From Clostridia bacterium (GTDB lineage: Bacteria; Bacillota; Clostridia; Oscillospirales; Acutalibacteraceae): a stretch of DNA of 64,000 bases. Positions 1 to 64,000 of the stretch are shown one piece after another (within the stretch, counting starts at the first letter, position 1; each line of letters opens with the position of its first letter). Below the pieces are notes generated by a model, which saw only the letters and a program-made list of their open reading frames with translations, was not told where the DNA came from and did not search any database. The stretch spans positions 186,001-250,000 of the forward strand of contig JAFZUV010000018.1 in the NCBI GenBank assembly GCA_017618135.1. The letters are read 5' to 3'. The translations under genes were made by a program, and so were the position numbers.

Positions 1-1
1 G

Positions 2-3000
2 CAGGGGATAACGGTAAATTACTATCCCGGCGCAACGAATGTACACATTACCGCAAGCGGTGGAATTGTTGTTTTACCTACAACTGCAGGCAATCCTGTC
101 AGGTATCAATTGAACGGGTGGTATGATATCACAAGCGGAGAATATTACGGGCGGGAGATGTTAGGACAGGAAATTACCGTAAATCAAGACACGGTATTTT
201 ATGCAGATTGGATTCTAAAAAGTTATGATTGTCTGAATACCGGCCGTACACTCGCCGATACGATAGATACGAGCAGCTTTGTAAAGACGGAATTGTTTGA
301 TTACAATGAGCTTCTGAATCTGTTAAGCGGTAGAACAACCTCCGCTTCCATAAGCGCAAGAAATCACTCAGAGACATGGAGCTTTGACGCAAATAAAAAC
401 AATGGATTTAATTTTGCATTTCACCAGTGGGCTTATTTTGAAGCCGGCGGTAATCTGGACGGTCGAATAGGTGCTTTAAGGGATCGAAATGACCGGAATA
501 TGTATCATAGCAACGATGATACCCGGTTAGAGTTAGGTATAGTACATAGCGAGTCTGACGATATCATCCAAACCTTATTTACAGATTCCGGCACACCCGG
601 TGTCAAAATGGTTGGCGGGGGAACGCACCTTTATCAATATGACAGAGAAACCGGATATTACTATTATGACAGTTCTAAAAACGGTGCTTCCTATCAGGCA
701 AGTGAAGGTCGCTTTTATGTTTACAGCGATCCTACATATCTTCAAGGGCAACAGCTGCGCAATAATCAATGGACAAATAGTTCCGACCACTCTACGTCTT
801 TTATGCCTCTGAACGGAGAAAACACAGTGAACGAAAAAGATGGAGAGGGAGATTTTTGGTTCGGGATGAAAAACACTATTGATTTTTTCCTGCCAGAGGT
901 TCCGGGCACAAATAACGGGAACTGCAATTATTCAACAACGGGTCAGCCTATGCAATTCAGATTTTCCGGGGACGATGACATGTGGATTTTTATAGACGGA
1001 GAGCTTGTGCTGGATTTAGGCGGCATACACGGCATTGTAACCGGAACAATTGATTTTTCAAATGGCACTGTTACCCGGAACGGAACAACTTTTCCGTTGC
1101 CTGCATCCATAAGAGAAGGCGAGCATACCTTAACTATGTACTATGTTGAACGGGGTAGTTCAAGATCTAACTGTTCCATTTATTTTAATATTTGTCCGCG
1201 TTACACATTGGATTTAACTAAAACTGATGCTGATTCACAACAACTCTTGGACGGGGCGGAGTTTACTGTTTATATAGATGAAGACTCTACCATACCGGCT
1301 ATGCTTTATACCAGTAAAACGGCTTATGATAACGGTGAAAATGCGAGCAATGCTTTCACGGTGGTAAACGGACGGCTTGAATGTTGGGGGTTATCGGCAG
1401 GCAGAACCTATTATATAAGAGAAACACAGCCGCCGGCAAATGGTTATGCCGATGTGTCCGATGCGGTTATGGTGCTTACGCTTGATAGCCAAGGCAATCC
1501 TTCTGTTACGGTAATTGACCCGACAAATACATTGAGCGTGAGTGAGGTGAGCCGAGACAGCGAAATTCAACACATAAAAATAACGGTAACCAATAAAAAG
1601 CAGCAATCCACACATATTTTGGCAAAAAAAGTATGGTTGGATGAGACGGGTAATGTTTCCACCGAAGGAGAACCAATACAATTACAGCTTTATCGTAGCA
1701 TAAAACAAAACCAATCAACCGATGCCCATAATGTCTATGTGACCACACAATATTTCTCTCAAAACCCTCCCTACGGCAGTAATAGTGATGCAGATCCTGT
1801 TATTTCCGGCGATTATATGCATGTTATCCCCGTATCTGATGGCAGCGATTTGTGCATAAAGCTTTTTTCAAGAGCTGAGAGGGCAGGTTTTTATTCTGTT
1901 ACAGCTGATGGAATAACAATATCTCCCAAAGATTCGGTGATGGGAAATGAAAATTGTTATATGGGCGGAAGTTGGGGCCATTACCCGATACAAAGTGCCG
2001 ATTACACTTTGACAAACATAAACGCTGACAGGCATGTGGTTATCACAATGATTGGTTTTCCAAACTGGGAAAATAACAATGTATCCATTGATAAGAATAT
2101 CACTGTGAATTATAGCCAAACAAACCACGATAACGGTGGCTCACAGACGGTAAGCGCAACCGTGAAACCCGATGACGCTGTTCCGGTAGGCAATCCTGTT
2201 ACGGTGGTCGCCGGTGAGGACGGAAGTTGGGAATATGAGTGGGATGAACTACCCATAGGCGATGAAAACAATAACTACTATTACTATATAGAGGAAACCC
2301 ATCTTGATGGATACGAAACCACATATTCCGGTAACGGAGCCAGGTGGGGAACCATAACCGTAACGAACAGGAAAAAAGATTTAGGCGGTATATGCCTTAT
2401 TCTTTTGAAAAAATCTGCCATTGATAACGATATGCCATTATCGGGCGCAAAGTTTGATATTTACCGTCCTGCAGGCGAAGGAGAAACAGGAATTATATTA
2501 CAGGGCGTGGACGGACAGTTTGTTAAGGTTAATAATTCTCCCGTTACGACAAAGCAAAACGGGCGTGCCGGTTTTGGCGGTCTTGAAGAGGGGACATACT
2601 ATCTTGTTGAAACGGTTGCGCCAACCGGTTATATTTTGGACTCTACACCTCATAAGATTGAGCTTTCAAGCACGGCGGCGGTTACAGACCAAAATGACGC
2701 TGTTATCACAGGCAGTTTTTCGGAACCGTTTGTTGTTATTACAAATGAACCTAAAAACACACAGGGATTTCTTGTTGTGGAAAAATATTGGTTTAAGCAT
2801 ATAGACGGCGGCAGTACCGTTGTTCCGGATGATCCTTCTGATGAAGGGATTAGTTTTAGGTTATACCGCAAATATGAGGCGGCGGTCAACGCTGTTCCCA
2901 TAACGATGAAAGGCAAACACAGTAATGACCAGGGCGGCACGGTTATATTACAAGATTGTGCGGTTTCCGGAACAACCTTCAGATTTTATGTATACGGAGT

Positions 3001-3625
3001 ATGGGGCAATAACAGTCCGGATAACACAAACAACTTTACAGTAAAATGCACAGGCGGAACCGTGCAAAAACTTAATCAAACACATACAACAAAATGGAGT
3101 TGGTACAACGCTCCGGTATATGAGGTCTCAATCCCCGACAACAGCTTGGGCGTTACGATTGATATTGAATCACAGCAATGGTACGATCATTATGAGTCTG
3201 ATTTTGTCGCCGGTCATGAACCGAAAAAACCGATCGGAAGCGCCGCTATTGAAGAGGAAATAGTATCGGTGCACGGGAATTCGGTGTTTACGCTTAATAA
3301 TGCCAATAATTGGCAAATGGTTTTTAACCGTGAGGATTTAAATGAGATTTCCGGTACGGAATATACTTATTGGGTTGAGGAAATGTCAAGCCCCGACGGG
3401 TATGAAGCTACATATCGTACCGAGCCGAGCGGAATAGGCGAACAGATTTATCTTATGATAGATAACACAAAAATCTACAATGAATACGAATTGCCTAAAA
3501 CAGGAGGAAAGGGAATATTTCGATTCAAATTAGGAGGAGCATTGCTTGTTGTTTGTGCATTGTCGTTTTGCTTTTACAGGACAAGGCGTATAAGAAAAGA
3601 GAAAAAAGCAAATACACTGTCATAA
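2..3625 (+). CDS. Pilus tip adhesin / fibro-slime and Cna-B repeat surface protein (5' end outside window)
   Basis: The reading frame is open from the first bases of the window, so the start and signal peptide lie upstream. A fibro-slime/PA14-like segment with the acidic core SGDDDMWIFIDGE is encoded near 965-1010. It is followed by several Cna-B type folds, recognised by their closing E-box strands: YYIRETQPPANGY (about 1410), YYIEETHLDGY (about 2285), YYLVETVAPTGY (about 2600) and YWVEEMSSPDGY (about 3370). In this family these Glu residues catalyse Lys-Asn isopeptide bonds. The C-terminus is a standard sortase signal: LPKTGG (3491-3508), a hydrophobic helix and an Arg/Lys tail. It heads a pilus operon with a sortase and backbone pilin, so it is probably the adhesive tip subunit; carbohydrate or host-matrix binding is inference. 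Confidence 0.85.
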   Translation, partial: QGITVNYYPGATNVHITASGGIVVLPTTAGNPVRYQLNGWYDITSGEYYGREMLGQEITVNQDTVFYADWILKSYDCLNTGRTLADTIDTSSFVKTELFDYNELLNLLSGRTTSASISARNHSETWSFDANKNNGFNFAFHQWAYFEAGGNLDGRIGALRDRNDRNMYHSNDDTRLELGIVHSESDDIIQTLFTDSGTPGVKMVGGGTHLYQYDRETGYYYYDSSKNGASYQASEGRFYVYSDPTYLQGQQLRNNQWTNSSDHSTSFMPLNGENTVNEKDGEGDFWFGMKNTIDFFLPEVPGTNNGNCNYSTTGQPMQFRFSGDDDMWIFIDGELVLDLGGIHGIVTGTIDFSNGTVTRNGTTFPLPASIREGEHTLTMYYVERGSSRSNCSIYFNICPRYTLDLTKTDADSQQLLDGAEFTVYIDEDSTIPAMLYTSKTAYDNGENASNAFTVVNGRLECWGLSAGRTYYIRETQPPANGYADVSDAVMVLTLDSQGNPSVTVIDPTNTLSVSEVSRDSEIQHIKITVTNKKQQSTHILAKKVWLDETGNVSTEGEPIQLQLYRSIKQNQSTDAHNVYVTTQYFSQNPPYGSNSDADPVISGDYMHVIPVSDGSDLCIKLFSRAERAGFYSVTADGITISPKDSVMGNENCYMGGSWGHYPIQSADYTLTNINADRHVVITMIGFPNWENNNVSIDKNITVNYSQTNHDNGGSQTVSATVKPDDAVPVGNPVTVVAGEDGSWEYEWDELPIGDENNNYYYYIEETHLDGYETTYSGNGARWGTITVTNRKKDLGGICLILLKKSAIDNDMPLSGAKFDIYRPAGEGETGIILQGVDGQFVKVNNSPVTTKQNGRAGFGGLEEGTYYLVETVAPTGYILDSTPHKIELSSTAAVTDQNDAVITGSFSEPFVVITNEPKNTQGFLVVEKYWFKHIDGGSTVVPDDPSDEGISFRLYRKYEAAVNAVPITMKGKHSNDQGGTVILQDCAVSGTTFRFYVYGVWGNNSPDNTNNFTVKCTGGTVQKLNQTHTTKWSWYNAPVYEVSIPDNSLGVTIDIESQQWYDHYESDFVAGHEPKKPIGSAAIEEEIVSVHGNSVFTLNNANNWQMVFNREDLNEISGTEYTYWVEEMSSPDGYEATYRTEPSGIGEQIYLMIDNTKIYNEYELPKTGGKGIFRFKLGGALLVVCALSFCFYRTRRIRKEKKANTLS

Positions 3626-3714
3626 GAAGACTCGTTTGGATTAGCGTTTGTTATTCGTTTGTATTGTTTTTATATAACTACTGATATGTGTATTTTTTAA
3701 CGGGGGGAATTGCT

Positions 3715-4074
3715 TTGGCAGATAACGAGGCCCAACCAAACGGATATCTAACGAATAAAGAACTTCGGCGGCTCAGCAGAAGAGATTTACTTGCTTTAAT
3801 GCTTGAACAGGCAAAACAAATAGAGAAATTAAAAGAGAGAATAGATGTTGAAAAACAACACTATCAGCAGGAAATTGCAAAGAAAGAAAGTGCCTACAAG
3901 GAAAAAATAGAGGTTCTGCGAAAAGAAAAGGATGCGAAGATAGAAATATTGAACCAAAAATTGTTATATGCGGAAAGAAACAGGGGCTTTTTCGGTTCGG
4001 TAGATCATACCGGGTCAAGAAAAAAATCTTTTTTTGGAAACCTGATGAAAGAACTGTTCTCGGACAGAAAATAA
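3715..4074 (+). CDS. Small coiled-coil protein of the pilus locus, function unknown
   Basis: A 119-residue hydrophilic protein. I chose the TTG at 3715 because a GGGGGG ribosome site (3702-3707) sits seven bases upstream; an in-frame ATG at 3688 has no ribosome site. The middle (about residues 25-85) is very rich in Lys, Glu and Gln with a heptad-like spacing, so a long coiled coil is likely. There is no signal peptide, membrane span or LPxTG motif, so the product should be cytoplasmic. It lies between the tip adhesin and the signal peptidase, in the same direction. I do not recognise the family; a scaffolding or assembly role at the membrane would fit but is unsupported. Confidence 0.6.
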   Translation: MADNEAQPNGYLTNKELRRLSRRDLLALMLEQAKQIEKLKERIDVEKQHYQQEIAKKESAYKEKIEVLRKEKDAKIEILNQKLLYAERNRGFFGSVDHTGSRKKSFFGNLMKELFSDRK

Positions 4075-4089
4075 AAGGAACGTTATCAA

Positions 4090-4689
4090 ATGGCTAAAAA
4101 AAGGGGAAAAATACTTTCTGTCAACCTGTCCGTTGAATCACTCCAAAAAGAACTTAATCGTGTTGAGAAGAAAATCTTATTTTGCAAAAAAATACGCAAT
4201 ACAATTTTTTCTCTTATTGTTATTGCTGCGATTACCGTGATAATTTCCGTTATGTTATTTCCTGTTTTGCGGGTTTTCGGAACTTCTATGAAACCTACAC
4301 TTTGCGAAGGCGACCTCCTGATCTCATTAAAAACAGAAAAAATCCGTACAGGTGAACTGGTTGCGTTTTATTATGGCAACAAGGTTTTGATAAAGCGATG
4401 TATTGCAACGGCAGGCGATACGGTTTCAATTGATGAAAGCGGAGCGGTCACGGTAAACGGCGAGGAAATAAACGAACCTTATGTTTCAGAAAAAGCTTTT
4501 GGTGAATGTGATTTGGAAATGCCTTATTACGTTCCTGAAAACCGATACTTTGTAATGGGAGATCAAAGAAAGGATTCCATTGATTCGAGAAGTACGAAAA
4601 TAGGATGCGTCGCCCCTGAACAAATTATTGGGAAAGTGGTGCTAAGAATATGGCCGATAAACAAAATATGCTTTTTTAACGGTTTGTAA
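4090..4689 (+). CDS. lepB: Type I signal peptidase of the pilus operon
   Basis: A 199-residue SipW/LepB-like protease that cuts Sec signal peptides at the outer face of the membrane. A single membrane helix spans about residues 37-60. The catalytic Ser66 is in FGTSMKPTL, Lys102 is in KVLIKRCIATAGD, and the conserved box GDQRKDSIDSR lies at 158-168. The expected GDN..S.DSR shape is retained with GDQ in place of GDN. An unusual basic, coiled N-terminal extension (residues 1-35) precedes the helix. A dedicated signal peptidase inside a sortase pilus operon is a known arrangement in Gram-positive bacteria (SipA in streptococcal FCT regions). The start has an AAAGGA site at 4074-4080 and follows the previous gene by 15 bases. 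Confidence 0.9.
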   Translation: MAKKRGKILSVNLSVESLQKELNRVEKKILFCKKIRNTIFSLIVIAAITVIISVMLFPVLRVFGTSMKPTLCEGDLLISLKTEKIRTGELVAFYYGNKVLIKRCIATAGDTVSIDESGAVTVNGEEINEPYVSEKAFGECDLEMPYYVPENRYFVMGDQRKDSIDSRSTKIGCVAPEQIIGKVVLRIWPINKICFFNGL

Positions 4690-4812
4690 TATTACAATGT
4701 CAGGTAGAAAAAGATGTGCTCCGGTCTTTACAGAAAATGCCACGTATTATAATTATTTTAAAAAAGTTGCGGATTTGATTTTGCACTTTAATTAAAAAGA
4801 AAGGAAAACAAA

Positions 4813-6342
4813 ATGAAAAAAACATCTAAACTAACGGCGGTTTTATTATCTCTGGTTTTGGTAGTATTCTTGCCACTCGCAGGTAATGCCGCAGGGACAA
4901 CCTACACACTAACCTTAAACAATCCCGGCGAAACAACCCATCAATTCCAAGTTTATCAAATCTTTATCGGAGATTTATATGTCAACGGTAGCGGTGAAAG
5001 AGTTCTTTCAAATATAGAATGGGGAAATGGTGTTACCGCAGGTGGAAAAGTATTTTTCGGTAACGCTGTCGAAAAGGCGGAAACCTTAAAAACCGAAGCC
5101 GATGGAAAGGCTTTTGCAGATCAGCTCGTTTCTGTGGGATATCTTACTAATCCTGTTCAAAAGACAGTTGCTGCAAACTCCACTGAGACAATTGCAAATC
5201 TTGAGCCCGGATACTATCTGATAAAGGATGCAGGCAACTCTCAAAATATGGAAAACGGTGTATATACCGCTTATATTCTGGAAGTTGTAGGCGATATTAC
5301 CGCTTCCGCAAAGATTGATGTTCCCACGGTCGAAAAAAAGGCAAAGGATATAAACGATACACTTGATGACGACATTTCAGATAATCCGTGGCAAGATTCG
5401 GTCGATTATGATATAGGCGATACGATTCCTTATCAAATAGTTGGTACTCTTCCCACAAATTACGCAGAATACGACCAATACTACTATAAGTTTACGGACA
5501 ATATGTGTGCCGGGCTTACCTATCAGGATGATGCAAAGGTCTATATTGATAACGCAGGCGTTGAAACTGAGATTACCTCACAAGTCTCGATCAATTCAAG
5601 CGTTTCAAATTCTGATACCACCCTTGAGATTACTATTTCAAATCTTGATAATATTACCGGCGTGTCGATAAACAAAGACAGCAAGATTGTTGTTCGTTAT
5701 ACAGCTGTACTTAATCAAAATGCTGTCAGCGGAAGTGCGGGAAATGAAAATACCGTATTTCTTACATATTCAAATAATCCTAACGCCGGAGGTGTTGAAA
5801 CTGCGAACACACCGGTGAATAAAACAGTTGTTTTCACATATAAGCTACAAATAAACAAGGTTGACGAAAACAATTCACCGTTGCAGAATGCCGGTTTTAC
5901 GCTTTATAAAAAAGATTCATCCGGAGCATGGCAGACGGTTAAAACGATTGTGGCTGGCAGTGAAACGCAATTTACATTTGCCGGATTGGATGACGGCGAT
6001 TATAAACTCGTGGAATCGGAAGTACCGCAGGGATACAATAAGTTTGAGGATTTGGAGTTTAACATAAGCGCAGAGCATACAAGTGATTCTCAAACTCCAA
6101 CGCTTGTAAGCATAAATAACGCAACAACTGAAGGCGAAACCATCACACTTCAGGGTTCTAAACTTGCAACCGTCAGTCTTGCTTCCGGTACGATTTCAAC
6201 AACAATTATGAATAAGAGCGGTTCACTTTTGCCTTCCACCGGCGGTATCGGAACCACCATTTTTTACATTGTCGGCGCCGTTCTTGTAATTTGTGGAATA
6301 ATATTTTTAATAGCAAAAAAAAGTATGAAATATGAAGAATAA
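4813..6342 (+). CDS. Major (backbone) pilin, SpaA-like isopeptide-forming LPxTG protein
   Basis: A 509-residue precursor with a clear Sec signal peptide (Lys-rich start, hydrophobic run, probable cut after GNA at about residue 26) and a C-terminal cell-wall sorting signal LPSTGG followed by a transmembrane stretch and basic tail. The organisation is that of backbone pilins: an N-terminal pilin domain, a central SpaA D2-type domain (about 170-345) and a final Cna-B domain with an E-box LVESEVPQGYN. Sortase C would join the Thr of LPST to a Lys of the next subunit. The canonical YPKN pilin motif is not seen; VEKKAKD at about 173-179 could supply the acceptor Lys, which is inference. It lies between the signal peptidase and sortase genes and has a good AAAGG site. 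Confidence 0.88.
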   Translation: MKKTSKLTAVLLSLVLVVFLPLAGNAAGTTYTLTLNNPGETTHQFQVYQIFIGDLYVNGSGERVLSNIEWGNGVTAGGKVFFGNAVEKAETLKTEADGKAFADQLVSVGYLTNPVQKTVAANSTETIANLEPGYYLIKDAGNSQNMENGVYTAYILEVVGDITASAKIDVPTVEKKAKDINDTLDDDISDNPWQDSVDYDIGDTIPYQIVGTLPTNYAEYDQYYYKFTDNMCAGLTYQDDAKVYIDNAGVETEITSQVSINSSVSNSDTTLEITISNLDNITGVSINKDSKIVVRYTAVLNQNAVSGSAGNENTVFLTYSNNPNAGGVETANTPVNKTVVFTYKLQINKVDENNSPLQNAGFTLYKKDSSGAWQTVKTIVAGSETQFTFAGLDDGDYKLVESEVPQGYNKFEDLEFNISAEHTSDSQTPTLVSINNATTEGETITLQGSKLATVSLASGTISTTIMNKSGSLLPSTGGIGTTIFYIVGAVLVICGIIFLIAKKSMKYEE

Positions 6343-6353
6343 GCTTTGATTTT

Positions 6354-7208
6354 ATGAAAAAAAACATACCAACCGTTCTTTTTGCGATAGCTCTTTTTGT
6401 GGGCATCGGTTTTTTGATTTACCCTTCTGTGAGCAATTATTGGAACTGTTTTCATCAGTCTATGGCTGTTGCAGAATATATTGAAAATGTTTCTAATCTA
6501 AGCGAGAAAAGAATTGAAAAGGTTTTTGAAAAAGCAGAAAAGTATAATGAAGCAATAGACAAAAACGGTATAAACCTTTTACTGTCAGGCGAAGAAAAGG
6601 ACAGTTATAATCATATCCTCAGCATAAGTGACTCAGGAATTATAGGTTATATTGATATAAACCGCATTAATTGTCATTTGCCGATATATCACGGCACGTC
6701 TGAGTCTGTTCTTCAGGTAGCAATCGGTCATCTTCCCGGTTCTTCTCTCCCTATTGGCGGCAAGAGCACACACTGTGTGCTCTTGGGCCATAGAGGGTTG
6801 CCGTCCGCAAAGATTTTTTCAGATTTGAATCAGATGACCTGCGGCGACATCTTCGTAATAAATACGCTTAACAGAACTCTTACCTATGAAGTAGATCAAA
6901 TACTTACTGTTGCACCTACAGATACAAGTGCTCTGAAAATACAGCCGGGTGAAGATCTTTGTACGCTGGTTACTTGTACGCCATATAGTATTAACTCACA
7001 CCGACTTCTAATTAGAGGCAAACGAGTTGAAAATAAGTTCGTTTCAACGGCAAATATCAATTCAGAAGCTCTCGTTTTGAGTGTTATGCAATCCGCATTG
7101 CTTTTTTTGCCTTTGGTAGCTGCAATGGGCTTTTTTGGTATGATGTTATCAAAAAATATGAAAGTAAAACGAAATGCAGTCAGGAAAAAAATCAGACTGA
7201 TTACTTAA
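6354..7208 (+). CDS. Class C (pilus-polymerising) sortase
   Basis: A 284-residue membrane transpeptidase with an N-terminal anchor (about 6-24), a sortase barrel and a second C-terminal membrane helix (about 238-262), the topology of class C enzymes. His146 is in VLLGHRGLP, Cys208 in TLVTCTPYS and Arg217 in SHRLLIRG, giving the complete catalytic triad in the class C pattern TLxTCTP. No obvious DP[FWY] lid motif is visible in the region before the barrel, so the active site may be less tightly occluded. It starts 11 bases after the backbone pilin and is presumably its polymerase. Confidence 0.92.
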   Translation: MKKNIPTVLFAIALFVGIGFLIYPSVSNYWNCFHQSMAVAEYIENVSNLSEKRIEKVFEKAEKYNEAIDKNGINLLLSGEEKDSYNHILSISDSGIIGYIDINRINCHLPIYHGTSESVLQVAIGHLPGSSLPIGGKSTHCVLLGHRGLPSAKIFSDLNQMTCGDIFVINTLNRTLTYEVDQILTVAPTDTSALKIQPGEDLCTLVTCTPYSINSHRLLIRGKRVENKFVSTANINSEALVLSVMQSALLFLPLVAAMGFFGMMLSKNMKVKRNAVRKKIRLIT

Positions 7209-7239
7209 TCTGGCAAGAGCCAATATAAGGAAATAGAAT

Positions 7240-8484
7240 ATGAAGAATCGCATAAATGTAATTTTCAAAGTTTTGCTGGTTTTCAGCTTGACCACATTGC
7301 TTTCCTTTTCTAAAATCTTATTTATCGAGGCGGACACAGAACGCCCTGATTTAGAAGCTCTTTGCTCTGCTACAATTTGCTTTGATTCGAGTGCGAAGGA
7401 GATGATGAATCAAGGTAAGGTTTCCTTGTATCGTATTGCGGATTTAAAGTGGGCAAACGGCAAAATAGCTTTCAAATATGTATCTGCGTATGCAGATTGT
7501 GGCATCAAAACAAAATGTCTTGAAAATAACGATGTTGCTGATGATATTGTAAGGTATACTGAGCTTCATAATATACTAAGCGAATACGATGCGGAAATAG
7601 TTAACGGTGAAGCAGATTTTGTTAATATTCATTCGGGACTATATCTTGTTTTACAATCAGAAAAAGCACTGGGATATAATGCTTTTTCTCCTTTTGTGTT
7701 ACCGCTTCCTTTTTTCTCGGAAGGGGGCGGTTACACATATAATGTCGTTTCCAAACCGAAAATATCTCCAGAAGCAAGAGGTTCATCTTTAAAGCTGTCT
7801 AATATGGATTCGCGCTTGCCGCAAACGGGTCAACTCTGGTGGCCTGTCATTGTTTTTTCAGCACTGGGCATTTTTCTTAGTTTTCTCTTAATAGTGGTAA
7901 ATAAAATTATCAAAGAGAGAAGATTAAAGTTTTTGCTTTATCTCATTTTATCTGTTATAAGTCTTGCCTTAATCACCCTTTCCGCTTTTTTATTAACAAA
8001 TAATTTTTTGGAATCTGAAAAGGCAAAGCAGCGATCTGATGCGATTTTAAAGCAACTTGCCGTTGAGGAGAATTCTTTGCCGCAAGAGAAGAGCGATGTA
8101 AAAACCGTAGGTAAAAACTCATATATCGGAATACTTTCGATTCCGGCTATTCAATTATATTTGCCTGTTACGGATGCTTTTGAATACAAAGCTTTAAAGA
8201 GTTCCCCTTGTTGCTATTCAGGTTCTGTTGAAACAAACAATCTGGTTATTGCAGGGCATAATTATATGTCGCATTTCGGCAATCTTTATAAACTTAAACC
8301 GCAAGACGAAGTGATCTTTTTTGCTTCAAGCGGGCAAAAAATTAAATATCATGTTGAAAGAATAGATATATTATCTTCTGAAGAGGTTCAAACAATGATT
8401 GACAGTGATTATAACCTTTCATTATTTACCTGTACGCTTTCAGGGAAAAAAAGAATTACTGTCAGATGTGTTATTGAAAGGTAA
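7240..8484 (+). CDS. Pilin-like domain with internal LPQTG fused to a sortase domain
   Basis: A 414-residue chimera. Residues 1-30 look like a signal peptide or anchor. About 31-180 resemble an N-terminal pilin/SpaA domain (the strand GLYLVLQSEKALGYN resembles backbone pilins). LPQTG at 193-197 is followed at once by a membrane helix (199-221), a basic turn KERR, and a second helix (231-253). Residues 290-414 form a sortase catalytic domain with His340 (IAGHNYM), Cys398 (LFTCTL) and a probable Arg405. The sorting signal is therefore not C-terminal but linked through two membrane helices to a sortase. The fold looks more like a class B/D or housekeeping-type enzyme than class C. The most likely role is a pilus base subunit carrying its own anchoring sortase. 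A merged sequencing error is unlikely because the frame is continuous. Confidence 0.75.
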   Translation: MKNRINVIFKVLLVFSLTTLLSFSKILFIEADTERPDLEALCSATICFDSSAKEMMNQGKVSLYRIADLKWANGKIAFKYVSAYADCGIKTKCLENNDVADDIVRYTELHNILSEYDAEIVNGEADFVNIHSGLYLVLQSEKALGYNAFSPFVLPLPFFSEGGGYTYNVVSKPKISPEARGSSLKLSNMDSRLPQTGQLWWPVIVFSALGIFLSFLLIVVNKIIKERRLKFLLYLILSVISLALITLSAFLLTNNFLESEKAKQRSDAILKQLAVEENSLPQEKSDVKTVGKNSYIGILSIPAIQLYLPVTDAFEYKALKSSPCCYSGSVETNNLVIAGHNYMSHFGNLYKLKPQDEVIFFASSGQKIKYHVERIDILSSEEVQTMIDSDYNLSLFTCTLSGKKRITVRCVIER

Positions 8485-8531
8485 AACGGTAGCAGAAAGC
8501 AAGTTCTCTTTTGTCTTACTCGCTGAATTTA

Positions 8532-8560
8532 TTGAAAAGCAGACAAAAATATGATATCCT
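8532..8560 (+). promoter_or_regulatory. Probable sigma-A promoter of the two-component system
   Basis: TTGAAA (8532-8537), 17 bases, TATCCT (8555-8560), 31 bases before the sensor kinase start. It suggests that the two-component genes are transcribed separately from the pilus operon. Confidence 0.5.
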
Positions 8561-8591
8561 GTAAACAGCAGGCATAAGGGGGAAGTGCTTT

Positions 8592-9119
8592 ATGAATAAT
8601 ATCGGGAAAAGCAATTCAAAAAATGCAATTTCTCGGGCTGCAATAGTGCAGGCACTGTTTGAAACTTATGAAAGCATTTATGATATCGATATGGAAACCT
8701 ACGCCTATCAGTGCTATCATGAAAGCGAGAATTACAGCGAGTTGAATATAGCGGGCAGCGGAGAAGACTTTTTTGATGCGCTTAAGAAAAATATAAAAAA
8801 GGTAGTTTATAGTGATGATCGGGAATATGTACAAAAAATGCTCCGGAAAGAGACATTACTATCCGCACTGAAAAAAGAAAAGTTTTATTCTTTTGTTTAT
8901 CGGTTGATACTTGATGGCAAACCTGTTTATCATAAGATTCGTGCTACAACAGAGTTCCTTAATGACGGGTGGCACATACTTTTAGGCGTGAGAAATGTTG
9001 ATGAGACAATACGCCAAGATAATCGGCGCAATGAAACAATTGCCATGATGCAGCAGAAGAAAAAAATCATCTGGATGCAATACTTGCCAGTGCGTGGGGC
9101 TACCTTGAGGCGAATTTGA
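8592..9119 (+). CDS. Sensor histidine kinase, N-terminal PAS part (separated from the kinase part by a frameshift)
   Basis: A 175-residue product with a GGGGGAAG ribosome site just before the ATG. Residues about 30-140 resemble a PAS/PAC sensor domain of the kind found in gut-clostridial signalling proteins, ending in LLGVRNVDETIRQ. After QQKKK the frame goes astray and stops at 9119. Reading one base back at the run of seven A (9060-9066) gives NHLDAILASAWGYLEANLTKD and enters the next frame without a stop. The two reading frames are therefore one gene, 8592-10093, broken by a +1 base in a homopolymer. This may be an assembly indel, a true mutation, or expression through slippage. Confidence 0.7.
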   Translation: MNNIGKSNSKNAISRAAIVQALFETYESIYDIDMETYAYQCYHESENYSELNIAGSGEDFFDALKKNIKKVVYSDDREYVQKMLRKETLLSALKKEKFYSFVYRLILDGKPVYHKIRATTEFLNDGWHILLGVRNVDETIRQDNRRNETIAMMQQKKKIIWMQYLPVRGATLRRI

Positions 9120-10093
9120 CCAAAGATATTGTTTTGGAGGGGTCTTCGAGTGTTTACGAAATGACAGATTTGCTAGGCAGTTACAGCAGCATTGAAGGCT
9201 GGTTTTGCGATAACTTAATAGTGGAAAATGTTGAGAAGTATAAAACAGTAAGCAACCCCGATTATCTCATAAGAAGATTTAAAAACGGCGAAAAACGTGC
9301 GTCAGTGTCATTCTCCGCAAAAACAGCATCGGGCAATATTCAACCTTTTAAAACGGTTTTTTATCTGTATGAGGACAATATATCCAGCGATATTTTTACC
9401 TTCTGCGTTATTTACGACCTTACGGAACAACAAAGGAAGGAAAAGGAATTGCGGGATTTGGAAAATAAACTTCAGATCAGTCGTATCAGTAATTTTACAA
9501 GTCAGATGCAACCGCACTTCCTCTACAATGCACTTGGTTCAATTCAGGAAATTATTCTTGAAAATCCTAAGTATGCTCACGATTTGATTAGTGATTTTAC
9601 AATTCATTTGCGAAGTTGTATTCGCGCAATGTCAACTGATTATCCGATACCTTTTGAAGAAGAGCTTAAAAATATCAAAGCGTATATAAACATTGAAAAG
9701 ATGCGTTTCGGCGAAAAACTTAAGGTTAAGTATGAGATAGAAACATCGGATTTTTTAATTATTCCTTTAAGCATACAGCCCCTGGTAGAAAACGCTATCA
9801 GACATGGTATTTATAAACGAGGTACTGTAGGCGGCACGGTTGTTATCAGAACAAAAGAAAGAAAAAACGGTTGGATTGTTGAAGTAGAAGACGATGGAGT
9901 CGGGTTTGATTCGAAAGCGTTTTTGCATGAGATTGAATCCGGTCACTGTGACTCAACCGGTATAAAAAACATAATATTCCGTTTTGAAAAAGTGATGAAT
10001 GCCAAGGTGGCTATTAAAAGTGTTTTGAATTGCGGCACAAGAGTCACAGTAACGATTCCAAAGGGAGAAAAAGATGAGAGCAATTATAGTTGA
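9116..10093 (+). CDS. Sensor histidine kinase, LytS-type catalytic part (downstream half of the split gene)
   Basis: A 325-residue frame that opens at a TTG with no ribosome site, consistent with being the rear half of the gene that begins at 8592. It holds a second PAS-like region (about 1-105), a linker helix, the His_kinase phosphoacceptor box QMQPHFLYNAL with His134, and a HATPase domain with the N-box PLVENAIRHGI and the G-box DDGVGFD. This is the LytS/YehU class of kinases, which usually pair with LytTR or other response regulators. No transmembrane segments are visible in either half, so the sensor is cytoplasmic. It overlaps the response regulator start by 20 bases. Confidence 0.82.
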   Translation: MTKDIVLEGSSSVYEMTDLLGSYSSIEGWFCDNLIVENVEKYKTVSNPDYLIRRFKNGEKRASVSFSAKTASGNIQPFKTVFYLYEDNISSDIFTFCVIYDLTEQQRKEKELRDLENKLQISRISNFTSQMQPHFLYNALGSIQEIILENPKYAHDLISDFTIHLRSCIRAMSTDYPIPFEEELKNIKAYINIEKMRFGEKLKVKYEIETSDFLIIPLSIQPLVENAIRHGIYKRGTVGGTVVIRTKERKNGWIVEVEDDGVGFDSKAFLHEIESGHCDSTGIKNIIFRFEKVMNAKVAIKSVLNCGTRVTVTIPKGEKDESNYS

Positions 10094-10862
10094 CGATGAA
10101 GTATTGATGCTAAAAAGGTTTGTTCGTATGAGCGCAAACATACCTGCTCTTAACATAGTGGGCTCGTTTGAAAGTCCGTTTGAAGCGTTTAAGTTCGCAC
10201 AAGAGAATCCTGTAGATATTGCTTTTCTTGATGTTGAAATGCCGCAAATTAGCGGAATTGAACTTGCAAAGCAGTTACGCCAAGTTCGTAAGGATATATT
10301 GATTGTTTTCGTTTCGGCTTACGATCAATATGTTTGGGAATCTAATCAAATCGGCGGCGATTATTATTTAATGAAACCATACGATGAAAAAATGCTTAAT
10401 CTTGCCATGGAAAGAATAAACTTGATTGCCCGTCGACAGGAAAAAACGCTGTATATTCGCACTTTCGGTCGTTTTCTTGTTCTTCGCAACGGAGAGCCGA
10501 TTTCTCTTTCAGGTAAAGCAAAGGAAATATTGGCACTTGTAGTTACAAAGGGTGGAAAGGAAATAAGCAACGGTGAGATTTATTATACGATCTGGGAAGA
10601 TCGTCCTTGCGATAATGCCAGTATGAATGTTTTTTATAATGCCTTAAGGCGTTTAAAGAAGGCTTTAAAAAAGGAAAACATTGAAAATCTGTTAATTTCT
10701 ACTCGCCACGGACAAATGGTCGATATAAATCTTTTTGATTGTGATTATTATGAATGGAAGAAAAAAAACACAAATTCAAAAAATGCCTTTGAGGGAGAGT
10801 TTTTATCAGAATACTCGTGGGGAGAATATATTCTGGCAAGTATGTTGAATGAGGAATACTGA
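10074..10862 (+). CDS. Response regulator with OmpR/SARP-like winged-helix output domain
   Basis: A 262-residue regulator. The receiver domain occupies about 1-118, with acidic pocket Asp7-Asp8, phosphoacceptor Asp53 (FLDVEMP), Ser81 and Lys101 (MKPYD). The output half begins YIRTFGRFLVLRNGEPISLSGKAKEILAL, which is the Trans_reg_C winged helix as found in SARP-type regulators. The C-terminal remainder (about 225-262) is too short for a full BTAD domain. It is the partner of the upstream LytS-like kinase. Its position directly behind the pilus genes makes pilus expression a plausible target, which is inference. An intrinsic terminator follows. Confidence 0.85.
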   Translation: MRAIIVDDEVLMLKRFVRMSANIPALNIVGSFESPFEAFKFAQENPVDIAFLDVEMPQISGIELAKQLRQVRKDILIVFVSAYDQYVWESNQIGGDYYLMKPYDEKMLNLAMERINLIARRQEKTLYIRTFGRFLVLRNGEPISLSGKAKEILALVVTKGGKEISNGEIYYTIWEDRPCDNASMNVFYNALRRLKKALKKENIENLLISTRHGQMVDINLFDCDYYEWKKKNTNSKNAFEGEFLSEYSWGEYILASMLNEEY

Positions 10863-10934
10863 TTTTTTGAGGAACTCATGATTCAGGGGTTAGATAAGGG
10901 CAATAAATCAGAGAATTGTTGAATGCTATATTGT

Positions 10935-10961
10935 GCGGCGGAAAATTCCGCCGCTTTTTTT
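10935..10961 (+). terminator. Intrinsic terminator after the two-component genes
   Basis: GCGGCGGAA (10935-10943) pairs with TTCCGCCGC (10946-10954), allowing a small loop, and is followed by TTTTTTT. It closes the pilus/two-component region before uvrB. Confidence 0.8.
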
Positions 10962-10971
10962 ATTGCGCTCA

Positions 10972-11000
10972 TTTACTTTATAGAGCTTTTGTGGTAAACT
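10972..11000 (+). promoter_or_regulatory. Probable uvrB promoter
   Basis: TTTACT (10972-10977), 17 bases, TAAACT (10995-11000), 28 bases upstream of the uvrB start. No SOS box of the clostridial LexA type was evident beside it. Confidence 0.5.
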
Positions 11001-11028
11001 AATATCATATCGGCAAAGGAGGCCGCTT

Positions 11029-12987
11029 ATGGACAAGTTTATACTGCACTCAAATTACAAACCAACGGGCGACCAGCCGGAGGCAATAGATAAGTTGGTT
11101 AAAGGTCTCGAAAACGGCGACAGGGAGCAGGTTCTCTTAGGTGTCACCGGTTCGGGAAAAACTTTTACAATGGCAAATATAATCGAGCGTGTCAACCGCC
11201 CGACGCTGGTGCTCGCCCACAACAAAACCCTCGCCGCACAACTTTGTAGCGAGTTCAGAGAATTCTTCCCCGAAAATGCGGTTGAGTATTTTGTTTCCTA
11301 CTATGACTATTATCAGCCCGAGGCGTATATACCGGGTACAGATACCTATATTGAAAAAGATTCGGCTATAAACGATGAAATAGACAAACTTCGACATAGT
11401 GCGACATGTGCGTTGTCAGAGCGGCGAGATGTTATAATCGTGGCGTCGGTTTCCTGCATATACTCGCTCGGCAACCCGATTGATTACCGTAATATGGTGA
11501 TTTCTCTGCGTACGGGAATGGAGAAAGGCCGCGATGAAATAATAAGAAAACTTGTAGATTTGCAGTATGAGCGCAATGATATAAACTTTGTTCGCAACAA
11601 GTTTCGTGTGCGCGGCGATACGGTTGAGGTTTATCCGGCCTACTCTTATGAAAACGCTATACGAATAGAGTTTTTCGGCGATGAGGTTGAGCGGATAAGT
11701 GAAATTAATGTAGTAACGGGTGAAGTAAAACAGTTTTTAAGTCATACGGCTATTTATCCGGCGTCGCACTATATTGTTCCGCACGATAAGCTCGAAGGGG
11801 CGCTCAGTGAGATAAAAGAGGAAATGGAAGAAAGGGTAAAGGAATTTACCGACAGCGGCAAGCTCATAGAGGCTCAGCGCATCCGTCAGCGCACCGAATA
11901 TGATATTGAAATGCTCAGGGAAATCGGCACCTGCAAGGGCGTTGAAAACTATTCACGAGTGCTTTCCCGCCGCAAGCCGGGCTCAACGCCGTTTACGCTT
12001 CTTGACTATTTCCCCGATGATTTTGTGCTGTTTGTTGATGAATCGCATGTAACGCTGCCGCAGGTGCGCGGTATGTACGGAGGTGACAAAGGCAGAAAGG
12101 ACAACCTAATCGAGTACGGCTTTCGTTTGCCTTCGGCCTATGATAACAGACCTCTTAATTTTAATGAGTTTTACAATCATATCAATCAGGCGATATTCGT
12201 TTCCGCTACGCCCGGTGACTTTGAGCGTGAGCATGCCGCGCGGATAGTGGAGCAGGTTATCCGCCCGACAGGGCTTTTAGACCCGATGATAACAGTTAAA
12301 CCGAGTGACGGTCAGATTGATGACCTTGTTTCCGAAATAAACATTCGCGCCGGGAAGGGAGAGCGTGTGCTTGTTACAACTCTAACCAAAAAAATGGCGG
12401 AGGATTTAACGGAATATCTTGAAAACCTTGATGTTAAGGTGCGCTATATGCACTACGATATTGACACCATCGAGCGTATGGAAATTATCCGTGATTTGAG
12501 GCTCGGCGAATTTGATGTCCTTGTCGGCATTAACCTGCTTCGTGAGGGACTCGATATACCAGAGGTGTCGCTGGTCGCCATTCTTGACGCCGATAAGGAG
12601 GGCTTTTTACGCAGTGCTACCTCACTTATTCAAACGGTAGGGCGCGCTGCCAGAAATGCAAACGGCACTGTTATTATGTATGCGGACAGCGTAACGCCCT
12701 CTATGGAATACGCAATAACCGAGACCAACCGCCGCCGTGAAATACAGCAAAAGTATAACGAGGCGCACGACATTACGCCGGAAACGATTATAAAGGGTGT
12801 CCGTGACATAATAGAGATAGGGCAGAAAGCAGAAACGCAAAAGCCGGATAACAAGCTATCCCGCGCCGAAAGGCAGGCGCTTATCAAACGGCTCACTTCC
12901 GAAATGCATCAGGCGGCAAAGATATTAGAATTTGAACACGCCGCCTATTTGCGTGACAGAATAAATAAACTCAGAGGCGGTAAATAG
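11029..12987 (+). CDS. uvrB: UvrABC system protein B, excision-repair helicase
   Basis: A 652-residue protein, the usual length for UvrB. It verifies DNA damage handed over by UvrA and recruits UvrC. Walker A GVTGSGKT lies at 38-45. The damage-probing beta-hairpin [12 protein letters not shown] is at 91-102. The DEAD-like Walker B LFVDESH is near 335, and the helicase motif VGRAARN is followed by the C-terminal UVR coiled coil [20 protein letters not shown] (about 622-642) that binds UvrC. The start ATG has a strong AAAGGAGG site. uvrA follows about 1.1 kb downstream, separated by a small regulator/membrane-protein pair. Confidence 0.98.
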
Positions 12988-13040
12988 TAGAGGCAGTATG
13001 GTATATTGAGAATAATCCGAAAAATTGGGTATTAATAAAT

Positions 13041-13077
13041 AAACAGTCCCAAGCCGAGTAAGGTTTGGGACTGTTTA
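13041..13077. terminator. Bidirectional terminator between uvrB and the XRE gene
   Basis: AAACAGTCCCAA (13041-13052) and TTGGGACTGTTT (13065-13076) form a 12-bp perfect stem. The structure runs into the stop codon of the convergent XRE gene and serves both directions. Confidence 0.75.
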
Positions 13078-13281
13078 TTTCATCATGTCAGGGTTATCGG
13101 TTCGTTCTAAAAGATAGTCTAAAGACACATTGAAGTAATCGGCAAATTTAATTAGTGTAGAATAATCCGCTTCCCGCTCTCCACACTCATAACGGCTTAT
13201 GCTGTTTTGGTTCATATTTAAGTCCATAGCCAATTTCAGTTGTGAAATACCGCGACTTTTTCTTATTTCTTTAAGCCTCAT
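13075..13281 (-). CDS. XRE-family (Cro/CI-like) DNA-binding regulator
   Basis: A 68-residue protein that is nearly all helix-turn-helix: ISQLKLAMDLNMNQNSISRYE is the HTH core, and the tail FNVSLDYLLERTDNP is typical of SinR/Xre-like stand-alone repressors. I chose the ATG at 13281 because GAGGTG lies five bases upstream; an alternative TTG start at 13299 would add six residues. It is divergent from the membrane protein at 13362. Two copies of a 17-bp palindrome sit between the genes, over the promoter of the neighbour. It is therefore most likely the repressor of that pair. Confidence 0.85.
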   Translation of the reverse strand: MRLKEIRKSRGISQLKLAMDLNMNQNSISRYECGEREADYSTLIKFADYFNVSLDYLLERTDNPDMMK

Positions 13282-13292
13282 AAATTCACCTC

Positions 13293-13321
13293 TTGACAAT
13301 ATTATCCCACAATGGTATACT
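13293..13321 (+). promoter_or_regulatory. Consensus sigma-A promoter of the FxLYD membrane-protein gene
   Basis: TTGACA (13293-13298), 17 bases, TATACT (13316-13321), almost perfect consensus. The -10 box lies in the first operator, so bound repressor would exclude RNA polymerase. Confidence 0.8.
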
Positions 13322-13343
13322 CTTAATATCCCATTTTGGTATA
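13303..13343. promoter_or_regulatory. Twin operators (TATCCCA-N3-TGGTATA) for the XRE regulator
   Basis: Site 1 is TATCCCACAATGGTATA (13303-13319) and site 2 is TATCCCATTTTGGTATA (13327-13343). Both have identical half-sites, each a palindrome with one asymmetric base, and their centres are 24 bp apart. Site 1 covers the -10 element and site 2 the expected transcription start. Binding by the adjacent XRE protein is inferred from position and dyad symmetry. Confidence 0.65.
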
Positions 13344-13361
13344 TTTAAAGGAGAGATGATT

Positions 13362-13970
13362 ATGAGTGAAGTGAAAAAGTCAGGATTTGCAACAGCAGGT
13401 TTAGTTGTAGGAATAGTAGGGATAAGCCTTTCATTTATCCCGGTAGTGAATAACGCGGCGTTTGTTTTAGGAGTTTTGGCGGTTGTTTTTTCAATGGTTG
13501 CCTTTGTGAAAAAAGCTTCAATAGGCAAGAGCGTTGCCGCCGTTATTCTTGGCATATTGGCAATAATAATCACTATCGTTATGCAGAATGCGTTTGTCAA
13601 AGCGGTTGATGATGCGGTTGACAATATCTCCAGTAGTTTGGATAATATGACCGGTGATAATACCGACGAGATTATGGATAAGTATTTAGAGGTAACATTC
13701 GGTGAGTTTGAGGTTAAAAAAGATACATTTTTAACAGAAACACAATTGACCGTGAAAATTAAGAATAAATCAAACGAAAATAAGTCTTTTAGCGTGGGCG
13801 TTGAGGCGGTGGATGAGAACGGCACGAGAATTGAAACCGATACAGTGTATGTCGACAGTCTCGGTGCAGGACAAACACAAAGTGAAAATATGTTTACACT
13901 GCTTACAGAGGAAAAAAGAGAAAAGCTCAAAAATGCTGAATTTAGGGTTTATGAAGCTTCTATGTATTAA
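13362..13970 (+). CDS. DUF4190-like membrane protein with C-terminal FxLYD-type domain
   Basis: A 202-residue protein. The start is the ATG at 13362, preceded by AAAGGAGAG; the frame continues upstream without support. Two membrane segments lie at about 7-30 (GFATAGLVVGIVGISLSFIP) and 34-75, followed by an outward domain. That domain (about 108-202) has the strand pattern VTFGEFEVKKDTFLTETQLTVKIKNKS of FxLYD-type immunoglobulin-like modules, common in stress-induced clostridial envelope proteins. The gene is under a strong promoter covered by two operators and faces an XRE repressor. The pair behaves like a self-contained switch lying between uvrB and uvrA. Function is unknown. Confidence 0.75.
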   Translation: MSEVKKSGFATAGLVVGIVGISLSFIPVVNNAAFVLGVLAVVFSMVAFVKKASIGKSVAAVILGILAIIITIVMQNAFVKAVDDAVDNISSSLDNMTGDNTDEIMDKYLEVTFGEFEVKKDTFLTETQLTVKIKNKSNENKSFSVGVEAVDENGTRIETDTVYVDSLGAGQTQSENMFTLLTEEKREKLKNAEFRVYEASMY

Positions 13971-13990
13971 AACAATCCCCATATTGTTTG

Positions 13991-14020
13991 CGGCTCGCCG
14001 AAAGGCGGGTCGTTTTCTTT
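13991..14020 (+). terminator. Intrinsic terminator with GAAA tetraloop
   Basis: CGGCTCGCC (13991-13999) pairs with GGCGGGTCG (14004-14012) through two G-U pairs around a GAAA loop, followed by TTTTCTTT. Confidence 0.7.
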
Positions 14021-14044
14021 ATAAATTATTTACATTTGCCCGTA

Positions 14045-14073
14045 TTTACAAATTATAATTTTTCGGTTAAAAT
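14045..14073 (+). promoter_or_regulatory. Probable uvrA promoter
   Basis: TTTACA (14045-14050), 17 bases, TAAAAT (14068-14073), about 33 bases before the uvrA ATG. Confidence 0.5.
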
Positions 14074-14105
14074 AGTATAGTAATTATTATTCGTGGGTGA
14101 AGTGG

Positions 14106-16946
14106 ATGAGCAAGGATAAAATAGTAGTTAAAGGCGCTAATGAGCATAATCTTAAAAATATAGATGTTGAGATACCCCGTGATAAACTTGTGGTATTTAC
14201 AGGTCTTTCGGGAAGTGGCAAATCGTCGCTGGCTTTTGATACTATTTATGCGGAAGGGCAGCGTCGATATGTTGAGTCGCTTTCAAGTTACGCCCGGCAG
14301 TTTTTAGGGCAAATGGAAAAGCCTGATGTAGAGACTATTGAGGGGCTTTCTCCTGCCATCTCAATAGACCAGAAAACCACATCAAAAAACCCGCGCTCAA
14401 CCGTAGGAACAGTTACTGAAATATACGATTATTTAAGACTTTTATATGCACGCGTGGGCGTGCCGCACTGTCCTGTTTGCGGAAAAGAGATTTCGAGTCA
14501 GACTACCGACCAAATCGTAGATGCCGTTATGAAACTTGATGACGGCACTAAAATACAGGTGTTGGCTCCGGTTGTAAAAAACCGCAAAGGTGAGCATAGT
14601 AAAGAGCTTGAAAGTGCGAGAAAATCCGGCTATGTCCGCGTTAGGATAGACGGTAATATTTATGACCTTTCGGAAGAAATTAAACTTGATAAAAACAAGA
14701 AACACCATATAGATGTAGTAGTTGACCGCCTTGTAATTAAGCCGGAAATACACTCAAGGCTTAGCGACAGTATTGAAACCGCAGTATCGCTTTCCGGAGG
14801 TCTTGCGGCGGTGGATGTAATAGGCGGAGAGGAGTTGCAGTTTTCCGAGAGTTACGCCTGCGAGGAGCACGGTATAAGCATACCTAAACTCACGCCTACA
14901 ATGTTTTCTTTTAACAGTCCTATGGGTGCTTGCCCTACCTGTACCGGTATCGGCGTTTTTATGAAGGTTGACCCGAGGCTTATTATAAACGATGAAAATA
15001 AATCTTTAATTGACGGCTGTATCCGCGCGTCGGGCTGGGGAGTAAACTCGTGGTATAACCCCGATTCGGGCGCCATTGCCGAGATGTATTATAAAGGTGT
15101 TGCGGACAAGTTCGGTTTTGATATAAATACACCCTGGAAAGACCTGTCCGATGAAGCCCGAAACGCCGTTTTATACGGAACCGGCGAAGAAAAACTTGAG
15201 CTCCACAGGACTACCGTTTTCGGTTCAGGCACATATCGGGCACCGTTTGAGGGCGTAGTTAACAATCTGCAAAGAAGGTATGAAAGCACAAAAAGCGATT
15301 ATTCAAGGGCTGAAATCGAAAGCTATATGACCGAAAGCGATTGTCCGGACTGTCACGGCGCAAGGCTAAAGCCGGAGTATTTGGCTGTAACGGTAGGCGG
15401 CAAGAATATAAAAGAGTTTTCGGATATGTCCATAAGCGAAGCGTTGGCGTTTATGAATGGGCTTTCTTTTTCAAAAATGGACGAGATGATTGCAAAACCG
15501 ATTATAAAAGAGTTAAATGGACGCCTTAGATTTTTAGAGAGTGTGGGACTTGAGTATTTGTCGCTTTCCCGCTCAGCAGGTACGCTATCGGGCGGCGAGG
15601 CGCAGAGAATAAGGCTTGCAACGCAGATAGGCTCGGCACTTTGCGGCGTTCTGTATATATTAGACGAGCCGAGTATAGGGCTTCACCAGCGCGATAATGA
15701 GCGGCTTCTATCCACTCTTAAGGGCCTGCGCGACCTCGGCAATACACTTATTGTGGTTGAGCACGATGAGGATACCATGCGCACTGCCGATTATATCGTG
15801 GATATAGGGCCGGGCGCCGGAATACACGGTGGCGAGGTGGTGTTTACCGGCACGCCTGAGGAATTGTGCAAATGCGAAAAATCCATAACGGCTGATTATC
15901 TTACAGGTAAAAAGAAAATACCCGTGCCGAAAGAGAGAAGAGAAGGTAACGGTAAAACGCTTACGGTAACCGGCGCGGCTGAAAACAACCTTAAAAATTT
16001 AACTGTAAAACTGCCTCTTGGCAAGTTTATATGTATTACCGGCGTTTCAGGCAGCGGAAAATCATCGCTGGTTAACGATATTATTTATAAGGCTTTGGCT
16101 AATAAACTTAACCGTGCAAAGACCATACCGGGAAAGTATAAGGCTATCGAAGGCGCTCAAAACCTTGATAAAGTGATAAATATCGACCAGTCTCCGATAG
16201 GCAGAACTCCGCGAAGCAATCCTGCCACTTACACCGGGGTTTTCAGTGACATACGCGAGCTTTTCGCAAGCACTAAGGACGCTAAAGCAAAAGGATATTC
16301 CGCGGGCAGATTTTCCTTTAATGTTAAAGGCGGCAGGTGCGAATCTTGCCAGGGTGACGGTATAATAAAGATTGAAATGCACTTTTTGCCCGATATATAT
16401 GTACCCTGCGAGATCTGCGGCGGAACAAGGTATAACCGTGAAACTCTCGCGGTTCAGTACAAAGGCAAAAATATTTATGATGTGCTTGAAATGACGGTTG
16501 AAGAGGGTATGCACTTTTTTGAGAGTCATCCTAAAATCCACCGTAAGCTTAAAACGCTGTATGAAGTAGGACTTGGTTATATTAAGATAGGTCAGCCGGC
16601 TACTACTCTTTCAGGCGGCGAGGCTCAGCGCGTAAAGCTTGCTACCGAGCTTTCCAAAAAATCGACCGGTAAGACCATTTATATTCTTGATGAGCCTACC
16701 ACGGGGCTTCACACCGCCGATGTTCACAGACTTGTTGAGGTATTAGAGCGTCTTGTAGATACCGGAAACACCGTACTTGTAATCGAGCACAATCTTGATG
16801 TTATCAAGGTTGCCGACCATATTATTGATTTAGGTCCCGAAGGGGGAAACAGGGGCGGTACCATAGTTTGCGAGGGTACTCCCGAGCAAATATGTGATTG
16901 CAAGAGTTCACACACCGGCAACTTTCTTAAAAAACTACTTCTGTAG
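14106..16946 (+). CDS. uvrA: UvrABC system protein A, excision-repair ATPase
   Basis: A 946-residue protein with the tandem ABC architecture of UvrA, which scans DNA for lesions as a dimer and loads UvrB. The first Walker [10 protein letters not shown] lies near 30-38 and the second GVSGSGKSS near 646. Two ABC signatures LSGGEAQR are present. Zinc-binding pairs appear as CPVC (about 120), CPDC..., CESC...CEIC (after residue 740). The glycine-rich helices and the damage-binding insertion are intact. I prefer the ATG at 14106; a GTG nine bases upstream is also in frame. The gene is monocistronic by appearance and is followed by heptameric repeats. Confidence 0.97.
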
Positions 16947-16953
16947 AGACCGG

Positions 16954-17000
16954 CAGATAACATATATCTGATATCTGAAATCTGTCATCTGCAATCTGTA
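16954..17000. repeat. Heptameric NNATCTG repeat, copy A
   Basis: Five perfect consecutive heptads NNATCTG occupy 16964-16998 (at, at, aa, tc, ca as variable pairs), preceded by a single CAGATAA. The same unit recurs behind groEL (inverted) and before rpsL. Confidence 0.75.
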
Positions 17001-17073
17001 TAATTTACACATTATTCACCATTTTTCGCGTATTTGATATTAGAATACAATAAAAAGCGGGAAGGGTGAGGGT

Positions 17074-17901
17074 GTGTTCGGCTATATCCGTGCTGATAAA
17101 GCAGAGCTTAAAATGCGTGAATATGAAGTTTACCGCGGCGTTTATTGCTCACTTTGCCGCAGGCTCGGCAAAAGCTACGGTCTCTTGTCCCGCCTCACTT
17201 TAAGCTATGATTTTACCTTTTTAGCTCTGCTTGATATTTCGCTTAGAGAAGGTTGCACTGCATTTAAGTCGGGCAGATGTGTTTTTAACCCAGCAAAAAA
17301 ATGTAATTATCTTAAGAACACCGAACAGCTTGATTTTTCCGCCGCCGCGGCTACTGTAATGCTTTATTATAAAATTTTGGACGATATTAAAGACGAAAAG
17401 GGTTTTAAAAAGCTTTTTGCGATACTTGTTAAACCGATATTTTCGCGCGCTCACAAAAAAGCGGCTTTGAGGTTTGCGGAAATTGAAAAGTATGTGAGCG
17501 GGTATATCGAGAGTCAAAACGCAGTGGAGGATGAAAACTGTAAGAGCGTTGACGGGGCGGCGGAGCCTACCGCCGCGGTTATGGCAAATACTTTTTCGCT
17601 CTTAACTGATAATGAAGGACAAAAAAGGGCGCTATACCGGCTCGGTTATTGCCTCGGCAGGTATATATATCTGCTTGACGCCGCCTGCGATTATCAAAAA
17701 GATTTAAAATCAGGCTCATATAATGTTTTAAGAAATATTGACGGCGATATTAAAGATTATGTATCGAAACAGCTTTACCTTTGTATCAATGAAGCGGCAA
17801 AAGCGTTTGAGCTTTTAGATATTAAAAAACATAAATCGGTTTTAGGAAATGTAATATACCAAGGACTTGAACAAACCTTTAAAAAGGAGTTAGACAAATG
17901 A
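17074..17901 (+). CDS. DUF5685-family protein
   Basis: A 275-residue protein beginning [29 protein letters not shown], the signature start of DUF5685, found beside DnaJ-like genes in many clostridia. The start is a GTG with GGGAAGGG nearby. Cysteines are concentrated in the first third (CSLC; then a pair near 68 and 73), which suggests a metal or Fe-S site. The C-terminal half is helical and resembles prenyltransferase/phytoene synthase-like helical bundles ([16 protein letters not shown]), but that is weak. It overlaps the next gene by four bases (ATGA), so the two are translationally coupled. The function is not known; a link with the DnaJ-like partner is inferred from coupling. Confidence 0.7.
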
Positions 17902-18506
17902 ACGACCCTTATGTAGTTTTAGGCGTATCCAAAAATGCTACTGATGAGGAAATAAAGCGCGCTTATAAGGAGCTTGCTCGAAAATATCATCCTGATAATT
18001 ACGCCGATAATCCGCTTTCCGATTTGGCGGCGGATAAGATGAAGGAGATAAACGAGGCGTATGACGCTATAATAAACAGCCGCCGCGGTTCTTCTTCCGG
18101 CAGTAAGGGCGGCGGATATAACGCTAATGCAAAATCGTCTTTTCCCGAGGTGCGAAGCCTTATAAACTCCGGCAGGCTCGAACAGGCACAGGAGGTGCTT
18201 GACGGAGTACCGCCAGCCTCAAGAAATGCCGAATGGTATTTCCTTAACGGTACTGTTCTTTACCGGCGCGGTTGGTTCGACGAGGCGCTTACAAGCTTTG
18301 TGCGTGCCGCGCAAATGGAGCCGGAAAATCCCGAGTATCAATCGGCAATGAACAGAGCAAGGCGGCAGTCTGGTAGGGTAAACAGTAATCCTTACGGCTA
18401 TTACGGCGGCGGAAACGATTGCAGTGCCTGTGATGTTTGTCAAGGTCTTATTTGTGCCGACTGTTGCTGTGAATGTATGGGCGGCGACCTCATACGCTGT
18501 TGTTAG
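17898..18506 (+). CDS. DnaJ-domain protein with TPR-like linker and Cys-rich tail
   Basis: A 202-residue protein. The J-domain is complete at about 1-62, with the Hsp70-stimulating HPD at 31-33. A short Gly/Ser linker leads into a helical repeat region (about 84-155) of TPR character ([24 protein letters not shown]). The last 30 residues carry nine cysteines ([17 protein letters not shown]), which could bind zinc or be lipidated. This architecture differs from DnaJ itself, which has an internal zinc-finger domain, so it is a specialised co-chaperone. It is coupled to the DUF5685 gene upstream and sits one base before a membrane-protein gene downstream. Confidence 0.82.
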
Positions 18507-18507
18507 T

Positions 18508-19026
18508 ATGAAAGCAAGCATAAAAGTAACATTTGCCGGAATTATAACGGCGATTGTTTGTGTTATAATGTTGGCCAGCCATATTCCCAATATAACTTTA
18601 GCGGTGCCGGCAGTAGCGGGGGTTATGCTAATTTCTGTTTTTGCCGAAGCCGGTATATATTGGGCATTGCTTTGCTATGCCGCGAGTTCGGTAATGTCAT
18701 TTTTTACAGCTGATAAAACATCATGGTTTTTGTTTTTTGTTTTCTTTGGTTATTATCCGATATTAAAAACGGTTTTCGAAAAAATTGCCAAATCTGTTTT
18801 CAAATGGACGGCAAAGGGTTTCACCTTTAACACCGCCGCGGTTATTTGTTATTTCTCAGGCTCATTAATAACCGGCGTAAAGATTACAGGTTGGTGGCTC
18901 GTTCTTTACTTCGCATTGGGGAACATTGCTTTTGTCCTTTATGATATAGCTTTGTCAAGGCTTGCGGCAGTTTACTATACGCGGTTGCACGGAAAAATTT
19001 CATCAATACTTAATAAAGGGCAATAA
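18508..19026 (+). CDS. Uncharacterised polytopic membrane protein
   Basis: A 172-residue protein of about five hydrophobic helices (residues about 6-26, 30-50, 57-90, 110-130, 135-152) and a basic C-terminus. The ATG at 18508 follows the DnaJ-like stop by one base, so it is the third gene of the operon. The longer open frame upstream overlaps the DnaJ tail and lacks a ribosome site. I do not recognise the family. It could anchor the DnaJ/DUF5685 pair at the membrane, which is only inference. A strong terminator follows directly. Confidence 0.65.
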   Translation: MKASIKVTFAGIITAIVCVIMLASHIPNITLAVPAVAGVMLISVFAEAGIYWALLCYAASSVMSFFTADKTSWFLFFVFFGYYPILKTVFEKIAKSVFKWTAKGFTFNTAAVICYFSGSLITGVKITGWWLVLYFALGNIAFVLYDIALSRLAAVYYTRLHGKISSILNKGQ

Positions 19027-19066
19027 AACAAGCCGGCAAGGTTTACCTTGCCGGCTTGTTTTATTG
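19025..19066. terminator. Strong bidirectional terminator
   Basis: A 17-bp perfect stem (19025-19041 with 19046-19062), core AGCCGGCAAGG, TTTA loop, A-tract before and T-tract after. It separates the DnaJ operon from the convergent XRE gene. Confidence 0.88.
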
Positions 19067-19085
19067 TACAACTAAAGGAAAATGG

Positions 19086-19502
19086 TTAACCATTTCCCTT
19101 TGCGTTCTTATAGAGGCTGTTTATAAAAGACAATACTTCGTCTTTATCCTTTTTTGGAAGTTCTCTGTAAACCTTTACTAAGTTTTTTTCATTTGTTGAA
19201 AGGACAATATCCGGATTTTCAGCAAATATCCTTATATCGTCTTTAAGTCTTACATCGGGCTTTGGTTTCTTAGGCTCCTCTTTTTCAGACTTGTCAACTC
19301 CATATAAAAAAAGGTTTACAGAAACATTATATAGCTTAGCAAGCCGTACAAGCATATCAGGTGTGGGATTACCGTGAAGCTCCATACGCGCATATGTGCT
19401 TTTTTTTATACCGAGAGCTTCCGCTGCGGTTTGCTGAGTATAACCCGCAAGCTTCCGGTATGTGGATATTCTTTTGTTTATCGATTTAATTTCCGGTTTC
19501 AT
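19086..19502 (-). CDS. XRE-family transcriptional regulator with C-terminal extension
   Basis: A 138-residue protein. The HTH lies at about 9-65 (YTQQTAAEALGIKKSTYARME, then NVSVNLFLYG). A charged linker with KEEPKKPKP leads to a helical C-terminal part (VYRELPKKDKDEVLSFINSL) seen in stand-alone XRE regulators of clostridia. It is divergent from the tRNA-Thr gene, whose promoter lies in the 60-bp gap. The ribosome site (TAGGTA) is weak. The target is not evident from the sequence. Confidence 0.8.
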   Translation of the reverse strand: MKPEIKSINKRISTYRKLAGYTQQTAAEALGIKKSTYARMELHGNPTPDMLVRLAKLYNVSVNLFLYGVDKSEKEEPKKPKPDVRLKDDIRIFAENPDIVLSTNEKNLVKVYRELPKKDKDEVLSFINSLYKNAKGNG

Positions 19503-19523
19503 TTTGTTACCTACCTAAAATAC

Positions 19524-19552
19524 TTGACTAAATACAATAATACTGGTATAAT
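19524..19552 (+). promoter_or_regulatory. Consensus promoter of the tRNA-Thr gene
   Basis: TTGACT (19524-19529), 17 bases, TATAAT (19547-19552), ending 11 bases before the tRNA. The perfect -10 and spacing fit strong stable-RNA expression. Confidence 0.8.
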
Positions 19553-19563
19553 CATTGTTGTTC

Positions 19564-19639
19564 GCTGAAGTGGCTCAGTTGGTAGAGCAGCTGATTCGTA
19601 ATCAGCAGGTCGTGGGTTCAAGTCCCATCTTCAGCTCCA
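19564..19639 (+). tRNA. trnT: tRNA-Thr (anticodon CGT)
   Basis: Full 76-nt cloverleaf with encoded CCA. Acceptor arm GCTGAAG pairs with CTTCAGC, the D-arm contains AGTTGGTA, the anticodon stem GCTGA/TCAGC encloses the loop TTCGTAA with anticodon CGT (19597-19599), and the T-arm GTGGG/CCCAT holds TTCAAGT. The discriminator is T, allowed for threonine tRNA. It reads ACG codons. Confidence 0.95.
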
Positions 19640-19684
19640 AAGGCAGGGTCTCACCCGATACGGGTCAGGCGTTGCCTTTTTTGT
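19640..19684 (+). terminator. Terminator after tRNA-Thr
   Basis: Outer arms AAGGCA/TGCCTT (19640-19645 with 19673-19678) enclose an inner hairpin ACCCG-ATA-CGGGT (19653-19665), followed by a T-run. Confidence 0.65.
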
Positions 19685-19757
19685 AATAATCTATCATTTA
19701 TTATACAGATATGTCGAAAAATGTCAAGTATTATCTGAAAATATTGGAGGATTACTA

Positions 19758-20321
19758 TTGATTTATCTGAAATATGTGGTTTTTGATCAAGAAAATTTTT
19801 CTCAAAATGAAGCATCAACCGCTCTGAGAGATTACATACTTTATGTTGCCTTCGGTGTGAAAAATGCTAAAAGCCGCGTGGTGGTTGGTGATCACGGCAA
19901 ACCGTATATCAAAGGGACGGATTTTGATTTTTCTGCAGCGCATACATCCGGTGCGGCTGTAGCGGCGGTCTGCGGTAAAGGAAGAAGAGTAAAAGGGGTT
20001 ATTCTGATTGATAAAAATGTTTCCCGCATAGGCGTTGATATTGAAGCACATTCGAGGCCGCTCTCTTTAAAAGCTGTTAGGCTTATAAGTAATAAATATT
20101 TTTCAGAAAAAGAGCGAGATTATCTGGCGCTGTGTACTGATGGGTACAGGGAGCGTTTTCTCGAAATCTGGACAAGAAAAGAGAGTATAATAAAGGCAAC
20201 AGGAAAAGGATTATCGTCAATTAGTATCGCTGATAGTTTTGATAGCCGGATAAAATATATAAGAACGGAACACATAGCTGTCAAAGGAAAAAAATACATA
20301 GTATCAATAGCAGGGATATAA
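19758..20321 (+). CDS. 4'-phosphopantetheinyl transferase, Sfp/HetI type
   Basis: A 187-residue enzyme that moves 4'-phosphopantetheine from CoA to a carrier-protein serine. The two Sfp motifs are intact: GVDIE at 92-96 (metal-binding Asp94, Glu96) and WTRKESIIKATGKGL at 138-152 (Glu142, Lys146). Its size lies between AcpS (about 120) and Sfp (about 225), close to compact clostridial members. It starts at a TTG 11 bases after GGAGG. No PKS/NRPS gene is near, so fatty-acid ACP or an unlinked cluster is the likely substrate. Confidence 0.88.
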   Translation: MIYLKYVVFDQENFSQNEASTALRDYILYVAFGVKNAKSRVVVGDHGKPYIKGTDFDFSAAHTSGAAVAAVCGKGRRVKGVILIDKNVSRIGVDIEAHSRPLSLKAVRLISNKYFSEKERDYLALCTDGYRERFLEIWTRKESIIKATGKGLSSISIADSFDSRIKYIRTEHIAVKGKKYIVSIAGI

Positions 20322-20358
20322 AAGCGCACGACTGAACGGTAGGCTCAGTCGTGCGCTT
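20322..20358. terminator. Convergent terminator between the PPTase gene and the Rnf operon
   Basis: AAGCGCACGACTGA (20322-20335) pairs with TCAGTCGTGCGCTT (20345-20358), a 14-bp perfect stem. T-tracts are short, more favourable on the minus strand. Confidence 0.65.
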
Positions 20359-20371
20359 GCATTTGTTCTGT

Positions 20372-21148
20372 TTATATTATAACTTTTCTCGGGCAAGCGT
20401 CCTTACATTTTCCGCAGGCGGTACAGCTGTTATAATCAATTACCGCAAGATTATCAACAACCTTTATAGCCTCCGCTTCACAGGCGCGCTCGCACATACC
20501 GCAGGCGATACACGAGACATCACAGGATTTAAGAACTGTCGGTCCCTTTTTCTTATTTGAGCAGTTGACTCTTGTTTTTGCGCCTTTCGGTATAAGAGAT
20601 ATAATTGATTTAGGGCAAGTTTTAACACATTTTCCGCAAGCGGCGCACAGGTCCTCGCAAATACAAGGTCTGCCGTCTTTCATAGTAATTGCACCGAAAT
20701 CACAGGCTCTCATACAATCGCCATAGCCTAAGCAACCGAACTCACAGGCGATAGGACCGCCGCCGGTCAGCGCCGCGGCTGCGCAGGTTTTTAATCCGGT
20801 ATATTCGAAGGTATCTTTCACTATTCCCGGTTTTCCGCCGCAGGCAATAAACGCCGTCTTTTTTTGAGCTTCAATCTTAACTCCGAGAACTTCGCCGAGT
20901 GCGGCGGCGGTTGCTTCACCACCCGGAGCGCATTTGTCGGGTTCGGCTTCGCCGGCGGCAAGCGCCGCGGCGTAACCGTCACAACCGCTGTATCCGCATG
21001 CGCCGCAATTAGCGCCCGGCAGACATTCCCTTATTTTGCTTTGTTTTTCGTCAACCGGAACACTCATAAACTTGTCGGCAAAAGAAAGACCGAGACCTAA
21101 AACAACTCCAATAATAAGAACAACCAAAACAGGTACAAGTATTTCCAT
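20372..21148 (-). CDS. rnfB: Rnf complex subunit B (ferredoxin-accepting Fe-S protein)
   Basis: A 258-residue subunit of the Na+/H+-translocating ferredoxin:NAD+ oxidoreductase. It has an N-terminal membrane helix (about 3-22), a [4Fe-4S] DUF-type cluster domain with CLPGANCGACGYSGC near 42-56, and multiple CxxCxxCxxxC ferredoxin motifs (CAACGKCVKTC, CIACGMCERAC, CTACGKCKDAC). These relay electrons from reduced ferredoxin into the complex. It is the last gene of the operon, as in the clostridial order CDGEAB, and has TAGGAGG before the ATG. Two bases separate it from rnfA. Confidence 0.96.
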   Translation of the reverse strand: MEILVPVLVVLIIGVVLGLGLSFADKFMSVPVDEKQSKIRECLPGANCGACGYSGCDGYAAALAAGEAEPDKCAPGGEATAAALGEVLGVKIEAQKKTAFIACGGKPGIVKDTFEYTGLKTCAAAALTGGGPIACEFGCLGYGDCMRACDFGAITMKDGRPCICEDLCAACGKCVKTCPKSIISLIPKGAKTRVNCSNKKKGPTVLKSCDVSCIACGMCERACEAEAIKVVDNLAVIDYNSCTACGKCKDACPRKVII

Positions 21149-21151
21149 AGC

Positions 21152-21736
21152 TTAACCTCCTATTCCGGCAAAGCCCAAGAAGGAAAGGGAAACCAAAGCC
21201 GCCGCGATAAGCGTAATGGGCAATCCCTTTAAAAACTCGGGAATATCAGCATCGTCAAGCTTCTGCCTGACCCCTGCAAACAATACCATTGCAAGCATAA
21301 AACCGAGGCCTGCCGCAAGTGCGTTAAACAGCGAAGATACAAAATCGAGTTCATTTTGAATATTCAGCATCGTTACGCCCAAAACCGCGCAGTTTGTGGT
21401 GATAAGCGGCAAATAAATGCCAAGCGCGTTATATATCGGTTTTATATATTTTTTAAGTACCATTTCTATCAGTTGAACCAGGGCGGCAATAACTAATATA
21501 AATACTACCGTCTCAAGGTATGCGTACTTAGGGTACAGTAGGAAATGATAAATTGGATATGTAACGGCTGAAGCCGCGACCATTACAAGCGTTACTGCAA
21601 CGCTCATTGAAAATGCGGTGTTCAGTTTTTTGGAAACACCTAAAAACGGGCAAATACCTAAAAACTTTGAGAGCACCATATTATTTGTAAGTATGCCTGC
21701 GAGCAGAATAGAACAAATGAATGTAACTTTATTCAT
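21152..21736 (-). CDS. rnfA: Rnf complex subunit A (membrane)
   Basis: A 194-residue integral membrane protein with six hydrophobic helices and the NqrE/RnfA hallmark NNMVLSKFLGICPFLGVSK near the N-terminus, where a cysteine takes part in a membrane-embedded Fe-S site shared with RnfE. A second conserved segment is LPLITTNCAVLGV. The start overlaps the end of rnfE by eight bases, so translation is coupled. Confidence 0.96.
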   Translation of the reverse strand: MNKVTFICSILLAGILTNNMVLSKFLGICPFLGVSKKLNTAFSMSVAVTLVMVAASAVTYPIYHFLLYPKYAYLETVVFILVIAALVQLIEMVLKKYIKPIYNALGIYLPLITTNCAVLGVTMLNIQNELDFVSSLFNALAAGLGFMLAMVLFAGVRQKLDDADIPEFLKGLPITLIAAALVSLSFLGFAGIGG

Positions 21737-22421
21737 TATCAGCTACCTCCCCGCTTATTTTGGCTGCGTTAGCGCACATTTCCTTTGAGGGGCAACTCTC
21801 GCATCCTAAACGCTCCACCGGCTTTTTGCCTTGCTTTTTAGCAACGCCATTTGATACGGCTACTAAAATACCAAACACAAAGAATCCGCCCGGCGGCAAC
21901 AGAAATATAATCATAGGACTTATAAAACGAGATGTAATAGGGAAGGAAAACAGTGTTCCCGCGCCCAAAAGCTCTCTTACGGCTCCCATAATAGTTATAA
22001 CGGCTGTGAAACCCAGCCCCATTCCGAGTCCGTCAAGTAAACTCGGCAAAACCGGGTTTTTAGAGGCGAACGCCTCCGCGCGTCCGAGAATTATGCAGTT
22101 TACAACTATCAGCGGCAGATAAATGCCAAGCGCCGCGTCAAGCGATGGTGTAAATGCTTTTACAAGCATCTGCACAACGCTTACAAAACCGGCTATGATT
22201 GTGATAAACGCCGGTATGCGTACCTTGTCCGGTATAACATTACGAAGTGCTGCGATAACTACATTCGAGCAGACAAGAACAAGAGTCGCCGCAAGCCCCA
22301 TACCGATACCGTTTATGGCGGCGGTTGTGATGGCGAGCGTAGGACAGGTGCCGAGTACTAAACGGAGAGTCGGGTTTTCTTTTAATAATCCGTTAGTAAA
22401 AGTCTTAAAATTGTTACTCAT
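21729..22421 (-). CDS. rnfE: Rnf complex subunit E (membrane)
   Basis: A 230-residue integral membrane subunit homologous to RnfA/NqrD. The diagnostic stretches are NPTLRLVLGTCPTLAITTA (half of the RnfA-RnfE cluster site) and LPLIVVNCIILGRAEAFA. The C-terminal tail adds CESCPSKEMC, a cysteine group often seen in clostridial RnfE. It overlaps rnfG by eight bases upstream and rnfA downstream. Confidence 0.96.
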   Translation of the reverse strand: MSNNFKTFTNGLLKENPTLRLVLGTCPTLAITTAAINGIGMGLAATLVLVCSNVVIAALRNVIPDKVRIPAFITIIAGFVSVVQMLVKAFTPSLDAALGIYLPLIVVNCIILGRAEAFASKNPVLPSLLDGLGMGLGFTAVITIMGAVRELLGAGTLFSFPITSRFISPMIIFLLPPGGFFVFGILVAVSNGVAKKQGKKPVERLGCESCPSKEMCANAAKISGEVADNE

Positions 22422-22992
22422 TATCGCTCACCTCCGTTTTTATTTTGCCGCAAAGCTCCAACGCTTCGTTTACAGCTTTGGTGACGGCGCGTGAAGTAAT
22501 CGTTGCACCGGTTATGGCGTTTATTTCGTTATTCTTGCCGTCAGCTCCTGTTTTTACTACGGTAACGCCTCCGGATTTTCCTTTGAACTGACCGTAAAAC
22601 TTTTCATTTGTTGCATTTTGGCCGAGACCGGGTGTTTCATTAGATACATCAAGTATTTCCACAGCTTTTACGGTTTTATCGGGTAATACCGCCGTCATAA
22701 CCTTAACTTCACCGCCGTAACCATTAGATGAAGTTATAAAAATATAACCTTCAACCTTTTTTTCGTTAACGGCTTTAAAATAGTTTACATTCTTTCCATC
22801 CTCTTTTATCGTATCTTCTATGTAATCATCCGCGTCAAGTACGCGTGACATCGCTTTTTGCGTCTTTGAAGATTCGATTTTTTCTATTCGCTTTTTGGTT
22901 ATTGCATTTGTACTGCTGAGCGACAATGATACCACAAGACATATTGTAGCAAGTATCAAAGTGGGATAAAGAAACTTAAAAGTGTTTTTCAT
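22414..22992 (-). CDS. rnfG: Rnf complex subunit G (covalent FMN)
   Basis: A 192-residue subunit with one N-terminal membrane helix (about 7-27) and an extracytoplasmic FMN-binding domain. The flavinylation motif reads NAITGATIT at 158-166, so Thr166 should carry phosphodiester-bound FMN. This normally needs ApbE, which is not in this window. The start overlaps rnfD by four bases (ATGA). Confidence 0.96.
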   Translation of the reverse strand: MKNTFKFLYPTLILATICLVVSLSLSSTNAITKKRIEKIESSKTQKAMSRVLDADDYIEDTIKEDGKNVNYFKAVNEKKVEGYIFITSSNGYGGEVKVMTAVLPDKTVKAVEILDVSNETPGLGQNATNEKFYGQFKGKSGGVTVVKTGADGKNNEINAITGATITSRAVTKAVNEALELCGKIKTEVSDNE

Positions 22993-23906
22993 AATCCTTT
23001 GCCCTCCTTATAACCAAACGGTCTGCTGAAGGGTATTCTGTTTATAAGTGGTGTTATAATGTTCATTATGAGAATTGCATAAGACACACCTTCGGGCAGT
23101 GAACCGAAACGGCGGATTACAAAAGTTATAATTCCGCAGCCTATACCGAAAATCAGCTTACCCAAATCATCTGTGGGGCTTGTAACATAATCGGTAGCCA
23201 TAAATATCGCACCCAACATAAGTCCGCCTGAAAGTATGTACTTTAACGGGTCTTGACCTCCTATTATCGCAAGCAGGGCAACGGTTGCTATAAAAGAAAG
23301 AGGGATTATCGGTTTTATTACTTTTCTTACCAATAAGTAAAGCCCACCTATAATAAGCAGGAAAGCGCTTGTTTCTCCTATACAACCTGAATGCATACCG
23401 AAAAATAAGGTTTTAACATTAAAAGCCTTAAGGTCTGCAAGCGGAGTTGCGGAAGTGATTGCATCTGATATAGGTTCGCTAAATTTTGTCATAAAAGAAG
23501 GGAAGGAAACAAGAAGTATAATTCTTGCCGCCAAAGCCGGATTTACAAAATTGTATCCGAGACCTCCGAACATCTGCTTTATTACGATTATCGCGGCAAT
23601 GCTTCCTATTGCCGCTATCCAAACCGGAATATCGGGGCTTAAATTCATTCCGAGCAAAATGCCGGTTACCAATGCCGACATATCACTTATCGTTTGCGGC
23701 TTTTTAAGTATAAGATTCCAAAGATATTCGGCCAGTATTGCCGTGACAGTTGTGACAAGCAATACAAAAACGGCTTTAAGTCCGAATATTATGCAACCGT
23801 AAACTGCCGCGGGAGCCAGTGCCAAAACAACATCAAACATTATACCGGTCGTGGTATCCATATGCCTTATATGCGGCGAAGACGCGGCTTTAAGTAAGTT
23901 ACTCAT
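22989..23906 (-). CDS. rnfD: Rnf complex subunit D (membrane, covalent FMN)
   Basis: A 305-residue NqrB/RnfD-type membrane protein. I placed the start at the ATG 23906, which has GAGGAGG eight bases upstream and forms an ATGA overlap with the rnfC stop; the open frame extends further inside rnfC without support. Conserved segments are SPHIRHMDTTTGIMFDVVLALAP and SDAITSATPLADLK, the latter containing the Thr of the S-A-T-P type flavinylation site. It contributes the quinone-like cavity and cation path. Confidence 0.95.
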   Translation of the reverse strand: MSNLLKAASSPHIRHMDTTTGIMFDVVLALAPAAVYGCIIFGLKAVFVLLVTTVTAILAEYLWNLILKKPQTISDMSALVTGILLGMNLSPDIPVWIAAIGSIAAIIVIKQMFGGLGYNFVNPALAARIILLVSFPSFMTKFSEPISDAITSATPLADLKAFNVKTLFFGMHSGCIGETSAFLLIIGGLYLLVRKVIKPIIPLSFIATVALLAIIGGQDPLKYILSGGLMLGAIFMATDYVTSPTDDLGKLIFGIGCGIITFVIRRFGSLPEGVSYAILIMNIITPLINRIPFSRPFGYKEGKGL

Positions 23907-25240
23907 TTCTTTTGCCTCCTCAGTGCTGATTTCGCAATACGCATAACCTCTGTAAGCGGTCTTTTGGCAGGGCATATGTAAGAGCAACTGCCGCATTCTA
24001 TGCAATAATTTACATTAAGCTTTTGATAAGCTGATATATCGCCCTTTCTGTAAGCTGTTTCAACCGTTGCGGGGGCTAAATTCATAGGGCATGCACCTTT
24101 GCATCTGCCGCAGCGGATGCAGGCGGTAGCGGTATTTACGCGGGCGCCCTTTTTCATAACAAGCAGTGCGTTTGTGCGCTTTTCTATAACCGCATCGAGA
24201 GATGCCACCGGTTGACCCATCATCGGTCCTCCCATTATTACGCGGTCAACATCATCTATATTGACATTCATAAACTCTAAGACCGCCTTAACGGGCGTAC
24301 CTATTGGAACTATAATGTTTTTCGGTGACGGTACCGCGGTTCCGTCAACCGTAATTCGTTTATTTACAAGCGGCATACCTGTAGTTATGAAATCATAAAG
24401 CTTGGCGAGGCTTGTAACATTCATAACTATACAACCCACATCGCTCGGCAGTTTTCCCAAAGGCACCTTTCTGCCGGTTGCCGAGTATATTATAACCTTT
24501 TCGGCACCCTGCGGATATGTAGACGGCAATCGCATAAGCTTAACGGTATCCTCGGTGTCCTTTTCGTTTGCCGCAACTTCCATAAGATTTTTTATTGCCT
24601 TAGGTTTGTTGTTTTCAACGCAAATTATGACTTTTTCGAGGTTCAACTTTTTCTTTAGCAGATATGTCGCGGCAATAATACCATCAACATTTTCAATACA
24701 CTCGCGGTAATCGGATGTTATGTAAGGCTCACATTCCGCTGCGTTAATGATAAGAGTGTCTATGTTGGAATCCTTTGACGGCAAAAGCTTCACATGCGTC
24801 GGAAATCCGGCGCCGCCCAAGCCTACAAGACCGCATTTTTTTGCTGCCTCCGATATACCTTTGGCGGATTTGATTTTTAAGGGCTTAAGCTGTGGGTCAG
24901 GGGTCATCTCACCGTCTGACTCAATCTCAACGCACTTTACTGTGGCGGTACTGTTGAGCGCTTTATCTGTAATTCCTTTTACTGTACCTGAAACGCTTGA
25001 ATGAACGGGTGCTGATATAAACCCGTTTTCTTCGCCGATAAGGGTTCCTACAAACACCTTGTCTCCCTTTTTTACAATCGGATTTGCCGGTGCGCCTATA
25101 TGCTGTGAAAGAGGTATGAACACAGTGCCGGGGGATGGCATTATTTCGGTTTCGACTTCAGCTGTATTTTTCAAATGCTCAAGTTGTATGCCGCCGTGAA
25201 TTCGCTTCACGGGGGTAAGCGCTTTTTCCTTTCTTCCCAT
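23903..25240 (-). CDS. rnfC: Rnf complex subunit C (NADH-binding, Fe-S)
   Basis: A 445-residue peripheral subunit where NAD+ is reduced. It contains the barrel-sandwich start HGGIQLEHLKN, a nucleotide/FMN loop GLVGLGGAGFPTHVK shared with complex I NuoF, and two C-terminal [4Fe-4S] motifs CIRCGRCKGACP and CIECGSCSYICP. The start is the ATG at 25240, five bases after GGAGG; nine extra codons upstream in the open frame have no ribosome site. It is the first gene of rnfCDGEAB. Confidence 0.95.
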   Translation of the reverse strand: MGRKEKALTPVKRIHGGIQLEHLKNTAEVETEIMPSPGTVFIPLSQHIGAPANPIVKKGDKVFVGTLIGEENGFISAPVHSSVSGTVKGITDKALNSTATVKCVEIESDGEMTPDPQLKPLKIKSAKGISEAAKKCGLVGLGGAGFPTHVKLLPSKDSNIDTLIINAAECEPYITSDYRECIENVDGIIAATYLLKKKLNLEKVIICVENNKPKAIKNLMEVAANEKDTEDTVKLMRLPSTYPQGAEKVIIYSATGRKVPLGKLPSDVGCIVMNVTSLAKLYDFITTGMPLVNKRITVDGTAVPSPKNIIVPIGTPVKAVLEFMNVNIDDVDRVIMGGPMMGQPVASLDAVIEKRTNALLVMKKGARVNTATACIRCGRCKGACPMNLAPATVETAYRKGDISAYQKLNVNYCIECGSCSYICPAKRPLTEVMRIAKSALRRQKK

Positions 25241-25277
25241 TCTGAACCTCCAAGAAAGCTTAATCATATCACATCGT

Positions 25278-25306
25278 ATTATACAACTAAGGCGCGGTTA
25301 TTACAA
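25278..25306 (-). promoter_or_regulatory. Probable promoter of the rnf operon
   Basis: On the minus strand TTGTAA (25301-25306), 17 bases, TATAAT (25278-25283), about 38 bases before rnfC. Confidence 0.6.
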
Positions 25307-25366
25307 GGGGATACTTCAAAAAACTTTATATATTTTTTTACACCAAGACCCTATGCTACCTTTTTG

Positions 25367-25395
25367 TTGCAAAGCGCCGGCGTATATGTTAATAT
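25367..25395 (+). promoter_or_regulatory. Probable cls promoter
   Basis: TTGCAA (25367-25372), 17 bases, TAATAT (25390-25395), divergent from the rnf promoter. Confidence 0.5.
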
Positions 25396-25431
25396 ATTAT
25401 TGCGGCAGTTTCGGTGAAGGGAGTGTGAGCA

Positions 25432-26973
25432 GTGAAGCAAAGGGGCGTTAAGAACAAACGCGGCATACCTATACCCACGAGAATAGTAATATCGGCACTT
25501 GTTTTGTTTTTGCAGCTTGTTATTTTGTTTGTTATGCTGCGAACATTGTCTGATCGTTCGGTTTTTATATATACGGTTTCTGAAATTCTCGCAATAATTA
25601 CTGTGGTCTATATCGTCAACCGCAGGGGCAATCCAAGCTACAAAATGGCATGGATAATGTTTATACTCATTGTTCCGATTTTCGGAATTATGGTTTTTAT
25701 GTTCTTTGGCGGCAGCAGAGTTATGCCGCATTTGAAAAAGAAAATGCGTGATTGTGAATCGCATAATATGCCTTATTTAAAAGATGGTGAGCAGGCGCAA
25801 AATGAACTTAAATACGATGATTACCCGCATTCCCGTCAGGCAGAGTATTTGTCGCGCGAATCGGGGTATCCGCTTTATAAAAACACCTCGGTTGAATATT
25901 TATCTCCGGGCGAGGTGTTTCTGCCGCGTTTTTTGAGCGAGCTTGAGGCGGCGCAAAAATATATATTTCTTGAGTTTTTTATAGTGGCGGAGGGCGAAAT
26001 GTTCGACTCCGTATACAGGATTCTATGCAAAAAAGCGGCGCAGGGCATAGATGTAAGGCTTCTTTTCGATGATTTCGGCTCAATAAAAAGGCAAAGAAAG
26101 GGATTTATTGAGCGACTTCGCAGAAATGGTATAAAGGTTGCCGTGTTCAATCAGATAAGACCGTCGTTCAATGTGTTTATGAATAATCGTAATCACCGTA
26201 AAATCGCAGTGATTGACGGTATAGTCGCAGTAACCGGAGGACTAAATCTTGCGGATGAATATATAAACGCCGAAAGGCGTTTCGGTTACTGGATGGATTG
26301 TGCCGTGATAGTAAAGGGTGAGGCGGCGTCCAGCTTTGCTGTAATGTTTTGCAATATGTGGGAATTTACAACAGGTCACAGGTTGGAAATAAAGAATTAC
26401 TTGATTGATTATCCCGTTGAAGCCGGCGGATATGTATTGCCGTACTGCAGTGACCCTCTCACCGATAAAAATGTTGCCGCAGGAATCTATATGCAAATTC
26501 TTAATTGTGCACAGAGATATGTATACATCATATCCCCGTATCTCATAATTGACAGCACTATGGTTTCGGCGCTTAAAATGGCGGCGCGTGCGGGTGTAGA
26601 TGTTCGCATAATAACTCCGCACATACCCGATAAATGGTATGTCCATCCGGTAACGCAGTACAATTATACCGAGCTTCTTGAGGTGGGGGTACGCATTTTT
26701 GAGTTTTTACCCGGGTTTATACATTCTAAGATTTTTGTTTCTGATGACAGTGTGGCTACCGTCGGTACAGTTAATATGGACTATCGCTCGTTTGCTTTGC
26801 ACTTTGAGTGTGGAGTATGGTTTGCCTCAAACAAAGCGGTGGGCGATATTAAAAATCATTTTGATGAAATACAGATGATGTCCAGGGAAATTAAGCTCGC
26901 AAAGTGGCGCAAAACCGCCTGGCCGGTGAGGCTTAAAAGGGCTATTCTGCATCTGTTTGCCCCGTTTATGTAG
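25432..26973 (+). CDS. cls: Cardiolipin synthase (PLD family)
   Basis: A 513-residue membrane enzyme that joins two phosphatidylglycerol molecules into cardiolipin. Two N-terminal helices (about 15-38 and 42-90, the second part a PLDc_N region SYKMAWIMFILIVPIFGIMVFM) precede two HKD motifs, NHRKIAVIDG (about 245) and HSKIFVSDD (about 428), the paired catalytic sites. It begins at a GTG with AAGGGAG seven bases upstream. It is divergent from the rnf operon and stands alone. Confidence 0.93.
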   Translation: MKQRGVKNKRGIPIPTRIVISALVLFLQLVILFVMLRTLSDRSVFIYTVSEILAIITVVYIVNRRGNPSYKMAWIMFILIVPIFGIMVFMFFGGSRVMPHLKKKMRDCESHNMPYLKDGEQAQNELKYDDYPHSRQAEYLSRESGYPLYKNTSVEYLSPGEVFLPRFLSELEAAQKYIFLEFFIVAEGEMFDSVYRILCKKAAQGIDVRLLFDDFGSIKRQRKGFIERLRRNGIKVAVFNQIRPSFNVFMNNRNHRKIAVIDGIVAVTGGLNLADEYINAERRFGYWMDCAVIVKGEAASSFAVMFCNMWEFTTGHRLEIKNYLIDYPVEAGGYVLPYCSDPLTDKNVAAGIYMQILNCAQRYVYIISPYLIIDSTMVSALKMAARAGVDVRIITPHIPDKWYVHPVTQYNYTELLEVGVRIFEFLPGFIHSKIFVSDDSVATVGTVNMDYRSFALHFECGVWFASNKAVGDIKNHFDEIQMMSREIKLAKWRKTAWPVRLKRAILHLFAPFM

Positions 26974-27047
26974 TGCTTTTATTCTCTGACTTTTGTCAGA
27001 TGAATTTATAGAGATTGACTATCAAGATATCAAGTGGAGGTTTTGTT

Positions 27048-27197
27048 ATGAAAAGTTTTTTTAAATTCTTGGGTACGCTTGCGGCAATATTTACCGCAGT
27101 TATCAGTGCATTAGCGATTTTTGACAGAATATCAAACAGACATACCATTAAGGGAGAATATCTCGATTGCAGTGACAATGCGGTGGAAGATAAATAA
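27048..27197 (+). CDS. Small single-span membrane protein (49 aa)
   Basis: The ATG at 27048 is preceded by GTGGAGG, seven bases away; the frame upstream has no better start. The product has a basic start MKSFFKF, one hydrophobic helix (about 6-27), a short basic stretch and an acidic end. The family is unknown. It sits alone between cls and the rpsF promoter. The good ribosome site and membrane helix argue that it is real, but no homology can be claimed. Confidence 0.5.
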   Translation: MKSFFKFLGTLAAIFTAVISALAIFDRISNRHTIKGEYLDCSDNAVEDK

Positions 27198-27200
27198 TCC

Positions 27201-27229
27201 TTGACTATTTGCTGATTAGTTGATATAAT
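27201..27229 (+). promoter_or_regulatory. Promoter of the rpsF-ssb-rpsR operon
   Basis: TTGACT (27201-27206), 17 bases, TATAAT (27224-27229). Confidence 0.8.
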
Positions 27230-27248
27230 ATTTCTTGCTATATTTTAG

Positions 27249-27297
27249 CTCCTTGCCGCGAGCAGTGACTTGCGGCCAACAGACCAGAAGGAGGTGC
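27249..27297 (+). promoter_or_regulatory. Probable S6:S18 ribosomal-protein leader hairpin
   Basis: In the rpsF 5' untranslated region, CTCCTT (27251-27256) can pair with the ribosome-site AAGGAG just before the start, and TTGCCGC (27255-27261) with GCGGCCAA (27273-27280) with one bulge. This would sequester the ribosome site. Bacterial rpsF operons are known to be controlled by an S6:S18-binding leader with a bulged CCG. The match here is by position and pairing only. Confidence 0.5.
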
Positions 27298-27304
27298 AAC
27301 GAAA

Positions 27305-27586
27305 ATGACCAGTAAGTATGAGGCGGCTTTGGTGTTTTCCGTAGCCGGCGGCGATGATGCCGTGGCGGCTCTTAACACAAAGTTTAATGACCTTATAGCC
27401 AAGCACGGCACGGTCGAAAGCGTTGACGATTGGGGTAAGCGCAAGCTTGCCTATCTCATCAACGATGAGGCTGAAGGCTATTACACTTTCATAACATTTG
27501 AAAGCGAGCCTGATTTTCCTGCTGAGCTTGAGCGAATTGCCGGCATTACCGAAGGTGTACTTCGTGTAATGGTAATCAAGAAGTAA
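27305..27586 (+). CDS. rpsF: 30S ribosomal protein S6
   Basis: A 93-residue S6 with the usual ferredoxin-like fold. YEAALVFS opens the protein and VDDWGKRKLAYLINDEAEGYYTFITFE covers the conserved S18-binding strand. It is the first gene of the classical rpsF-ssb-rpsR operon and has AGGAGGTG in front of the ATG. Confidence 0.96.
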   Translation: MTSKYEAALVFSVAGGDDAVAALNTKFNDLIAKHGTVESVDDWGKRKLAYLINDEAEGYYTFITFESEPDFPAELERIAGITEGVLRVMVIKK

Positions 27587-27599
27587 TGGAGGATTGAGG

Positions 27600-28034
27600 A
27601 TGTTTAATTTAGTAGTTTTAACAGGTAGGCTTACCGCTGATCCGGAGCTTAAGACAACGAATACCGGCATTTCGGTAACTTCGTTTTCCATTGCTGTCAA
27701 CCGCCGCTACCGTGCAGGCGAGGAAACGCAGACTGATTTTATAAATATTGTAGCATGGCGTCAGACTGCGGAATTTATTACAAAATACTTTAAAAAGGGC
27801 AATATGATAGGCATAGAGGGTTCTATACAGACCCGCAAATATGTTGATAAAAACGGCAATAACCGCACGGTATTTGAGGTTGTAGCCAGCAATGCCCAGT
27901 TTGTTGAATCTAAAAAGGATAGTACACCGTCTGCCGGAAATATATCCGATGAGCAACCGGCTTCATTCAGTAATGCCGAGAGCAGTGATTTTACCGAGAT
28001 TGATTCCGGTATGGATGATGACCTTCCGTTCTGA
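27600..28034 (+). CDS. ssb: Single-stranded DNA-binding protein
   Basis: A 144-residue SSB. The OB fold starts MFNLVVLTGRLTADPELKTT and contains NIVAWRQTAEFITKYFKKGN. A disordered linker follows, and the acidic tip DDDLPF is the docking site for RecQ, PriA and other partners. The ATG at 27600 is eight bases behind GGAGG; a TTG six bases earlier is in frame but less likely. Confidence 0.96.
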   Translation: MFNLVVLTGRLTADPELKTTNTGISVTSFSIAVNRRYRAGEETQTDFINIVAWRQTAEFITKYFKKGNMIGIEGSIQTRKYVDKNGNNRTVFEVVASNAQFVESKKDSTPSAGNISDEQPASFSNAESSDFTEIDSGMDDDLPF

Positions 28035-28052
28035 TGATTGGAGATTTTTATA

Positions 28053-28292
28053 ATGGAAAAAACTGATAGACCGCTTCACAGGAAGGCAAGAAAGAAAGTT
28101 TGCCATTTCTGCGTTGACCGTGTAGAGGAAATCGATTATAAGGATATAGCCAAGCTTCGCAAGTTTGTTTCCGAGCGCGCAAAGATTTTACCGCGCCGGG
28201 CAACAGGCACCTGCGCAAAGCATCAGCGCGCGCTTACAACAGCTATAAAGCGTGCCCGTCAGGTAGCGCTCCTTCCTTATACAAACGATTGA
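28053..28292 (+). CDS. rpsR: 30S ribosomal protein S18
   Basis: A 79-residue basic protein with [17 protein letters not shown] near the N-terminus (two Cys as in zinc-carrying S18 forms) and the core [28 protein letters not shown] chose the ATG at 28053 behind TTGGAG. It ends the rpsF operon and is followed by a terminator. Confidence 0.96.
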
Positions 28293-28306
28293 TTTAGAAT
28301 TATTTA

Positions 28307-28336
28307 TCCGCAGGCAAGAGCCTGCGGAATTTTTTT
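28307..28336 (+). terminator. Terminator of the rpsF operon
   Basis: TCCGCAGGC (28307-28315) pairs with GCCTGCGGA (28320-28328), loop AAGA, then seven T. Confidence 0.9.
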
Positions 28337-28384
28337 GTAAAACATTCGTTGCTGGTTTAACCTTTTTGACCCGTTATAAAAATA

Positions 28385-28413
28385 TTGAAATATTCTATAT
28401 ATAGTGTTATAAT
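28385..28413 (+). promoter_or_regulatory. Promoter before recJ
   Basis: TTGAAA (28385-28390), 17 bases, TATAAT (28408-28413). It probably drives the long run recJ-relA-dtd-MBL-hemZ-kinase. Confidence 0.7.
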
Positions 28414-28451
28414 AAAATGAAATACTATCTATTGAGGGAGGGGGATCGTAT

Positions 28452-30467
28452 ATGGCGTTTAAGAAATGGCAAATAGGTGCGGTTGATAAGCAGACTGCTA
28501 AAATACTGGCTGAAGAATGTGATGTAGATTCTTTTGCGGCGCTGATAGCCGTAAGTCGCGGTATTGACGATCCTTCTGAATTTGAACTGATGATGTCTGA
28601 TGAACCTGTTCTCGGCGAGCCTCGTGAGCTTGCGGATATATCTGTAGCCGCAGAGTTCCTTAATAATGCAATAAAAACGAACAGGAAAATTGCCGTTTTT
28701 GGAGACTATGATTGTGACGGTGTCACAGCCACAGCAATTATGCTTCATTATTTAAAAAGCAAGGGTGCTGATGCTGTCGCTTATATACCCGACAGGGTGA
28801 GTGAGGGATATGGTATGAGCCGAGAGGCTATAGATAATCTCTCGTCTCAGGGTGTTAATGTAATAGTTACGGTAGACAACGGTATTTCCTGCGCCGCTGA
28901 GGTGGAATACGCAAAAGCTCTCGGTATAGATGTGGTTGTTACAGATCATCATTTGCCGCCGGAAAAATTGCCGGTTGCCATAGCGGTGGTAGATCCCCAC
29001 CGTAAGGATTGCCGTTCTTCCTTTAAAGAGGTGTGCGGAGCGCAGGTGGCATTTAAGCTGATTTGCGTTATGGATGATAAGGAGCCTGAGCAGATGCTTA
29101 ACAGGTACGGCGATTTGCTGGCTATTGCGGTAATGGGCGATGTTATGCCGCTTATAAATGAAAACCGTTCAATAGTAAAGTACGGTATAAGGCTTATAAA
29201 AGCTAAACCGCGTGTAGGGGTTTCTGCTATTATCAACAGCTCGGGCATTGATCGTAACACCCTTAATTCCGGCAGAATATCTTTCGGTATAGTACCCCGA
29301 ATAAACACAGCCGGAAGAATGGGCAGTGCGTACAGAGCGTTGGAATTGTTGCTTTGTGAGGATATGATGAAGGCGCTGGCTATTGCCGGAGAGCTTGAGG
29401 ATGACAATGCTCTGCGTCAAAAAACCGAAAAGGACATTTTGACCGAGGCGGTAAAAAAAATAGAGGAAAACGGTTATCAACACAACAGGGTTATTGTAGT
29501 TGACGGAAAAGACTGGCATCTGGGCGTTATCGGAATTGTAGCGTCAAGACTGTGTGAAAAGTATTTAAAGCCCACGGTTGTCTTGTCCGTCAAAGACGGT
29601 ATGGCGCACGGTTCGGGCAGAAGCTATGAGGGCTTCGGGCTTTACGAGGCAATAAGTGCCTGCGGCAAAGTATTAAAGAAATACGGAGGTCATGCGCTTG
29701 CCGCCGGCGTAAGTTTGCGGGAAGAGGATATTTGTGATTTCAGAGATGCAATAAATAAATATGCGCTTAAAAGCGACTATGTTCCACCGGTTATGAAGTT
29801 GGATCTTAAAATCAATCCGGCTGCTATGAGCGTTGATATGGCTTACGCGGTAAAGCGCCTTGAACCGTTCGGACCGGGAAATCCTGTTCCACAGTTCGGT
29901 ATATTCGGCGTAACACTGCAAAGCATATCCGAGCTTTCAGGAGGTAAACATCTGAAACTGATGTTTAAAAAAGAAAATGCCGTTTTTGCGGCTCTCCTGT
30001 TTTCGGTAAGCAGAGATAAGTTTTGTTTTAATATAGGCGATGTGTGCGATATTGCCGTTTGTCTGGATATTAATATGTACAAAGGAAATACTATGTTATC
30101 CGTGCAGATAAAGGCTATACGACTCAGCGCGGATTATAAGGAAAATACTTTTTCGGAAATTACAGCTTTTGATGATTTTGTTTCGGGATATTCGATAAAC
30201 AGAAATGTACTTTGTCCCACAAGAGAAGATATTGCAAATGTTTACAGAAGTATCGTTTCTTCTCCGGCTTCAGAAAAACGGCTTGAGTATATGTTTATTA
30301 ACAGTCCCGGATATGCAAAAACTAAGACGGCACTTATGGTATTAACCGAGTTGGGGCTTGTGGTGGCGAACAACGGTAATTACATTGCGTCTGTAAATCA
30401 TGAAAAAACAGAGCTTGAAAACTCTTCTGTATACAGGAGGCTTAAAGGTGGTGACGGCGTTGAATGA
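28452..30467 (+). CDS. recJ: Single-stranded-DNA exonuclease RecJ
   Basis: A 671-residue 5'-3' exonuclease of the DHH family. The metal-binding motifs GDYDCDGVTAT (84-94) and VVTDHH (162-167) are intact, and GGHALAAG marks the DHHA1 domain. An OB fold and a C-terminal region follow, giving the longer Gram-positive form. It provides resection for recombination and repair. GAGGGAGG precedes the ATG. Its end overlaps the start of relA by about 20 bases. Confidence 0.94.
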   Translation: MAFKKWQIGAVDKQTAKILAEECDVDSFAALIAVSRGIDDPSEFELMMSDEPVLGEPRELADISVAAEFLNNAIKTNRKIAVFGDYDCDGVTATAIMLHYLKSKGADAVAYIPDRVSEGYGMSREAIDNLSSQGVNVIVTVDNGISCAAEVEYAKALGIDVVVTDHHLPPEKLPVAIAVVDPHRKDCRSSFKEVCGAQVAFKLICVMDDKEPEQMLNRYGDLLAIAVMGDVMPLINENRSIVKYGIRLIKAKPRVGVSAIINSSGIDRNTLNSGRISFGIVPRINTAGRMGSAYRALELLLCEDMMKALAIAGELEDDNALRQKTEKDILTEAVKKIEENGYQHNRVIVVDGKDWHLGVIGIVASRLCEKYLKPTVVLSVKDGMAHGSGRSYEGFGLYEAISACGKVLKKYGGHALAAGVSLREEDICDFRDAINKYALKSDYVPPVMKLDLKINPAAMSVDMAYAVKRLEPFGPGNPVPQFGIFGVTLQSISELSGGKHLKLMFKKENAVFAALLFSVSRDKFCFNIGDVCDIAVCLDINMYKGNTMLSVQIKAIRLSADYKENTFSEITAFDDFVSGYSINRNVLCPTREDIANVYRSIVSSPASEKRLEYMFINSPGYAKTKTALMVLTELGLVVANNGNYIASVNHEKTELENSSVYRRLKGGDGVE

Positions 30468-32649
30468 CAAGTATTCGGCTGATTATAATAGTTTATTGGA
30501 CTGCTTAAAGGCGCAGGGCGGCAGTTATGACCATCAGCTTATAAAGCGTGCATTTGAGTACTGCGTTACTATGCACGCGGGGCAAAAGCGTTGGACCAAT
30601 GAGGAGTACTATATTCACCCGTTATCTGTTGCTAAGATAGTAATTTCAATGGGTCTTGACAGTCAATCGGTAGCGGCATGCCTTTTACACGATGTTGTTG
30701 AGGACACTAAAGCCACTGTTGACGACATTAAGCAACGGTTTGGTGAAGAAGTGGCTTTGCTGGTGGACGGAGTAACAAGGATCGGGAGAATTTCAATAAG
30801 TTCAAAAGAGCAGGAGCAGGCCGAGAGTCTTCGCAAAATGCTTATAGCTATGGGCAAGGATATAAGGGTCATTATCATTAAGCTTGCCGACCGGCTTCAC
30901 AATATGCGTACGCTTGACGCAATACCGGAGTCAAAGCAGCGAGAAAAGTCGCTTGAAACGCTGGAAATTTATGCGCCTATTGCGCACAGACTCGGTATCC
31001 GTCCTTTAAAAGAGGAACTTGAGGATCTCGCCATAAAGCACCTTGACCCGATTGCATATTCTGAAATTGAGGAATCTCTTATTGTGCGTAAGGCTCAGAG
31101 AGAGAGCATATTAAATGATATCAAAGACCGGATAGAAGTCCGCCTTAAAGAGGAAATGCCGGGTATCGGTATGCAATTTCAGGGCAGAGTGAAGTCTATT
31201 TACGGTATTTACCGAAAGATGTATTTGCAGAACAGAAGCCTTGATGAAATATACGATATTTATGCCATAAGAATTATTACCGATACCGTGACCGATTGTT
31301 ACAATATTCTCGGCATTATGCATGATATGTTCAGACCTATACCAAACAGGTTTAAGGACTATATTTCAACGCCAAAGCCGAATATGTATCAGTCGCTTCA
31401 CACTACCGTTATAAGCCGTGAAGGCGTCCCTTTTGAAATACAGATACGAACGGCTGAAATGCATCACACGGCTGAATACGGTATCGCGGCACACTGGAAA
31501 TATAAAGAGGGTATAAACGGTAACGATCAGTCACTTGAACAGCGCCTTGCATGGATAAGGCAGATACTTGAAGCCGGTGAGGTGTCTGGTGATAATTCAG
31601 AGCTTGTAAGGAGTATAAAGGTAGATCTTTCTCAAGAGGATGTATTTGCCGTGACTCCTAAGGGAGATGTTATAAACCTGCCTGTCGGTTCTACTGTGGT
31701 TGACTTTGCTTTTGCGATACATTCCGCTGTGGGAGTTAAAATGATAGGCGCTAAGGCAGACGGTAAAATAGTACCCTTAAATCACGAAATTAAAACCGGA
31801 GAAGTTATAGAGATACTGACTACCAGTCAGCCCGGTCACGGACCAAGTCGTGACTGGATGAATATCGCGGTCACCAATTCCGCGAAAACAAAAATACGCT
31901 CATGGTTTAAAAAGGAAAAGCGCGAAGAAAATATTGAAACCGGAAAATCCGAGCTGGAAAAAGAACTACGCCGAAGCGGTATTGAGTTCACCGAAAAAGA
32001 GTTTTCGGATATGACGGCTGAGTTATCCCGCCGTATGCATTATTCAGAGCCTGATGAATTTTTCTCCGCTATAGGTTACGGCGGCATATTGATATCTAAA
32101 ATAATGCCGAGGATAAGAGAAGATTATAATCGCCGGAAGAATGTATCAAGCGTACCTGCAATACCTGAAACGGCAGAGCGTGTATCGGCTTCAAGCGAGG
32201 GCGTCGTAGTAGACGGAATAGATAACTGCCTTATAAGGCTTTCCCGTTGTTGTTCCCCGCTTCCCGGAGATGATATAATAGGCTTTATTACACGGGGGCA
32301 CGGAGTTTCTATTCATAAGCGGGATTGTAATAATGTACCTGTTGACTTGTCAAAAGCATCCGAACCTGAGCGTTGGATACCGGCACACTGGGATAACGCT
32401 AAAAGAGAACATTTTATTTCAGCTATTCGTATATATTCGGTTGACCGAGACGGTCTGCTTGCGGATATTATGGGCGTAGCTTACAATATGAGGCTTTCCG
32501 TACATTCAATGAACGCACGCAAAACAAGCGGCGGCAACTGTGTTATATCTATAACAATAAATGCTGAAAGTGTAGAGCACTTAAAGAGTATTATTTCTCA
32601 AATAGAAAAAGTAAACGGCGTTTACAGCGTAGAAAGAGTGATAAAATGA
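30448..32649 (+). CDS. relA: (p)ppGpp synthetase/hydrolase, Rel family
   Basis: A 733-residue bifunctional Rel. The HD hydrolase domain (LLHDVVEDT near 80) is intact, so both synthesis and degradation are expected. The synthetase domain has RVKSIYGIYRK and YQSLHTTV. TGS (DVFAVTPKGDVINLPVGSTVVDFAFAIH), a zinc-finger-like region with RCCSPLPGD and a C-terminal ACT domain follow. I chose the GTG at 30448, seven bases after AGGAGG, which overlaps the recJ end; the open frame extends further into recJ without a ribosome site. Confidence 0.95.
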   Translation: MVTALNDKYSADYNSLLDCLKAQGGSYDHQLIKRAFEYCVTMHAGQKRWTNEEYYIHPLSVAKIVISMGLDSQSVAACLLHDVVEDTKATVDDIKQRFGEEVALLVDGVTRIGRISISSKEQEQAESLRKMLIAMGKDIRVIIIKLADRLHNMRTLDAIPESKQREKSLETLEIYAPIAHRLGIRPLKEELEDLAIKHLDPIAYSEIEESLIVRKAQRESILNDIKDRIEVRLKEEMPGIGMQFQGRVKSIYGIYRKMYLQNRSLDEIYDIYAIRIITDTVTDCYNILGIMHDMFRPIPNRFKDYISTPKPNMYQSLHTTVISREGVPFEIQIRTAEMHHTAEYGIAAHWKYKEGINGNDQSLEQRLAWIRQILEAGEVSGDNSELVRSIKVDLSQEDVFAVTPKGDVINLPVGSTVVDFAFAIHSAVGVKMIGAKADGKIVPLNHEIKTGEVIEILTTSQPGHGPSRDWMNIAVTNSAKTKIRSWFKKEKREENIETGKSELEKELRRSGIEFTEKEFSDMTAELSRRMHYSEPDEFFSAIGYGGILISKIMPRIREDYNRRKNVSSVPAIPETAERVSASSEGVVVDGIDNCLIRLSRCCSPLPGDDIIGFITRGHGVSIHKRDCNNVPVDLSKASEPERWIPAHWDNAKREHFISAIRIYSVDRDGLLADIMGVAYNMRLSVHSMNARKTSGGNCVISITINAESVEHLKSIISQIEKVNGVYSVERVIK

Positions 32650-33110
32650 AGGCGCTGATTCAAAGGGTACTGTCCGCAAGCGTCAGTGTGGAAAACCGGA
32701 CAGTCGGTCAAAGTAACGCCGGATATATGATTCTTTTTTGTGCCGTTGAGGGTGACAACCGTTCGGATATACAGCTTCTTGCAAGAAAAACCGTAAACCT
32801 TCGGGTTTTCAGGGATGAGAATGATAAAATGAATAAATCAATTACAGATGTAGACGGCGAGGTTCTTTGCATATCGCAGTTTACACTGGCTGCGGATGCA
32901 AAAAAGGGAAACCGGCCGTCATTCATAAAGGCTTTAGCACCGGATATTGCTTGCGAGTTTTATGATGAGTACTGTAAAGAACTTGAAAATCTCGGCGTTA
33001 AAAAGGTTGAGAAGGGAGTTTTTGGTGCGGATATGCAGGTGTCACTTGTGAACGACGGACCGGTAACAATATTACTCGATACCGAGGTTTGGAATAAAAA
33101 TGGAAGTTAA
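32646..33110 (+). CDS. dtd: D-aminoacyl-tRNA deacylase
   Basis: A 154-residue enzyme that removes D-amino acids from tRNA. The active-site motif reads SQFTLAAD (77-84; usually SQFTLYAD/SQFTLxAD) and is followed by KKGNRPSF. The chirality-checking Gly-cis-Pro loop is NDGPVT near 139. Start overlaps relA by four bases (ATGA), the common rel-dtd pairing of Firmicutes. Confidence 0.94.
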   Translation: MKALIQRVLSASVSVENRTVGQSNAGYMILFCAVEGDNRSDIQLLARKTVNLRVFRDENDKMNKSITDVDGEVLCISQFTLAADAKKGNRPSFIKALAPDIACEFYDEYCKELENLGVKKVEKGVFGADMQVSLVNDGPVTILLDTEVWNKNGS

Positions 33111-33720
33111 ATTATTACTGAACGGTCTTTATATTGCAAGAGCAAACAGCTATGGAGTTGTTTCAAATGATGCCGCGGTGGTTATTGATTGCGGTAAATA
33201 CGATTTGGCGCTTGAAAATTTTTTAGAGTACAACAAAGATAAAGCAAGACTCATTCTGCTGACGCACGCGCATTTTGATCATATATTGGGTGTGCAGAAA
33301 CTGCGTGAAAAAACCGGAGTACCGATAGCTATAGGTAAAACCGAAGCGGAGAATATGTGCAATCCGGAGTATAATCTTTCGAACAGATTGAGAGAAAAAA
33401 TAGGCGAATTTAAGCCGGATTATACCATTGTTGATGAGCAAACCGTAACTGTGGGGAGTCTTAAGATTAAAGCCTACGAGATGCCGGGACACACGAAAGG
33501 AAGTATGGTATATCTTATCGGCAATAATCTTTTTTCTGGCGATGTGCTCTTTAAAGGCAGTGTGGGCCGTACGGATTTGCCGGGCGGCAACAGTGATGAA
33601 ATGCGTAATTCACTTGACCGAATTATGTGGCTCTTCGGCGATGATATAAATGTTTATCCCGGGCATGACGCGGCGACAACAATGGGCGATGAGCGAAAAA
33701 ACAATCCCTATTTGAGGTAG
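33100..33720 (+). CDS. Metallo-beta-lactamase fold hydrolase (glyoxalase II-like)
   Basis: A 206-residue MBL protein. Metal ligands are complete: LTHAHFDH at 54-61, then PGHTKGS, FSGDVLF and VYPGHD. This is the rel-dtd-linked subgroup annotated as hydroxyacylglutathione hydrolase-like; the true substrate in clostridia, which lack glutathione, is unknown. It overlaps dtd by 11 bases and precedes hemZ. Confidence 0.9.
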   Translation: MEVKLLLNGLYIARANSYGVVSNDAAVVIDCGKYDLALENFLEYNKDKARLILLTHAHFDHILGVQKLREKTGVPIAIGKTEAENMCNPEYNLSNRLREKIGEFKPDYTIVDEQTVTVGSLKIKAYEMPGHTKGSMVYLIGNNLFSGDVLFKGSVGRTDLPGGNSDEMRNSLDRIMWLFGDDINVYPGHDAATTMGDERKNNPYLR

Positions 33721-33723
33721 AGA

Positions 33724-35196
33724 ATGCAGCTTTGTAATATAGGTCACAGTTTTGATTACGAAACAGAAAAAGTAATAAGGATTTTTTTGCCTTACGAGAA
33801 AATAAATATAACACATAAATTGTGTGAGTCGGACAGTCTGGCTGTTTGCAAACTGCAGGGGTTTGACGGATATAGCGAGGCTGTGGTTACTGTAAAGCTT
33901 TCGGGTAAGCAAGAATGTCAAAACGAAAAAATTTTGTCACTCGATTTAAGGGAAAGTGAGCTTGCCGTGTCAAGATGCCTGTACATATGCCTTAGCAAGA
34001 TTACCGGCTATAAAAGCAGTTGGGGTATTTTAACAGGCATTCGTCCTGCAAAGCTGTTTTCTAATATTACAGCCAGTAAAAGCAGTCAATTCGCTGAGAG
34101 CGTCTTTGTTGATGATTACTTATGCTCGCGCCGTAAAGCACAGCTTTGCAAGGCTTGCGCCGAGAGTGAGAAAAGAATAACCGATATAAGCACTTCAAAA
34201 TCGTTTAGTCTTTACGTATCTGTGCCGTTTTGCCCGTCAAGGTGTTCGTACTGTTCATTTGTTTCACATTCGGTGGAAAACGCAAAGGATATAATTCCTG
34301 AGTATTTGCGACTGTTAAGGAAAGAACTTAAATATACCGGCGCCGTTGTAAGGAGGCTTAAGCTGAGGCTTGAAACGGTTTATGTGGGCGGCGGTACTCC
34401 CACTTCCATAACCGCTCGTGAGCTTAGTGAGTTGCTATGTGCCATAAAGAATAATTTTGATTTTTCGTGCGTCAGGGAGTTTACGGTTGAGGCGGGAAGA
34501 CCGGATACTATAGATGCGGAAAAATTACAGGCAATAAAAGCGGCAGGTGTTACAAGAATAAGCATAAATCCGCAGAGTATGAATGATGAAGTCCTGCGTG
34601 CTGTCGGGAGACGGCATACTACAGCGCAAATGAGAACAGCTTTTAATCTCGCTAAAAGTGTTGGATTTGATAATATAAACACCGACCTTATAGCAGGGCT
34701 ACCGTCCGATACATTAAGCAGTTTTAAAAATTCGCTTTATGAAATAATAAAACTCGGGCCCGAAAGCGTTACGGTTCATTCGTTGTCTGTAAAGCGCGCG
34801 GCGGATATTACCCGTAAAGGCAACCTTCCCGATTTTTCAGTAGGAAAAGAAGCGGGGAAAATGGTTGATTTCGCGCGAAAAACACTTGAAGAAAACGGAT
34901 TTTTACCGTATTATATGTACAGGCAGAGTAAGACGGTGGGCAATCTCGAGAATGTAGGGTATTCAAAACCGGGATTTGAGGGGCTTTACAATGTTTACAT
35001 TATGGATGAAACGCACACCATTCTTGCTTGCGGCGCTTCGGCGGTGAGTAAGCTTAAGGAACCTGGCGGCAACAACATCGAGAGAATATTTAACTTTAAA
35101 TATCCGTATGAATATATAAATAGATTTGATGAGATTATTTCCCGAAAAGAGGCAATAAAGTACTATTATGATAAATACCTTGGGTGCAATAAATAA
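33724..35196 (+). CDS. hemZ: Radical SAM HemZ-like protein (coproporphyrinogen dehydrogenase family)
   Basis: A 490-residue radical-SAM protein. The cluster motif CPSRCSYC gives Cys170, Cys174 and Cys177, followed by the SAM-binding GGGTPTSI (about 221-228). An N-terminal domain of about 160 residues is typical of HemZ rather than HemN. HemZ is annotated as an oxygen-independent coproporphyrinogen III dehydrogenase, but no other heme gene is here. The rel-dtd-MBL-hemZ order is recurrent in clostridia, so the real activity may differ. It follows the MBL gene by three bases. Confidence 0.9.
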   Translation: MQLCNIGHSFDYETEKVIRIFLPYEKINITHKLCESDSLAVCKLQGFDGYSEAVVTVKLSGKQECQNEKILSLDLRESELAVSRCLYICLSKITGYKSSWGILTGIRPAKLFSNITASKSSQFAESVFVDDYLCSRRKAQLCKACAESEKRITDISTSKSFSLYVSVPFCPSRCSYCSFVSHSVENAKDIIPEYLRLLRKELKYTGAVVRRLKLRLETVYVGGGTPTSITARELSELLCAIKNNFDFSCVREFTVEAGRPDTIDAEKLQAIKAAGVTRISINPQSMNDEVLRAVGRRHTTAQMRTAFNLAKSVGFDNINTDLIAGLPSDTLSSFKNSLYEIIKLGPESVTVHSLSVKRAADITRKGNLPDFSVGKEAGKMVDFARKTLEENGFLPYYMYRQSKTVGNLENVGYSKPGFEGLYNVYIMDETHTILACGASAVSKLKEPGGNNIERIFNFKYPYEYINRFDEIISRKEAIKYYYDKYLGCNK

Positions 35197-36088
35197 GCAG
35201 GTTGTCAAGAACGCCCGCAAGTTTGTTGATTTATGTGAAAAAGAGTATAGAGAACAGATTTGCTCCTTAGCAAAACGCATTGCAGATAATGACGATATAA
35301 AAATTGTTGCGATTGCAGGTCCTTCTGCCTCCGGAAAGACAACTACGGCGCATATACTTATGAATGAGCTTGAAAAGCATAATGAAAAGACCGCCGTAAT
35401 ATCCCTTGACGATTTTTACCTGCCGCTTCAAAAATTACCGTTTAACCCTGACGGAAGCCGTGATATAGAATCGGTAAACGCAATGGATATCGATCGTATT
35501 GAAAAGGCTTTCAGGGATATTATAGATAACGGATTTGCTCTGTTGCCGCAATTTGATTTTTTAACAAAATCAAGGCAAGAAAACGCAAAAGAAATCAATA
35601 TCGGTTCGCGCGGTATTGCGATAGTGGAGGGCTTGCACGCTCTAAATCCGCGGATTACAGGTGTCGTGCCGCAAAAGAATATTCTGAAAGTATATATAAG
35701 CGTCAATACTCCGATTGAGGACGAGGATGGCAAGCGAGTGCTTACAAGCCGTGAGGTGAGGCTTATACGGAGAGTATTGCGTGATGAAAAATTCAGGGGT
35801 GCGGAGCCTGCCGAAACGCTGAGTCTTTGGAATAATGTGATTAAGGGCGAGAGCAGATATCTTTACTGTTTCAAGGATACCGCTGATATAAAGCTTAAAA
35901 CACTTCACCCTTACGAGTTATGCGTATATAAAGATCGTTTTTGTAAAATGAGAGACAGTGTAGACGAGAATACGCCTTGCTATGATTGTTTTATAAGGTC
36001 TGCAAATGCTCTTGAGCGTTTTTGGTCGCTTGACAGTGAATCAGTTCCTGAAAACTCACTTATCCGTGAGTTTATAGGGAGTGAATAA
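35168..36088 (+). CDS. udk: Uridine kinase-like nucleoside kinase
   Basis: A 306-residue P-loop kinase. GPSASGKTTT lies at 51-60 and SLDDFYLPL follows, the Udk/phosphoribulokinase pattern. The C-terminal half is longer than in classical Udk (about 210 residues), which places it in the larger clostridial nucleoside kinase group. The start overlaps hemZ by 29 bases. It phosphorylates uridine or cytidine in salvage; substrate assignment is from family only. Confidence 0.85.
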   Translation: MINTLGAINKQVVKNARKFVDLCEKEYREQICSLAKRIADNDDIKIVAIAGPSASGKTTTAHILMNELEKHNEKTAVISLDDFYLPLQKLPFNPDGSRDIESVNAMDIDRIEKAFRDIIDNGFALLPQFDFLTKSRQENAKEINIGSRGIAIVEGLHALNPRITGVVPQKNILKVYISVNTPIEDEDGKRVLTSREVRLIRRVLRDEKFRGAEPAETLSLWNNVIKGESRYLYCFKDTADIKLKTLHPYELCVYKDRFCKMRDSVDENTPCYDCFIRSANALERFWSLDSESVPENSLIREFIGSE

Positions 36089-36111
36089 AGAATATTTACG
36101 GAGGTATTATT

Positions 36112-36480
36112 ATGGAATTTTTTGATGATGCAGTAAATAAGACAAAAGAGGTTTTTGAAACCGTTTCAAAGAAAACCGGCGAGGTTATCGCAACCGAAAA
36201 GCAGAGATTTGACATGGCTTCACTTAAAACCAAGAGAGAAAAAGATTACACTGCACTCGGTAAGCTTTATTTCGATTTGGTAAAGGATGATGAAAACGCT
36301 GCTGAGGATGTAAAAGTGCTGGTTGACGCAATAAAGGAAAAAAGCTCCCAAATCGATAAGCTTGCCGCTCAAATTCAGGGGGCAAAAAACAAGCTTATCT
36401 GTTCTAACTGCGGTGCTAAAATTGATAATAATTCAATTTATTGCAACATTTGCGGAGAAAAACTTGGCGGTGAGGAATAA
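36112..36480 (+). CDS. Small helical protein with C-terminal zinc ribbon
   Basis: A 122-residue cytoplasmic protein. Residues 1-92 are helical and charged (FFDDAVNKTKEVFETVSKKT), and CSNCG...YCNICG at 97-114 (Cys97, 100, 111, 114) is a zinc ribbon. Such proteins are common in Firmicutes, with unknown function. It has GGAGG before the ATG and lies between the nucleoside kinase and mtnN, seven bases before the latter. Confidence 0.75.
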   Translation: MEFFDDAVNKTKEVFETVSKKTGEVIATEKQRFDMASLKTKREKDYTALGKLYFDLVKDDENAAEDVKVLVDAIKEKSSQIDKLAAQIQGAKNKLICSNCGAKIDNNSIYCNICGEKLGGEE

Positions 36481-36486
36481 TCTTAT

Positions 36487-37185
36487 ATGTCTTATAAAAA
36501 AATAGGCGTTATCGTAGCGGATAAAGACGAATACAAGCCTTTTGTTAAAACAGCAGAACAAAGCGCTGTTAATGTGCGTACAATTGAAACTCCTTTTAAT
36601 TCGGCAATGGGTTTCTCTTGCGGTAATTCGGAGGTTATGGTTGTGCTTTGCGGCATTGGCAAAGTAAACGCGGCTACGGCCGCTATGTATCTTGTCAACA
36701 GCGGTTGTGACGCATTATTAAATTTCGGCTTGTCCGGCGGATTAGCCGGTGTGAGCTTAGGCGAGTTTATTGTTCCGGGCAAGTTCTTAGAGCATGATTT
36801 TGATTTAACGGGTCTTGGGTACAAGCCCTGCGAAAAGCCGGGACAGGATTATATTTACAGCGCTGATGAAAAGCTTTGTGATTGTTTCAGTTCCGCTTGC
36901 AAGGCGAGAATAACCGGTACCGCCGTTTGCGGCGACCGGTTTATAAGCAGTAATTCTGACAAAGAGTTTTTAATCAGTACCTTTTCGGCTTCGTCGTGTG
37001 ATATGGAAACAGCGGCTATAGCTTCGGTCTGCCACATTACAAATACGCCGTTTGTATCACTTCGCCGTATATCTGACGGTGCGGATGATAAAGCTACAGA
37101 GACTTACCGCGATATGAATGTGAATGACGGTACTACTTTAAGTGAAACCTTTATGAAGTGTCTTAAAGGAGTAACAAATGTCTGA
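36487..37185 (+). CDS. mtnN: 5'-methylthioadenosine/S-adenosylhomocysteine nucleosidase family protein
   Basis: A 232-residue nucleosidase/phosphorylase of the PNP-UDP superfamily. VLCGIGKVNAATAAMYLV and NFGLSGGL fit the MTAN fold, and DMETAAIASVCH plus RRISDGADD supply the active-site Glu and Asp. It splits MTA and SAH to adenine in methyl-group recycling. A related nucleoside phosphorylase activity cannot be excluded. It overlaps the next gene by eight bases. Confidence 0.8.
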   Translation: MSYKKIGVIVADKDEYKPFVKTAEQSAVNVRTIETPFNSAMGFSCGNSEVMVVLCGIGKVNAATAAMYLVNSGCDALLNFGLSGGLAGVSLGEFIVPGKFLEHDFDLTGLGYKPCEKPGQDYIYSADEKLCDCFSSACKARITGTAVCGDRFISSNSDKEFLISTFSASSCDMETAAIASVCHITNTPFVSLRRISDGADDKATETYRDMNVNDGTTLSETFMKCLKGVTNV

Positions 37186-38932
37186 GAATAAAACAAAACA
37201 ACAAAGCTTTTTACATGGTTCATTTATACTTATTGCGGCCACATTTGCCGCAAAAATAATAAGTGCTGTATACCGCATACCTTTAGCTCATATTTTAGGT
37301 CCGCGCGGCATGGGATATTTTTCCACTGCTTACGACCTCTATACGCCTATGTATTCAATAGCGATGGCAGGTTTGCCTACGGCTATATCAAGAATGGTTG
37401 CGGAGTATTCTGCCCGCGGTAGATACAAGGATGTTAAAAAGACCCTTCATATAGCTCAGGCGGCGTTTTTGGTTACCGGCGGCGTGGGATTTGCGCTTAT
37501 GTTGCTTTTGGCGTTTACACTTACCGGTAATACGAATTTTGTACTTTTCGGTCATGAGTTTTCGCTTAAAGCTCTAAATTCAGGCGCGCTTCCGGGTATG
37601 GTTTGCATTGTGCCTTCAATTCTTTTTTGCTGCATAATGTCGGCATACAGGGGATACTTTGAGGGGCTTGGGAATATGACACCCACCGGAGTCAGTGAGG
37701 TTTTCGAGGCTCTCGGTAAGCTGATTTTCGGTCTTACCATAGCTGCGGTTACTCTATACCGTACAAATAATACCTCTTACGCTGTTGCCGGCGCGCTTTT
37801 GGGTATTACAGTGGGAGAAGCTTTTTCTACCGCGTATTTGTTCTTAAGATACAGATTTTTCGGAGAAAAAAGTCTGCCTCACGAACTTTACATTTCTTCT
37901 CCTGAGCCTGACGGATCAAAGAAAATATTTAAAACTATGTTTGCTATAGCGATACCTGTGGTTTTAGGTTCACTTGTCAACAATATAACAAGTCTTATAG
38001 ATGTTGCTATGGTGCAGAAGCAATTATCCGTAGCAATTCAAAAGTCTCCGGAGTATTTTTCGGAAAGCTTTAAGGCATTTATTGCATCCGAAACCGCACA
38101 GATGGCAAAAGAGGGTAAGACCTTTAATCTTGTAGGCGATCTTCCAAACGCTCTGTACGGTTGTCACAGGGGATACGCATTTTCAATATATCACTTAATC
38201 CCCACACTCACAACAACACTCGGCATCAGTGCTATACCTGTATTGGCCCGTACTTGGACAAAAAAGGATATAGCCGCAGTAAAGTTTAACATTCAAACAG
38301 TCATCAGGACTACTGCCGTAATAGTAATGCCTTGCGGACTTGGTATGTTTGCAATATCAAAAGGCATACTTTCTCTCCTTTATAGCGATTCGAACGCTAT
38401 AGCGATAGCAAGTCCGAATCTCAGGGTGTTGGGGCTTTGCGCCATTTTTGCGGGTATAAATTCTCCGGTTATTGCAATGCTTCAGGCAGTCGGCAAAGAG
38501 GTGGTGCCCCTTAAGAATATAGCGGTAGGAGCAATACTGAAGATTGTCACAAACTATATACTTGTAGGAACGCCGCAGATAAACATTTACGGTGTTCCGA
38601 TAGGAACAACCATTTGTTATCTCTATATATTTTCTGCGAACTTTTTCTGCTTAATAAAGCATACCGGAGTAAAACCCGATTTTTATTCCATACTCTTAAA
38701 GCCGCTACTTGCGGGTGCGTGTTCGGGATTATCAGCCAATTTCGTTTACGGTTTGATTTTTACTGCTTCCCGCCGCAATTTTCTGGCTACCTGTGTGGCA
38801 ATTTTTGCGGCGGCAATTATCTATGTCGTGGCTCTCGGAGTTTTCAGAGTACTGGAAAGTGAAGATATTTTAACATTGCCTAAGGGCGATAAAATACTGG
38901 TTGTTTGCAAAAAAATCCATCTTTTGAGGTGA
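37178..38932 (+). CDS. spoVB: SpoVB/MurJ-like lipid flippase (polysaccharide biosynthesis/MATE superfamily)
   Basis: A 584-residue protein with about 14 membrane helices. It begins FLHGSFILIAATFAAKIISAVYRIPLAHILG, the standard start of SpoVB/YtgP proteins, and has the MVAEY and GRYKDV loop. Members flip lipid II or related precursors during spore cortex or wall synthesis. A larger hydrophilic loop (about 285-330) separates the two halves. It ends the long operon; a promoter for hup follows. Confidence 0.88.
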   Translation: MSENKTKQQSFLHGSFILIAATFAAKIISAVYRIPLAHILGPRGMGYFSTAYDLYTPMYSIAMAGLPTAISRMVAEYSARGRYKDVKKTLHIAQAAFLVTGGVGFALMLLLAFTLTGNTNFVLFGHEFSLKALNSGALPGMVCIVPSILFCCIMSAYRGYFEGLGNMTPTGVSEVFEALGKLIFGLTIAAVTLYRTNNTSYAVAGALLGITVGEAFSTAYLFLRYRFFGEKSLPHELYISSPEPDGSKKIFKTMFAIAIPVVLGSLVNNITSLIDVAMVQKQLSVAIQKSPEYFSESFKAFIASETAQMAKEGKTFNLVGDLPNALYGCHRGYAFSIYHLIPTLTTTLGISAIPVLARTWTKKDIAAVKFNIQTVIRTTAVIVMPCGLGMFAISKGILSLLYSDSNAIAIASPNLRVLGLCAIFAGINSPVIAMLQAVGKEVVPLKNIAVGAILKIVTNYILVGTPQINIYGVPIGTTICYLYIFSANFFCLIKHTGVKPDFYSILLKPLLAGACSGLSANFVYGLIFTASRRNFLATCVAIFAAAIIYVVALGVFRVLESEDILTLPKGDKILVVCKKIHLLR

Positions 38933-38990
38933 TTTTAACCTAAAATTGCTAAAAAAAGGTATGTTTTTTTAAAAAAATTGATAAAAGATA

Positions 38991-39018
38991 TTGATTTTTT
39001 TCAAAAATATGGTACAAT
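38991..39018 (+). promoter_or_regulatory. Probable hup promoter
   Basis: TTGATT (38991-38996), 16 bases, TACAAT (39013-39018), in a very AT-rich stretch; the leader of about 80 nt contains the short hairpin CTTCC-ATG-GGAAG. Confidence 0.55.
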
Positions 39019-39103
39019 TATATGTGCCCTTCCATGGGAAGCGGTTTGAAGAGATTTAAGGAAACCAGGTTTTCTTAAAAGAAAAAAACAGGAGGTTCGT
39101 AAT

Positions 39104-39376
39104 ATGAACAAAACAGAATTGGTTGCAGCGATTGCAGAAAAAGCAGAACTTACTAAAAAAGATGCTGAAAAGGCATTGGCAGCAGTAATCGAGTCGGTTA
39201 CTAAAGCAATTAAAAAGGGCGATAAGGTTCAGCTCGTAGGCTTTGGTACATTTGAGGCTCGTAAGCGTGCCGCTCGTGAGGGCATTAACCCCGCTACAGG
39301 CGCTAAAATTAAAATTGCAGCTTCTAAGACTCCGGTATTTAAGGCCGGCAAAGCATTTAAGGATGCAATAAAATAA
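39104..39376 (+). CDS. hup: DNA-binding protein HU
   Basis: A 90-residue HU/IHF-family nucleoid protein. MNKTELVAAIAEKAELTKKDAEKAL is the helical dimer part, VGFGTFEARKRAAREGINPATGAKI the beta arm with its DNA-intercalating Pro, and the end is KAGKAFKDAIK. It opens the hup-rqcP-yabP-yabQ-divIC cluster. AGGAGG precedes the ATG. Confidence 0.97.
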   Translation: MNKTELVAAIAEKAELTKKDAEKALAAVIESVTKAIKKGDKVQLVGFGTFEARKRAAREGINPATGAKIKIAASKTPVFKAGKAFKDAIK

Positions 39377-39386
39377 TTTAAGTTTT

Positions 39387-39418
39387 ATAAGCCGCCGTTT
39401 TACGGCGGCTTATGTTTT
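39387..39418 (+). terminator. Terminator after hup
   Basis: ATAAGCCGCCGT (39387-39398) pairs with ACGGCGGCTTAT (39402-39413), then GTTTT. It would reduce transcription from the strong hup promoter into rqcP. Confidence 0.75.
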
Positions 39419-39425
39419 CCGGCTT

Positions 39426-39668
39426 ATGAGAATAGATAAATATTTAAAACATTCAAGGATAATAAAACGCCGCACCATTGCAAATGAGGCATGTGATGCG
39501 GGTAGGGTAAAGGTGGGCGGTAAAACGGTTCGCGCTTCTTATGATGTTAAGGTGGGGGATATAATAGAAATATCCTTCGGTAACAGAATCGTAAAGGTTG
39601 AAGTTTTACAAGTAAGTGAAATTGTAAAGAAAGAGGATGCCGCGCGTCTTTATCGAATAATTGAATAA
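39426..39668 (+). CDS. rqcP: S4-domain RNA-binding protein RqcP (YabO)
   Basis: An 80-residue protein that is one S4 domain: MRIDKYLKHSRIIKRRTIANEACDAGRVKVGGKTV. RqcP works with RqcH to extend alanine tails on stalled nascent chains. Its place before yabP, yabQ and divIC matches the Bacillus yabO cluster, which supports the assignment over the heat-shock paralogue HslR. No ribosome site is close because the ATG is only eight bases past the hup terminator. Confidence 0.9.
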   Translation: MRIDKYLKHSRIIKRRTIANEACDAGRVKVGGKTVRASYDVKVGDIIEISFGNRIVKVEVLQVSEIVKKEDAARLYRIIE

Positions 39669-39711
39669 TAAAAGCACCTTCTCAATATAAATTATTGAGG
39701 GGTGTTTTATT

Positions 39712-39984
39712 TTGGAAGAAAACAGTAAAATCATACAAAATGTAATAATCGAAAACCGTAAAAAACTAAATGTTTCTGGTGTGAGACAGGTCGTGAATTT
39801 TGATGAAGAAACGATAATCCTTGAAACATCGCTTGCACGAATGACTATTAAGGGCGAAGAGTTAAAAATTGAAAGCTTCAATACATCTACGGGCGATTTA
39901 TCGGCGGTTGGTATGATACATGCTGTAGTTTATATGGCGGGGGAAAATACCGGTGGCGGCTTCATATCCCGCCTGTTCAGATGA
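39712..39984 (+). CDS. yabP: Sporulation protein YabP
   Basis: A 90-residue YabP/YqfC-family protein. KLNVSGVRQVVNFDEETIILETSLARMTIKGEELKI is the conserved strand-rich core. It is needed, with YabQ, for spore cortex formation in Bacillus. Translation starts at a TTG behind GAGGGGTG. It sits directly upstream of yabQ. Confidence 0.92.
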   Translation: MEENSKIIQNVIIENRKKLNVSGVRQVVNFDEETIILETSLARMTIKGEELKIESFNTSTGDLSAVGMIHAVVYMAGENTGGGFISRLFR

Positions 39985-39985
39985 T

Positions 39986-40501
39986 ATGTGGGAGATTAGT
40001 ATAGGCGGTCAGGCGCTTACCTGCCTTTATTCACTTGTCCTCGGCGCTGTGCTCTGCGTTTTTTATGATGTTTTCAGAGCCGCGAGAAAGACGGGGGTAA
40101 ACTCCTTTTTGTCCGTGTTTATTACAGATATAATATTCTGGCTTGTAAGTACCGTTATTGTTTTTCTTTTTCTTATTTCAACCACCAACGGTGAAATAAG
40201 GGGATATGTAATTCTTTTCAGCATCTTGGGATTTCTGATTTACAGATTTACTATCGGCAGAGTACTGTTTTATGCATTGTGTCGGGTGCTTAAGCTTCTG
40301 TCGCGTGTATGGCGGGGATTTTCAAGATTGCTTGCCGATTTTTGCTTGATTACCGAAAAGGGTGCCGGCATTCTGTTTGAAGGTGTTAAAAAAACAATAT
40401 TATTTGCAGTAACAAAGTCAAAAAAACTCTTGAAAAATATATACGATATGTTGTATACTAAAAGGCACAAAGAAAATTTGGAGTATGATGCGGATGAGTA
40501 A
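39986..40501 (+). CDS. yabQ: Spore cortex biosynthesis membrane protein YabQ
   Basis: A 171-residue membrane protein with helices at about 8-28, 38-65 and 70-95 and a basic C-terminal tail. GQALTCLYSLVLGAVLCVFYDVFRA is the typical YabQ start. The ATG at 39986 begins one base after the yabP stop. It acts in the outer forespore membrane in cortex assembly. Confidence 0.9.
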   Translation: MWEISIGGQALTCLYSLVLGAVLCVFYDVFRAARKTGVNSFLSVFITDIIFWLVSTVIVFLFLISTTNGEIRGYVILFSILGFLIYRFTIGRVLFYALCRVLKLLSRVWRGFSRLLADFCLITEKGAGILFEGVKKTILFAVTKSKKLLKNIYDMLYTKRHKENLEYDADE

Positions 40502-40784
40502 GAGCGGCAAGCGTTCGGGCAGTATAATCGTAAGGCTTATAGTTTTATTCGCGGCAAGCTATATGGTTATAACCCTAATAGGTCTTTACAGAGAGCTCTC
40601 TGATAGTCAGGATAAACTTACCGAGCTTAAGACTACGCTTGAGAACGAGCAAATTCAGATTGAAGAATATAAGGCGTTGTTAAGCGAAGGCTCTCATGCT
40701 GACATTATAGAAAAGGCGGCTCGTGAGCGTCTTGGTTTCGTTTATTCAAACGAAGAGGTGTATGTAGACATTTCCGGTAATTAA
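40494..40784 (+). CDS. divIC: Septum formation initiator, DivIC/FtsB family
   Basis: A 96-residue bitopic division protein. A basic start is followed by a membrane helix (about 11-28) and a coiled coil (LYRELSDSQDKLTELKTTLENEQIQIEEY), ending in AARERLGFVYSNEEVYVDISGN, the FtsB/DivIC signature. The ATG at 40494 has GGAG ten bases upstream; ATGs at 40485 and 40488 are also in frame. It overlaps the yabQ end. Confidence 0.88.
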   Translation: MSKSGKRSGSIIVRLIVLFAASYMVITLIGLYRELSDSQDKLTELKTTLENEQIQIEEYKALLSEGSHADIIEKAARERLGFVYSNEEVYVDISGN

Positions 40785-40810
40785 CAGTTTTGGGAGGACC
40801 AATTAAATAT

Positions 40811-41260
40811 ATGCAGTTTAAAGAGGGCGATATTGTAGAGGGCAAAATAACCGGCATAACTAAGTTCGGCGCATTTGCCGATATTGGAAACGGTGTTTCA
40901 GGAATGGTTCATATTTCTGAAATTTCCCGTACCTATGTAAATAACATAAGCGATTATGTTAAAGTCGGGGATAGTGCCAAAATGAAGATTATTTCAGTTG
41001 GGGATGACGGCAGGATTGCGCTGAGTATGAGTAAAGTGTTATCTGATAAGCCTGTGCAAAGGGTTGACAGGAGACCGCGTGAGCATAGGAAATCTGCAAA
41101 ACCTGACGGTTCTTTTGTCTGGGAGGCGGAAGTTGAGTCGCCTGCAACCTTTGAGGAAATGATGAGTAAATTCAAGAAACGAAGCGATGAAAAAATATCC
41201 GACTTAAAAAGAAAAAGCCCTGAGGCACGGCGTACAAAACGCACAGCGCCGGGCAGATGA
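40811..41260 (+). CDS. S1-domain RNA-binding protein (YabR-like)
   Basis: A 149-residue protein with one S1 OB fold at 1-72 (FKEGDIVEGKITGITKFGAFADIGNGVSGMVHISEIS) and a basic C-terminal tail (EMMSKFKKRSDEKISDLKRKSPEARRTKRT). YabR follows divIC in Bacillus as here. The ATG at 40811 lies 14 bases after GGGAGG, a long gap; a TTG at 40790 is an unlikely alternative. It probably binds mRNA or ribosomes. Confidence 0.88.
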   Translation: MQFKEGDIVEGKITGITKFGAFADIGNGVSGMVHISEISRTYVNNISDYVKVGDSAKMKIISVGDDGRIALSMSKVLSDKPVQRVDRRPREHRKSAKPDGSFVWEAEVESPATFEEMMSKFKKRSDEKISDLKRKSPEARRTKRTAPGR

Positions 41261-41265
41261 AATAA

Positions 41266-41317
41266 TAGGGCGGTGCGCCTAATCTTACATCAGATTATGC
41301 GTCCTGCCTTTTGTTTT
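41266..41317 (+). terminator. Probable terminator between the yab cluster and the fumarase gene
   Basis: An extended imperfect hairpin with the inner stem TAATCT/AGATTA (41280-41285 with 41292-41297) and outer pairs CGC/GCG, GGC/GCC, followed by TTTTGTTTT, which also contains part of the next ribosome site region. Confidence 0.5.
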
Positions 41318-41327
41318 GGAGAATAAT

Positions 41328-42167
41328 ATGAGGGAAATTGATGTAAAAATAATAACCGAAATCGTTGCAGACCTTTGCATTACAGCGAACAAAGTCTTAC
41401 CCGATGATTTAAGCGGTTATATCAAAGATGCGGCAGAACGCGAAAAATCACCGGCGGCTAAGTCTGCGCTTTGCGATATATATGATAACCTTTCCGATGC
41501 AAAGCGGCTTGATATTCCTATTTGTCAGGATACCGGTATGGCGGTTGTTTTTTTGGATATAGGGCAGGATGTTCATTTTGTAGGCGGTGATTTGTATTCC
41601 GCCGTTAATGCCGGCGTTGCGCGGGGATATAAAAAGGGACTGTTGAGAAAATCCGTGGTATTCGATCCTTTAGAGCGAAAAAACACGAATGATAATACGC
41701 CGGCGGTAATACATACAACTATTATTCCCGGAGATGGAGTTAAGGTTACGGTGTCGCCTAAAGGCTTCGGCAGCGAGAATATGAGTAAGATATATATGCT
41801 TAGCCCTGCTGATGGTGAGCAGGGCGTGGTAGACGCCGTAATGGATACCGTAAAAAAAGCCGGGTCAAAACCATGTCCTCCCATAGTTGTAGGCGTTGGC
41901 ATAGGAGGCGATTTTGAAAGCTGTGCACTTCTTTCAAAAAGGGCGCTTGTAAGGCAGAACAGTTCAAATGCGGATGAAAGATATGCAAAACTTGAAGCCC
42001 TCTTGCTTAAAGAAATCAATAAGCTCGGCATAGGCGCTCAGGGCTTTGGCGGTAAAACTACGGCGCTTAAGGTTAATATAGAAACGGCACCTACTCATAT
42101 CGCAGGACTTCCTGTTGCGGTCAATATCGGTTGTCATGTAACAAGGCATGCCGCCGCGGAGATATGA
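41328..42167 (+). CDS. Class I fumarate hydratase / L-tartrate dehydratase alpha subunit
   Basis: A 279-residue Fe-S hydro-lyase alpha subunit. [33 protein letters not shown]-type loops, the Cys pair and [17 protein letters not shown] match FumA N-terminal/TtdA. The enzyme interconverts fumarate and malate with a [4Fe-4S] cluster. The ATG at 41328 follows TTGGAGAATA. No beta subunit (about 180 residues) is adjacent in this window; the next gene is an RNA methyltransferase. It could be elsewhere on the chromosome. Confidence 0.9.
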
Positions 42168-42169
42168 TT

Positions 42170-43312
42170 ATGGGTGAAAAGTATAATTTGATTGCGCCTA
42201 CTATTTTCGGTGTTGAGAGTATCGCTGCTGATGAATTTAAGCGCATGGGATTTGAAAGTACAGAGGTGCAAAACGGCAGGGTTATGCTGTCGGGCGACGA
42301 TAATATGATAGCTCGCGCAAATATATGTTCACGGTTTGCAGAGCGAATACTTATAAATGTAGGGCAGTTCAGGGCAACTACTTTTACTGAGCTGTTTGAC
42401 GGTGTTAAAAATCTTGATTGGGAACGGTATATAGGAAGGGATAATGCGTTTCCGGTTACGGGCACCAGTGTGAATTCAACGCTTTTCAGTATATCTGACT
42501 GTCAGTCTATAATTAAAAAAGCTGTGGTGGACAGGTTATCTGCAAAGTACGGAATAGAATGGTTCAGCGAGACGGGGGCCGAGTGCCGCATAAGATTCAG
42601 TATACTTAAAGATGATGTAACAATTATGATAGACACCTCAGGAGACGGACTCCATAAGCGCGGTTACAGAAGAAGGGCAAATGACGCACCCATAAAAGAA
42701 ACAATTGCGGCGGCAATGTGTGATCTTGCCCGCATATATCCGGACACCAGAATTTACGACCCGTTTTGCGGCAGCGGCACTATTCTTATTGAGGCGGCGC
42801 TTATGGCTACCCATCGTGCTCCGGGTCTGAGTCGTTATTTTTCGGCTGAGCGGTTTGACTTTTTGGACAGATCCGTATGGAGTCAGGAGCGCACACGCGC
42901 ACAGGATAATATCATACATAATATCGAATTTATCGCACAGGGCTTTGATATAGACCCTTCCTGCATTGAACTGACATTAGCAAATGCCAAAAAAGCAGGG
43001 GTTGAAAAATATATAAAGGCAAATATAGGCGATATTAAGGATTTCAAAACACCGGATGAGCGATTGGTTGTGGTAACCAATCCGCCTTACGGTGAGCGCC
43101 TTTTGGACATAGAGTCGTCAGAGCAGTTATACAAAGTTATGGGCGAGAAGTTTGATATGAAACCCGGTAAGAAGTATTTTGTGATAAGTCCTCATGATGA
43201 ATTTGAAAAGCTTTTCGGGAAAACCGCGGACAAGCGCCGCAAGCTTTATAACGGTATGATTAAATGTCAGTTGTTTATGTATTTTAAAAATGGACGGGTT
43301 GAATATAAGTGA
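42170..43312 (+). CDS. THUMP-domain class I SAM-dependent RNA methyltransferase (YpsC/RlmL-like)
   Basis: A 380-residue protein. An N-terminal THUMP domain (about 45-155) precedes a Rossmann methyltransferase with YDPFCGSGTILIEAA and the catalytic NPPYGERL. This is the N-terminal half of E. coli RlmL, which makes m2G2445 in 23S rRNA; Firmicutes carry it as the stand-alone YpsC. The ATG at 42170 is eight bases after GGAG; an earlier ATG at 42164 overlaps the fumarase stop. Confidence 0.88.
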   Translation: MGEKYNLIAPTIFGVESIAADEFKRMGFESTEVQNGRVMLSGDDNMIARANICSRFAERILINVGQFRATTFTELFDGVKNLDWERYIGRDNAFPVTGTSVNSTLFSISDCQSIIKKAVVDRLSAKYGIEWFSETGAECRIRFSILKDDVTIMIDTSGDGLHKRGYRRRANDAPIKETIAAAMCDLARIYPDTRIYDPFCGSGTILIEAALMATHRAPGLSRYFSAERFDFLDRSVWSQERTRAQDNIIHNIEFIAQGFDIDPSCIELTLANAKKAGVEKYIKANIGDIKDFKTPDERLVVVTNPPYGERLLDIESSEQLYKVMGEKFDMKPGKKYFVISPHDEFEKLFGKTADKRRKLYNGMIKCQLFMYFKNGRVEYK

Positions 43313-44244
43313 AGTATTTGTTTGTGATAAATCCTGTTGCCGGTAAGGGTAATAAACAACAGGGCATTATTGACTCGGTAAACCGTTATTTTGCCGATAG
43401 GCAAGATTTTGAAATATACTTAACATCCGCCGCCGGTGATGCTCGTAAAAAGGCAAAAGCCGCCGCCGAGTCGGGTGAGGAAGTGACAATTTTTGCCTGC
43501 GGAGGCGAGGGTACTGTTTTTGAAGTGCTTAACGGTATAGTGGGCTACGAAAATGTAAGGCTCGGAGTTATACCATGCGGTTCCGCAAATGATTTTTTGA
43601 AGTATTTTAAGGATAGCGCACCTTTTTCGGATATAACCGAACAGATTGAGGGTACGGCTGTACCCGCCGATATAATAAAGGCTAATGACTATTATTGTCT
43701 TAACGGCTGTTCTGTCGGTATGGACGCTGTAGTCGCGCGGGATATGAGTATTTTTAAAGGTTGGCGCGGCGTTTCGGGAAGTATGGCGTATAAGCTTGCG
43801 GTTGTAAAGACCTTTTTCGGTAAAATCGGTGTTAATATAAATCTTTCGGTTGACAACGGTATACCTGTAAAAAAAGATTGTCTTTTCGCGGTTATAGCCA
43901 ATGCGCCTTATTACGGAGGAGGCTATAAGAGCGCGCCCGATGCCGACCCTTTTGACGGTCAACTCGATTTCACATCGGTAAAAACAATAAGTAAGCTTAA
44001 AGTGCCTAAGTTTTTATCACTTTATGAAAACGGACTTCACGGCAAGCTTGATTATTGTACGCTCAGCCGGTGTGAAAGTATGGAGTTTACGGCGGATGAG
44101 CCTGTACCGGTTAATCTTGACGGTGAAATTATAGAGAGTAAACATATGAGGTTTTCCTTGATTTCGGGCGGTATCAGATTTAATTTGCCGCGCTCGGTTT
44201 ACCAAAATGTTAAAAAATCTTTAAAAGTTTTTGACTTTACTTGA
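43309..44244 (+). CDS. Diacylglycerol/lipid kinase family protein (YegS/BmrU type)
   Basis: A 311-residue soluble lipid kinase. NPVAGKGNKQ at 8-17 and the nucleotide loop CGGEGTVFEVLNGI (64-77) place it in the DAGK catalytic family; the usual GGDGT reads GGEGT here. The C-terminal half has ANAPYYGGGYKSAPDADPFDGQLD. Substrate may be diacylglycerol, needed to recycle lipid from teichoic-acid synthesis. It begins at GTG with a GTGA overlap to the previous stop. Confidence 0.85.
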   Translation: MKYLFVINPVAGKGNKQQGIIDSVNRYFADRQDFEIYLTSAAGDARKKAKAAAESGEEVTIFACGGEGTVFEVLNGIVGYENVRLGVIPCGSANDFLKYFKDSAPFSDITEQIEGTAVPADIIKANDYYCLNGCSVGMDAVVARDMSIFKGWRGVSGSMAYKLAVVKTFFGKIGVNINLSVDNGIPVKKDCLFAVIANAPYYGGGYKSAPDADPFDGQLDFTSVKTISKLKVPKFLSLYENGLHGKLDYCTLSRCESMEFTADEPVPVNLDGEIIESKHMRFSLISGGIRFNLPRSVYQNVKKSLKVFDFT

Positions 44245-44268
44245 CTTTTACAAAATAGTGATTATAAT
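44241..44268 (+). promoter_or_regulatory. groESL promoter
   Basis: TTGACT (44241-44246), 16 bases, TATAAT (44263-44268). I see no CIRCE element (TTAGCACTC-N9-GAGTGCTAA) in the leader. Confidence 0.65.
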
Positions 44269-44312
44269 AGGAAAATGTAGGAAATAATTTATTAGTGTTT
44301 GGAGGAATTATT

Positions 44313-44600
44313 ATGACACTAAAACCATTAGCTGACAATGTTGTTATTAAACTCATTGAAGCTGAACAAACAACCAAGAGCGGAATAGTTCTTACATCCG
44401 CTTCAAAGGAAAAACCGCAGATAGCCGAAGTTGTAGCGGTAGGCCCCGGCGGTATTGTTGACGGCAAGGAAGTATCGACTGGGAGTATTAAGGTCGGTCA
44501 AAAGGTTGTGGCTGCAAAGTATTCGGGTACGGATATTAAAATTGGCGATGAGGAATATACAATTCTTCACATTTCCGATATTTTGGCAATAGTGGAATAA
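44313..44600 (+). CDS. groS: Co-chaperonin GroES
   Basis: A 95-residue protein starting MTLKPLADNVVIKLIEAEQTTKSGIVLTSASKEKPQIAEVVAVGPG, with the mobile loop that docks GroEL. The ATG at 44313 follows TTGGAGG. Directly upstream of groL, 15 bases apart. Confidence 0.97.
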   Translation: MTLKPLADNVVIKLIEAEQTTKSGIVLTSASKEKPQIAEVVAVGPGGIVDGKEVSTGSIKVGQKVVAAKYSGTDIKIGDEEYTILHISDILAIVE

Positions 44601-46256
<1,656 letters not shown>

Positions 46257-46265
46257 GCCAGGCAC

Positions 46266-46293
46266 CAGATGACAGATAGCAGATAACAGACAG
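46266..46293. repeat. Heptameric repeat, copy B (inverted)
   Basis: Four units CAGATGA, CAGATAG, CAGATAA, CAGACAG (46266-46293), the reverse complement of the NNATCTG unit found after uvrA and before rpsL. It lies between groL and its terminator. Confidence 0.7.
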
Positions 46294-46325
46294 CGCGGAG
46301 GGAAACCTCCGCGCTTAATCTTTTA
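46292..46325. terminator. Terminator between groL and the convergent XRE gene
   Basis: AGCGCGGAGG (46292-46301) pairs with CCTCCGCGCT (46306-46315), loop GAAA, followed by TTAATCTTTT. Confidence 0.8.
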
Positions 46326-46565
46326 TATTATTTCCTGTTCCAAATTATCAAACAGCGGTGAATCAAAAAAATCTTTAATACTTATTTCTAAACCGTCGCA
46401 AATCTTCTTTACTGTTGAAACAGTTGCGCTTTTATTTCTGCCGCCGGTAATATTGTTTATAGTTGATTGGGTTATACCTGAAATAGTTGCTAATTTATTG
46501 AGGGTTATTTTCCGTTCAACGCATAACTGAACAATTCTTTTCTTTACCGCCTCACCAATACGCAT
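46323..46565 (-). CDS. XRE-family DNA-binding regulator
   Basis: An 80-residue stand-alone HTH protein: ITLNKLATISGITQSTINNITGGRNKSATVSTVKKICDGL is the Xre/SinR HTH and its supporting helices, with a short acidic C-terminus. TGAGGTG lies before the ATG. It is divergent from the LRR/dockerin gene. The 150-bp gap holds AACTC-N4-GAGTT palindromes flanking that gene's promoter, so it is the likely repressor. Confidence 0.87.
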   Translation of the reverse strand: MRIGEAVKKRIVQLCVERKITLNKLATISGITQSTINNITGGRNKSATVSTVKKICDGLEISIKDFFDSPLFDNLEQEII

Positions 46566-46623
46566 TTTATCACCTCAAAGGTTATTTTTAATTAAATAAT
46601 AACCATATTGAGTTAAAATTATT

Positions 46624-46687
46624 ACCTCTTTTGAGTTGACATACGCTTTTGTATTTGCTATAATTGTGTGGCAAACTCAAAAGAGTT
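46624..46687. promoter_or_regulatory. Promoter flanked by two AACTC-N4-GAGTT operators
   Basis: The promoter TTGACA (46636-46641), 17 bases, TATAAT (46659-46664) is near-perfect. Operator 1 is ACCTCTTTTGAGTT (46624-46637), touching the -35 box. Operator 2 is the perfect palindrome AACTCAAAAGAGTT (46674-46687), just past the start. Their centres are 50 bp apart. A weaker site AACCATATTGAGTT is at 46601-46614. The arrangement fits cooperative repression or looping by the divergent XRE protein. Confidence 0.75.
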
Positions 46688-46716
46688 AATACAATTTATT
46701 GAGAGGTTTTTGTTAA

Positions 46717-48561
46717 ATGAAGAAAAAACTTTTGACTACGGTATTGTCGGTAATTATTATTTTATCGGTAATATCCATTATATCGTTTACGGCGTTTGCG
46801 GAAAGAAGTGGAATTTACACATACGTAGTAATTGATGATGAAGCAACTATCACTAATGTAAGCACCGTTGCTGAAGGTAATATAGTTGTCCCTGAATTTT
46901 TAAATGGATACAGGGTAACCGCAATAGGGGAAAATGCATTTTACAACTGTGAAAATATTATTAATTTGACAATACCATCCTATATAACAACTATAGGTGT
47001 AGGTGCATTTTCTTGGTGTACAAATCTTCAAAGTGTTGATATTCAAGGTCATGTTGAACGCATTGAGTCCAGCACTTTTTATCACTGCAAAAAATTGGAA
47101 AACATCATCATCCCCGATACAGTTATTTTTATTGGCAGTATGGCATTTGAAGGATGCGCTTATTGTAAAAACGAAAATAATTTTAAAAATGGTGTTCTTT
47201 ACATTAAAAAATGTGTTGTCGATGCCAAAGTCAATCTCTCAGGAACCTGTGTAATAGAGTCAGGTACTAAAGTGATAGCATGTGATGCCTTTAAGTCGTG
47301 TGATTTTAAAAAAATTATTCTTCCTGATAGTATAGTTACTATTGGTGATAATGCTTTTGAAAGTTGTGTTAACCTAAATGAGATTGTTATTCGTGAAGGC
47401 GTTAAGTATATTGGCATTTCGGCGTTTGCTTGGTGTTCAAAATTAGAAAATATTTACATTCCTACAACGCTTTCGGAAATTTGCGAGAGTTCTTTTTGTG
47501 GTTGTAGTTCACTAAATAAAATTAATGTGCCAAAAAATATAGTTAAAATTTGTCAAGACGCTTTTTTTGAATGCGAAAATCTAAAAAGTGTCAGTTTAAA
47601 TACAGGTTTGACAGAAATAGGACTGCTTGCATTTCATAATTGTAAACAGTTAAAGTCCATATATATTCCAGAAGGTGTTTTAAGCTTAGGTTATGGAGCA
47701 TTTTCAGGATGTGATAGGTTAGTAACAGTGTCATTTCCAAAAAGCTTATCTGAATTAGAAAATTCATTTGATGATTGTAATTCTCTAACCGATGTATATT
47801 ATAATAGTGATGAAAATCAAAAAAATAAAATAATTGGCATAGAAAACGAATATTATTTAAATACATCTATATGGCATTATTTAGAAAATCCACCATGTAA
47901 TCACGCTGAAACATTTTGGAAAGTTATAAAAAGTGCAGAATTAACAGATGATGGCTTGAAGCAGGAAACCTGCTCATGGTGCGGCGAGATTTTGGATAGT
48001 GAAGAAATACCGGCTTTAGGCGTTACCTATGATATAGAAAACGCCGCAACAAATAACGAAGAAAGCATATCTGTAGCGGTGTCGGCTGAAAGCAACCTGC
48101 CGGAAACGGTTGAAGTAAAAGCCGAAAAGAAAAGCTCGGACGAAAAGCAAACCACATATGAAATACATCTTGAAAATAACGGCGTTGAGGTACAGCCGCT
48201 ATCGCCGGTGCTTGTAAAACTGCCTATACCCGAAGGGTTTGACAGGGATAAGCTTAATATCTACCGCAAAGAAGCGGACGGCAGTAAGACGAGAATGAAT
48301 TATATAATTGACGGCGACTTTGTGTATTTTGAAACTGACCATTTCAGCATATATGAAATACTTGAAAAGTTGTGCGGAGATATAAACGGAGACGGCAAAT
48401 TAAATAACAAAGATGCAGCACGCCTTTTCCAGTATTTTTCGGGTTGGAATGTAAATCCGAAAGAAGAAATGCTCGATATTAACGGCGACGGTACGGTAGA
48501 CAACAGAGATTTAACAAGGCTGTTCCAGTACCTTTCCGGGTGGACTGTGGAAATATTTTAG
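46717..48561 (+). CDS. Secreted BspA-like leucine-rich-repeat protein with C-terminal dockerin
   Basis: A 614-residue exported protein. A signal peptide (cut near FTAFA-ER) is followed by about 12 LRR_5/BspA repeats to about residue 385 (pattern IGENAFYNCENIINLTIP). A Cys-containing link and a beta-rich domain (about 430-550, LPETVEVKAEKKSS...PLSPVLVKLPIPEGFD) lead to a type I dockerin at 553-614 with two calcium loops DINGDGKLNNKD and DINGDGTVDNRD. The LRR half is more AT-rich than the rear half, suggesting a mosaic origin. Dockerins bind cohesins of cellulosome-type scaffolds; no cohesin gene is in the window. Adhesion to substrate or host is inferred. Confidence 0.88.
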   Translation: MKKKLLTTVLSVIIILSVISIISFTAFAERSGIYTYVVIDDEATITNVSTVAEGNIVVPEFLNGYRVTAIGENAFYNCENIINLTIPSYITTIGVGAFSWCTNLQSVDIQGHVERIESSTFYHCKKLENIIIPDTVIFIGSMAFEGCAYCKNENNFKNGVLYIKKCVVDAKVNLSGTCVIESGTKVIACDAFKSCDFKKIILPDSIVTIGDNAFESCVNLNEIVIREGVKYIGISAFAWCSKLENIYIPTTLSEICESSFCGCSSLNKINVPKNIVKICQDAFFECENLKSVSLNTGLTEIGLLAFHNCKQLKSIYIPEGVLSLGYGAFSGCDRLVTVSFPKSLSELENSFDDCNSLTDVYYNSDENQKNKIIGIENEYYLNTSIWHYLENPPCNHAETFWKVIKSAELTDDGLKQETCSWCGEILDSEEIPALGVTYDIENAATNNEESISVAVSAESNLPETVEVKAEKKSSDEKQTTYEIHLENNGVEVQPLSPVLVKLPIPEGFDRDKLNIYRKEADGSKTRMNYIIDGDFVYFETDHFSIYEILEKLCGDINGDGKLNNKDAARLFQYFSGWNVNPKEEMLDINGDGTVDNRDLTRLFQYLSGWTVEIF

Positions 48562-48564
48562 ACC

Positions 48565-48595
48565 AAAAGCGACTGCTTCGGCGGTCGCTTTTTCA
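48565..48595 (+). terminator. Terminator after the LRR/dockerin gene
   Basis: AAAAGCGACTGC (48565-48576) pairs with GCGGTCGCTTTT (48581-48592) with one G-U pair around TTCG. Confidence 0.85.
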
Positions 48596-48599
48596 TAAT

Positions 48600-48657
48600 T
48601 GCCTCCCTTGCCTAAAGGGAGGTGGCAAAACCGCAGGTTTTGACGGAGGGATTGCTT
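48600..48657. repeat. Dispersed stem-loop repeat (CCTCCCTT ... GACGGAGGG type)
   Basis: Two adjoining hairpins: CCTCCCTT/AAGGGAGG (48602-48622, loop GCCTA) and AAAACC-GCA-GGTTTT (48627-48641), then TGACGGAGGGATTG. I recall this composition as a common intergenic repeat in gut Ruminococcaceae; that is memory, not a search. Confidence 0.6.
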
Positions 48658-48698
48658 TTGTTTCGATTAGACCCTATGTATTCGCGCCGGCGCCGAAA

Positions 48699-48836
48699 CA
48701 GATGTCAGACATCAGGTAAAAGCCGCTTTGCTTCTCGTCAACTTATGAGCCTTCATAAGTTGACGAGAAGCAATGAGAGCGGATTATGCAGTTTTTTTAA
48801 AATGTCTGTTATCTGATATCTGTAGTCTGTCATCTG
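48699..48836. repeat. Nested inverted-repeat element with 21-bp perfect palindrome and heptad arms (includes heptad copy C)
   Basis: The core is a 21-bp perfect hairpin, 48728-48748 with 48753-48773, loop GCCT, whose arm contains CTTCTCGTCAACTTATGA. CCGCT (48723-48727) and AGCGG (48778-48782) extend it after a bulge. Outside, CAGATGTCAGACATCAGG (48699-48716) is 14/18 complementary to 48819-48836, which belongs to five heptads NNRTCTG (48802-48836). The 385-bp gap 48562-48946 holds only the terminator, repeats and the rpsL promoter; I see no gene in it. Confidence 0.7.
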
Positions 48837-48850
48837 TAAAATAAAAATCC

Positions 48851-48879
48851 TTGACAAAACAAGACTTCGGTGTTATTAT
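48851..48879 (+). promoter_or_regulatory. Promoter of the rpsL-rpsG-fusA operon
   Basis: TTGACA (48851-48856), 17 bases, TATTAT (48874-48879). Confidence 0.8.
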
Positions 48880-48946
48880 GTGATAGCGTGCCGTACTGTG
48901 TGCGACAGTTCGTTATGCAAATTTTAAGGAAAGGAGATAGTGAGTA

Positions 48947-49369
48947 GTGCCAACCTTTAACCAGTTAGTTCGCAGCGGTCGTGAGACGGTAGAGAAAAAG
49001 GCTAAGGCTCCGGCGCTTTTAAAGGGTTATAACTCAATGAAGCGCAACCTTACCGATAATGATTCTCCGCAGAAGCGCGGCGTTTGCACAGCTGTTAAGA
49101 CATCTACGCCCAAAAAGCCTAATTCGGCTCTTCGTAAAATCGCGAGAGTTCGTCTTTCCAACGGAATTGAAGTTTCGGCTTATATTCCCGGAATAGGTCA
49201 CAATCTTCAGGAACACAGCGTTGTTCTGATAAGAGGCGGTCGTGTTAAGGATCTCCCCGGTGTGCGTTATCACATCGTTCGCGGAACACTTGATACGCAG
49301 GGTGTTGCAAACAGAATGCAGGCGCGCTCTAAATACGGAGCGAAACGTCCAAAAGCAGGTGCGAAATAA
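48947..49369 (+). CDS. rpsL: 30S ribosomal protein S12
   Basis: A 140-residue S12 starting with GTG ([12 protein letters not shown]). The streptomycin loop reads [20 protein letters not shown] and the second loop [12 protein letters not shown], both wild-type in sequence. AAAGGAG lies seven to eight bases upstream. First gene of the str operon. Confidence 0.98.
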
Positions 49370-49499
49370 TTTTAAAAAGACGAAATCTCTGCTATAACCG
49401 GCAGGCTTATATATATGAATTATATTCGCCTTGCTTGGTGCAACGGGAATTTGTCACTCGAGTACCTATGATATCATCTCTATGAAGGAGGGAAGCAAA

Positions 49500-49970
49500 G
49501 TGCCAAGAAGAGGCTTTATTGCTAAACGCGATGTCCTGCCCGATCCTATCTACAATTCAAAGAAGGTCACCCGTCTTATAAACAATGTTATGCTTGACGG
49601 TAAGAAGGGTGTAGCTCAGAAGATAGTTTACGGTGCTTTTGACATCATCAGTGAAAAAACAGGAAAGGATCCGCTTGAGGTTTTCGACGCGGCTATGGAG
49701 AACATTATGCCGCAGCTTGAATGTAAAGCTGTCCGCAAAGGCGGCGCAACCTATCAGGTTCCTTTTGAGGTTCGTCCTGAGAGGAAACAGACTCTCGGAC
49801 TCAGGTGGCTGACTATGTTCAGCCGTCAGCGTTCAGAACGCACAATGAAAGAGCGTCTTGCAGCGGAAATAATAGATGCTAACAATGGTATGGGTAATGC
49901 TGTTAAGAGGCGCGAGGAAATGCACAGAACCGCAGAAGCAAACAAGGCTTTTGCGCATTACAGGTGGTAG
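49500..49970 (+). CDS. rpsG: 30S ribosomal protein S7
   Basis: A 156-residue S7 starting at the GTG 49500 ([35 protein letters not shown]), with GAAGGAGGG upstream; the open frame begins 69 bases earlier without support. The core [21 protein letters not shown] binds 16S rRNA. The 130-bp spacer after rpsL contains no gene. Confidence 0.97.
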
Positions 49971-50006
49971 TTTTTTACCGCTGTCTGTTACTGTATGGAG
50001 GAAAAA

Positions 50007-52091
50007 ATGCCAAGGAAAGTATCTCTTGAAATGACGAGAAATATTGGTATTATGGCCCATATCGACGCCGGCAAAACGACCACTACCGAGCGTATACTTT
50101 TTTATACGGGTATAAACCGTAAGCTCGGTGAGACGCATGACGGCGCTTCGACCATGGACTGGATGGAGCAGGAGAAGGAGAGAGGTATTACCATTACCTC
50201 CGCCGCAACCACCTGTTTTTGGAAGGACCATCGTATCAATATAATTGACACACCGGGACATGTTGACTTTACGGTTGAAGTTCAGCGTTCTCTTCGTGTG
50301 CTTGACGGCTCTGTTACCGTTCTTTGTGCAAAGGGCGGCGTTGAGCCACAGTCTGAAACCGTATGGCATCAGGCTAACGAGTACCATGTGCCGCGTATGA
50401 TATTTGTCAACAAGATGGATATTATGGGTGCGGATTTTTATCATGTGCTCGATATGATTAAGGAAAGATTCAACTGTAATGCTGTCCCGATTCAGTTGCC
50501 TATCGGCGCTGAGGACACATTTAAGGGAATTGTTGACCTTATAAACAATGACGCTGAGATTTATTATGACGATCTCGGTAAGGATGTTCGCCGTGAGGAA
50601 ATTCCGGATGATATGAAGGAATTAGCGGCAAAATACCGTAATGCTCTTATTGAGTCTGTCGTTGAGATGGATGATGAGCTTATGGAAAAATATTTTGAGG
50701 GCGAAGAGCCGTCTGTAGATGAAATTAAAAAAATAATCCGCAAGGCAACCATTGCAAATGAGATGGTACCTGTAACTTGCGGAACTGCCTACAGAAACAA
50801 GGGTGTTCAGCCGCTTCTCGACGCTATCGTTGATTATATGCCCGCTCCTACCGATGTAGAAGCGATTAAGGGCGTAAATCCGAAAACCGGCGAGGAAGAG
50901 GACAGGCACTCTTCAGACAGCGAGCCGTTCTCAGCACTGGCTTTCAAAATCGCAACCGACCCGTATGTTGGTAAGATTTGCTATTTCCGTGTTTATTCCG
51001 GTACCGTTGACGCCGGAGCGGGAGTATACAACTCTGTAAAAGAAAACCGTGAGCGTATGGGCAGAATTTTGCAGATGCATGCAAATCACAGAGAGGACCT
51101 TGAGACTTGCTATGCAGGCGATATTGCCGCGGCGGTAGGTCTTAAAAACACAACTACCGGCGATACTCTTTGCGATGAAAAGCATCCGGTAATTCTTGAG
51201 TCTATGAACTTCCCTGAGCCGGTTATCCGCGTAGCCATTGAACCTAAGACCAAAGCAGGTCAGGAAAAAATGGGTATCGCGCTTGCAAAGCTTGCCGAGG
51301 AGGACCCAACCTTCCGTTGCTACACCGATGAGGAGACGGGGCAGACTATTATCGCCGGTATGGGCGAGCTGCACCTCGAAATTATCGTTGATCGTCTGCT
51401 TCGTGAATTTAAGGTTGAGGCTAATGTCGGCGCTCCGCAGGTTGCTTACAAAGAAAGCATACGCAAAAAGGTTGACCACGAAACCAAGTATAAACGCCAG
51501 TCGGGCGGTTCCGGTCAGTACGGTCATGTTAAAATCATACTTGAGCCTAATGAAACTGGCAAGGGCTATGAATTTATCAATTCCGTTACAGGCGGTTCTA
51601 TACCCAAAGAGTATATACCGGCGGTTGATGCCGGTATCCAGGGCGCTTTACAGGCGGGCGTGCTTGCGGGTTACCCTGTCGTTGATGTTAAGGTTACACT
51701 TTACGACGGTTCGTATCACGAAGTTGACTCGTCTGAGATGGCGTTCAAGATTGCCGGTTCTATGGCGTTTAAAGAGGCTTGCAGAATAGCTGATCCTGTT
51801 CTTTTAGAGCCGATAATGAAGGTTACCGTTATCGTTCCTGAGGAATATATGGGCGATGTAATAGGCGACCTCAATTCACGCCGCGGTGAAATTCAGGGCT
51901 TTGAAGACCGTTCAGGTCTTAAACAAATCAATGCCAGAGTGCCGCTCGGCGATATGTTCGGCTACGCCACAGATTTGCGCTCCAAGACACAGGGCCGCGG
52001 TCAGTATGTAATGGAGCCGGACGGTTATAAGGAAGTTCCTAAGAGCGTTGGTGAAAAGATTATTTCCAATCGTTCAAAGGAAGACCGATAA
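50007..52091 (+). CDS. fusA: Elongation factor G
   Basis: A 694-residue translocase GTPase. G1 AHIDAGKTT (near 17-25), G3 DTPGH, G4 NKMD are intact, and domains II-V follow to [19 protein letters not shown]. The ATG at 50007 follows GGAGG by five bases. Typical EF-G, not a tetracycline-protection paralogue: it sits in rpsL-rpsG-fusA-tuf order. Confidence 0.98.
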
Positions 52092-52107
52092 AATAATAAA
52101 TAATACT

Positions 52108-52136
52108 TGAAATTTCGGGTATTTTTTGGTAAACTA
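52108..52136 (+). promoter_or_regulatory. Probable tuf-specific promoter
   Basis: TTGAAA (52108-52113), 17 bases, TAAACT (52131-52136) in the fusA-tuf gap, allowing extra EF-Tu expression. Confidence 0.6.
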
Positions 52137-52180
52137 TAACTATATAGCACAAACAAAAGCTATTAAGGAGGAAAATAACA

Positions 52181-53383
52181 ATGGCAAAGGCAAAATTTGA
52201 ACGTACCAAACCGCATGTTAATATTGGTACAATCGGTCACGTTGACCATGGTAAGACTACTCTTACAGCGGCAATCACAAAATATCTTTCTTTCAAGGGT
52301 CAGGCTCAGTTTGAGGATTATGCAAACATAGATAAGGCTCCTGAAGAGAGAGAGCGTGGTATTACAATCAATACCGCCCATGTTGAGTATGAGACTGACG
52401 CTCGTCACTATGCTCATGTTGACTGTCCGGGACACGCTGACTATGTTAAGAACATGATCACCGGTGCCGCTCAGATGGATGGCGCGATCCTCGTTATCGC
52501 CGCTACCGACGGTCCTATGGCTCAGACAAAAGAGCACCTTCTTCTCGCTCGTCAGGTTGGCGTTCCGTCAATCGTTGTATTTATGAACAAGTGCGATCAG
52601 GTTGATGACGATGAGCTTTTAGAGCTTGTTGAAATGGAAATCCGTGAAACTCTCGATAAGTATGAGTTCCCCGGTGATGATACACCGATAATCAAGGGCT
52701 CCGCTTTAGTAGCTCTTGAGTGCGCTTCTAATGATCCCAGTGATCCGGCTTATGCTCCTATCAAGGAACTTATGGATGCGGTTGACAGTTACATTCCTAC
52801 TCCTGACCGTAAGGCTGACCTTCCGTTCCTTATGCCTATCGAGGATGTTATGACTATTTCCGGTCGTGGTACTGTTGTTACCGGCCGTGTTGAGCGTGGT
52901 CAGCTTAAGGCAGGCGAGGAAGTTGAAATCATCGGTCTTACAGAAGAGCGTGCTAAGACAGTTGTTACTTCTATGGAAATGTTCCGCAAGACCCTTGATT
53001 ACTGCGAGGCAGGCGATAATGTCGGCGCACTTCTCCGTGGCGTAGGTCGTGAAGAGGTTGAGCGTGGTCAGGTTCTCTGCAAACCCGGCTCAATTAACCC
53101 CCATACAAAGTTCCACGGTCAGGTTTATGTTCTGACTAAGGAAGAGGGCGGCCGTCATACTCCGTTCTTTAACAACTATCGTCCGCAGTTCTATTTCAGA
53201 ACTACCGATGTTACCGGCGTTGTATCTCTTCCGGCAGGCACCGAGATGTGCATGCCCGGCGATAATGTAGAGATGGATGTTGAACTCATCACTCCTATCG
53301 CTATTGAAGAGGGTCTCCGTTTCGCTATCCGTGAGGGTGGCCGTACCGTAGGCTCCGGCGTTGTTACAAAGGTTAACGAGTAA
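52181..53383 (+). CDS. tuf: Elongation factor Tu
   Basis: A 400-residue EF-Tu. GHVDHGKTT (G1), [12 protein letters not shown] (G3) and NKCDQVDD (G4) are intact; the C-terminal barrel ends [18 protein letters not shown]. Start with AAGGAGG. The window has only this copy. Followed by the duplicated terminator discussed in the findings. Confidence 0.98.
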
Positions 53384-53404
53384 TAACAATTAAAAATTAA
53401 ATTA

Positions 53405-53447
53405 GTTTAGTTTTTTCGCCGTCTGCATTTGCAGGCGGCGATTTTTT
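53405..53447 (+). terminator. tuf terminator (left copy)
   Basis: CGCCGTCTGC (53417-53426) pairs with GCAGGCGGCG (53431-53440), followed by ATTTTTT; preceded by GTTTAGTTTTTT. A sister sequence occurs at 55692-55755. Confidence 0.88.
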
Positions 53448-53493
53448 AGTATCTTTTGTGTAATGTAGCAAAAAGCAACTCATATATTAAACT

Positions 53494-54375
53494 TTATTTT
53501 TTCCGGAATTTATAGAAACTATAATAATATTTTTTTTCAAAATACCAATAAATGCGCTTGCTGATTGATTTAAATAATACAATTGCGGTTTTGAAAAGTG
53601 CTGATGGATTTTTAGCATAATAAATGATTTTTTCTTTAAATGGTCTTTTTTGTGTAACAAATTGAGATTTATTTTCAAAAAAACCTAAATTGCTAAAATC
53701 ACAATATATTTTTTCTTTAGAAAAGAGTTTCGCATTAGATCTAAGCCATTTTCCTCTATACAAGCCATATCCTGTTTCTATGTTGATATTGTAATTGAAT
53801 ACTGATGTTGAATTACGCATCTGAACAAAAAACTTTTTGTTAATTCCTAATGACCGAAGATTTCCAATTTCTTCAAATTCCCATGGAGATTCAAAGTTTC
53901 TCAGACATTTAATGAGTGTGTTTTTGTCCCAAATGCCAATTTGCAAGCTAAAAGTATATCTGGCACCTGGTTCTCTTTGAACAAAAAAATTATTAATTGG
54001 TACTTGATCGTTCTTTATAACGCCATATCTTTCGAAGCAAATAGAGGCTATGTTATCGTTTTTCATCCATTGAATACAATCAGAAACAATATTTTGTCTA
54101 ACATCAGAAAGCAAGAAAAAATCATCCAGCATTAATATTACAAACCGGCTATCAATTCTTTTTAGGCAACTTTTTAATCGTTTACTCCAAGACCATTTGG
54201 GGTTTGAGTTTATTGTTGTTATATTTATGTTTTTGTCTTTATAATTTTTTGTTTCTGTGTTCAAATAAACGGGATAAGGGCAATCATTCCAATATCTGTT
54301 AAATAGAGTAAAAAAAGGAATCCAAGCATCCTGGTATTTATCACATGAACACACAAGAACAGAACAATCACTCAT
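53494..54375 (-). CDS. Putative glycosyltransferase-like protein of the AT-rich island
   Basis: A 293-residue soluble protein. It opens SVLVCSCDKYQDAWIPFFTLFNRYWNDCPYPVYLNTE and has an acidic metal-like motif FVILMLDDFFLLSD near 75-88, the pattern of GT-A capsular glycosyltransferases that lack the GT2 start. Later aromatic and basic stretches suggest membrane association at the end. It overlaps the GT2 gene upstream by eight bases, so the two are co-translated. Codons are far more A/T-rich than in tuf or the following PBP. The sugar and acceptor cannot be told. Confidence 0.7.
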   Translation of the reverse strand: MSDCSVLVCSCDKYQDAWIPFFTLFNRYWNDCPYPVYLNTETKNYKDKNINITTINSNPKWSWSKRLKSCLKRIDSRFVILMLDDFFLLSDVRQNIVSDCIQWMKNDNIASICFERYGVIKNDQVPINNFFVQREPGARYTFSLQIGIWDKNTLIKCLRNFESPWEFEEIGNLRSLGINKKFFVQMRNSTSVFNYNINIETGYGLYRGKWLRSNAKLFSKEKIYCDFSNLGFFENKSQFVTQKRPFKEKIIYYAKNPSALFKTAIVLFKSISKRIYWYFEKKYYYSFYKFRKK

Positions 54376-55447
54376 CTGTACTCACCCCTATTTTTAAAAA
54401 ATATAAAAGTTTCGTTTTTAAATTAATTATTCTTAGAATTATTTTATATTTTACGATATAATGTATGCGTTTTTGTATGTAATATCGCTTGTTGTAAACG
54501 GTTTTGTTTTTTATAAGATTTTTAATATCATCCGGTATAACAAACGGGCAATATCCACAATCTGAAAGTTGTTTTATATATTTTTTTGATTTAAATATAT
54601 TAAGTTGTGAAATTTTATCATAAGCATAATTAATTCTTGATAATAAATAATTTATTGTTGCTGACTTATTCTTAATTGATTCGTTTTCTGCAAAGTTTTT
54701 CAAATAATCAGCACCGTTTATTATTGAAGATAAATATTCATCAATGTTAACATTATGCATTACGGAATTGCTATGGTTTCTATGGAAATAGAATATATCC
54801 GGATATTCAATATTTACATTACTATATTTGTAATAAATGAAATTAAATATTTGATCCTCGCCATAACTTACATTTGTAAGGAACTTTAGGTTATTATCCA
54901 TAATAATTTTTAATTTAAAAAGCCTATGAGTACAAAATTCATATCTAAATTCGTTATCCTGAAAAAGTTTGCCTGATTCATATGATTTTTTTTCTTCGTT
55001 GGATAGTTCACTTATGAAATAGTATCCCTTAAACAATAAATGGTCACATGACGATTGATCGCATATATTTCTAAGTCGTTTTAGTATATTAATTCCAATA
55101 AAATCATCAGCGTCTACAAACCAGATATAACTCCCTCGTGCTTTATTTATACCGGCATTTCTTGCCGATGAAACGCCGGCGTGTTGCTGATGAATTGCTG
55201 TTATATTATCGAACTTTTCAGCATACTCATCAATGATTTTTCCGCTTTCATCAGTCGAACTGTCATTTATGCAAATGATTTCATATTCATCATAGGATAA
55301 ATCTTGTTTAAGGCAGGAATCGAGGCATTCCGACACATATTTTTCACAATTGTAGACGGGGATAATAATACTTAAAAAAACAGCTGAAGATTTATTGTTT
55401 AACCTTGGTTGTTCTTTCTTTTTAATACTATTATTTTCTCCATGCAT
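54368..55447 (-). CDS. Family 2 glycosyltransferase
   Basis: A 359-residue GT-A enzyme. FLSIIIPVYNCEKYVSECLDSCLKQ (about 24-48) is the nucleotide-sugar strand, and GSYIWFVDADDFI (about 105-117) supplies the DxD metal site. The C-terminal part carries a basic, hydrophobic end without clear full membrane spans. GGGAGG lies 11 bases before the ATG. Its 5' leader is the structured RNA with terminator at 55470-55632, so expression probably depends on readthrough. With the next gene it forms a small surface-polysaccharide module acquired from elsewhere, judged by AT bias. Confidence 0.9.
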   Translation of the reverse strand: MHGENNSIKKKEQPRLNNKSSAVFLSIIIPVYNCEKYVSECLDSCLKQDLSYDEYEIICINDSSTDESGKIIDEYAEKFDNITAIHQQHAGVSSARNAGINKARGSYIWFVDADDFIGINILKRLRNICDQSSCDHLLFKGYYFISELSNEEKKSYESGKLFQDNEFRYEFCTHRLFKLKIIMDNNLKFLTNVSYGEDQIFNFIYYKYSNVNIEYPDIFYFHRNHSNSVMHNVNIDEYLSSIINGADYLKNFAENESIKNKSATINYLLSRINYAYDKISQLNIFKSKKYIKQLSDCGYCPFVIPDDIKNLIKNKTVYNKRYYIQKRIHYIVKYKIILRIINLKTKLLYFLKIGVSTDE

Positions 55448-55469
55448 TTCTGTATCCTCCCTGATAAAA

Positions 55470-55494
55470 TAAAAAAGCGCAGCAGAGCTGCGCT
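55470..55494 (-). terminator. Intrinsic terminator (attenuator) before the GT2 ribosome site
   Basis: On the minus strand AGCGCAGC (55494-55487), loop TCT, GCTGCGCT (55483-55476), then TTTTTTATTTT. The U-tract ends only a few bases before the GGGAGG site of the GT2 gene. There is no T-tract in the other direction, so it is specific for leftward transcription. Confidence 0.85.
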
Positions 55495-55632
55495 AAAAAA
55501 CATAGGCTCTACTTCGCCAAAAGTACAACATTTCACCTATAGTGTATGCTGAAAATGAGCCATGCATTTTTATCAAGGAGATAAAAACAGCATGCGACAC
55601 TATAGGTGTTTTTATTCAGTTGTACTTTTGGC
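55470..55632 (-). ncRNA. Structured leader RNA with predicted pseudoknot (candidate attenuation/antitermination element)
   Basis: Reading the minus strand from the expected start at 55632: P1 GCCAAAAGUACAAC pairs with GUUGUACUUUUGGC (55619-55632 with 55516-55529, 14 perfect pairs). Inside, P2 CACCUAUAGUGU pairs with ACACUAUAGGUG (55597-55608 with 55534-55545), continuing after a CGC bulge with AUGCUG/CAGCAU (55588-55593 with 55546-55551). P3 UUUUUAUC/GAUAAAAA (55580-55587 with 55567-55574) has the loop UCCUU. The unpaired CAUGGCUC (55557-55564) is complementary to GAGCC-U-AUG (55501-55509) outside P1, a pseudoknot of eight pairs with one bulge. A terminator follows at once. I do not recognise a known riboswitch class. 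It may regulate the GT genes or be released as a roughly 160-nt RNA. Confidence 0.7.
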
Positions 55633-55638
55633 ATTATT

Positions 55639-55667
55639 ATTTTATCAAAGTTAAATTAAATAGTCAA
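55639..55667 (-). promoter_or_regulatory. Near-consensus promoter of the leader RNA / glycosyltransferase operon
   Basis: On the minus strand TTGACT (55662-55667), 17 bases, TAAAAT (55639-55644). The predicted start, seven bases on, is the first base of the P1 stem. Confidence 0.8.
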
Positions 55668-55691
55668 TAAAAACAAAACAGGTGTTTTCGG

Positions 55692-55755
55692 GTTTAGTTT
55701 TTTCACCGTCTATATTATGTTCTTTCTGGGCATAATACAGGCGGTGATTTTTTTG
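55692..55755 (+). terminator. Second copy of the tuf-type terminator
   Basis: GTTTAGTTTTTTC (55692-55704), then CACCGTCTATATTATG (55704-55719) pairing with CATAATACAGGCGGTG (55731-55746) and ATTTTTTT. No plus-strand gene ends here. It shares 19 of 20 bases on the left and 15 of 16 on the right with the tuf terminator at 53405-53447. Confidence 0.65.
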
Positions 55756-57363
55756 CGTAAAAATAATATTCATAGAAACCGTTATAGTTTTGCCGGCAGG
55801 GCGGCAGTTTGTTATTTTTTAGTGCTTTTTCTGCTTCTAAGCTGCATTTTAAGAGTGGCGGTCATTGATACTAAAGGATATGATAAAGTCTGCGCTCAGC
55901 AGAATGAATACAAGATCAAGGTGAACAGAATAAGAGGCACAATATATGACTGCAATATGCTGCCTCTCACTAATAACAAAAAAAGTATTATGGCGATTGT
56001 ATCGCCTACACCACGCGCGTTAATGGCAATAAGCGGTGAGTTGGACGGTAAAGAAAAAGAAAATCTGATGAAGCAACTCAGAAATAATAAACCTGTGGTA
56101 ACAGAGGTTTCAAAAGAAATTGACTGTGAAGGTATTGCTACCGCATACGCTTATAAGACCACCGGGTCAAGCGAGTCTTGCCATGTTGTGGGTTACCTTG
56201 ACAATACGGGCCACGGTGCGGTAGGGTTAGAAGCGGCGTATGACAGTATTCTTTACAGCGATGACTATCTTTATGCCGTATATGAGGCTGATGGAAAAGG
56301 TAATATGCTCTTAGGAAGTCAACCCAGATTTGAAAACAGCTCGGCGGCACTGACAAACGGCGTAGTGTCAACCATTGATATAAACATGCAAAACGCGGTA
56401 TGCGAAGCGGCAGGCAGATTTATTAAAAAAGGCGCCGTCGTAGTAGCGGAGGCGCAAACCGGTGAGATAAAAGTGATACTAAGCTTTCCCCGGTTCGATA
56501 CCTCAAATATTTCAACATATTTAGATGACGTTGATTCACCTTTTTTAAACCGCGCTTTGGCGGCGTATAATGTGGGGTCGGTTTTCAAATCGTGTGTAGC
56601 CGCGGCAGGTATAAAAAAGCGGGTGGAAGGTTATAAATGCAACTGTACGGGCAGTACCTATATAGCTGACAGATATTTTAAATGTCATAAGTCTGACGGT
56701 CACGGTACTGTTGATTTAAGGCAGGCGTTGGCTTTTTCGTGCAACTGCTTTTTTTATGGATTTGCTAGCGAAATAGGCGGTGAGGAAATCTATAAGCAAG
56801 CGAGAGTTTTAGAGTTTGGAGCTGCTGTTAGAATTGCTGATAACATAAAAACGAGCAGCGGTAATCTGCCGGATGTTAACACTCTGTCAAATCCGGCGCA
56901 CCTTGCTAATTTCAGCATAGGGCAGGGAGAGCTTACCGCGTCGCCTGTATCGTTACTGCCTTTGTATATGTCAATAGCAAATAAGGGGGAATACTATATT
57001 CCGTCGCTAGTGAAAAAAACAATTAAGGACGGAAAAGAAATAAAGTATAATAAAGGATATCCGACGGTGGCAATGAGTGAAGAAACTGCCGAAATGTTAA
57101 AGACATACTTAGCCGATGTAATAACAGAAGGCACCGCTTCTTCCGCCGCTCCGAAAACTGTTACGGCTGCAGGTAAAACCGCTACTGCCCAGACCGGAAA
57201 AACAGGTGAAAACGGTGAAAAAATAAACAATAGCTGGTTTTGTGGTTTTTTTCCGGCGGATAAGCCACAATATGTTGCGGTTTTGCTGTCTGAAGGTGGT
57301 AACAGCTCCGATACCACGGCGGCTTTTGCCGAAATTGCCGATATAATTGCACAAATGTCATAA
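55753..57363 (+). CDS. Class B penicillin-binding protein (transpeptidase)
   Basis: A 536-residue protein when started at the TTG 55753, six bases after AGGCGGTG; the ATG at 55717 lies in the terminator stem and adds 12 residues. A basic start and one membrane helix (about 16-37) precede a short pedestal domain (RIRGTIYDCNMLPLT) and the transpeptidase. Active-site Ser276 and Lys279 (SVFK), SCN at 329-331 and KTA at 475-477 are seen; the last replaces the usual KTG. It is smaller than SpoVD/PBP2B and has no PASTA domain. A role in spore or division wall synthesis is likely; which one is unclear. Confidence 0.88.
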   Translation: MRKNNIHRNRYSFAGRAAVCYFLVLFLLLSCILRVAVIDTKGYDKVCAQQNEYKIKVNRIRGTIYDCNMLPLTNNKKSIMAIVSPTPRALMAISGELDGKEKENLMKQLRNNKPVVTEVSKEIDCEGIATAYAYKTTGSSESCHVVGYLDNTGHGAVGLEAAYDSILYSDDYLYAVYEADGKGNMLLGSQPRFENSSAALTNGVVSTIDINMQNAVCEAAGRFIKKGAVVVAEAQTGEIKVILSFPRFDTSNISTYLDDVDSPFLNRALAAYNVGSVFKSCVAAAGIKKRVEGYKCNCTGSTYIADRYFKCHKSDGHGTVDLRQALAFSCNCFFYGFASEIGGEEIYKQARVLEFGAAVRIADNIKTSSGNLPDVNTLSNPAHLANFSIGQGELTASPVSLLPLYMSIANKGEYYIPSLVKKTIKDGKEIKYNKGYPTVAMSEETAEMLKTYLADVITEGTASSAAPKTVTAAGKTATAQTGKTGENGEKINNSWFCGFFPADKPQYVAVLLSEGGNSSDTTAAFAEIADIIAQMS

Positions 57364-57371
57364 GCAGGTTC

Positions 57372-57410
57372 TTGACAGCATATATGTATAGTGGTATAAT
57401 TGTATACATC
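57372..57410 (+). promoter_or_regulatory. Promoter with GntR/FCD-type operator before the citrate-pathway genes
   Basis: TTGACA (57372-57377), 17 bases, TATAAT (57395-57400). The palindrome TGTATACA (57401-57408), within ATTGTATACAT, adjoins the -10 box. FCD-type GntR regulators often bind TNGTATACNA sites. The operon itself encodes such a protein at 58806, so autoregulation is likely. Confidence 0.75.
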
Positions 57411-57437
57411 ATGTTGAAAATTGTAGGGAGGTATTCA

Positions 57438-58808
57438 ATGCTTGAACTTTCAAATAAAACAAATCTGCTTGAATCAAACATTTACAAATATTCTCTGCAG
57501 GATGTAGAGGAACCTAACCTTTACCGTGAGGTATACAGTTATGATGATGTACCGAGAATTGCCTTTAACCACAGGCGAGTACCTATGGGAATGCCTAAGG
57601 ATATCTGGATTACCGATACTTCTTTTCGCGACGGGCAACAATCGGTAGAGCCTTACACTGTAGAGCAAATTGTTGAGCTTTTCAAATTACTGTCGCGCTT
57701 GTCAGGACCATACGGTATAGTACGCCAGAGCGAATTTTTCGTATACAGTAAAAAAGACCGTGACGCCCTTTCAAAATGTCAGGAATTAGGACTCAAATTT
57801 CCGGAAATCACAACATGGATAAGGGCAAGCAAACAAGATTTTAAACTGGTAAAAGATTTAGGTGTAAGAGAAACAGGGATACTTGTTTCCTGCAGTGACT
57901 ATCATATATTTAAAAAGCTTAAAATGACGCGTCGTGAGGCAATGAATACATATCTCGCCGCAGTAGGCGAGGCGTTTGAAGCGGGCGTAATGCCTCGCTG
58001 TCACCTTGAGGATATTACGCGCGCCGATTTTTACGGTTTTGTAGTGCCTTTTGTTAATGAGCTTATGAAAATGTCAAAAGACGCGGGCATTCCGGTTCGT
58101 ATCAGGGCATGCGATACTATGGGATACGGCGTACCTTATTCTGAGGTGGCTCTGCCTCGAAGTGTTCCGGGCATTATATACGGACTTCAGCACTATTCCG
58201 ATGTGCCGAGTGAAATGCTTGAGTGGCATGGGCATAATGATTTTTATAAATCGGTTGCAAACGCTTCTACCGCCTGGCTTTACGGTGCTTCCGCAGTCAA
58301 TTGTTCGCTTTTGGGTATAGGTGAGCGTACCGGAAATGTACCGCTTGAAGCTATGGTTATGGAATATGCGTCACTTCGCGGTTCTTTTGACGGTATGGAT
58401 CCCAGGGTAATTACCGATATCGCACATTTTTTCAAGGATGAAATCGGCTATAAAATACCACCGATGACTCCGTTTGTCGGCAGAAACTTTAATGTTACGC
58501 GTGCCGGAATTCATGCGGACGGTCTTTTAAAAGACGAGGAGATTTACAATATTTTCAACACCGAAAAGATACTTAACCGTCCTGTTTCGGTTTTACTCTC
58601 AAAGACTTCAGGTCTTGCGGGTATAGCGTACTGGATAAATCAGAACTATTCTTTAAAGCCACACGAAACGGTTGATAAGCGTTCGCAGCTTGTAATTAAA
58701 CTTAAAGAATGGATAGACAAAGAGTATGAGTCCGGCAGAACAACCGCGCTTTCAAACAGTGAAATCGAGAATAAAATTGCCGAGATACAAAAACAGGAGG
58801 GGCAGTAA
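57438..58808 (+). CDS. Probable Re-citrate synthase (homocitrate/isopropylmalate synthase family)
   Basis: A 456-residue member of the DRE-TIM metallolyase family. The motif ITDTSFRDGQQS (about 58-69) holds the catalytic Arg and metal Asp, and EWHGHNDF (near 272) the HxH metal site. It lacks the C-terminal LeuA regulatory domain, so it is not a normal 2-isopropylmalate synthase. Length and context match the Re-face citrate synthase of Clostridium kluyveri. The neighbours are a GntR regulator, aconitase and isocitrate dehydrogenase, which convert citrate to 2-oxoglutarate. Homocitrate synthase is the alternative. GGGAGG lies six bases before the ATG. Confidence 0.78.
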   Translation: MLELSNKTNLLESNIYKYSLQDVEEPNLYREVYSYDDVPRIAFNHRRVPMGMPKDIWITDTSFRDGQQSVEPYTVEQIVELFKLLSRLSGPYGIVRQSEFFVYSKKDRDALSKCQELGLKFPEITTWIRASKQDFKLVKDLGVRETGILVSCSDYHIFKKLKMTRREAMNTYLAAVGEAFEAGVMPRCHLEDITRADFYGFVVPFVNELMKMSKDAGIPVRIRACDTMGYGVPYSEVALPRSVPGIIYGLQHYSDVPSEMLEWHGHNDFYKSVANASTAWLYGASAVNCSLLGIGERTGNVPLEAMVMEYASLRGSFDGMDPRVITDIAHFFKDEIGYKIPPMTPFVGRNFNVTRAGIHADGLLKDEEIYNIFNTEKILNRPVSVLLSKTSGLAGIAYWINQNYSLKPHETVDKRSQLVIKLKEWIDKEYESGRTTALSNSEIENKIAEIQKQEGQ

Positions 58809-59446
58809 TGGAGCATAGAACCATATCTCTTGCCGATCAGGTCTTTGAAAACCTTGAAAATGACATTTTAAGCGGGAAATACCCGCGTGGCGAGCTGCTT
58901 ACCGAGAGTAAACTCTGTCAGATTATGGGAGTAAGCAGAACTCCTATAAGGGAGGCTTTAAGGCGGCTTTCTCAAGAACATATTATCGAGGAAAGCGGCA
59001 AAGGGTCGGTTGTTTTGGGAATAACGGAGAATGATTTGAAGGATATATTTTTTATTCGTAAAAAGATTGAAAGCGATGCGGCGGCACTCGCCGCTGTAAA
59101 CCGTACCGATGAGCAGCTTACCGTATTAAAAGAAGCGGTGGAATTTCAAGAGTTCTATCTAGGCAAAAAGGCTCCGGATAAAATTAAGCTTATGGACAGT
59201 CGTTTTCACGAAACGATATACCATATGTCCGGCAGCAGTGTGTTCTGTGATGTGTTGATACCTCTGCATAAGAAAATACAAAAATACAGGATGGCTTCAC
59301 TTTCAAATAAAAGCCGCGCGGCGGCTTCCGTTAAGGAACACAGAGAAATTCTTAAGGCTATAGCTGATTGCGATGCCGATAAGGCAAGAATACTTGTGGA
59401 TGAGCATCTTGAAAACGCTTATAATCATATGTTCAATAAGGAGTAA
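58808..59446 (+). CDS. GntR-family (FCD) transcriptional regulator
   Basis: A 212-residue regulator. The winged helix is at about 1-70 (LESKLCQIMGVSRTPIREALRRLSQEHII-type), followed by the helical FCD effector domain (FFIRKKIESDAAALAA, SRFHETIYHMSGS, HREILKAIADCDADKARILVDEHL) with His residues that bind a metal and an organic acid in this family. The start overlaps the synthase stop by one base (TAATG). Its likely target is the palindrome at the operon promoter, with citrate or a related acid as effector by inference. Confidence 0.9.
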   Translation: MEHRTISLADQVFENLENDILSGKYPRGELLTESKLCQIMGVSRTPIREALRRLSQEHIIEESGKGSVVLGITENDLKDIFFIRKKIESDAAALAAVNRTDEQLTVLKEAVEFQEFYLGKKAPDKIKLMDSRFHETIYHMSGSSVFCDVLIPLHKKIQKYRMASLSNKSRAAASVKEHREILKAIADCDADKARILVDEHLENAYNHMFNKE

Positions 59447-59450
59447 TATA

Positions 59451-61376
59451 ATGGGATATACAATAGCACAAAAGATTATTAAAAACCATCTTGTATCGGG
59501 CGAGATGAGAGTAGGCAGCGAAATTGCCCTCAGAATTGACCAGACTCTTACACAGGACGCAACGGGAACTATGGCATATCTTGAGTTTGAAACGATGGGT
59601 TTAAAGCGTGTAAAAACCGAAAAAAGCGTAGCATACATAGACCATAATACATTACAGTCCGGTTTTGAAAACGCGGATGACCATAGATATATACAGTCTG
59701 TAGCTTCAAAACACGGGATATATTTTTCGCGTCCGGGCAACGGTATCTGCCACCAGGTACATTTAGAGCGGTTCGGAATACCGGGTAAAACGCTCATAGG
59801 CTCTGATAGCCATACGCCTACAGGCGGAGGTATAGGTATGCTCTCAATGGGCGCGGGCGGTATGGATGTTGCGGCGGCTATGGGCGGCGGCGCTTACTAT
59901 ATCACTATGCCTAAAATGTATAAAGTTAACCTTACAGGCAAACTTAAACCTTTTGTCAGTGCAAAGGATATAAGCCTTGAAATTTTGCGTATTCTGTCGG
60001 TTAAGGGCGGCGTAGGCGCGATTATTGAATGGGGCGGAGAAGGAATAAAGAATTTGTCTGTTCCCGAGCGTGCTACCATAACTAATATGGGTACAGAGCT
60101 GGGAGCAACAACTTCAATTTTCCCGTCTGATGAGGTAACGCGCGAATTTTTGCGTGCGGAGGGTAGAGAGCAGGACTACATACCGCTTGAAAGCGATACG
60201 GACGCGGTTTACGATAAGGTGATAGAAATTGACCTTAACGAATTGAAACCTCTTATTGCTTGTCCGCATAGTCCTGATAATGTTGTTACCGTAGAGTCGC
60301 TTAAGGGTACTAAGGTTGACCAGGTTTGCATAGGTTCCTGCACAAATTCTTCTCTTTTTGATATGCTGAAAGTGGCGGCACTGTTAAAAGATAAAACAAT
60401 TAAAGAAAGTGTAAGCCTTTCAATTTCTCCGGGCTCTAAACAGGTGCTTACAATGCTTAGTGACTGCGGAGCTTTAAGCGACATAATTGCTTCGGGCGCC
60501 CGTCTTTTGGAGTGCGCCTGCGGACCGTGTATCGGTATGGGCTTTTCGCCTAATTCCGCAGGAGTGTCGCTCCGCACATTTAACAGAAACTTTGAGGGCA
60601 GAAGCGGCACGGCTGATGCCGGCGTGTATCTTGTATCACCCGAAACGGCGGTTGCCGCCGCTCTTACCGGCGAGATAACCGACCCGAGACTTTTAGGCAC
60701 AATGCCGCAAGTTAATATGCCGCCGAATTTCAAAATAAACGATACCGCGGTAATACCGCCTGTATCGGAAGCTTCTGCCGATAGTGTCGCTGTGCTCAGA
60801 GGTCCCAATATTAAACCGTTCCCCGAATCAAAACCTCAGGCGGATGTGCTGAAAGCTACCGTATCCCTTAAGGTGGGTGATAATATTACAACCGACCATA
60901 TTATGCCTGCGGGTGCTAAAATTTTACCTTATCGCTCGAATATACCGTATTTGTCAAACTTTTGCTTTGGTGTGTGCGACAAATCTTTCCCCGAACGCGC
61001 AAAGGAACTTGGCGAAAGCATAGTAATAGGCGGGTCAAACTACGGTCAAGGCTCCTCGCGTGAGCATGCGGCTTTAGTGCCTATGTATTTAGGCGTTCGC
61101 GCGGTGATTTCAAAAAGCTTCGCCCGTATTCACGCAGCAAATCTCATAAACTCCGGTATACTGCCGCTTACCTTTAAAAATCCTGATGATTATGATAAAA
61201 TATCTGAAGGTGATTTGCTCGGACTGACAGGTGTTTTTGCGGGTTTGGACAGCGGTGAAATAACTCTTAAAAATGAAACGAGCGGTGAAAAGATAAAACT
61301 TTTATGTTCTTTTACCGAAAGACAAAAGAAAATACTTAAAGCAGGCGGACTGCTTGCTTATGCCAAGGAGAATTAA
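59451..61376 (+). CDS. Aconitate hydratase (long-chain aconitase/LeuC-related)
   Basis: A 641-residue Fe-S hydro-lyase. The start is the ATG at 59451 after AAGGAG; the open frame reaches back into the GntR gene. The cluster cysteines are in GSCTNSS and CACGPCIGMG, and the swivel domain at the end has DNITTDHIMPAG and GGSNYGQGSSREHAAL. It is a single-chain aconitase shorter than AcnA (about 890), as common in clostridia. It isomerises citrate and isocitrate between the synthase and IDH genes. Confidence 0.9.
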   Translation: MGYTIAQKIIKNHLVSGEMRVGSEIALRIDQTLTQDATGTMAYLEFETMGLKRVKTEKSVAYIDHNTLQSGFENADDHRYIQSVASKHGIYFSRPGNGICHQVHLERFGIPGKTLIGSDSHTPTGGGIGMLSMGAGGMDVAAAMGGGAYYITMPKMYKVNLTGKLKPFVSAKDISLEILRILSVKGGVGAIIEWGGEGIKNLSVPERATITNMGTELGATTSIFPSDEVTREFLRAEGREQDYIPLESDTDAVYDKVIEIDLNELKPLIACPHSPDNVVTVESLKGTKVDQVCIGSCTNSSLFDMLKVAALLKDKTIKESVSLSISPGSKQVLTMLSDCGALSDIIASGARLLECACGPCIGMGFSPNSAGVSLRTFNRNFEGRSGTADAGVYLVSPETAVAAALTGEITDPRLLGTMPQVNMPPNFKINDTAVIPPVSEASADSVAVLRGPNIKPFPESKPQADVLKATVSLKVGDNITTDHIMPAGAKILPYRSNIPYLSNFCFGVCDKSFPERAKELGESIVIGGSNYGQGSSREHAALVPMYLGVRAVISKSFARIHAANLINSGILPLTFKNPDDYDKISEGDLLGLTGVFAGLDSGEITLKNETSGEKIKLLCSFTERQKKILKAGGLLAYAKEN

Positions 61377-61377
61377 A

Positions 61378-62526
61378 ATGGAAAAGTATATTAATGAAGC
61401 AGTTGAACAATTCAAAACACTTCTTACCGAGCAGATAGAGCGAGAAAGGAAAATGGAAGAGGAAAAAAGTGTTACCGATTATGAAAAACTCGATAAAATC
61501 ATAATAGGTATCTGCGGCGGCGACGGTATAGGACCTATAATTTCCGCCGAGAGCGAGAGGCTTTTACAGTTTCTTTTAAAGGATGAAATAAGTACAGGTA
61601 AAGTAGAACTCCGCACTATCGAGGGTCTCACGATTGAAAACAGGATAGCTCACAATAAAGCTATTCCCGATGATGTTTTAGCCCAAATAAAGGCTTGTAA
61701 TGTAATACTTAAGGCACCTACCACCACGCTTAAGGGCGGTACGCTTGAAAGTGCCAATGTTGCTATGCGCAGAGAGCTTGATTTATTTGCTAATGTACGC
61801 CCTGTTTGCGTACCCGATCAGAATATTGATTGGATATTCTTTCGTGAAAACACCGAGGGCGAGTATGTATTAGGTTCACGCGGCGTACAGATACCGGATA
61901 CATTGTCGTTTGATTTTAAAGTAACAACGAAAGAGGGTACTAAAAGAATCGCCAGAGCGGCTTTTGAATATGCCCGAAAAAACGGCAAAACCAATGTCGC
62001 TATTGTTACAAAGGCTAATATTATGAAAAAGACTGACGGTATGTTCAGCGAACTTTGCCATGAGGTTGCAAAAGACTATCCGGAAATCACCGCAGACGAT
62101 TGGTATATTGATATTATGACGGCAAATCTTGTAAATGAGCGCGTTCGCAGTAATTTTCAGGTTTTTGTACTGCCCAATCTTTACGGAGATATTATTACCG
62201 ACGAAGCGGCTCAGCTCCAGGGAGGCGTCGGCACTGCCGGAAGTGCGAACATAGGTGATAAATATGCTATGTTTGAAGCAATTCACGGCTCGGCTCCCCG
62301 TATGATAGAAGAGGGCAGAGGCAAGTATGCCAACCCGACAAGTATGTTTAAGGCAACAGAGATGATGTTGTCACATATAGGCTACAAAGAAAAGGCGGAT
62401 AAGCTCGGAAAGGCGCTTAAAGTCTGTACAGAGGAAAATCCGAAGTATAAGATTACAGGTCGCGCAGACGGCGCTACCTGCACCGAGTTCGGCGATTATT
62501 TAATGGAAATGATATCGAAACTTTAA
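61378..62526 (+). CDS. icd: Isocitrate dehydrogenase, NAD-dependent type
   Basis: A 382-residue beta-decarboxylating dehydrogenase. An N-terminal acidic helix (1-40) precedes GICGGDGIGP, then LKAPTTT, the substrate motif FRENTEGEYVLG, and EAIHGSAPRMIEEG. The family includes isopropylmalate dehydrogenase; the operon points to isocitrate. The start is the ATG at 61378 after AAGGAG. It produces 2-oxoglutarate and NADH. A terminator follows. Confidence 0.88.
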   Translation: MEKYINEAVEQFKTLLTEQIERERKMEEEKSVTDYEKLDKIIIGICGGDGIGPIISAESERLLQFLLKDEISTGKVELRTIEGLTIENRIAHNKAIPDDVLAQIKACNVILKAPTTTLKGGTLESANVAMRRELDLFANVRPVCVPDQNIDWIFFRENTEGEYVLGSRGVQIPDTLSFDFKVTTKEGTKRIARAAFEYARKNGKTNVAIVTKANIMKKTDGMFSELCHEVAKDYPEITADDWYIDIMTANLVNERVRSNFQVFVLPNLYGDIITDEAAQLQGGVGTAGSANIGDKYAMFEAIHGSAPRMIEEGRGKYANPTSMFKATEMMLSHIGYKEKADKLGKALKVCTEENPKYKITGRADGATCTEFGDYLMEMISKL

Positions 62527-62541
62527 TAATACTTTCAGCTT

Positions 62542-62582
62542 CGCGGGGAATGGCATACAGTGCCGTTCCTTGCGGTTGTTTT
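62542..62582 (+). terminator. Terminator after icd
   Basis: GGAATGGCA (62547-62555) pairs with TGCCGTTCC (62561-62569) with one G-U pair, extended by a CGCGG/TTGCGG base, then TTGTTTT. Confidence 0.65.
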
Positions 62583-62665
62583 GATGTACTTTTTATACAA
62601 ATCACACTAAAATACTACAAAAAATTCCTTTATAATAATTATTTTGGAAAAATAAAAAAAAGGTC

Positions 62666-62694
62666 TTTTCAAATCGGCAAGAATGTGTTATTAT
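62666..62694 (+). promoter_or_regulatory. Possible promoter of the hydrogenase-type cluster
   Basis: TTTTCA (62666-62671), 17 bases, TATTAT (62689-62694), in an AT-rich stretch; weak -35. Confidence 0.4.
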
Positions 62695-62771
62695 CTATAA
62701 TGATAAAAATATAACGATTATTGTGTCTTGAAAGCGATGATTGTTGTATGGTTTTTAGGGAGGAACCGTTG

Positions 62772-63269
62772 ATGAAGAAAAAAATCAGTAAGCTTCCGTT
62801 TAAAGGCACCGCCGAGCAGGAAGCGCAGCTAAAAAAGGTTATTGACGAGTTTAAGCATGATAAAAGTAACCTTATGGTTGTTATGCAAAAAGCGCAGGAT
62901 ATCTATGGCTATTTACCGTTTGAGGTGCAGGAAATGATATCCGAGGGTATGGAAGTGTCGCTTGAAAAGATTTACGGCGTTGCTACTTTCTATGCGCAGT
63001 TTTCACTTGCTCCTAAAGGCGAATACAATATATCGGTATGCCTTGGTACCGCGTGCTATGTGAAAGGTGCGCAAGCTATTTTTGACGGAATTTCCGAAAA
63101 ACTGGGAATAGGTGTTGACGAATGCACTGCTGACGGTAAGTTTTCCCTTACCGCTTGCCGCTGTATAGGCGCTTGCGGATTAGGCCCCGTGCTTACTGTA
63201 AACGATGAAGTTTACGGCAAACTCACTCCGGATGATATTCCGAAAATTCTTGAAAAATACGGAGCATAG
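62772..63269 (+). CDS. nuoE: NuoE-like 24-kDa NADH dehydrogenase/hydrogenase subunit
   Basis: A 165-residue thioredoxin-like [2Fe-2S] protein. The ligands are Cys90, Cys95, Cys131 and Cys135 (CLGTAC, CRCIGAC), the complex I NuoE/HydC pattern. In clostridia this gene starts the NADH- and ferredoxin-dependent [FeFe]-hydrogenase operon. The ATG at 62772 follows GGGAGG; an upstream extension has no ribosome site. The two following genes fit that operon. Confidence 0.92.
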   Translation: MKKKISKLPFKGTAEQEAQLKKVIDEFKHDKSNLMVVMQKAQDIYGYLPFEVQEMISEGMEVSLEKIYGVATFYAQFSLAPKGEYNISVCLGTACYVKGAQAIFDGISEKLGIGVDECTADGKFSLTACRCIGACGLGPVLTVNDEVYGKLTPDDIPKILEKYGA

Positions 63270-63296
63270 CCGCGAAGGATAATTTGGTGCTGTATT

Positions 63297-63647
63297 ATGA
63301 AAATAAGAGAAATAAGAGATTTACTTGACGCTGAGGTTCTTTGTTGCGAGCAGAACCTCGATTCAACCGCCTATTCGGCTTGCGGATGCGACCTTATGAG
63401 TGATGTTTTGGCGTATGTTAAGGACCAAGCCGTCTTGCTTACAGGGCTTGTTAATCCGCAGGTTGTCAGAACGGCGGAAATGATGGATATGATTTGTATA
63501 GTTTTTGTTCGTTCAAAAGCTCCCACTAAGGAAATGCTTGATTTAGCAGAGGATAACGGTATTGTCGTTATGAAGTGCAACAAGAGAATGTATGAGGCTT
63601 GCGGACTGTTGTATTCAAACGGTCTTGTAGGTAACAAGGTTAAATAG
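63297..63647 (+). CDS. DRTGG-domain protein of hydrogenase cluster
   Basis: A 116-residue protein similar to stand-alone DRTGG domains (TGLVNPQVVRTAEMMDMICIVFVRSKAPTKEMLDLAEDNGIVVMKCNKRMYEACGLLYSNG). These accompany nuoE and HATPase genes in clostridial hydrogenase operons. Exact role unknown; a regulatory or sensing part is supposed. It ends in a one-base overlap with the next GTG start. Confidence 0.8.
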   Translation: MKIREIRDLLDAEVLCCEQNLDSTAYSACGCDLMSDVLAYVKDQAVLLTGLVNPQVVRTAEMMDMICIVFVRSKAPTKEMLDLAEDNGIVVMKCNKRMYEACGLLYSNGLVGNKVK

Positions 63648-64000
63648 TGAGCGAACCCTTAATTTTTCATTTCGATATTAACGGTGATGATTTTTCCACC
63701 GCAGGTCAGGCTTCTGTACAAATCAAAAAAAATTTGAGGCAATTAGGGCTTTCCCCTGAGATTATACGGCGTGTTTCAATCGCGATGTATGAGGGGGAGA
63801 TCAATATGGTAATTCATGCTCACGGCGGTACTGCAGATGTAAAAGTTTTTGAAAACTATATTGAGATTATTCTCGCAGATAATGGGCCCGGAATTAAAGA
63901 TATAGATTTAGCTATGAAAGAGGGATATTCCACCGCGTCGGATACGACCCGTTCTCTCGGATTTGGCGCCGGCATGGGGTTGCCTAATATGAAACGATAT
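63647..64000 (+). CDS. Anti-sigma-factor-type ATP-binding protein (HATPase), 3' end outside window
   Basis: A frame open from the GTG at 63647 to the window end (118 residues seen). EGEINMVIHAHGGTADVKV is the N-box and EIILADNGPGIKDIDLAM plus FGAGMGLPNMKRY the G-boxes of the SpoIIAB/RsbW-like kinase fold. It has no transmembrane or phosphoacceptor part. In hydrogenase operons of clostridia such a protein follows the DRTGG gene. It may sense redox or energy state through ATP; substrate unknown. Confidence 0.85.
   Translation, partial: MSEPLIFHFDINGDDFSTAGQASVQIKKNLRQLGLSPEIIRRVSIAMYEGEINMVIHAHGGTADVKVFENYIEIILADNGPGIKDIDLAMKEGYSTASDTTRSLGFGAGMGLPNMKRY

Follow-up and report, generated by a model that had tools for sequence, protein, structure and literature searches.

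The window analysed here, a stretch of 64,000 nucleotides, carries on its minus strand a structured leader element followed by a small operon. The first gene of this operon (55447-54368, ATG at 55447) encodes a glycosyltransferase of family 2 (GT2; Pfam Glycos_transf_2, E 1.9e-32), and is preceded by a ribosome binding site, GGGAGG, at 55461-55456. The second gene (53494-54375) overlaps the first by 8 nt and has no Pfam match; its position suggests that it may encode a glycan-related enzyme. Leader and operon lie on the strand opposite to fusA/tuf-type genes, which presumably encode EF-G and EF-Tu, as recognised from their own sequence. The segment with which the RNA starts, ahead of the sugar-transferase gene, is 160 bases long.

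The promoter of the element consists of a -35 box, TTGACT (55667-55662), a spacer of 17 nt and a -10 box, TAAAAT (55644-55639). Six bases later begins P1, a closing stem of 14 bp (55632-55619 with 55529-55516), which encloses the lower part of P2, with 12 bp (55608-55597 with 55545-55534), and the core hairpin P3, with 8 bp (UUUUUAUC-UCCUU-GAUAAAAA, 55587-55567); all three are evident both in the sequence and in the computed fold. An intrinsic terminator, supported by sequence and covariation, comprises a hairpin at 55494-55476 and a T-run (a U-run in the RNA) extending to 55471. An earlier note on this DNA had placed a promoter, stems and a terminator here on the minus strand, and all are present in the sequence. 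It had also described the enclosed stem as 12 bp plus 6 bp. The 12 bp stand; the upper 6 bp (55593-55588 with 55551-55546) are complementary and are backed by covariation (helices 5 and 6), but fall outside the minimum-energy fold, in which that stretch pairs differently. From 55640 to 55440 (201 nt) the computed folding energy is -70 kcal/mol, whereas shuffled versions average -43.3 (z -6.5) and none of 200 is as stable.

Two further helices in the leader are indicated by covariation. The first is a pseudoknot between AAAAAUGCAUGGCUC (55571-55557), which overlaps the 3' arm of P3, and GAGCCUAUGUUUUUU (55509-55495); in the window this pairing contains one bulge and one mismatch. The second, absent from the earlier note, is a putative antiterminator, in which AGUAGAGC (55513-55506) would pair with GCUCUGCU (55488-55481), a strand that lies within the terminator hairpin. 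In the window it is weak, with an isolated-helix energy of -6.2 kcal/mol.

Relatives of the element were detected by several routes. A blastn search returned one second copy in the window's own genome and one copy in a sister genome, both with the same architecture and rewritten stems. A third match, L006 (G032:C1), covers the terminator region only and is not a family member; its motif is presumably that of a T-box leader. A pattern for the core, allowing up to 2 mismatches, was found in 20 of 150 genomes of the window's taxonomic family, including the window's own, against 1 of 150 for the reversed pattern. The 32 places found in this way form 30 loci, and the architecture is present at 22 of them; the others (L007, L010, L011, L016, L019, L021, L022 and L025) lack it, with no full-length model match at E <=0.1. 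A scan of named genomes added 48 stretches, four of which repeat units already collected. Their titles are those of Clostridia-type metagenome-assembled genomes, many from ruminant or other gut sources, with one 'Bacteroides sp.' (L042, JAMPEQ010000005.1). This last carries the same unit as G080:C28 of the window's family, and is probably mislabelled or misbinned.

A covariance model was built from 52 members taken from 68 listed units, after setting aside duplicates, pieces at contig ends, wrongly bounded units, false pattern matches and some valid units. The window, itself among the 52 building sequences, scores 83.5 bits. The model finds the element in 54 of 61 genomes of the genus (E 0.01), with up to 14 copies each, and in 70 of 197 genomes of the order, which represent 45 of the 110 genera sampled (E 1e-5). 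In a phylum-wide sample of 299 genomes (E 1e-5, strict filters), only the window's own genome matches. Since the order yields many matches and the phylum sample only this genome, the RNA family is widely distributed inside a single order, and the model is specific. One search of the loci covered 100 of the 137 collected by then, and 60 matches were fetched from the order search. The earlier note had suggested a covariance-model search against Rfam and clostridial genomes; it returned no Rfam family at gathering scores, and revealed compensatory changes in P1, P2 and the pseudoknot.

At gathering scores, Rfam 15 has no match to the family. A permissive search returned ncS54 (E 0.0064), MIR5070 (0.0018), istR (0.0045) and sau-5949 (0.051), among others; these were rejected, as all of them score far below the gathering thresholds and they vary between members. 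In the literature within reach, which leaves out most subscription journals and bioRxiv preprints, the RNA is not described at the level of titles and the opening of abstracts. The structured RNA family is real and widespread, and Rfam has no entry for it.

Covariation was assessed in alignments of 116 members and of 66 order-wide members, one of the latter duplicating a sequence among the 116. The core sequence in the 52- and 116-member alignments was partly selected by the search patterns, and the 66-member alignment derives from a search with the model that was itself built on the 52-member alignment. Among the 116 members, 35 of the 43 pairs of P1, P2, P3 and the terminator show compensatory changes, and 91.9% of cells are paired, against 34-50% when the strands are slid, a figure that leans towards this structure because the alignment was fitted to it. 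The helices differ in what they contribute: P1 (11 of 12 pairs compensatory, 98.0% paired) and the terminator (8 of 9, 99.7%) vary and stay complementary, and P3 (helix 8; 98.1% paired) is mostly invariant.

The pseudoknot and the antiterminator are absent from the covariance model. In the 116 members the pseudoknot is paired in 95.1% of cells (slid controls, 33-67%), with compensatory changes at 7 of 14 pairs (shuffles average 4.0, and 2 of 500 reach this number). In the 66 order-wide members it is paired in 92.5% (slid, 34-70%), with compensatory changes at 10 of 14, a number reached by none of 500 shuffles. G-U pairs are frequent, as expected of RNA. The pseudoknot proposed in the earlier note is thus borne out by compensatory changes in both alignments, and is longer than had been stated, at about 14-15 bp. 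Its A5:U5 portion hardly varies, and covariation therefore barely tests it: among the 116 members A-U is the sole standard pair at all five positions, one of which departs in 7 cells, and the 66 members add a few G-U cells and two G-C cells. The U5:A5 portion of P3 is similarly invariant.

For the antiterminator, 91.7% of cells are paired in the 116 members (slid, 11-46%), with compensatory changes at 7 of 11 pairs (shuffle mean 4.8; 12 of 500 as high). In the order-wide set 91.1% are paired (slid, 23-45%). There the paired cells and the score do exceed shuffles; the compensatory pairs (5 of 11; 206 of 500 shuffles as high) and the pair types (115 of 500) do not. When each member's own strand was compared with the strand of one randomly drawn member, its own was better in 74 and worse in 33 cases for the antiterminator, 77 and 30 for the pseudoknot, and 114 and 0 for P1. 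Median isolated-helix energies are -15.5 kcal/mol for the terminator, -14.7 for the pseudoknot, -12.2 for the antiterminator and -3.6 for P3, and the terminator is stabler than the antiterminator in 103 of 116 members. Pseudoknot, core hairpin, antiterminator and terminator compete for shared strands, and are mutually exclusive because they use the same bases, a layout characteristic of switches that attenuate transcription.

The position of the promoter relative to the RNA is fixed. Among the 179 members with 60 nt of upstream sequence, 166 have TAnnnT ending at an offset of exactly 6 nt from P1; at the remaining offsets, examined out to 30 nt, the hexamer occurs in 0-25 members, except offsets 1 (53) and 11 (47). 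A -35 box with at least 4 of 6 matches, at 16-18 nt from a -10 box lying 5-7 nt before P1, is present in 147 of 179. Given this placement of the -10 box, the 5' end of the RNA is expected to coincide with the first base of P1, position 55632 in the window. Sequence comparison shows P1, P2, the pseudoknot, the terminator and the promoter position to be conserved features of the family, and the antiterminator is supported more weakly.

The far end of the unit is also positioned with respect to genes. Of 181 members, 117 have a gene with a ribosome site (ORF of at least 40 amino acids) that begins no more than 60 nt away, and for 98 of these the distance is 15-23 nt. On the opposite strand the corresponding numbers are 4 of 177 and none at 15-23 nt, and at random places on the same strand they are 223 of 1562 (14%) and 2.5%. 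Most of the units lie in cis in mRNA leaders, as riboswitches do. The earlier description of an undescribed structured leader with a pseudoknot, an attenuator and a riboswitch-like layout agrees with the covariation, the fixed promoter position, the gene adjacency and the lack of any Rfam match at gathering score.

Downstream genes were classified in two sets, one of 38 proteins (39 selected, 56 listed) and one of 47 of 58 proteins, with the first 25 families listed. BspA-type leucine-rich repeat proteins are the commonest family (10 and 5), followed by others that include collagen-like (2 and 2), dockerin (2 and 3) and zinc-ribbon proteins. S-layer homology occurs in 3 proteins of the second set and is not among the 25 families listed for the first; AMP-binding proteins (2) were seen in the second set and EcoRI-type methylases (2) in the first. 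At L036 and L080, EcoRI-type adenine methylases stand directly behind units. A link to defence genes was considered and rejected, the 38 proteins having given six PADLOC families with one or two members each (MTase_II 2, KwaA 2). By a crude hydrophobicity rule, secreted-like N termini occur in 52 of 110 unit-adjacent proteins and in 70 of the 377 ORFs found elsewhere at these loci, two protein sets with different length limits. The glycosyltransferase gene that the earlier note had placed behind the leader holds for the window, but not as a typical partner, with a single glycosyltransferase among the 38 proteins of the first set. The downstream genes are diverse and do not converge on one pathway that would suggest a ligand. 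Surface and secreted proteins appear in large number to be under the control of this leader class, an apparently undescribed, large family that includes its own promoter and stands before many unrelated, often surface or secreted, protein genes.

The element is likely to be a self-contained, cis-acting transcription attenuator with its own sigma-A-type promoter. The transcript would begin at the first base of P1, and P1, P2 and P3 would fold during transcription. The next segment, GAGCnAUGCGUUUUU, would then have two alternative partners. If it pairs with AAAAAUGCAUGCUC, the 3' half of the core hairpin, a toehold-type strand exchange would open that hairpin, the terminator would form and transcription would stop. 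If it is kept from AAAAAUGCAUGCUC, it would instead pair with the 5' half of the terminator as an antiterminator, and RNA polymerase would enter the gene. A ligand or factor would set the exchange; we infer both that the exchange occurs in the cell and that the pseudoknot is the OFF state. Because the pseudoknot partner is transcribed first, default termination via the pseudoknot is the simplest reading, and the isolated-helix energies are compatible with it. Read-through would then require a signal that either shields the core hairpin or prevents pseudoknot pairing. The opposite polarity, in which the signal would stabilise the pseudoknot and shut the gene off, is nearly as likely. The competing helices are open to direct tests by point mutation. 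With regard to a translated leader peptide, there is an AUG at the pseudoknot strand, but only 62 of 108 members keep its A.

A second, longer subclass bears on this mechanism. It makes up most of the 22 long members of about 190-220 nt, which were chosen by length from the genus-wide model search, leaving out the intermediate L118; L138-L157 and L119 belong to this subclass of about 200 nt, which is set apart by enclosing the A5 segment in a hairpin. In 21 of the 22, that segment lies within a 7-bp hairpin (GAAUUUG...CAAAUUC type), with an open 9-nt loop in 17. L126 is long but has a core of another kind. The -10 box stands exactly 6 nt before P1 in 18 of 22. Members of the second subclass pair a different strand, typically GGAGUUUGCGUUUUU. 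The long duplex is found in all 22 long members, whose strands were picked by expressions that already demand A- and U-runs; in 20 it comprises 15 bp without bulge or mismatch, the exceptions being L126 (a bulge) and L142 (a mismatch). The mean duplex energy of the long members is -17.7 with their own partner and -10.8 with the class I partner, and the class I 5' strand averages -12.6 with long-member partners against -14.6 with its own. The invasion of the 3' half of the core hairpin by the strand ahead of the terminator is thus preserved although the sequence has changed, and this speaks strongly for the importance of strand exchange. Ligase-like genes that carry TGYPSIDKPWLKY close to their start stand behind L150, L152 and L157, and similar genes behind L194 and L200.

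In its predicted expression platform the family resembles riboswitches with terminators: it has a 5' leader, exclusive antiterminator and terminator helices, a pseudoknot and a ribosome site right behind. The conserved and, by base sharing, mutually exclusive platform is of the kind that riboswitches have, its antiterminator part being weaker across the order. It differs in that the RNA start is fixed at the closing stem, the promoter lies inside the conserved unit and tandem units are complete. A start at the closing stem, a built-in promoter, and a promoter and terminator for each tandem unit are unusual for riboswitches. The RNA is probably a cis-acting transcription switch that works in a riboswitch-like manner and may belong among the riboswitches. 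It is possible, at somewhat less than an even chance, that it constitutes an orphan riboswitch class of one clostridial order (as sampled), in which portable promoter-sensor-attenuator cassettes respond to one common signal through strand exchange among the core hairpin, the pseudoknot and the antiterminator, and in this way coordinate a large and rapidly changing repertoire of accessory proteins, which are often secreted or located at the surface. With units in 45 of the 110 genera sampled from a single order and no entry in Rfam, such a leader class would amount to a major level of regulation in gut and rumen Clostridia that has gone unrecognised.

Surface-protein genes often stand behind c-di-GMP riboswitches, as they do here, but no unit matches Rfam at gathering scores. 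Matches to GGDEF are lacking in four of ten genomes (G007, G019, G035 and G231, with completeness of only 87% for G007 and 84% for G019), and were found in the other six, five of them over the cut-off and the window's genome included. Since the four genomes without a match carry 8-14 units, c-di-GMP is unlikely to be the general ligand.

A version of the attenuator explanation has a protein, either an RNA-binding regulator or a NusG-type antiterminator, setting the switch; this appears less likely than not. It would suit the very diverse downstream genes, as for a global regulator, and the small number of strongly conserved unpaired bases, which amount to AAUA after P1 and a C and an A in the linker between P1 and the pseudoknot. 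Two known systems had been raised in the earlier note, and neither reading is supported. PMC2864571 describes the EAR/epsC leader (RF01735) as a structured RNA with a pseudoknot before surface-polysaccharide genes. The present leader is like it in these respects and unlike it in the range of its downstream genes; RF01735 gives no match at gathering score, nor is it among the weak matches at E up to 5. The leaders of the LoaP-controlled dfn and mln operons likewise combine a leader RNA with an intrinsic terminator that is read through on demand. LoaP binds a UNCG-type hairpin, according to PMC12691694, whereas the loops of the present core hairpin are, by eye, of other kinds, with UUCG appearing only in terminator loops. 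Among ten genomes with 4-14 model matches each, none has LoaP over the NF033641 cut-off, and NusG-like proteins gave a single match in nine and none in one.

Units without an adjoining gene raise a different possibility, namely that the element is a stable small RNA, or an array of small RNAs, acting in trans, with the terminator as its normal 3' end and the genes reached by incidental read-through. At some loci, tandem arrays of two to four complete units occur, each retaining its promoter and terminator, and at L027, L076 and L121 there is mostly no room for a gene between them. L121 (G007:C26:100-5000) contains at least four promoter-RNA-terminator units, with nearly identical promoter spacers and strongly different RNA bodies in which the pairings are kept. 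Among 116 units, 74 are followed by an adjacent gene, 15 by another unit and 1 by a contig end; the remaining 26 lack a gene in the next 60 nt, although several have one further on. The antiterminator is paired in 91.4% of cells in the gene-adjacent units, 92.5% in the gene-less and 92.9% in the array-internal units. This equal upkeep is the chief finding left unaccounted for by the attenuator model, and the small-RNA explanation stays alive because structure is equally kept without an adjoining gene. A promoter of its own, a start fixed at P1 (166 of 179) and a terminator of its own would also be natural for it. It is nevertheless improbable: the 117 of 181 units that have a start preceded by a ribosome site no more than 60 nt away, in most cases at 15-23 nt, are far above the controls, and conservation of the antiterminator would have no obvious role in a free small RNA. 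If instead the riboswitch reading is true, cassettes in tandem would provide additional outputs or make the response sharper. Why a leader switch carries its own promoter is a question raised by the fixed RNA start together with the tandem arrays.

A mobile inverted-repeat element (MITE) carrying a promoter, which up to 14 copies per genome before unrelated genes and one copy pair in G006 with 89% identity might suggest, is very improbable, as the arms differ yet remain complementary, the spacing between the end of the unit and the gene start is fixed, and, for 24 members from four genomes, the median best identity is 65% within the genome against 69% in others (a much larger pool, which favours the latter figure), with the closest relative in another genome for 18, in the same genome for 5 and tied for 1, so that a recent burst is disfavoured.

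Carriage by phages or plasmids was also considered and rejected: plasmid sequences gave no match to the family, phage-type matches are few, and one of them looks chromosomal. Viral contigs have no match to the pattern of the window's own P2, and two of them share one identical unit, truncated at the contig end. Two records filed as phage contain one unit each, L231 and L232; for L232, the unit and the next gene were inspected. L231 (MT835845.1) belongs to an unverified bacteriophage record whose ORFs look, by eye, like those of a bacterial chromosome, and its unit precedes a lipoprotein-like gene.
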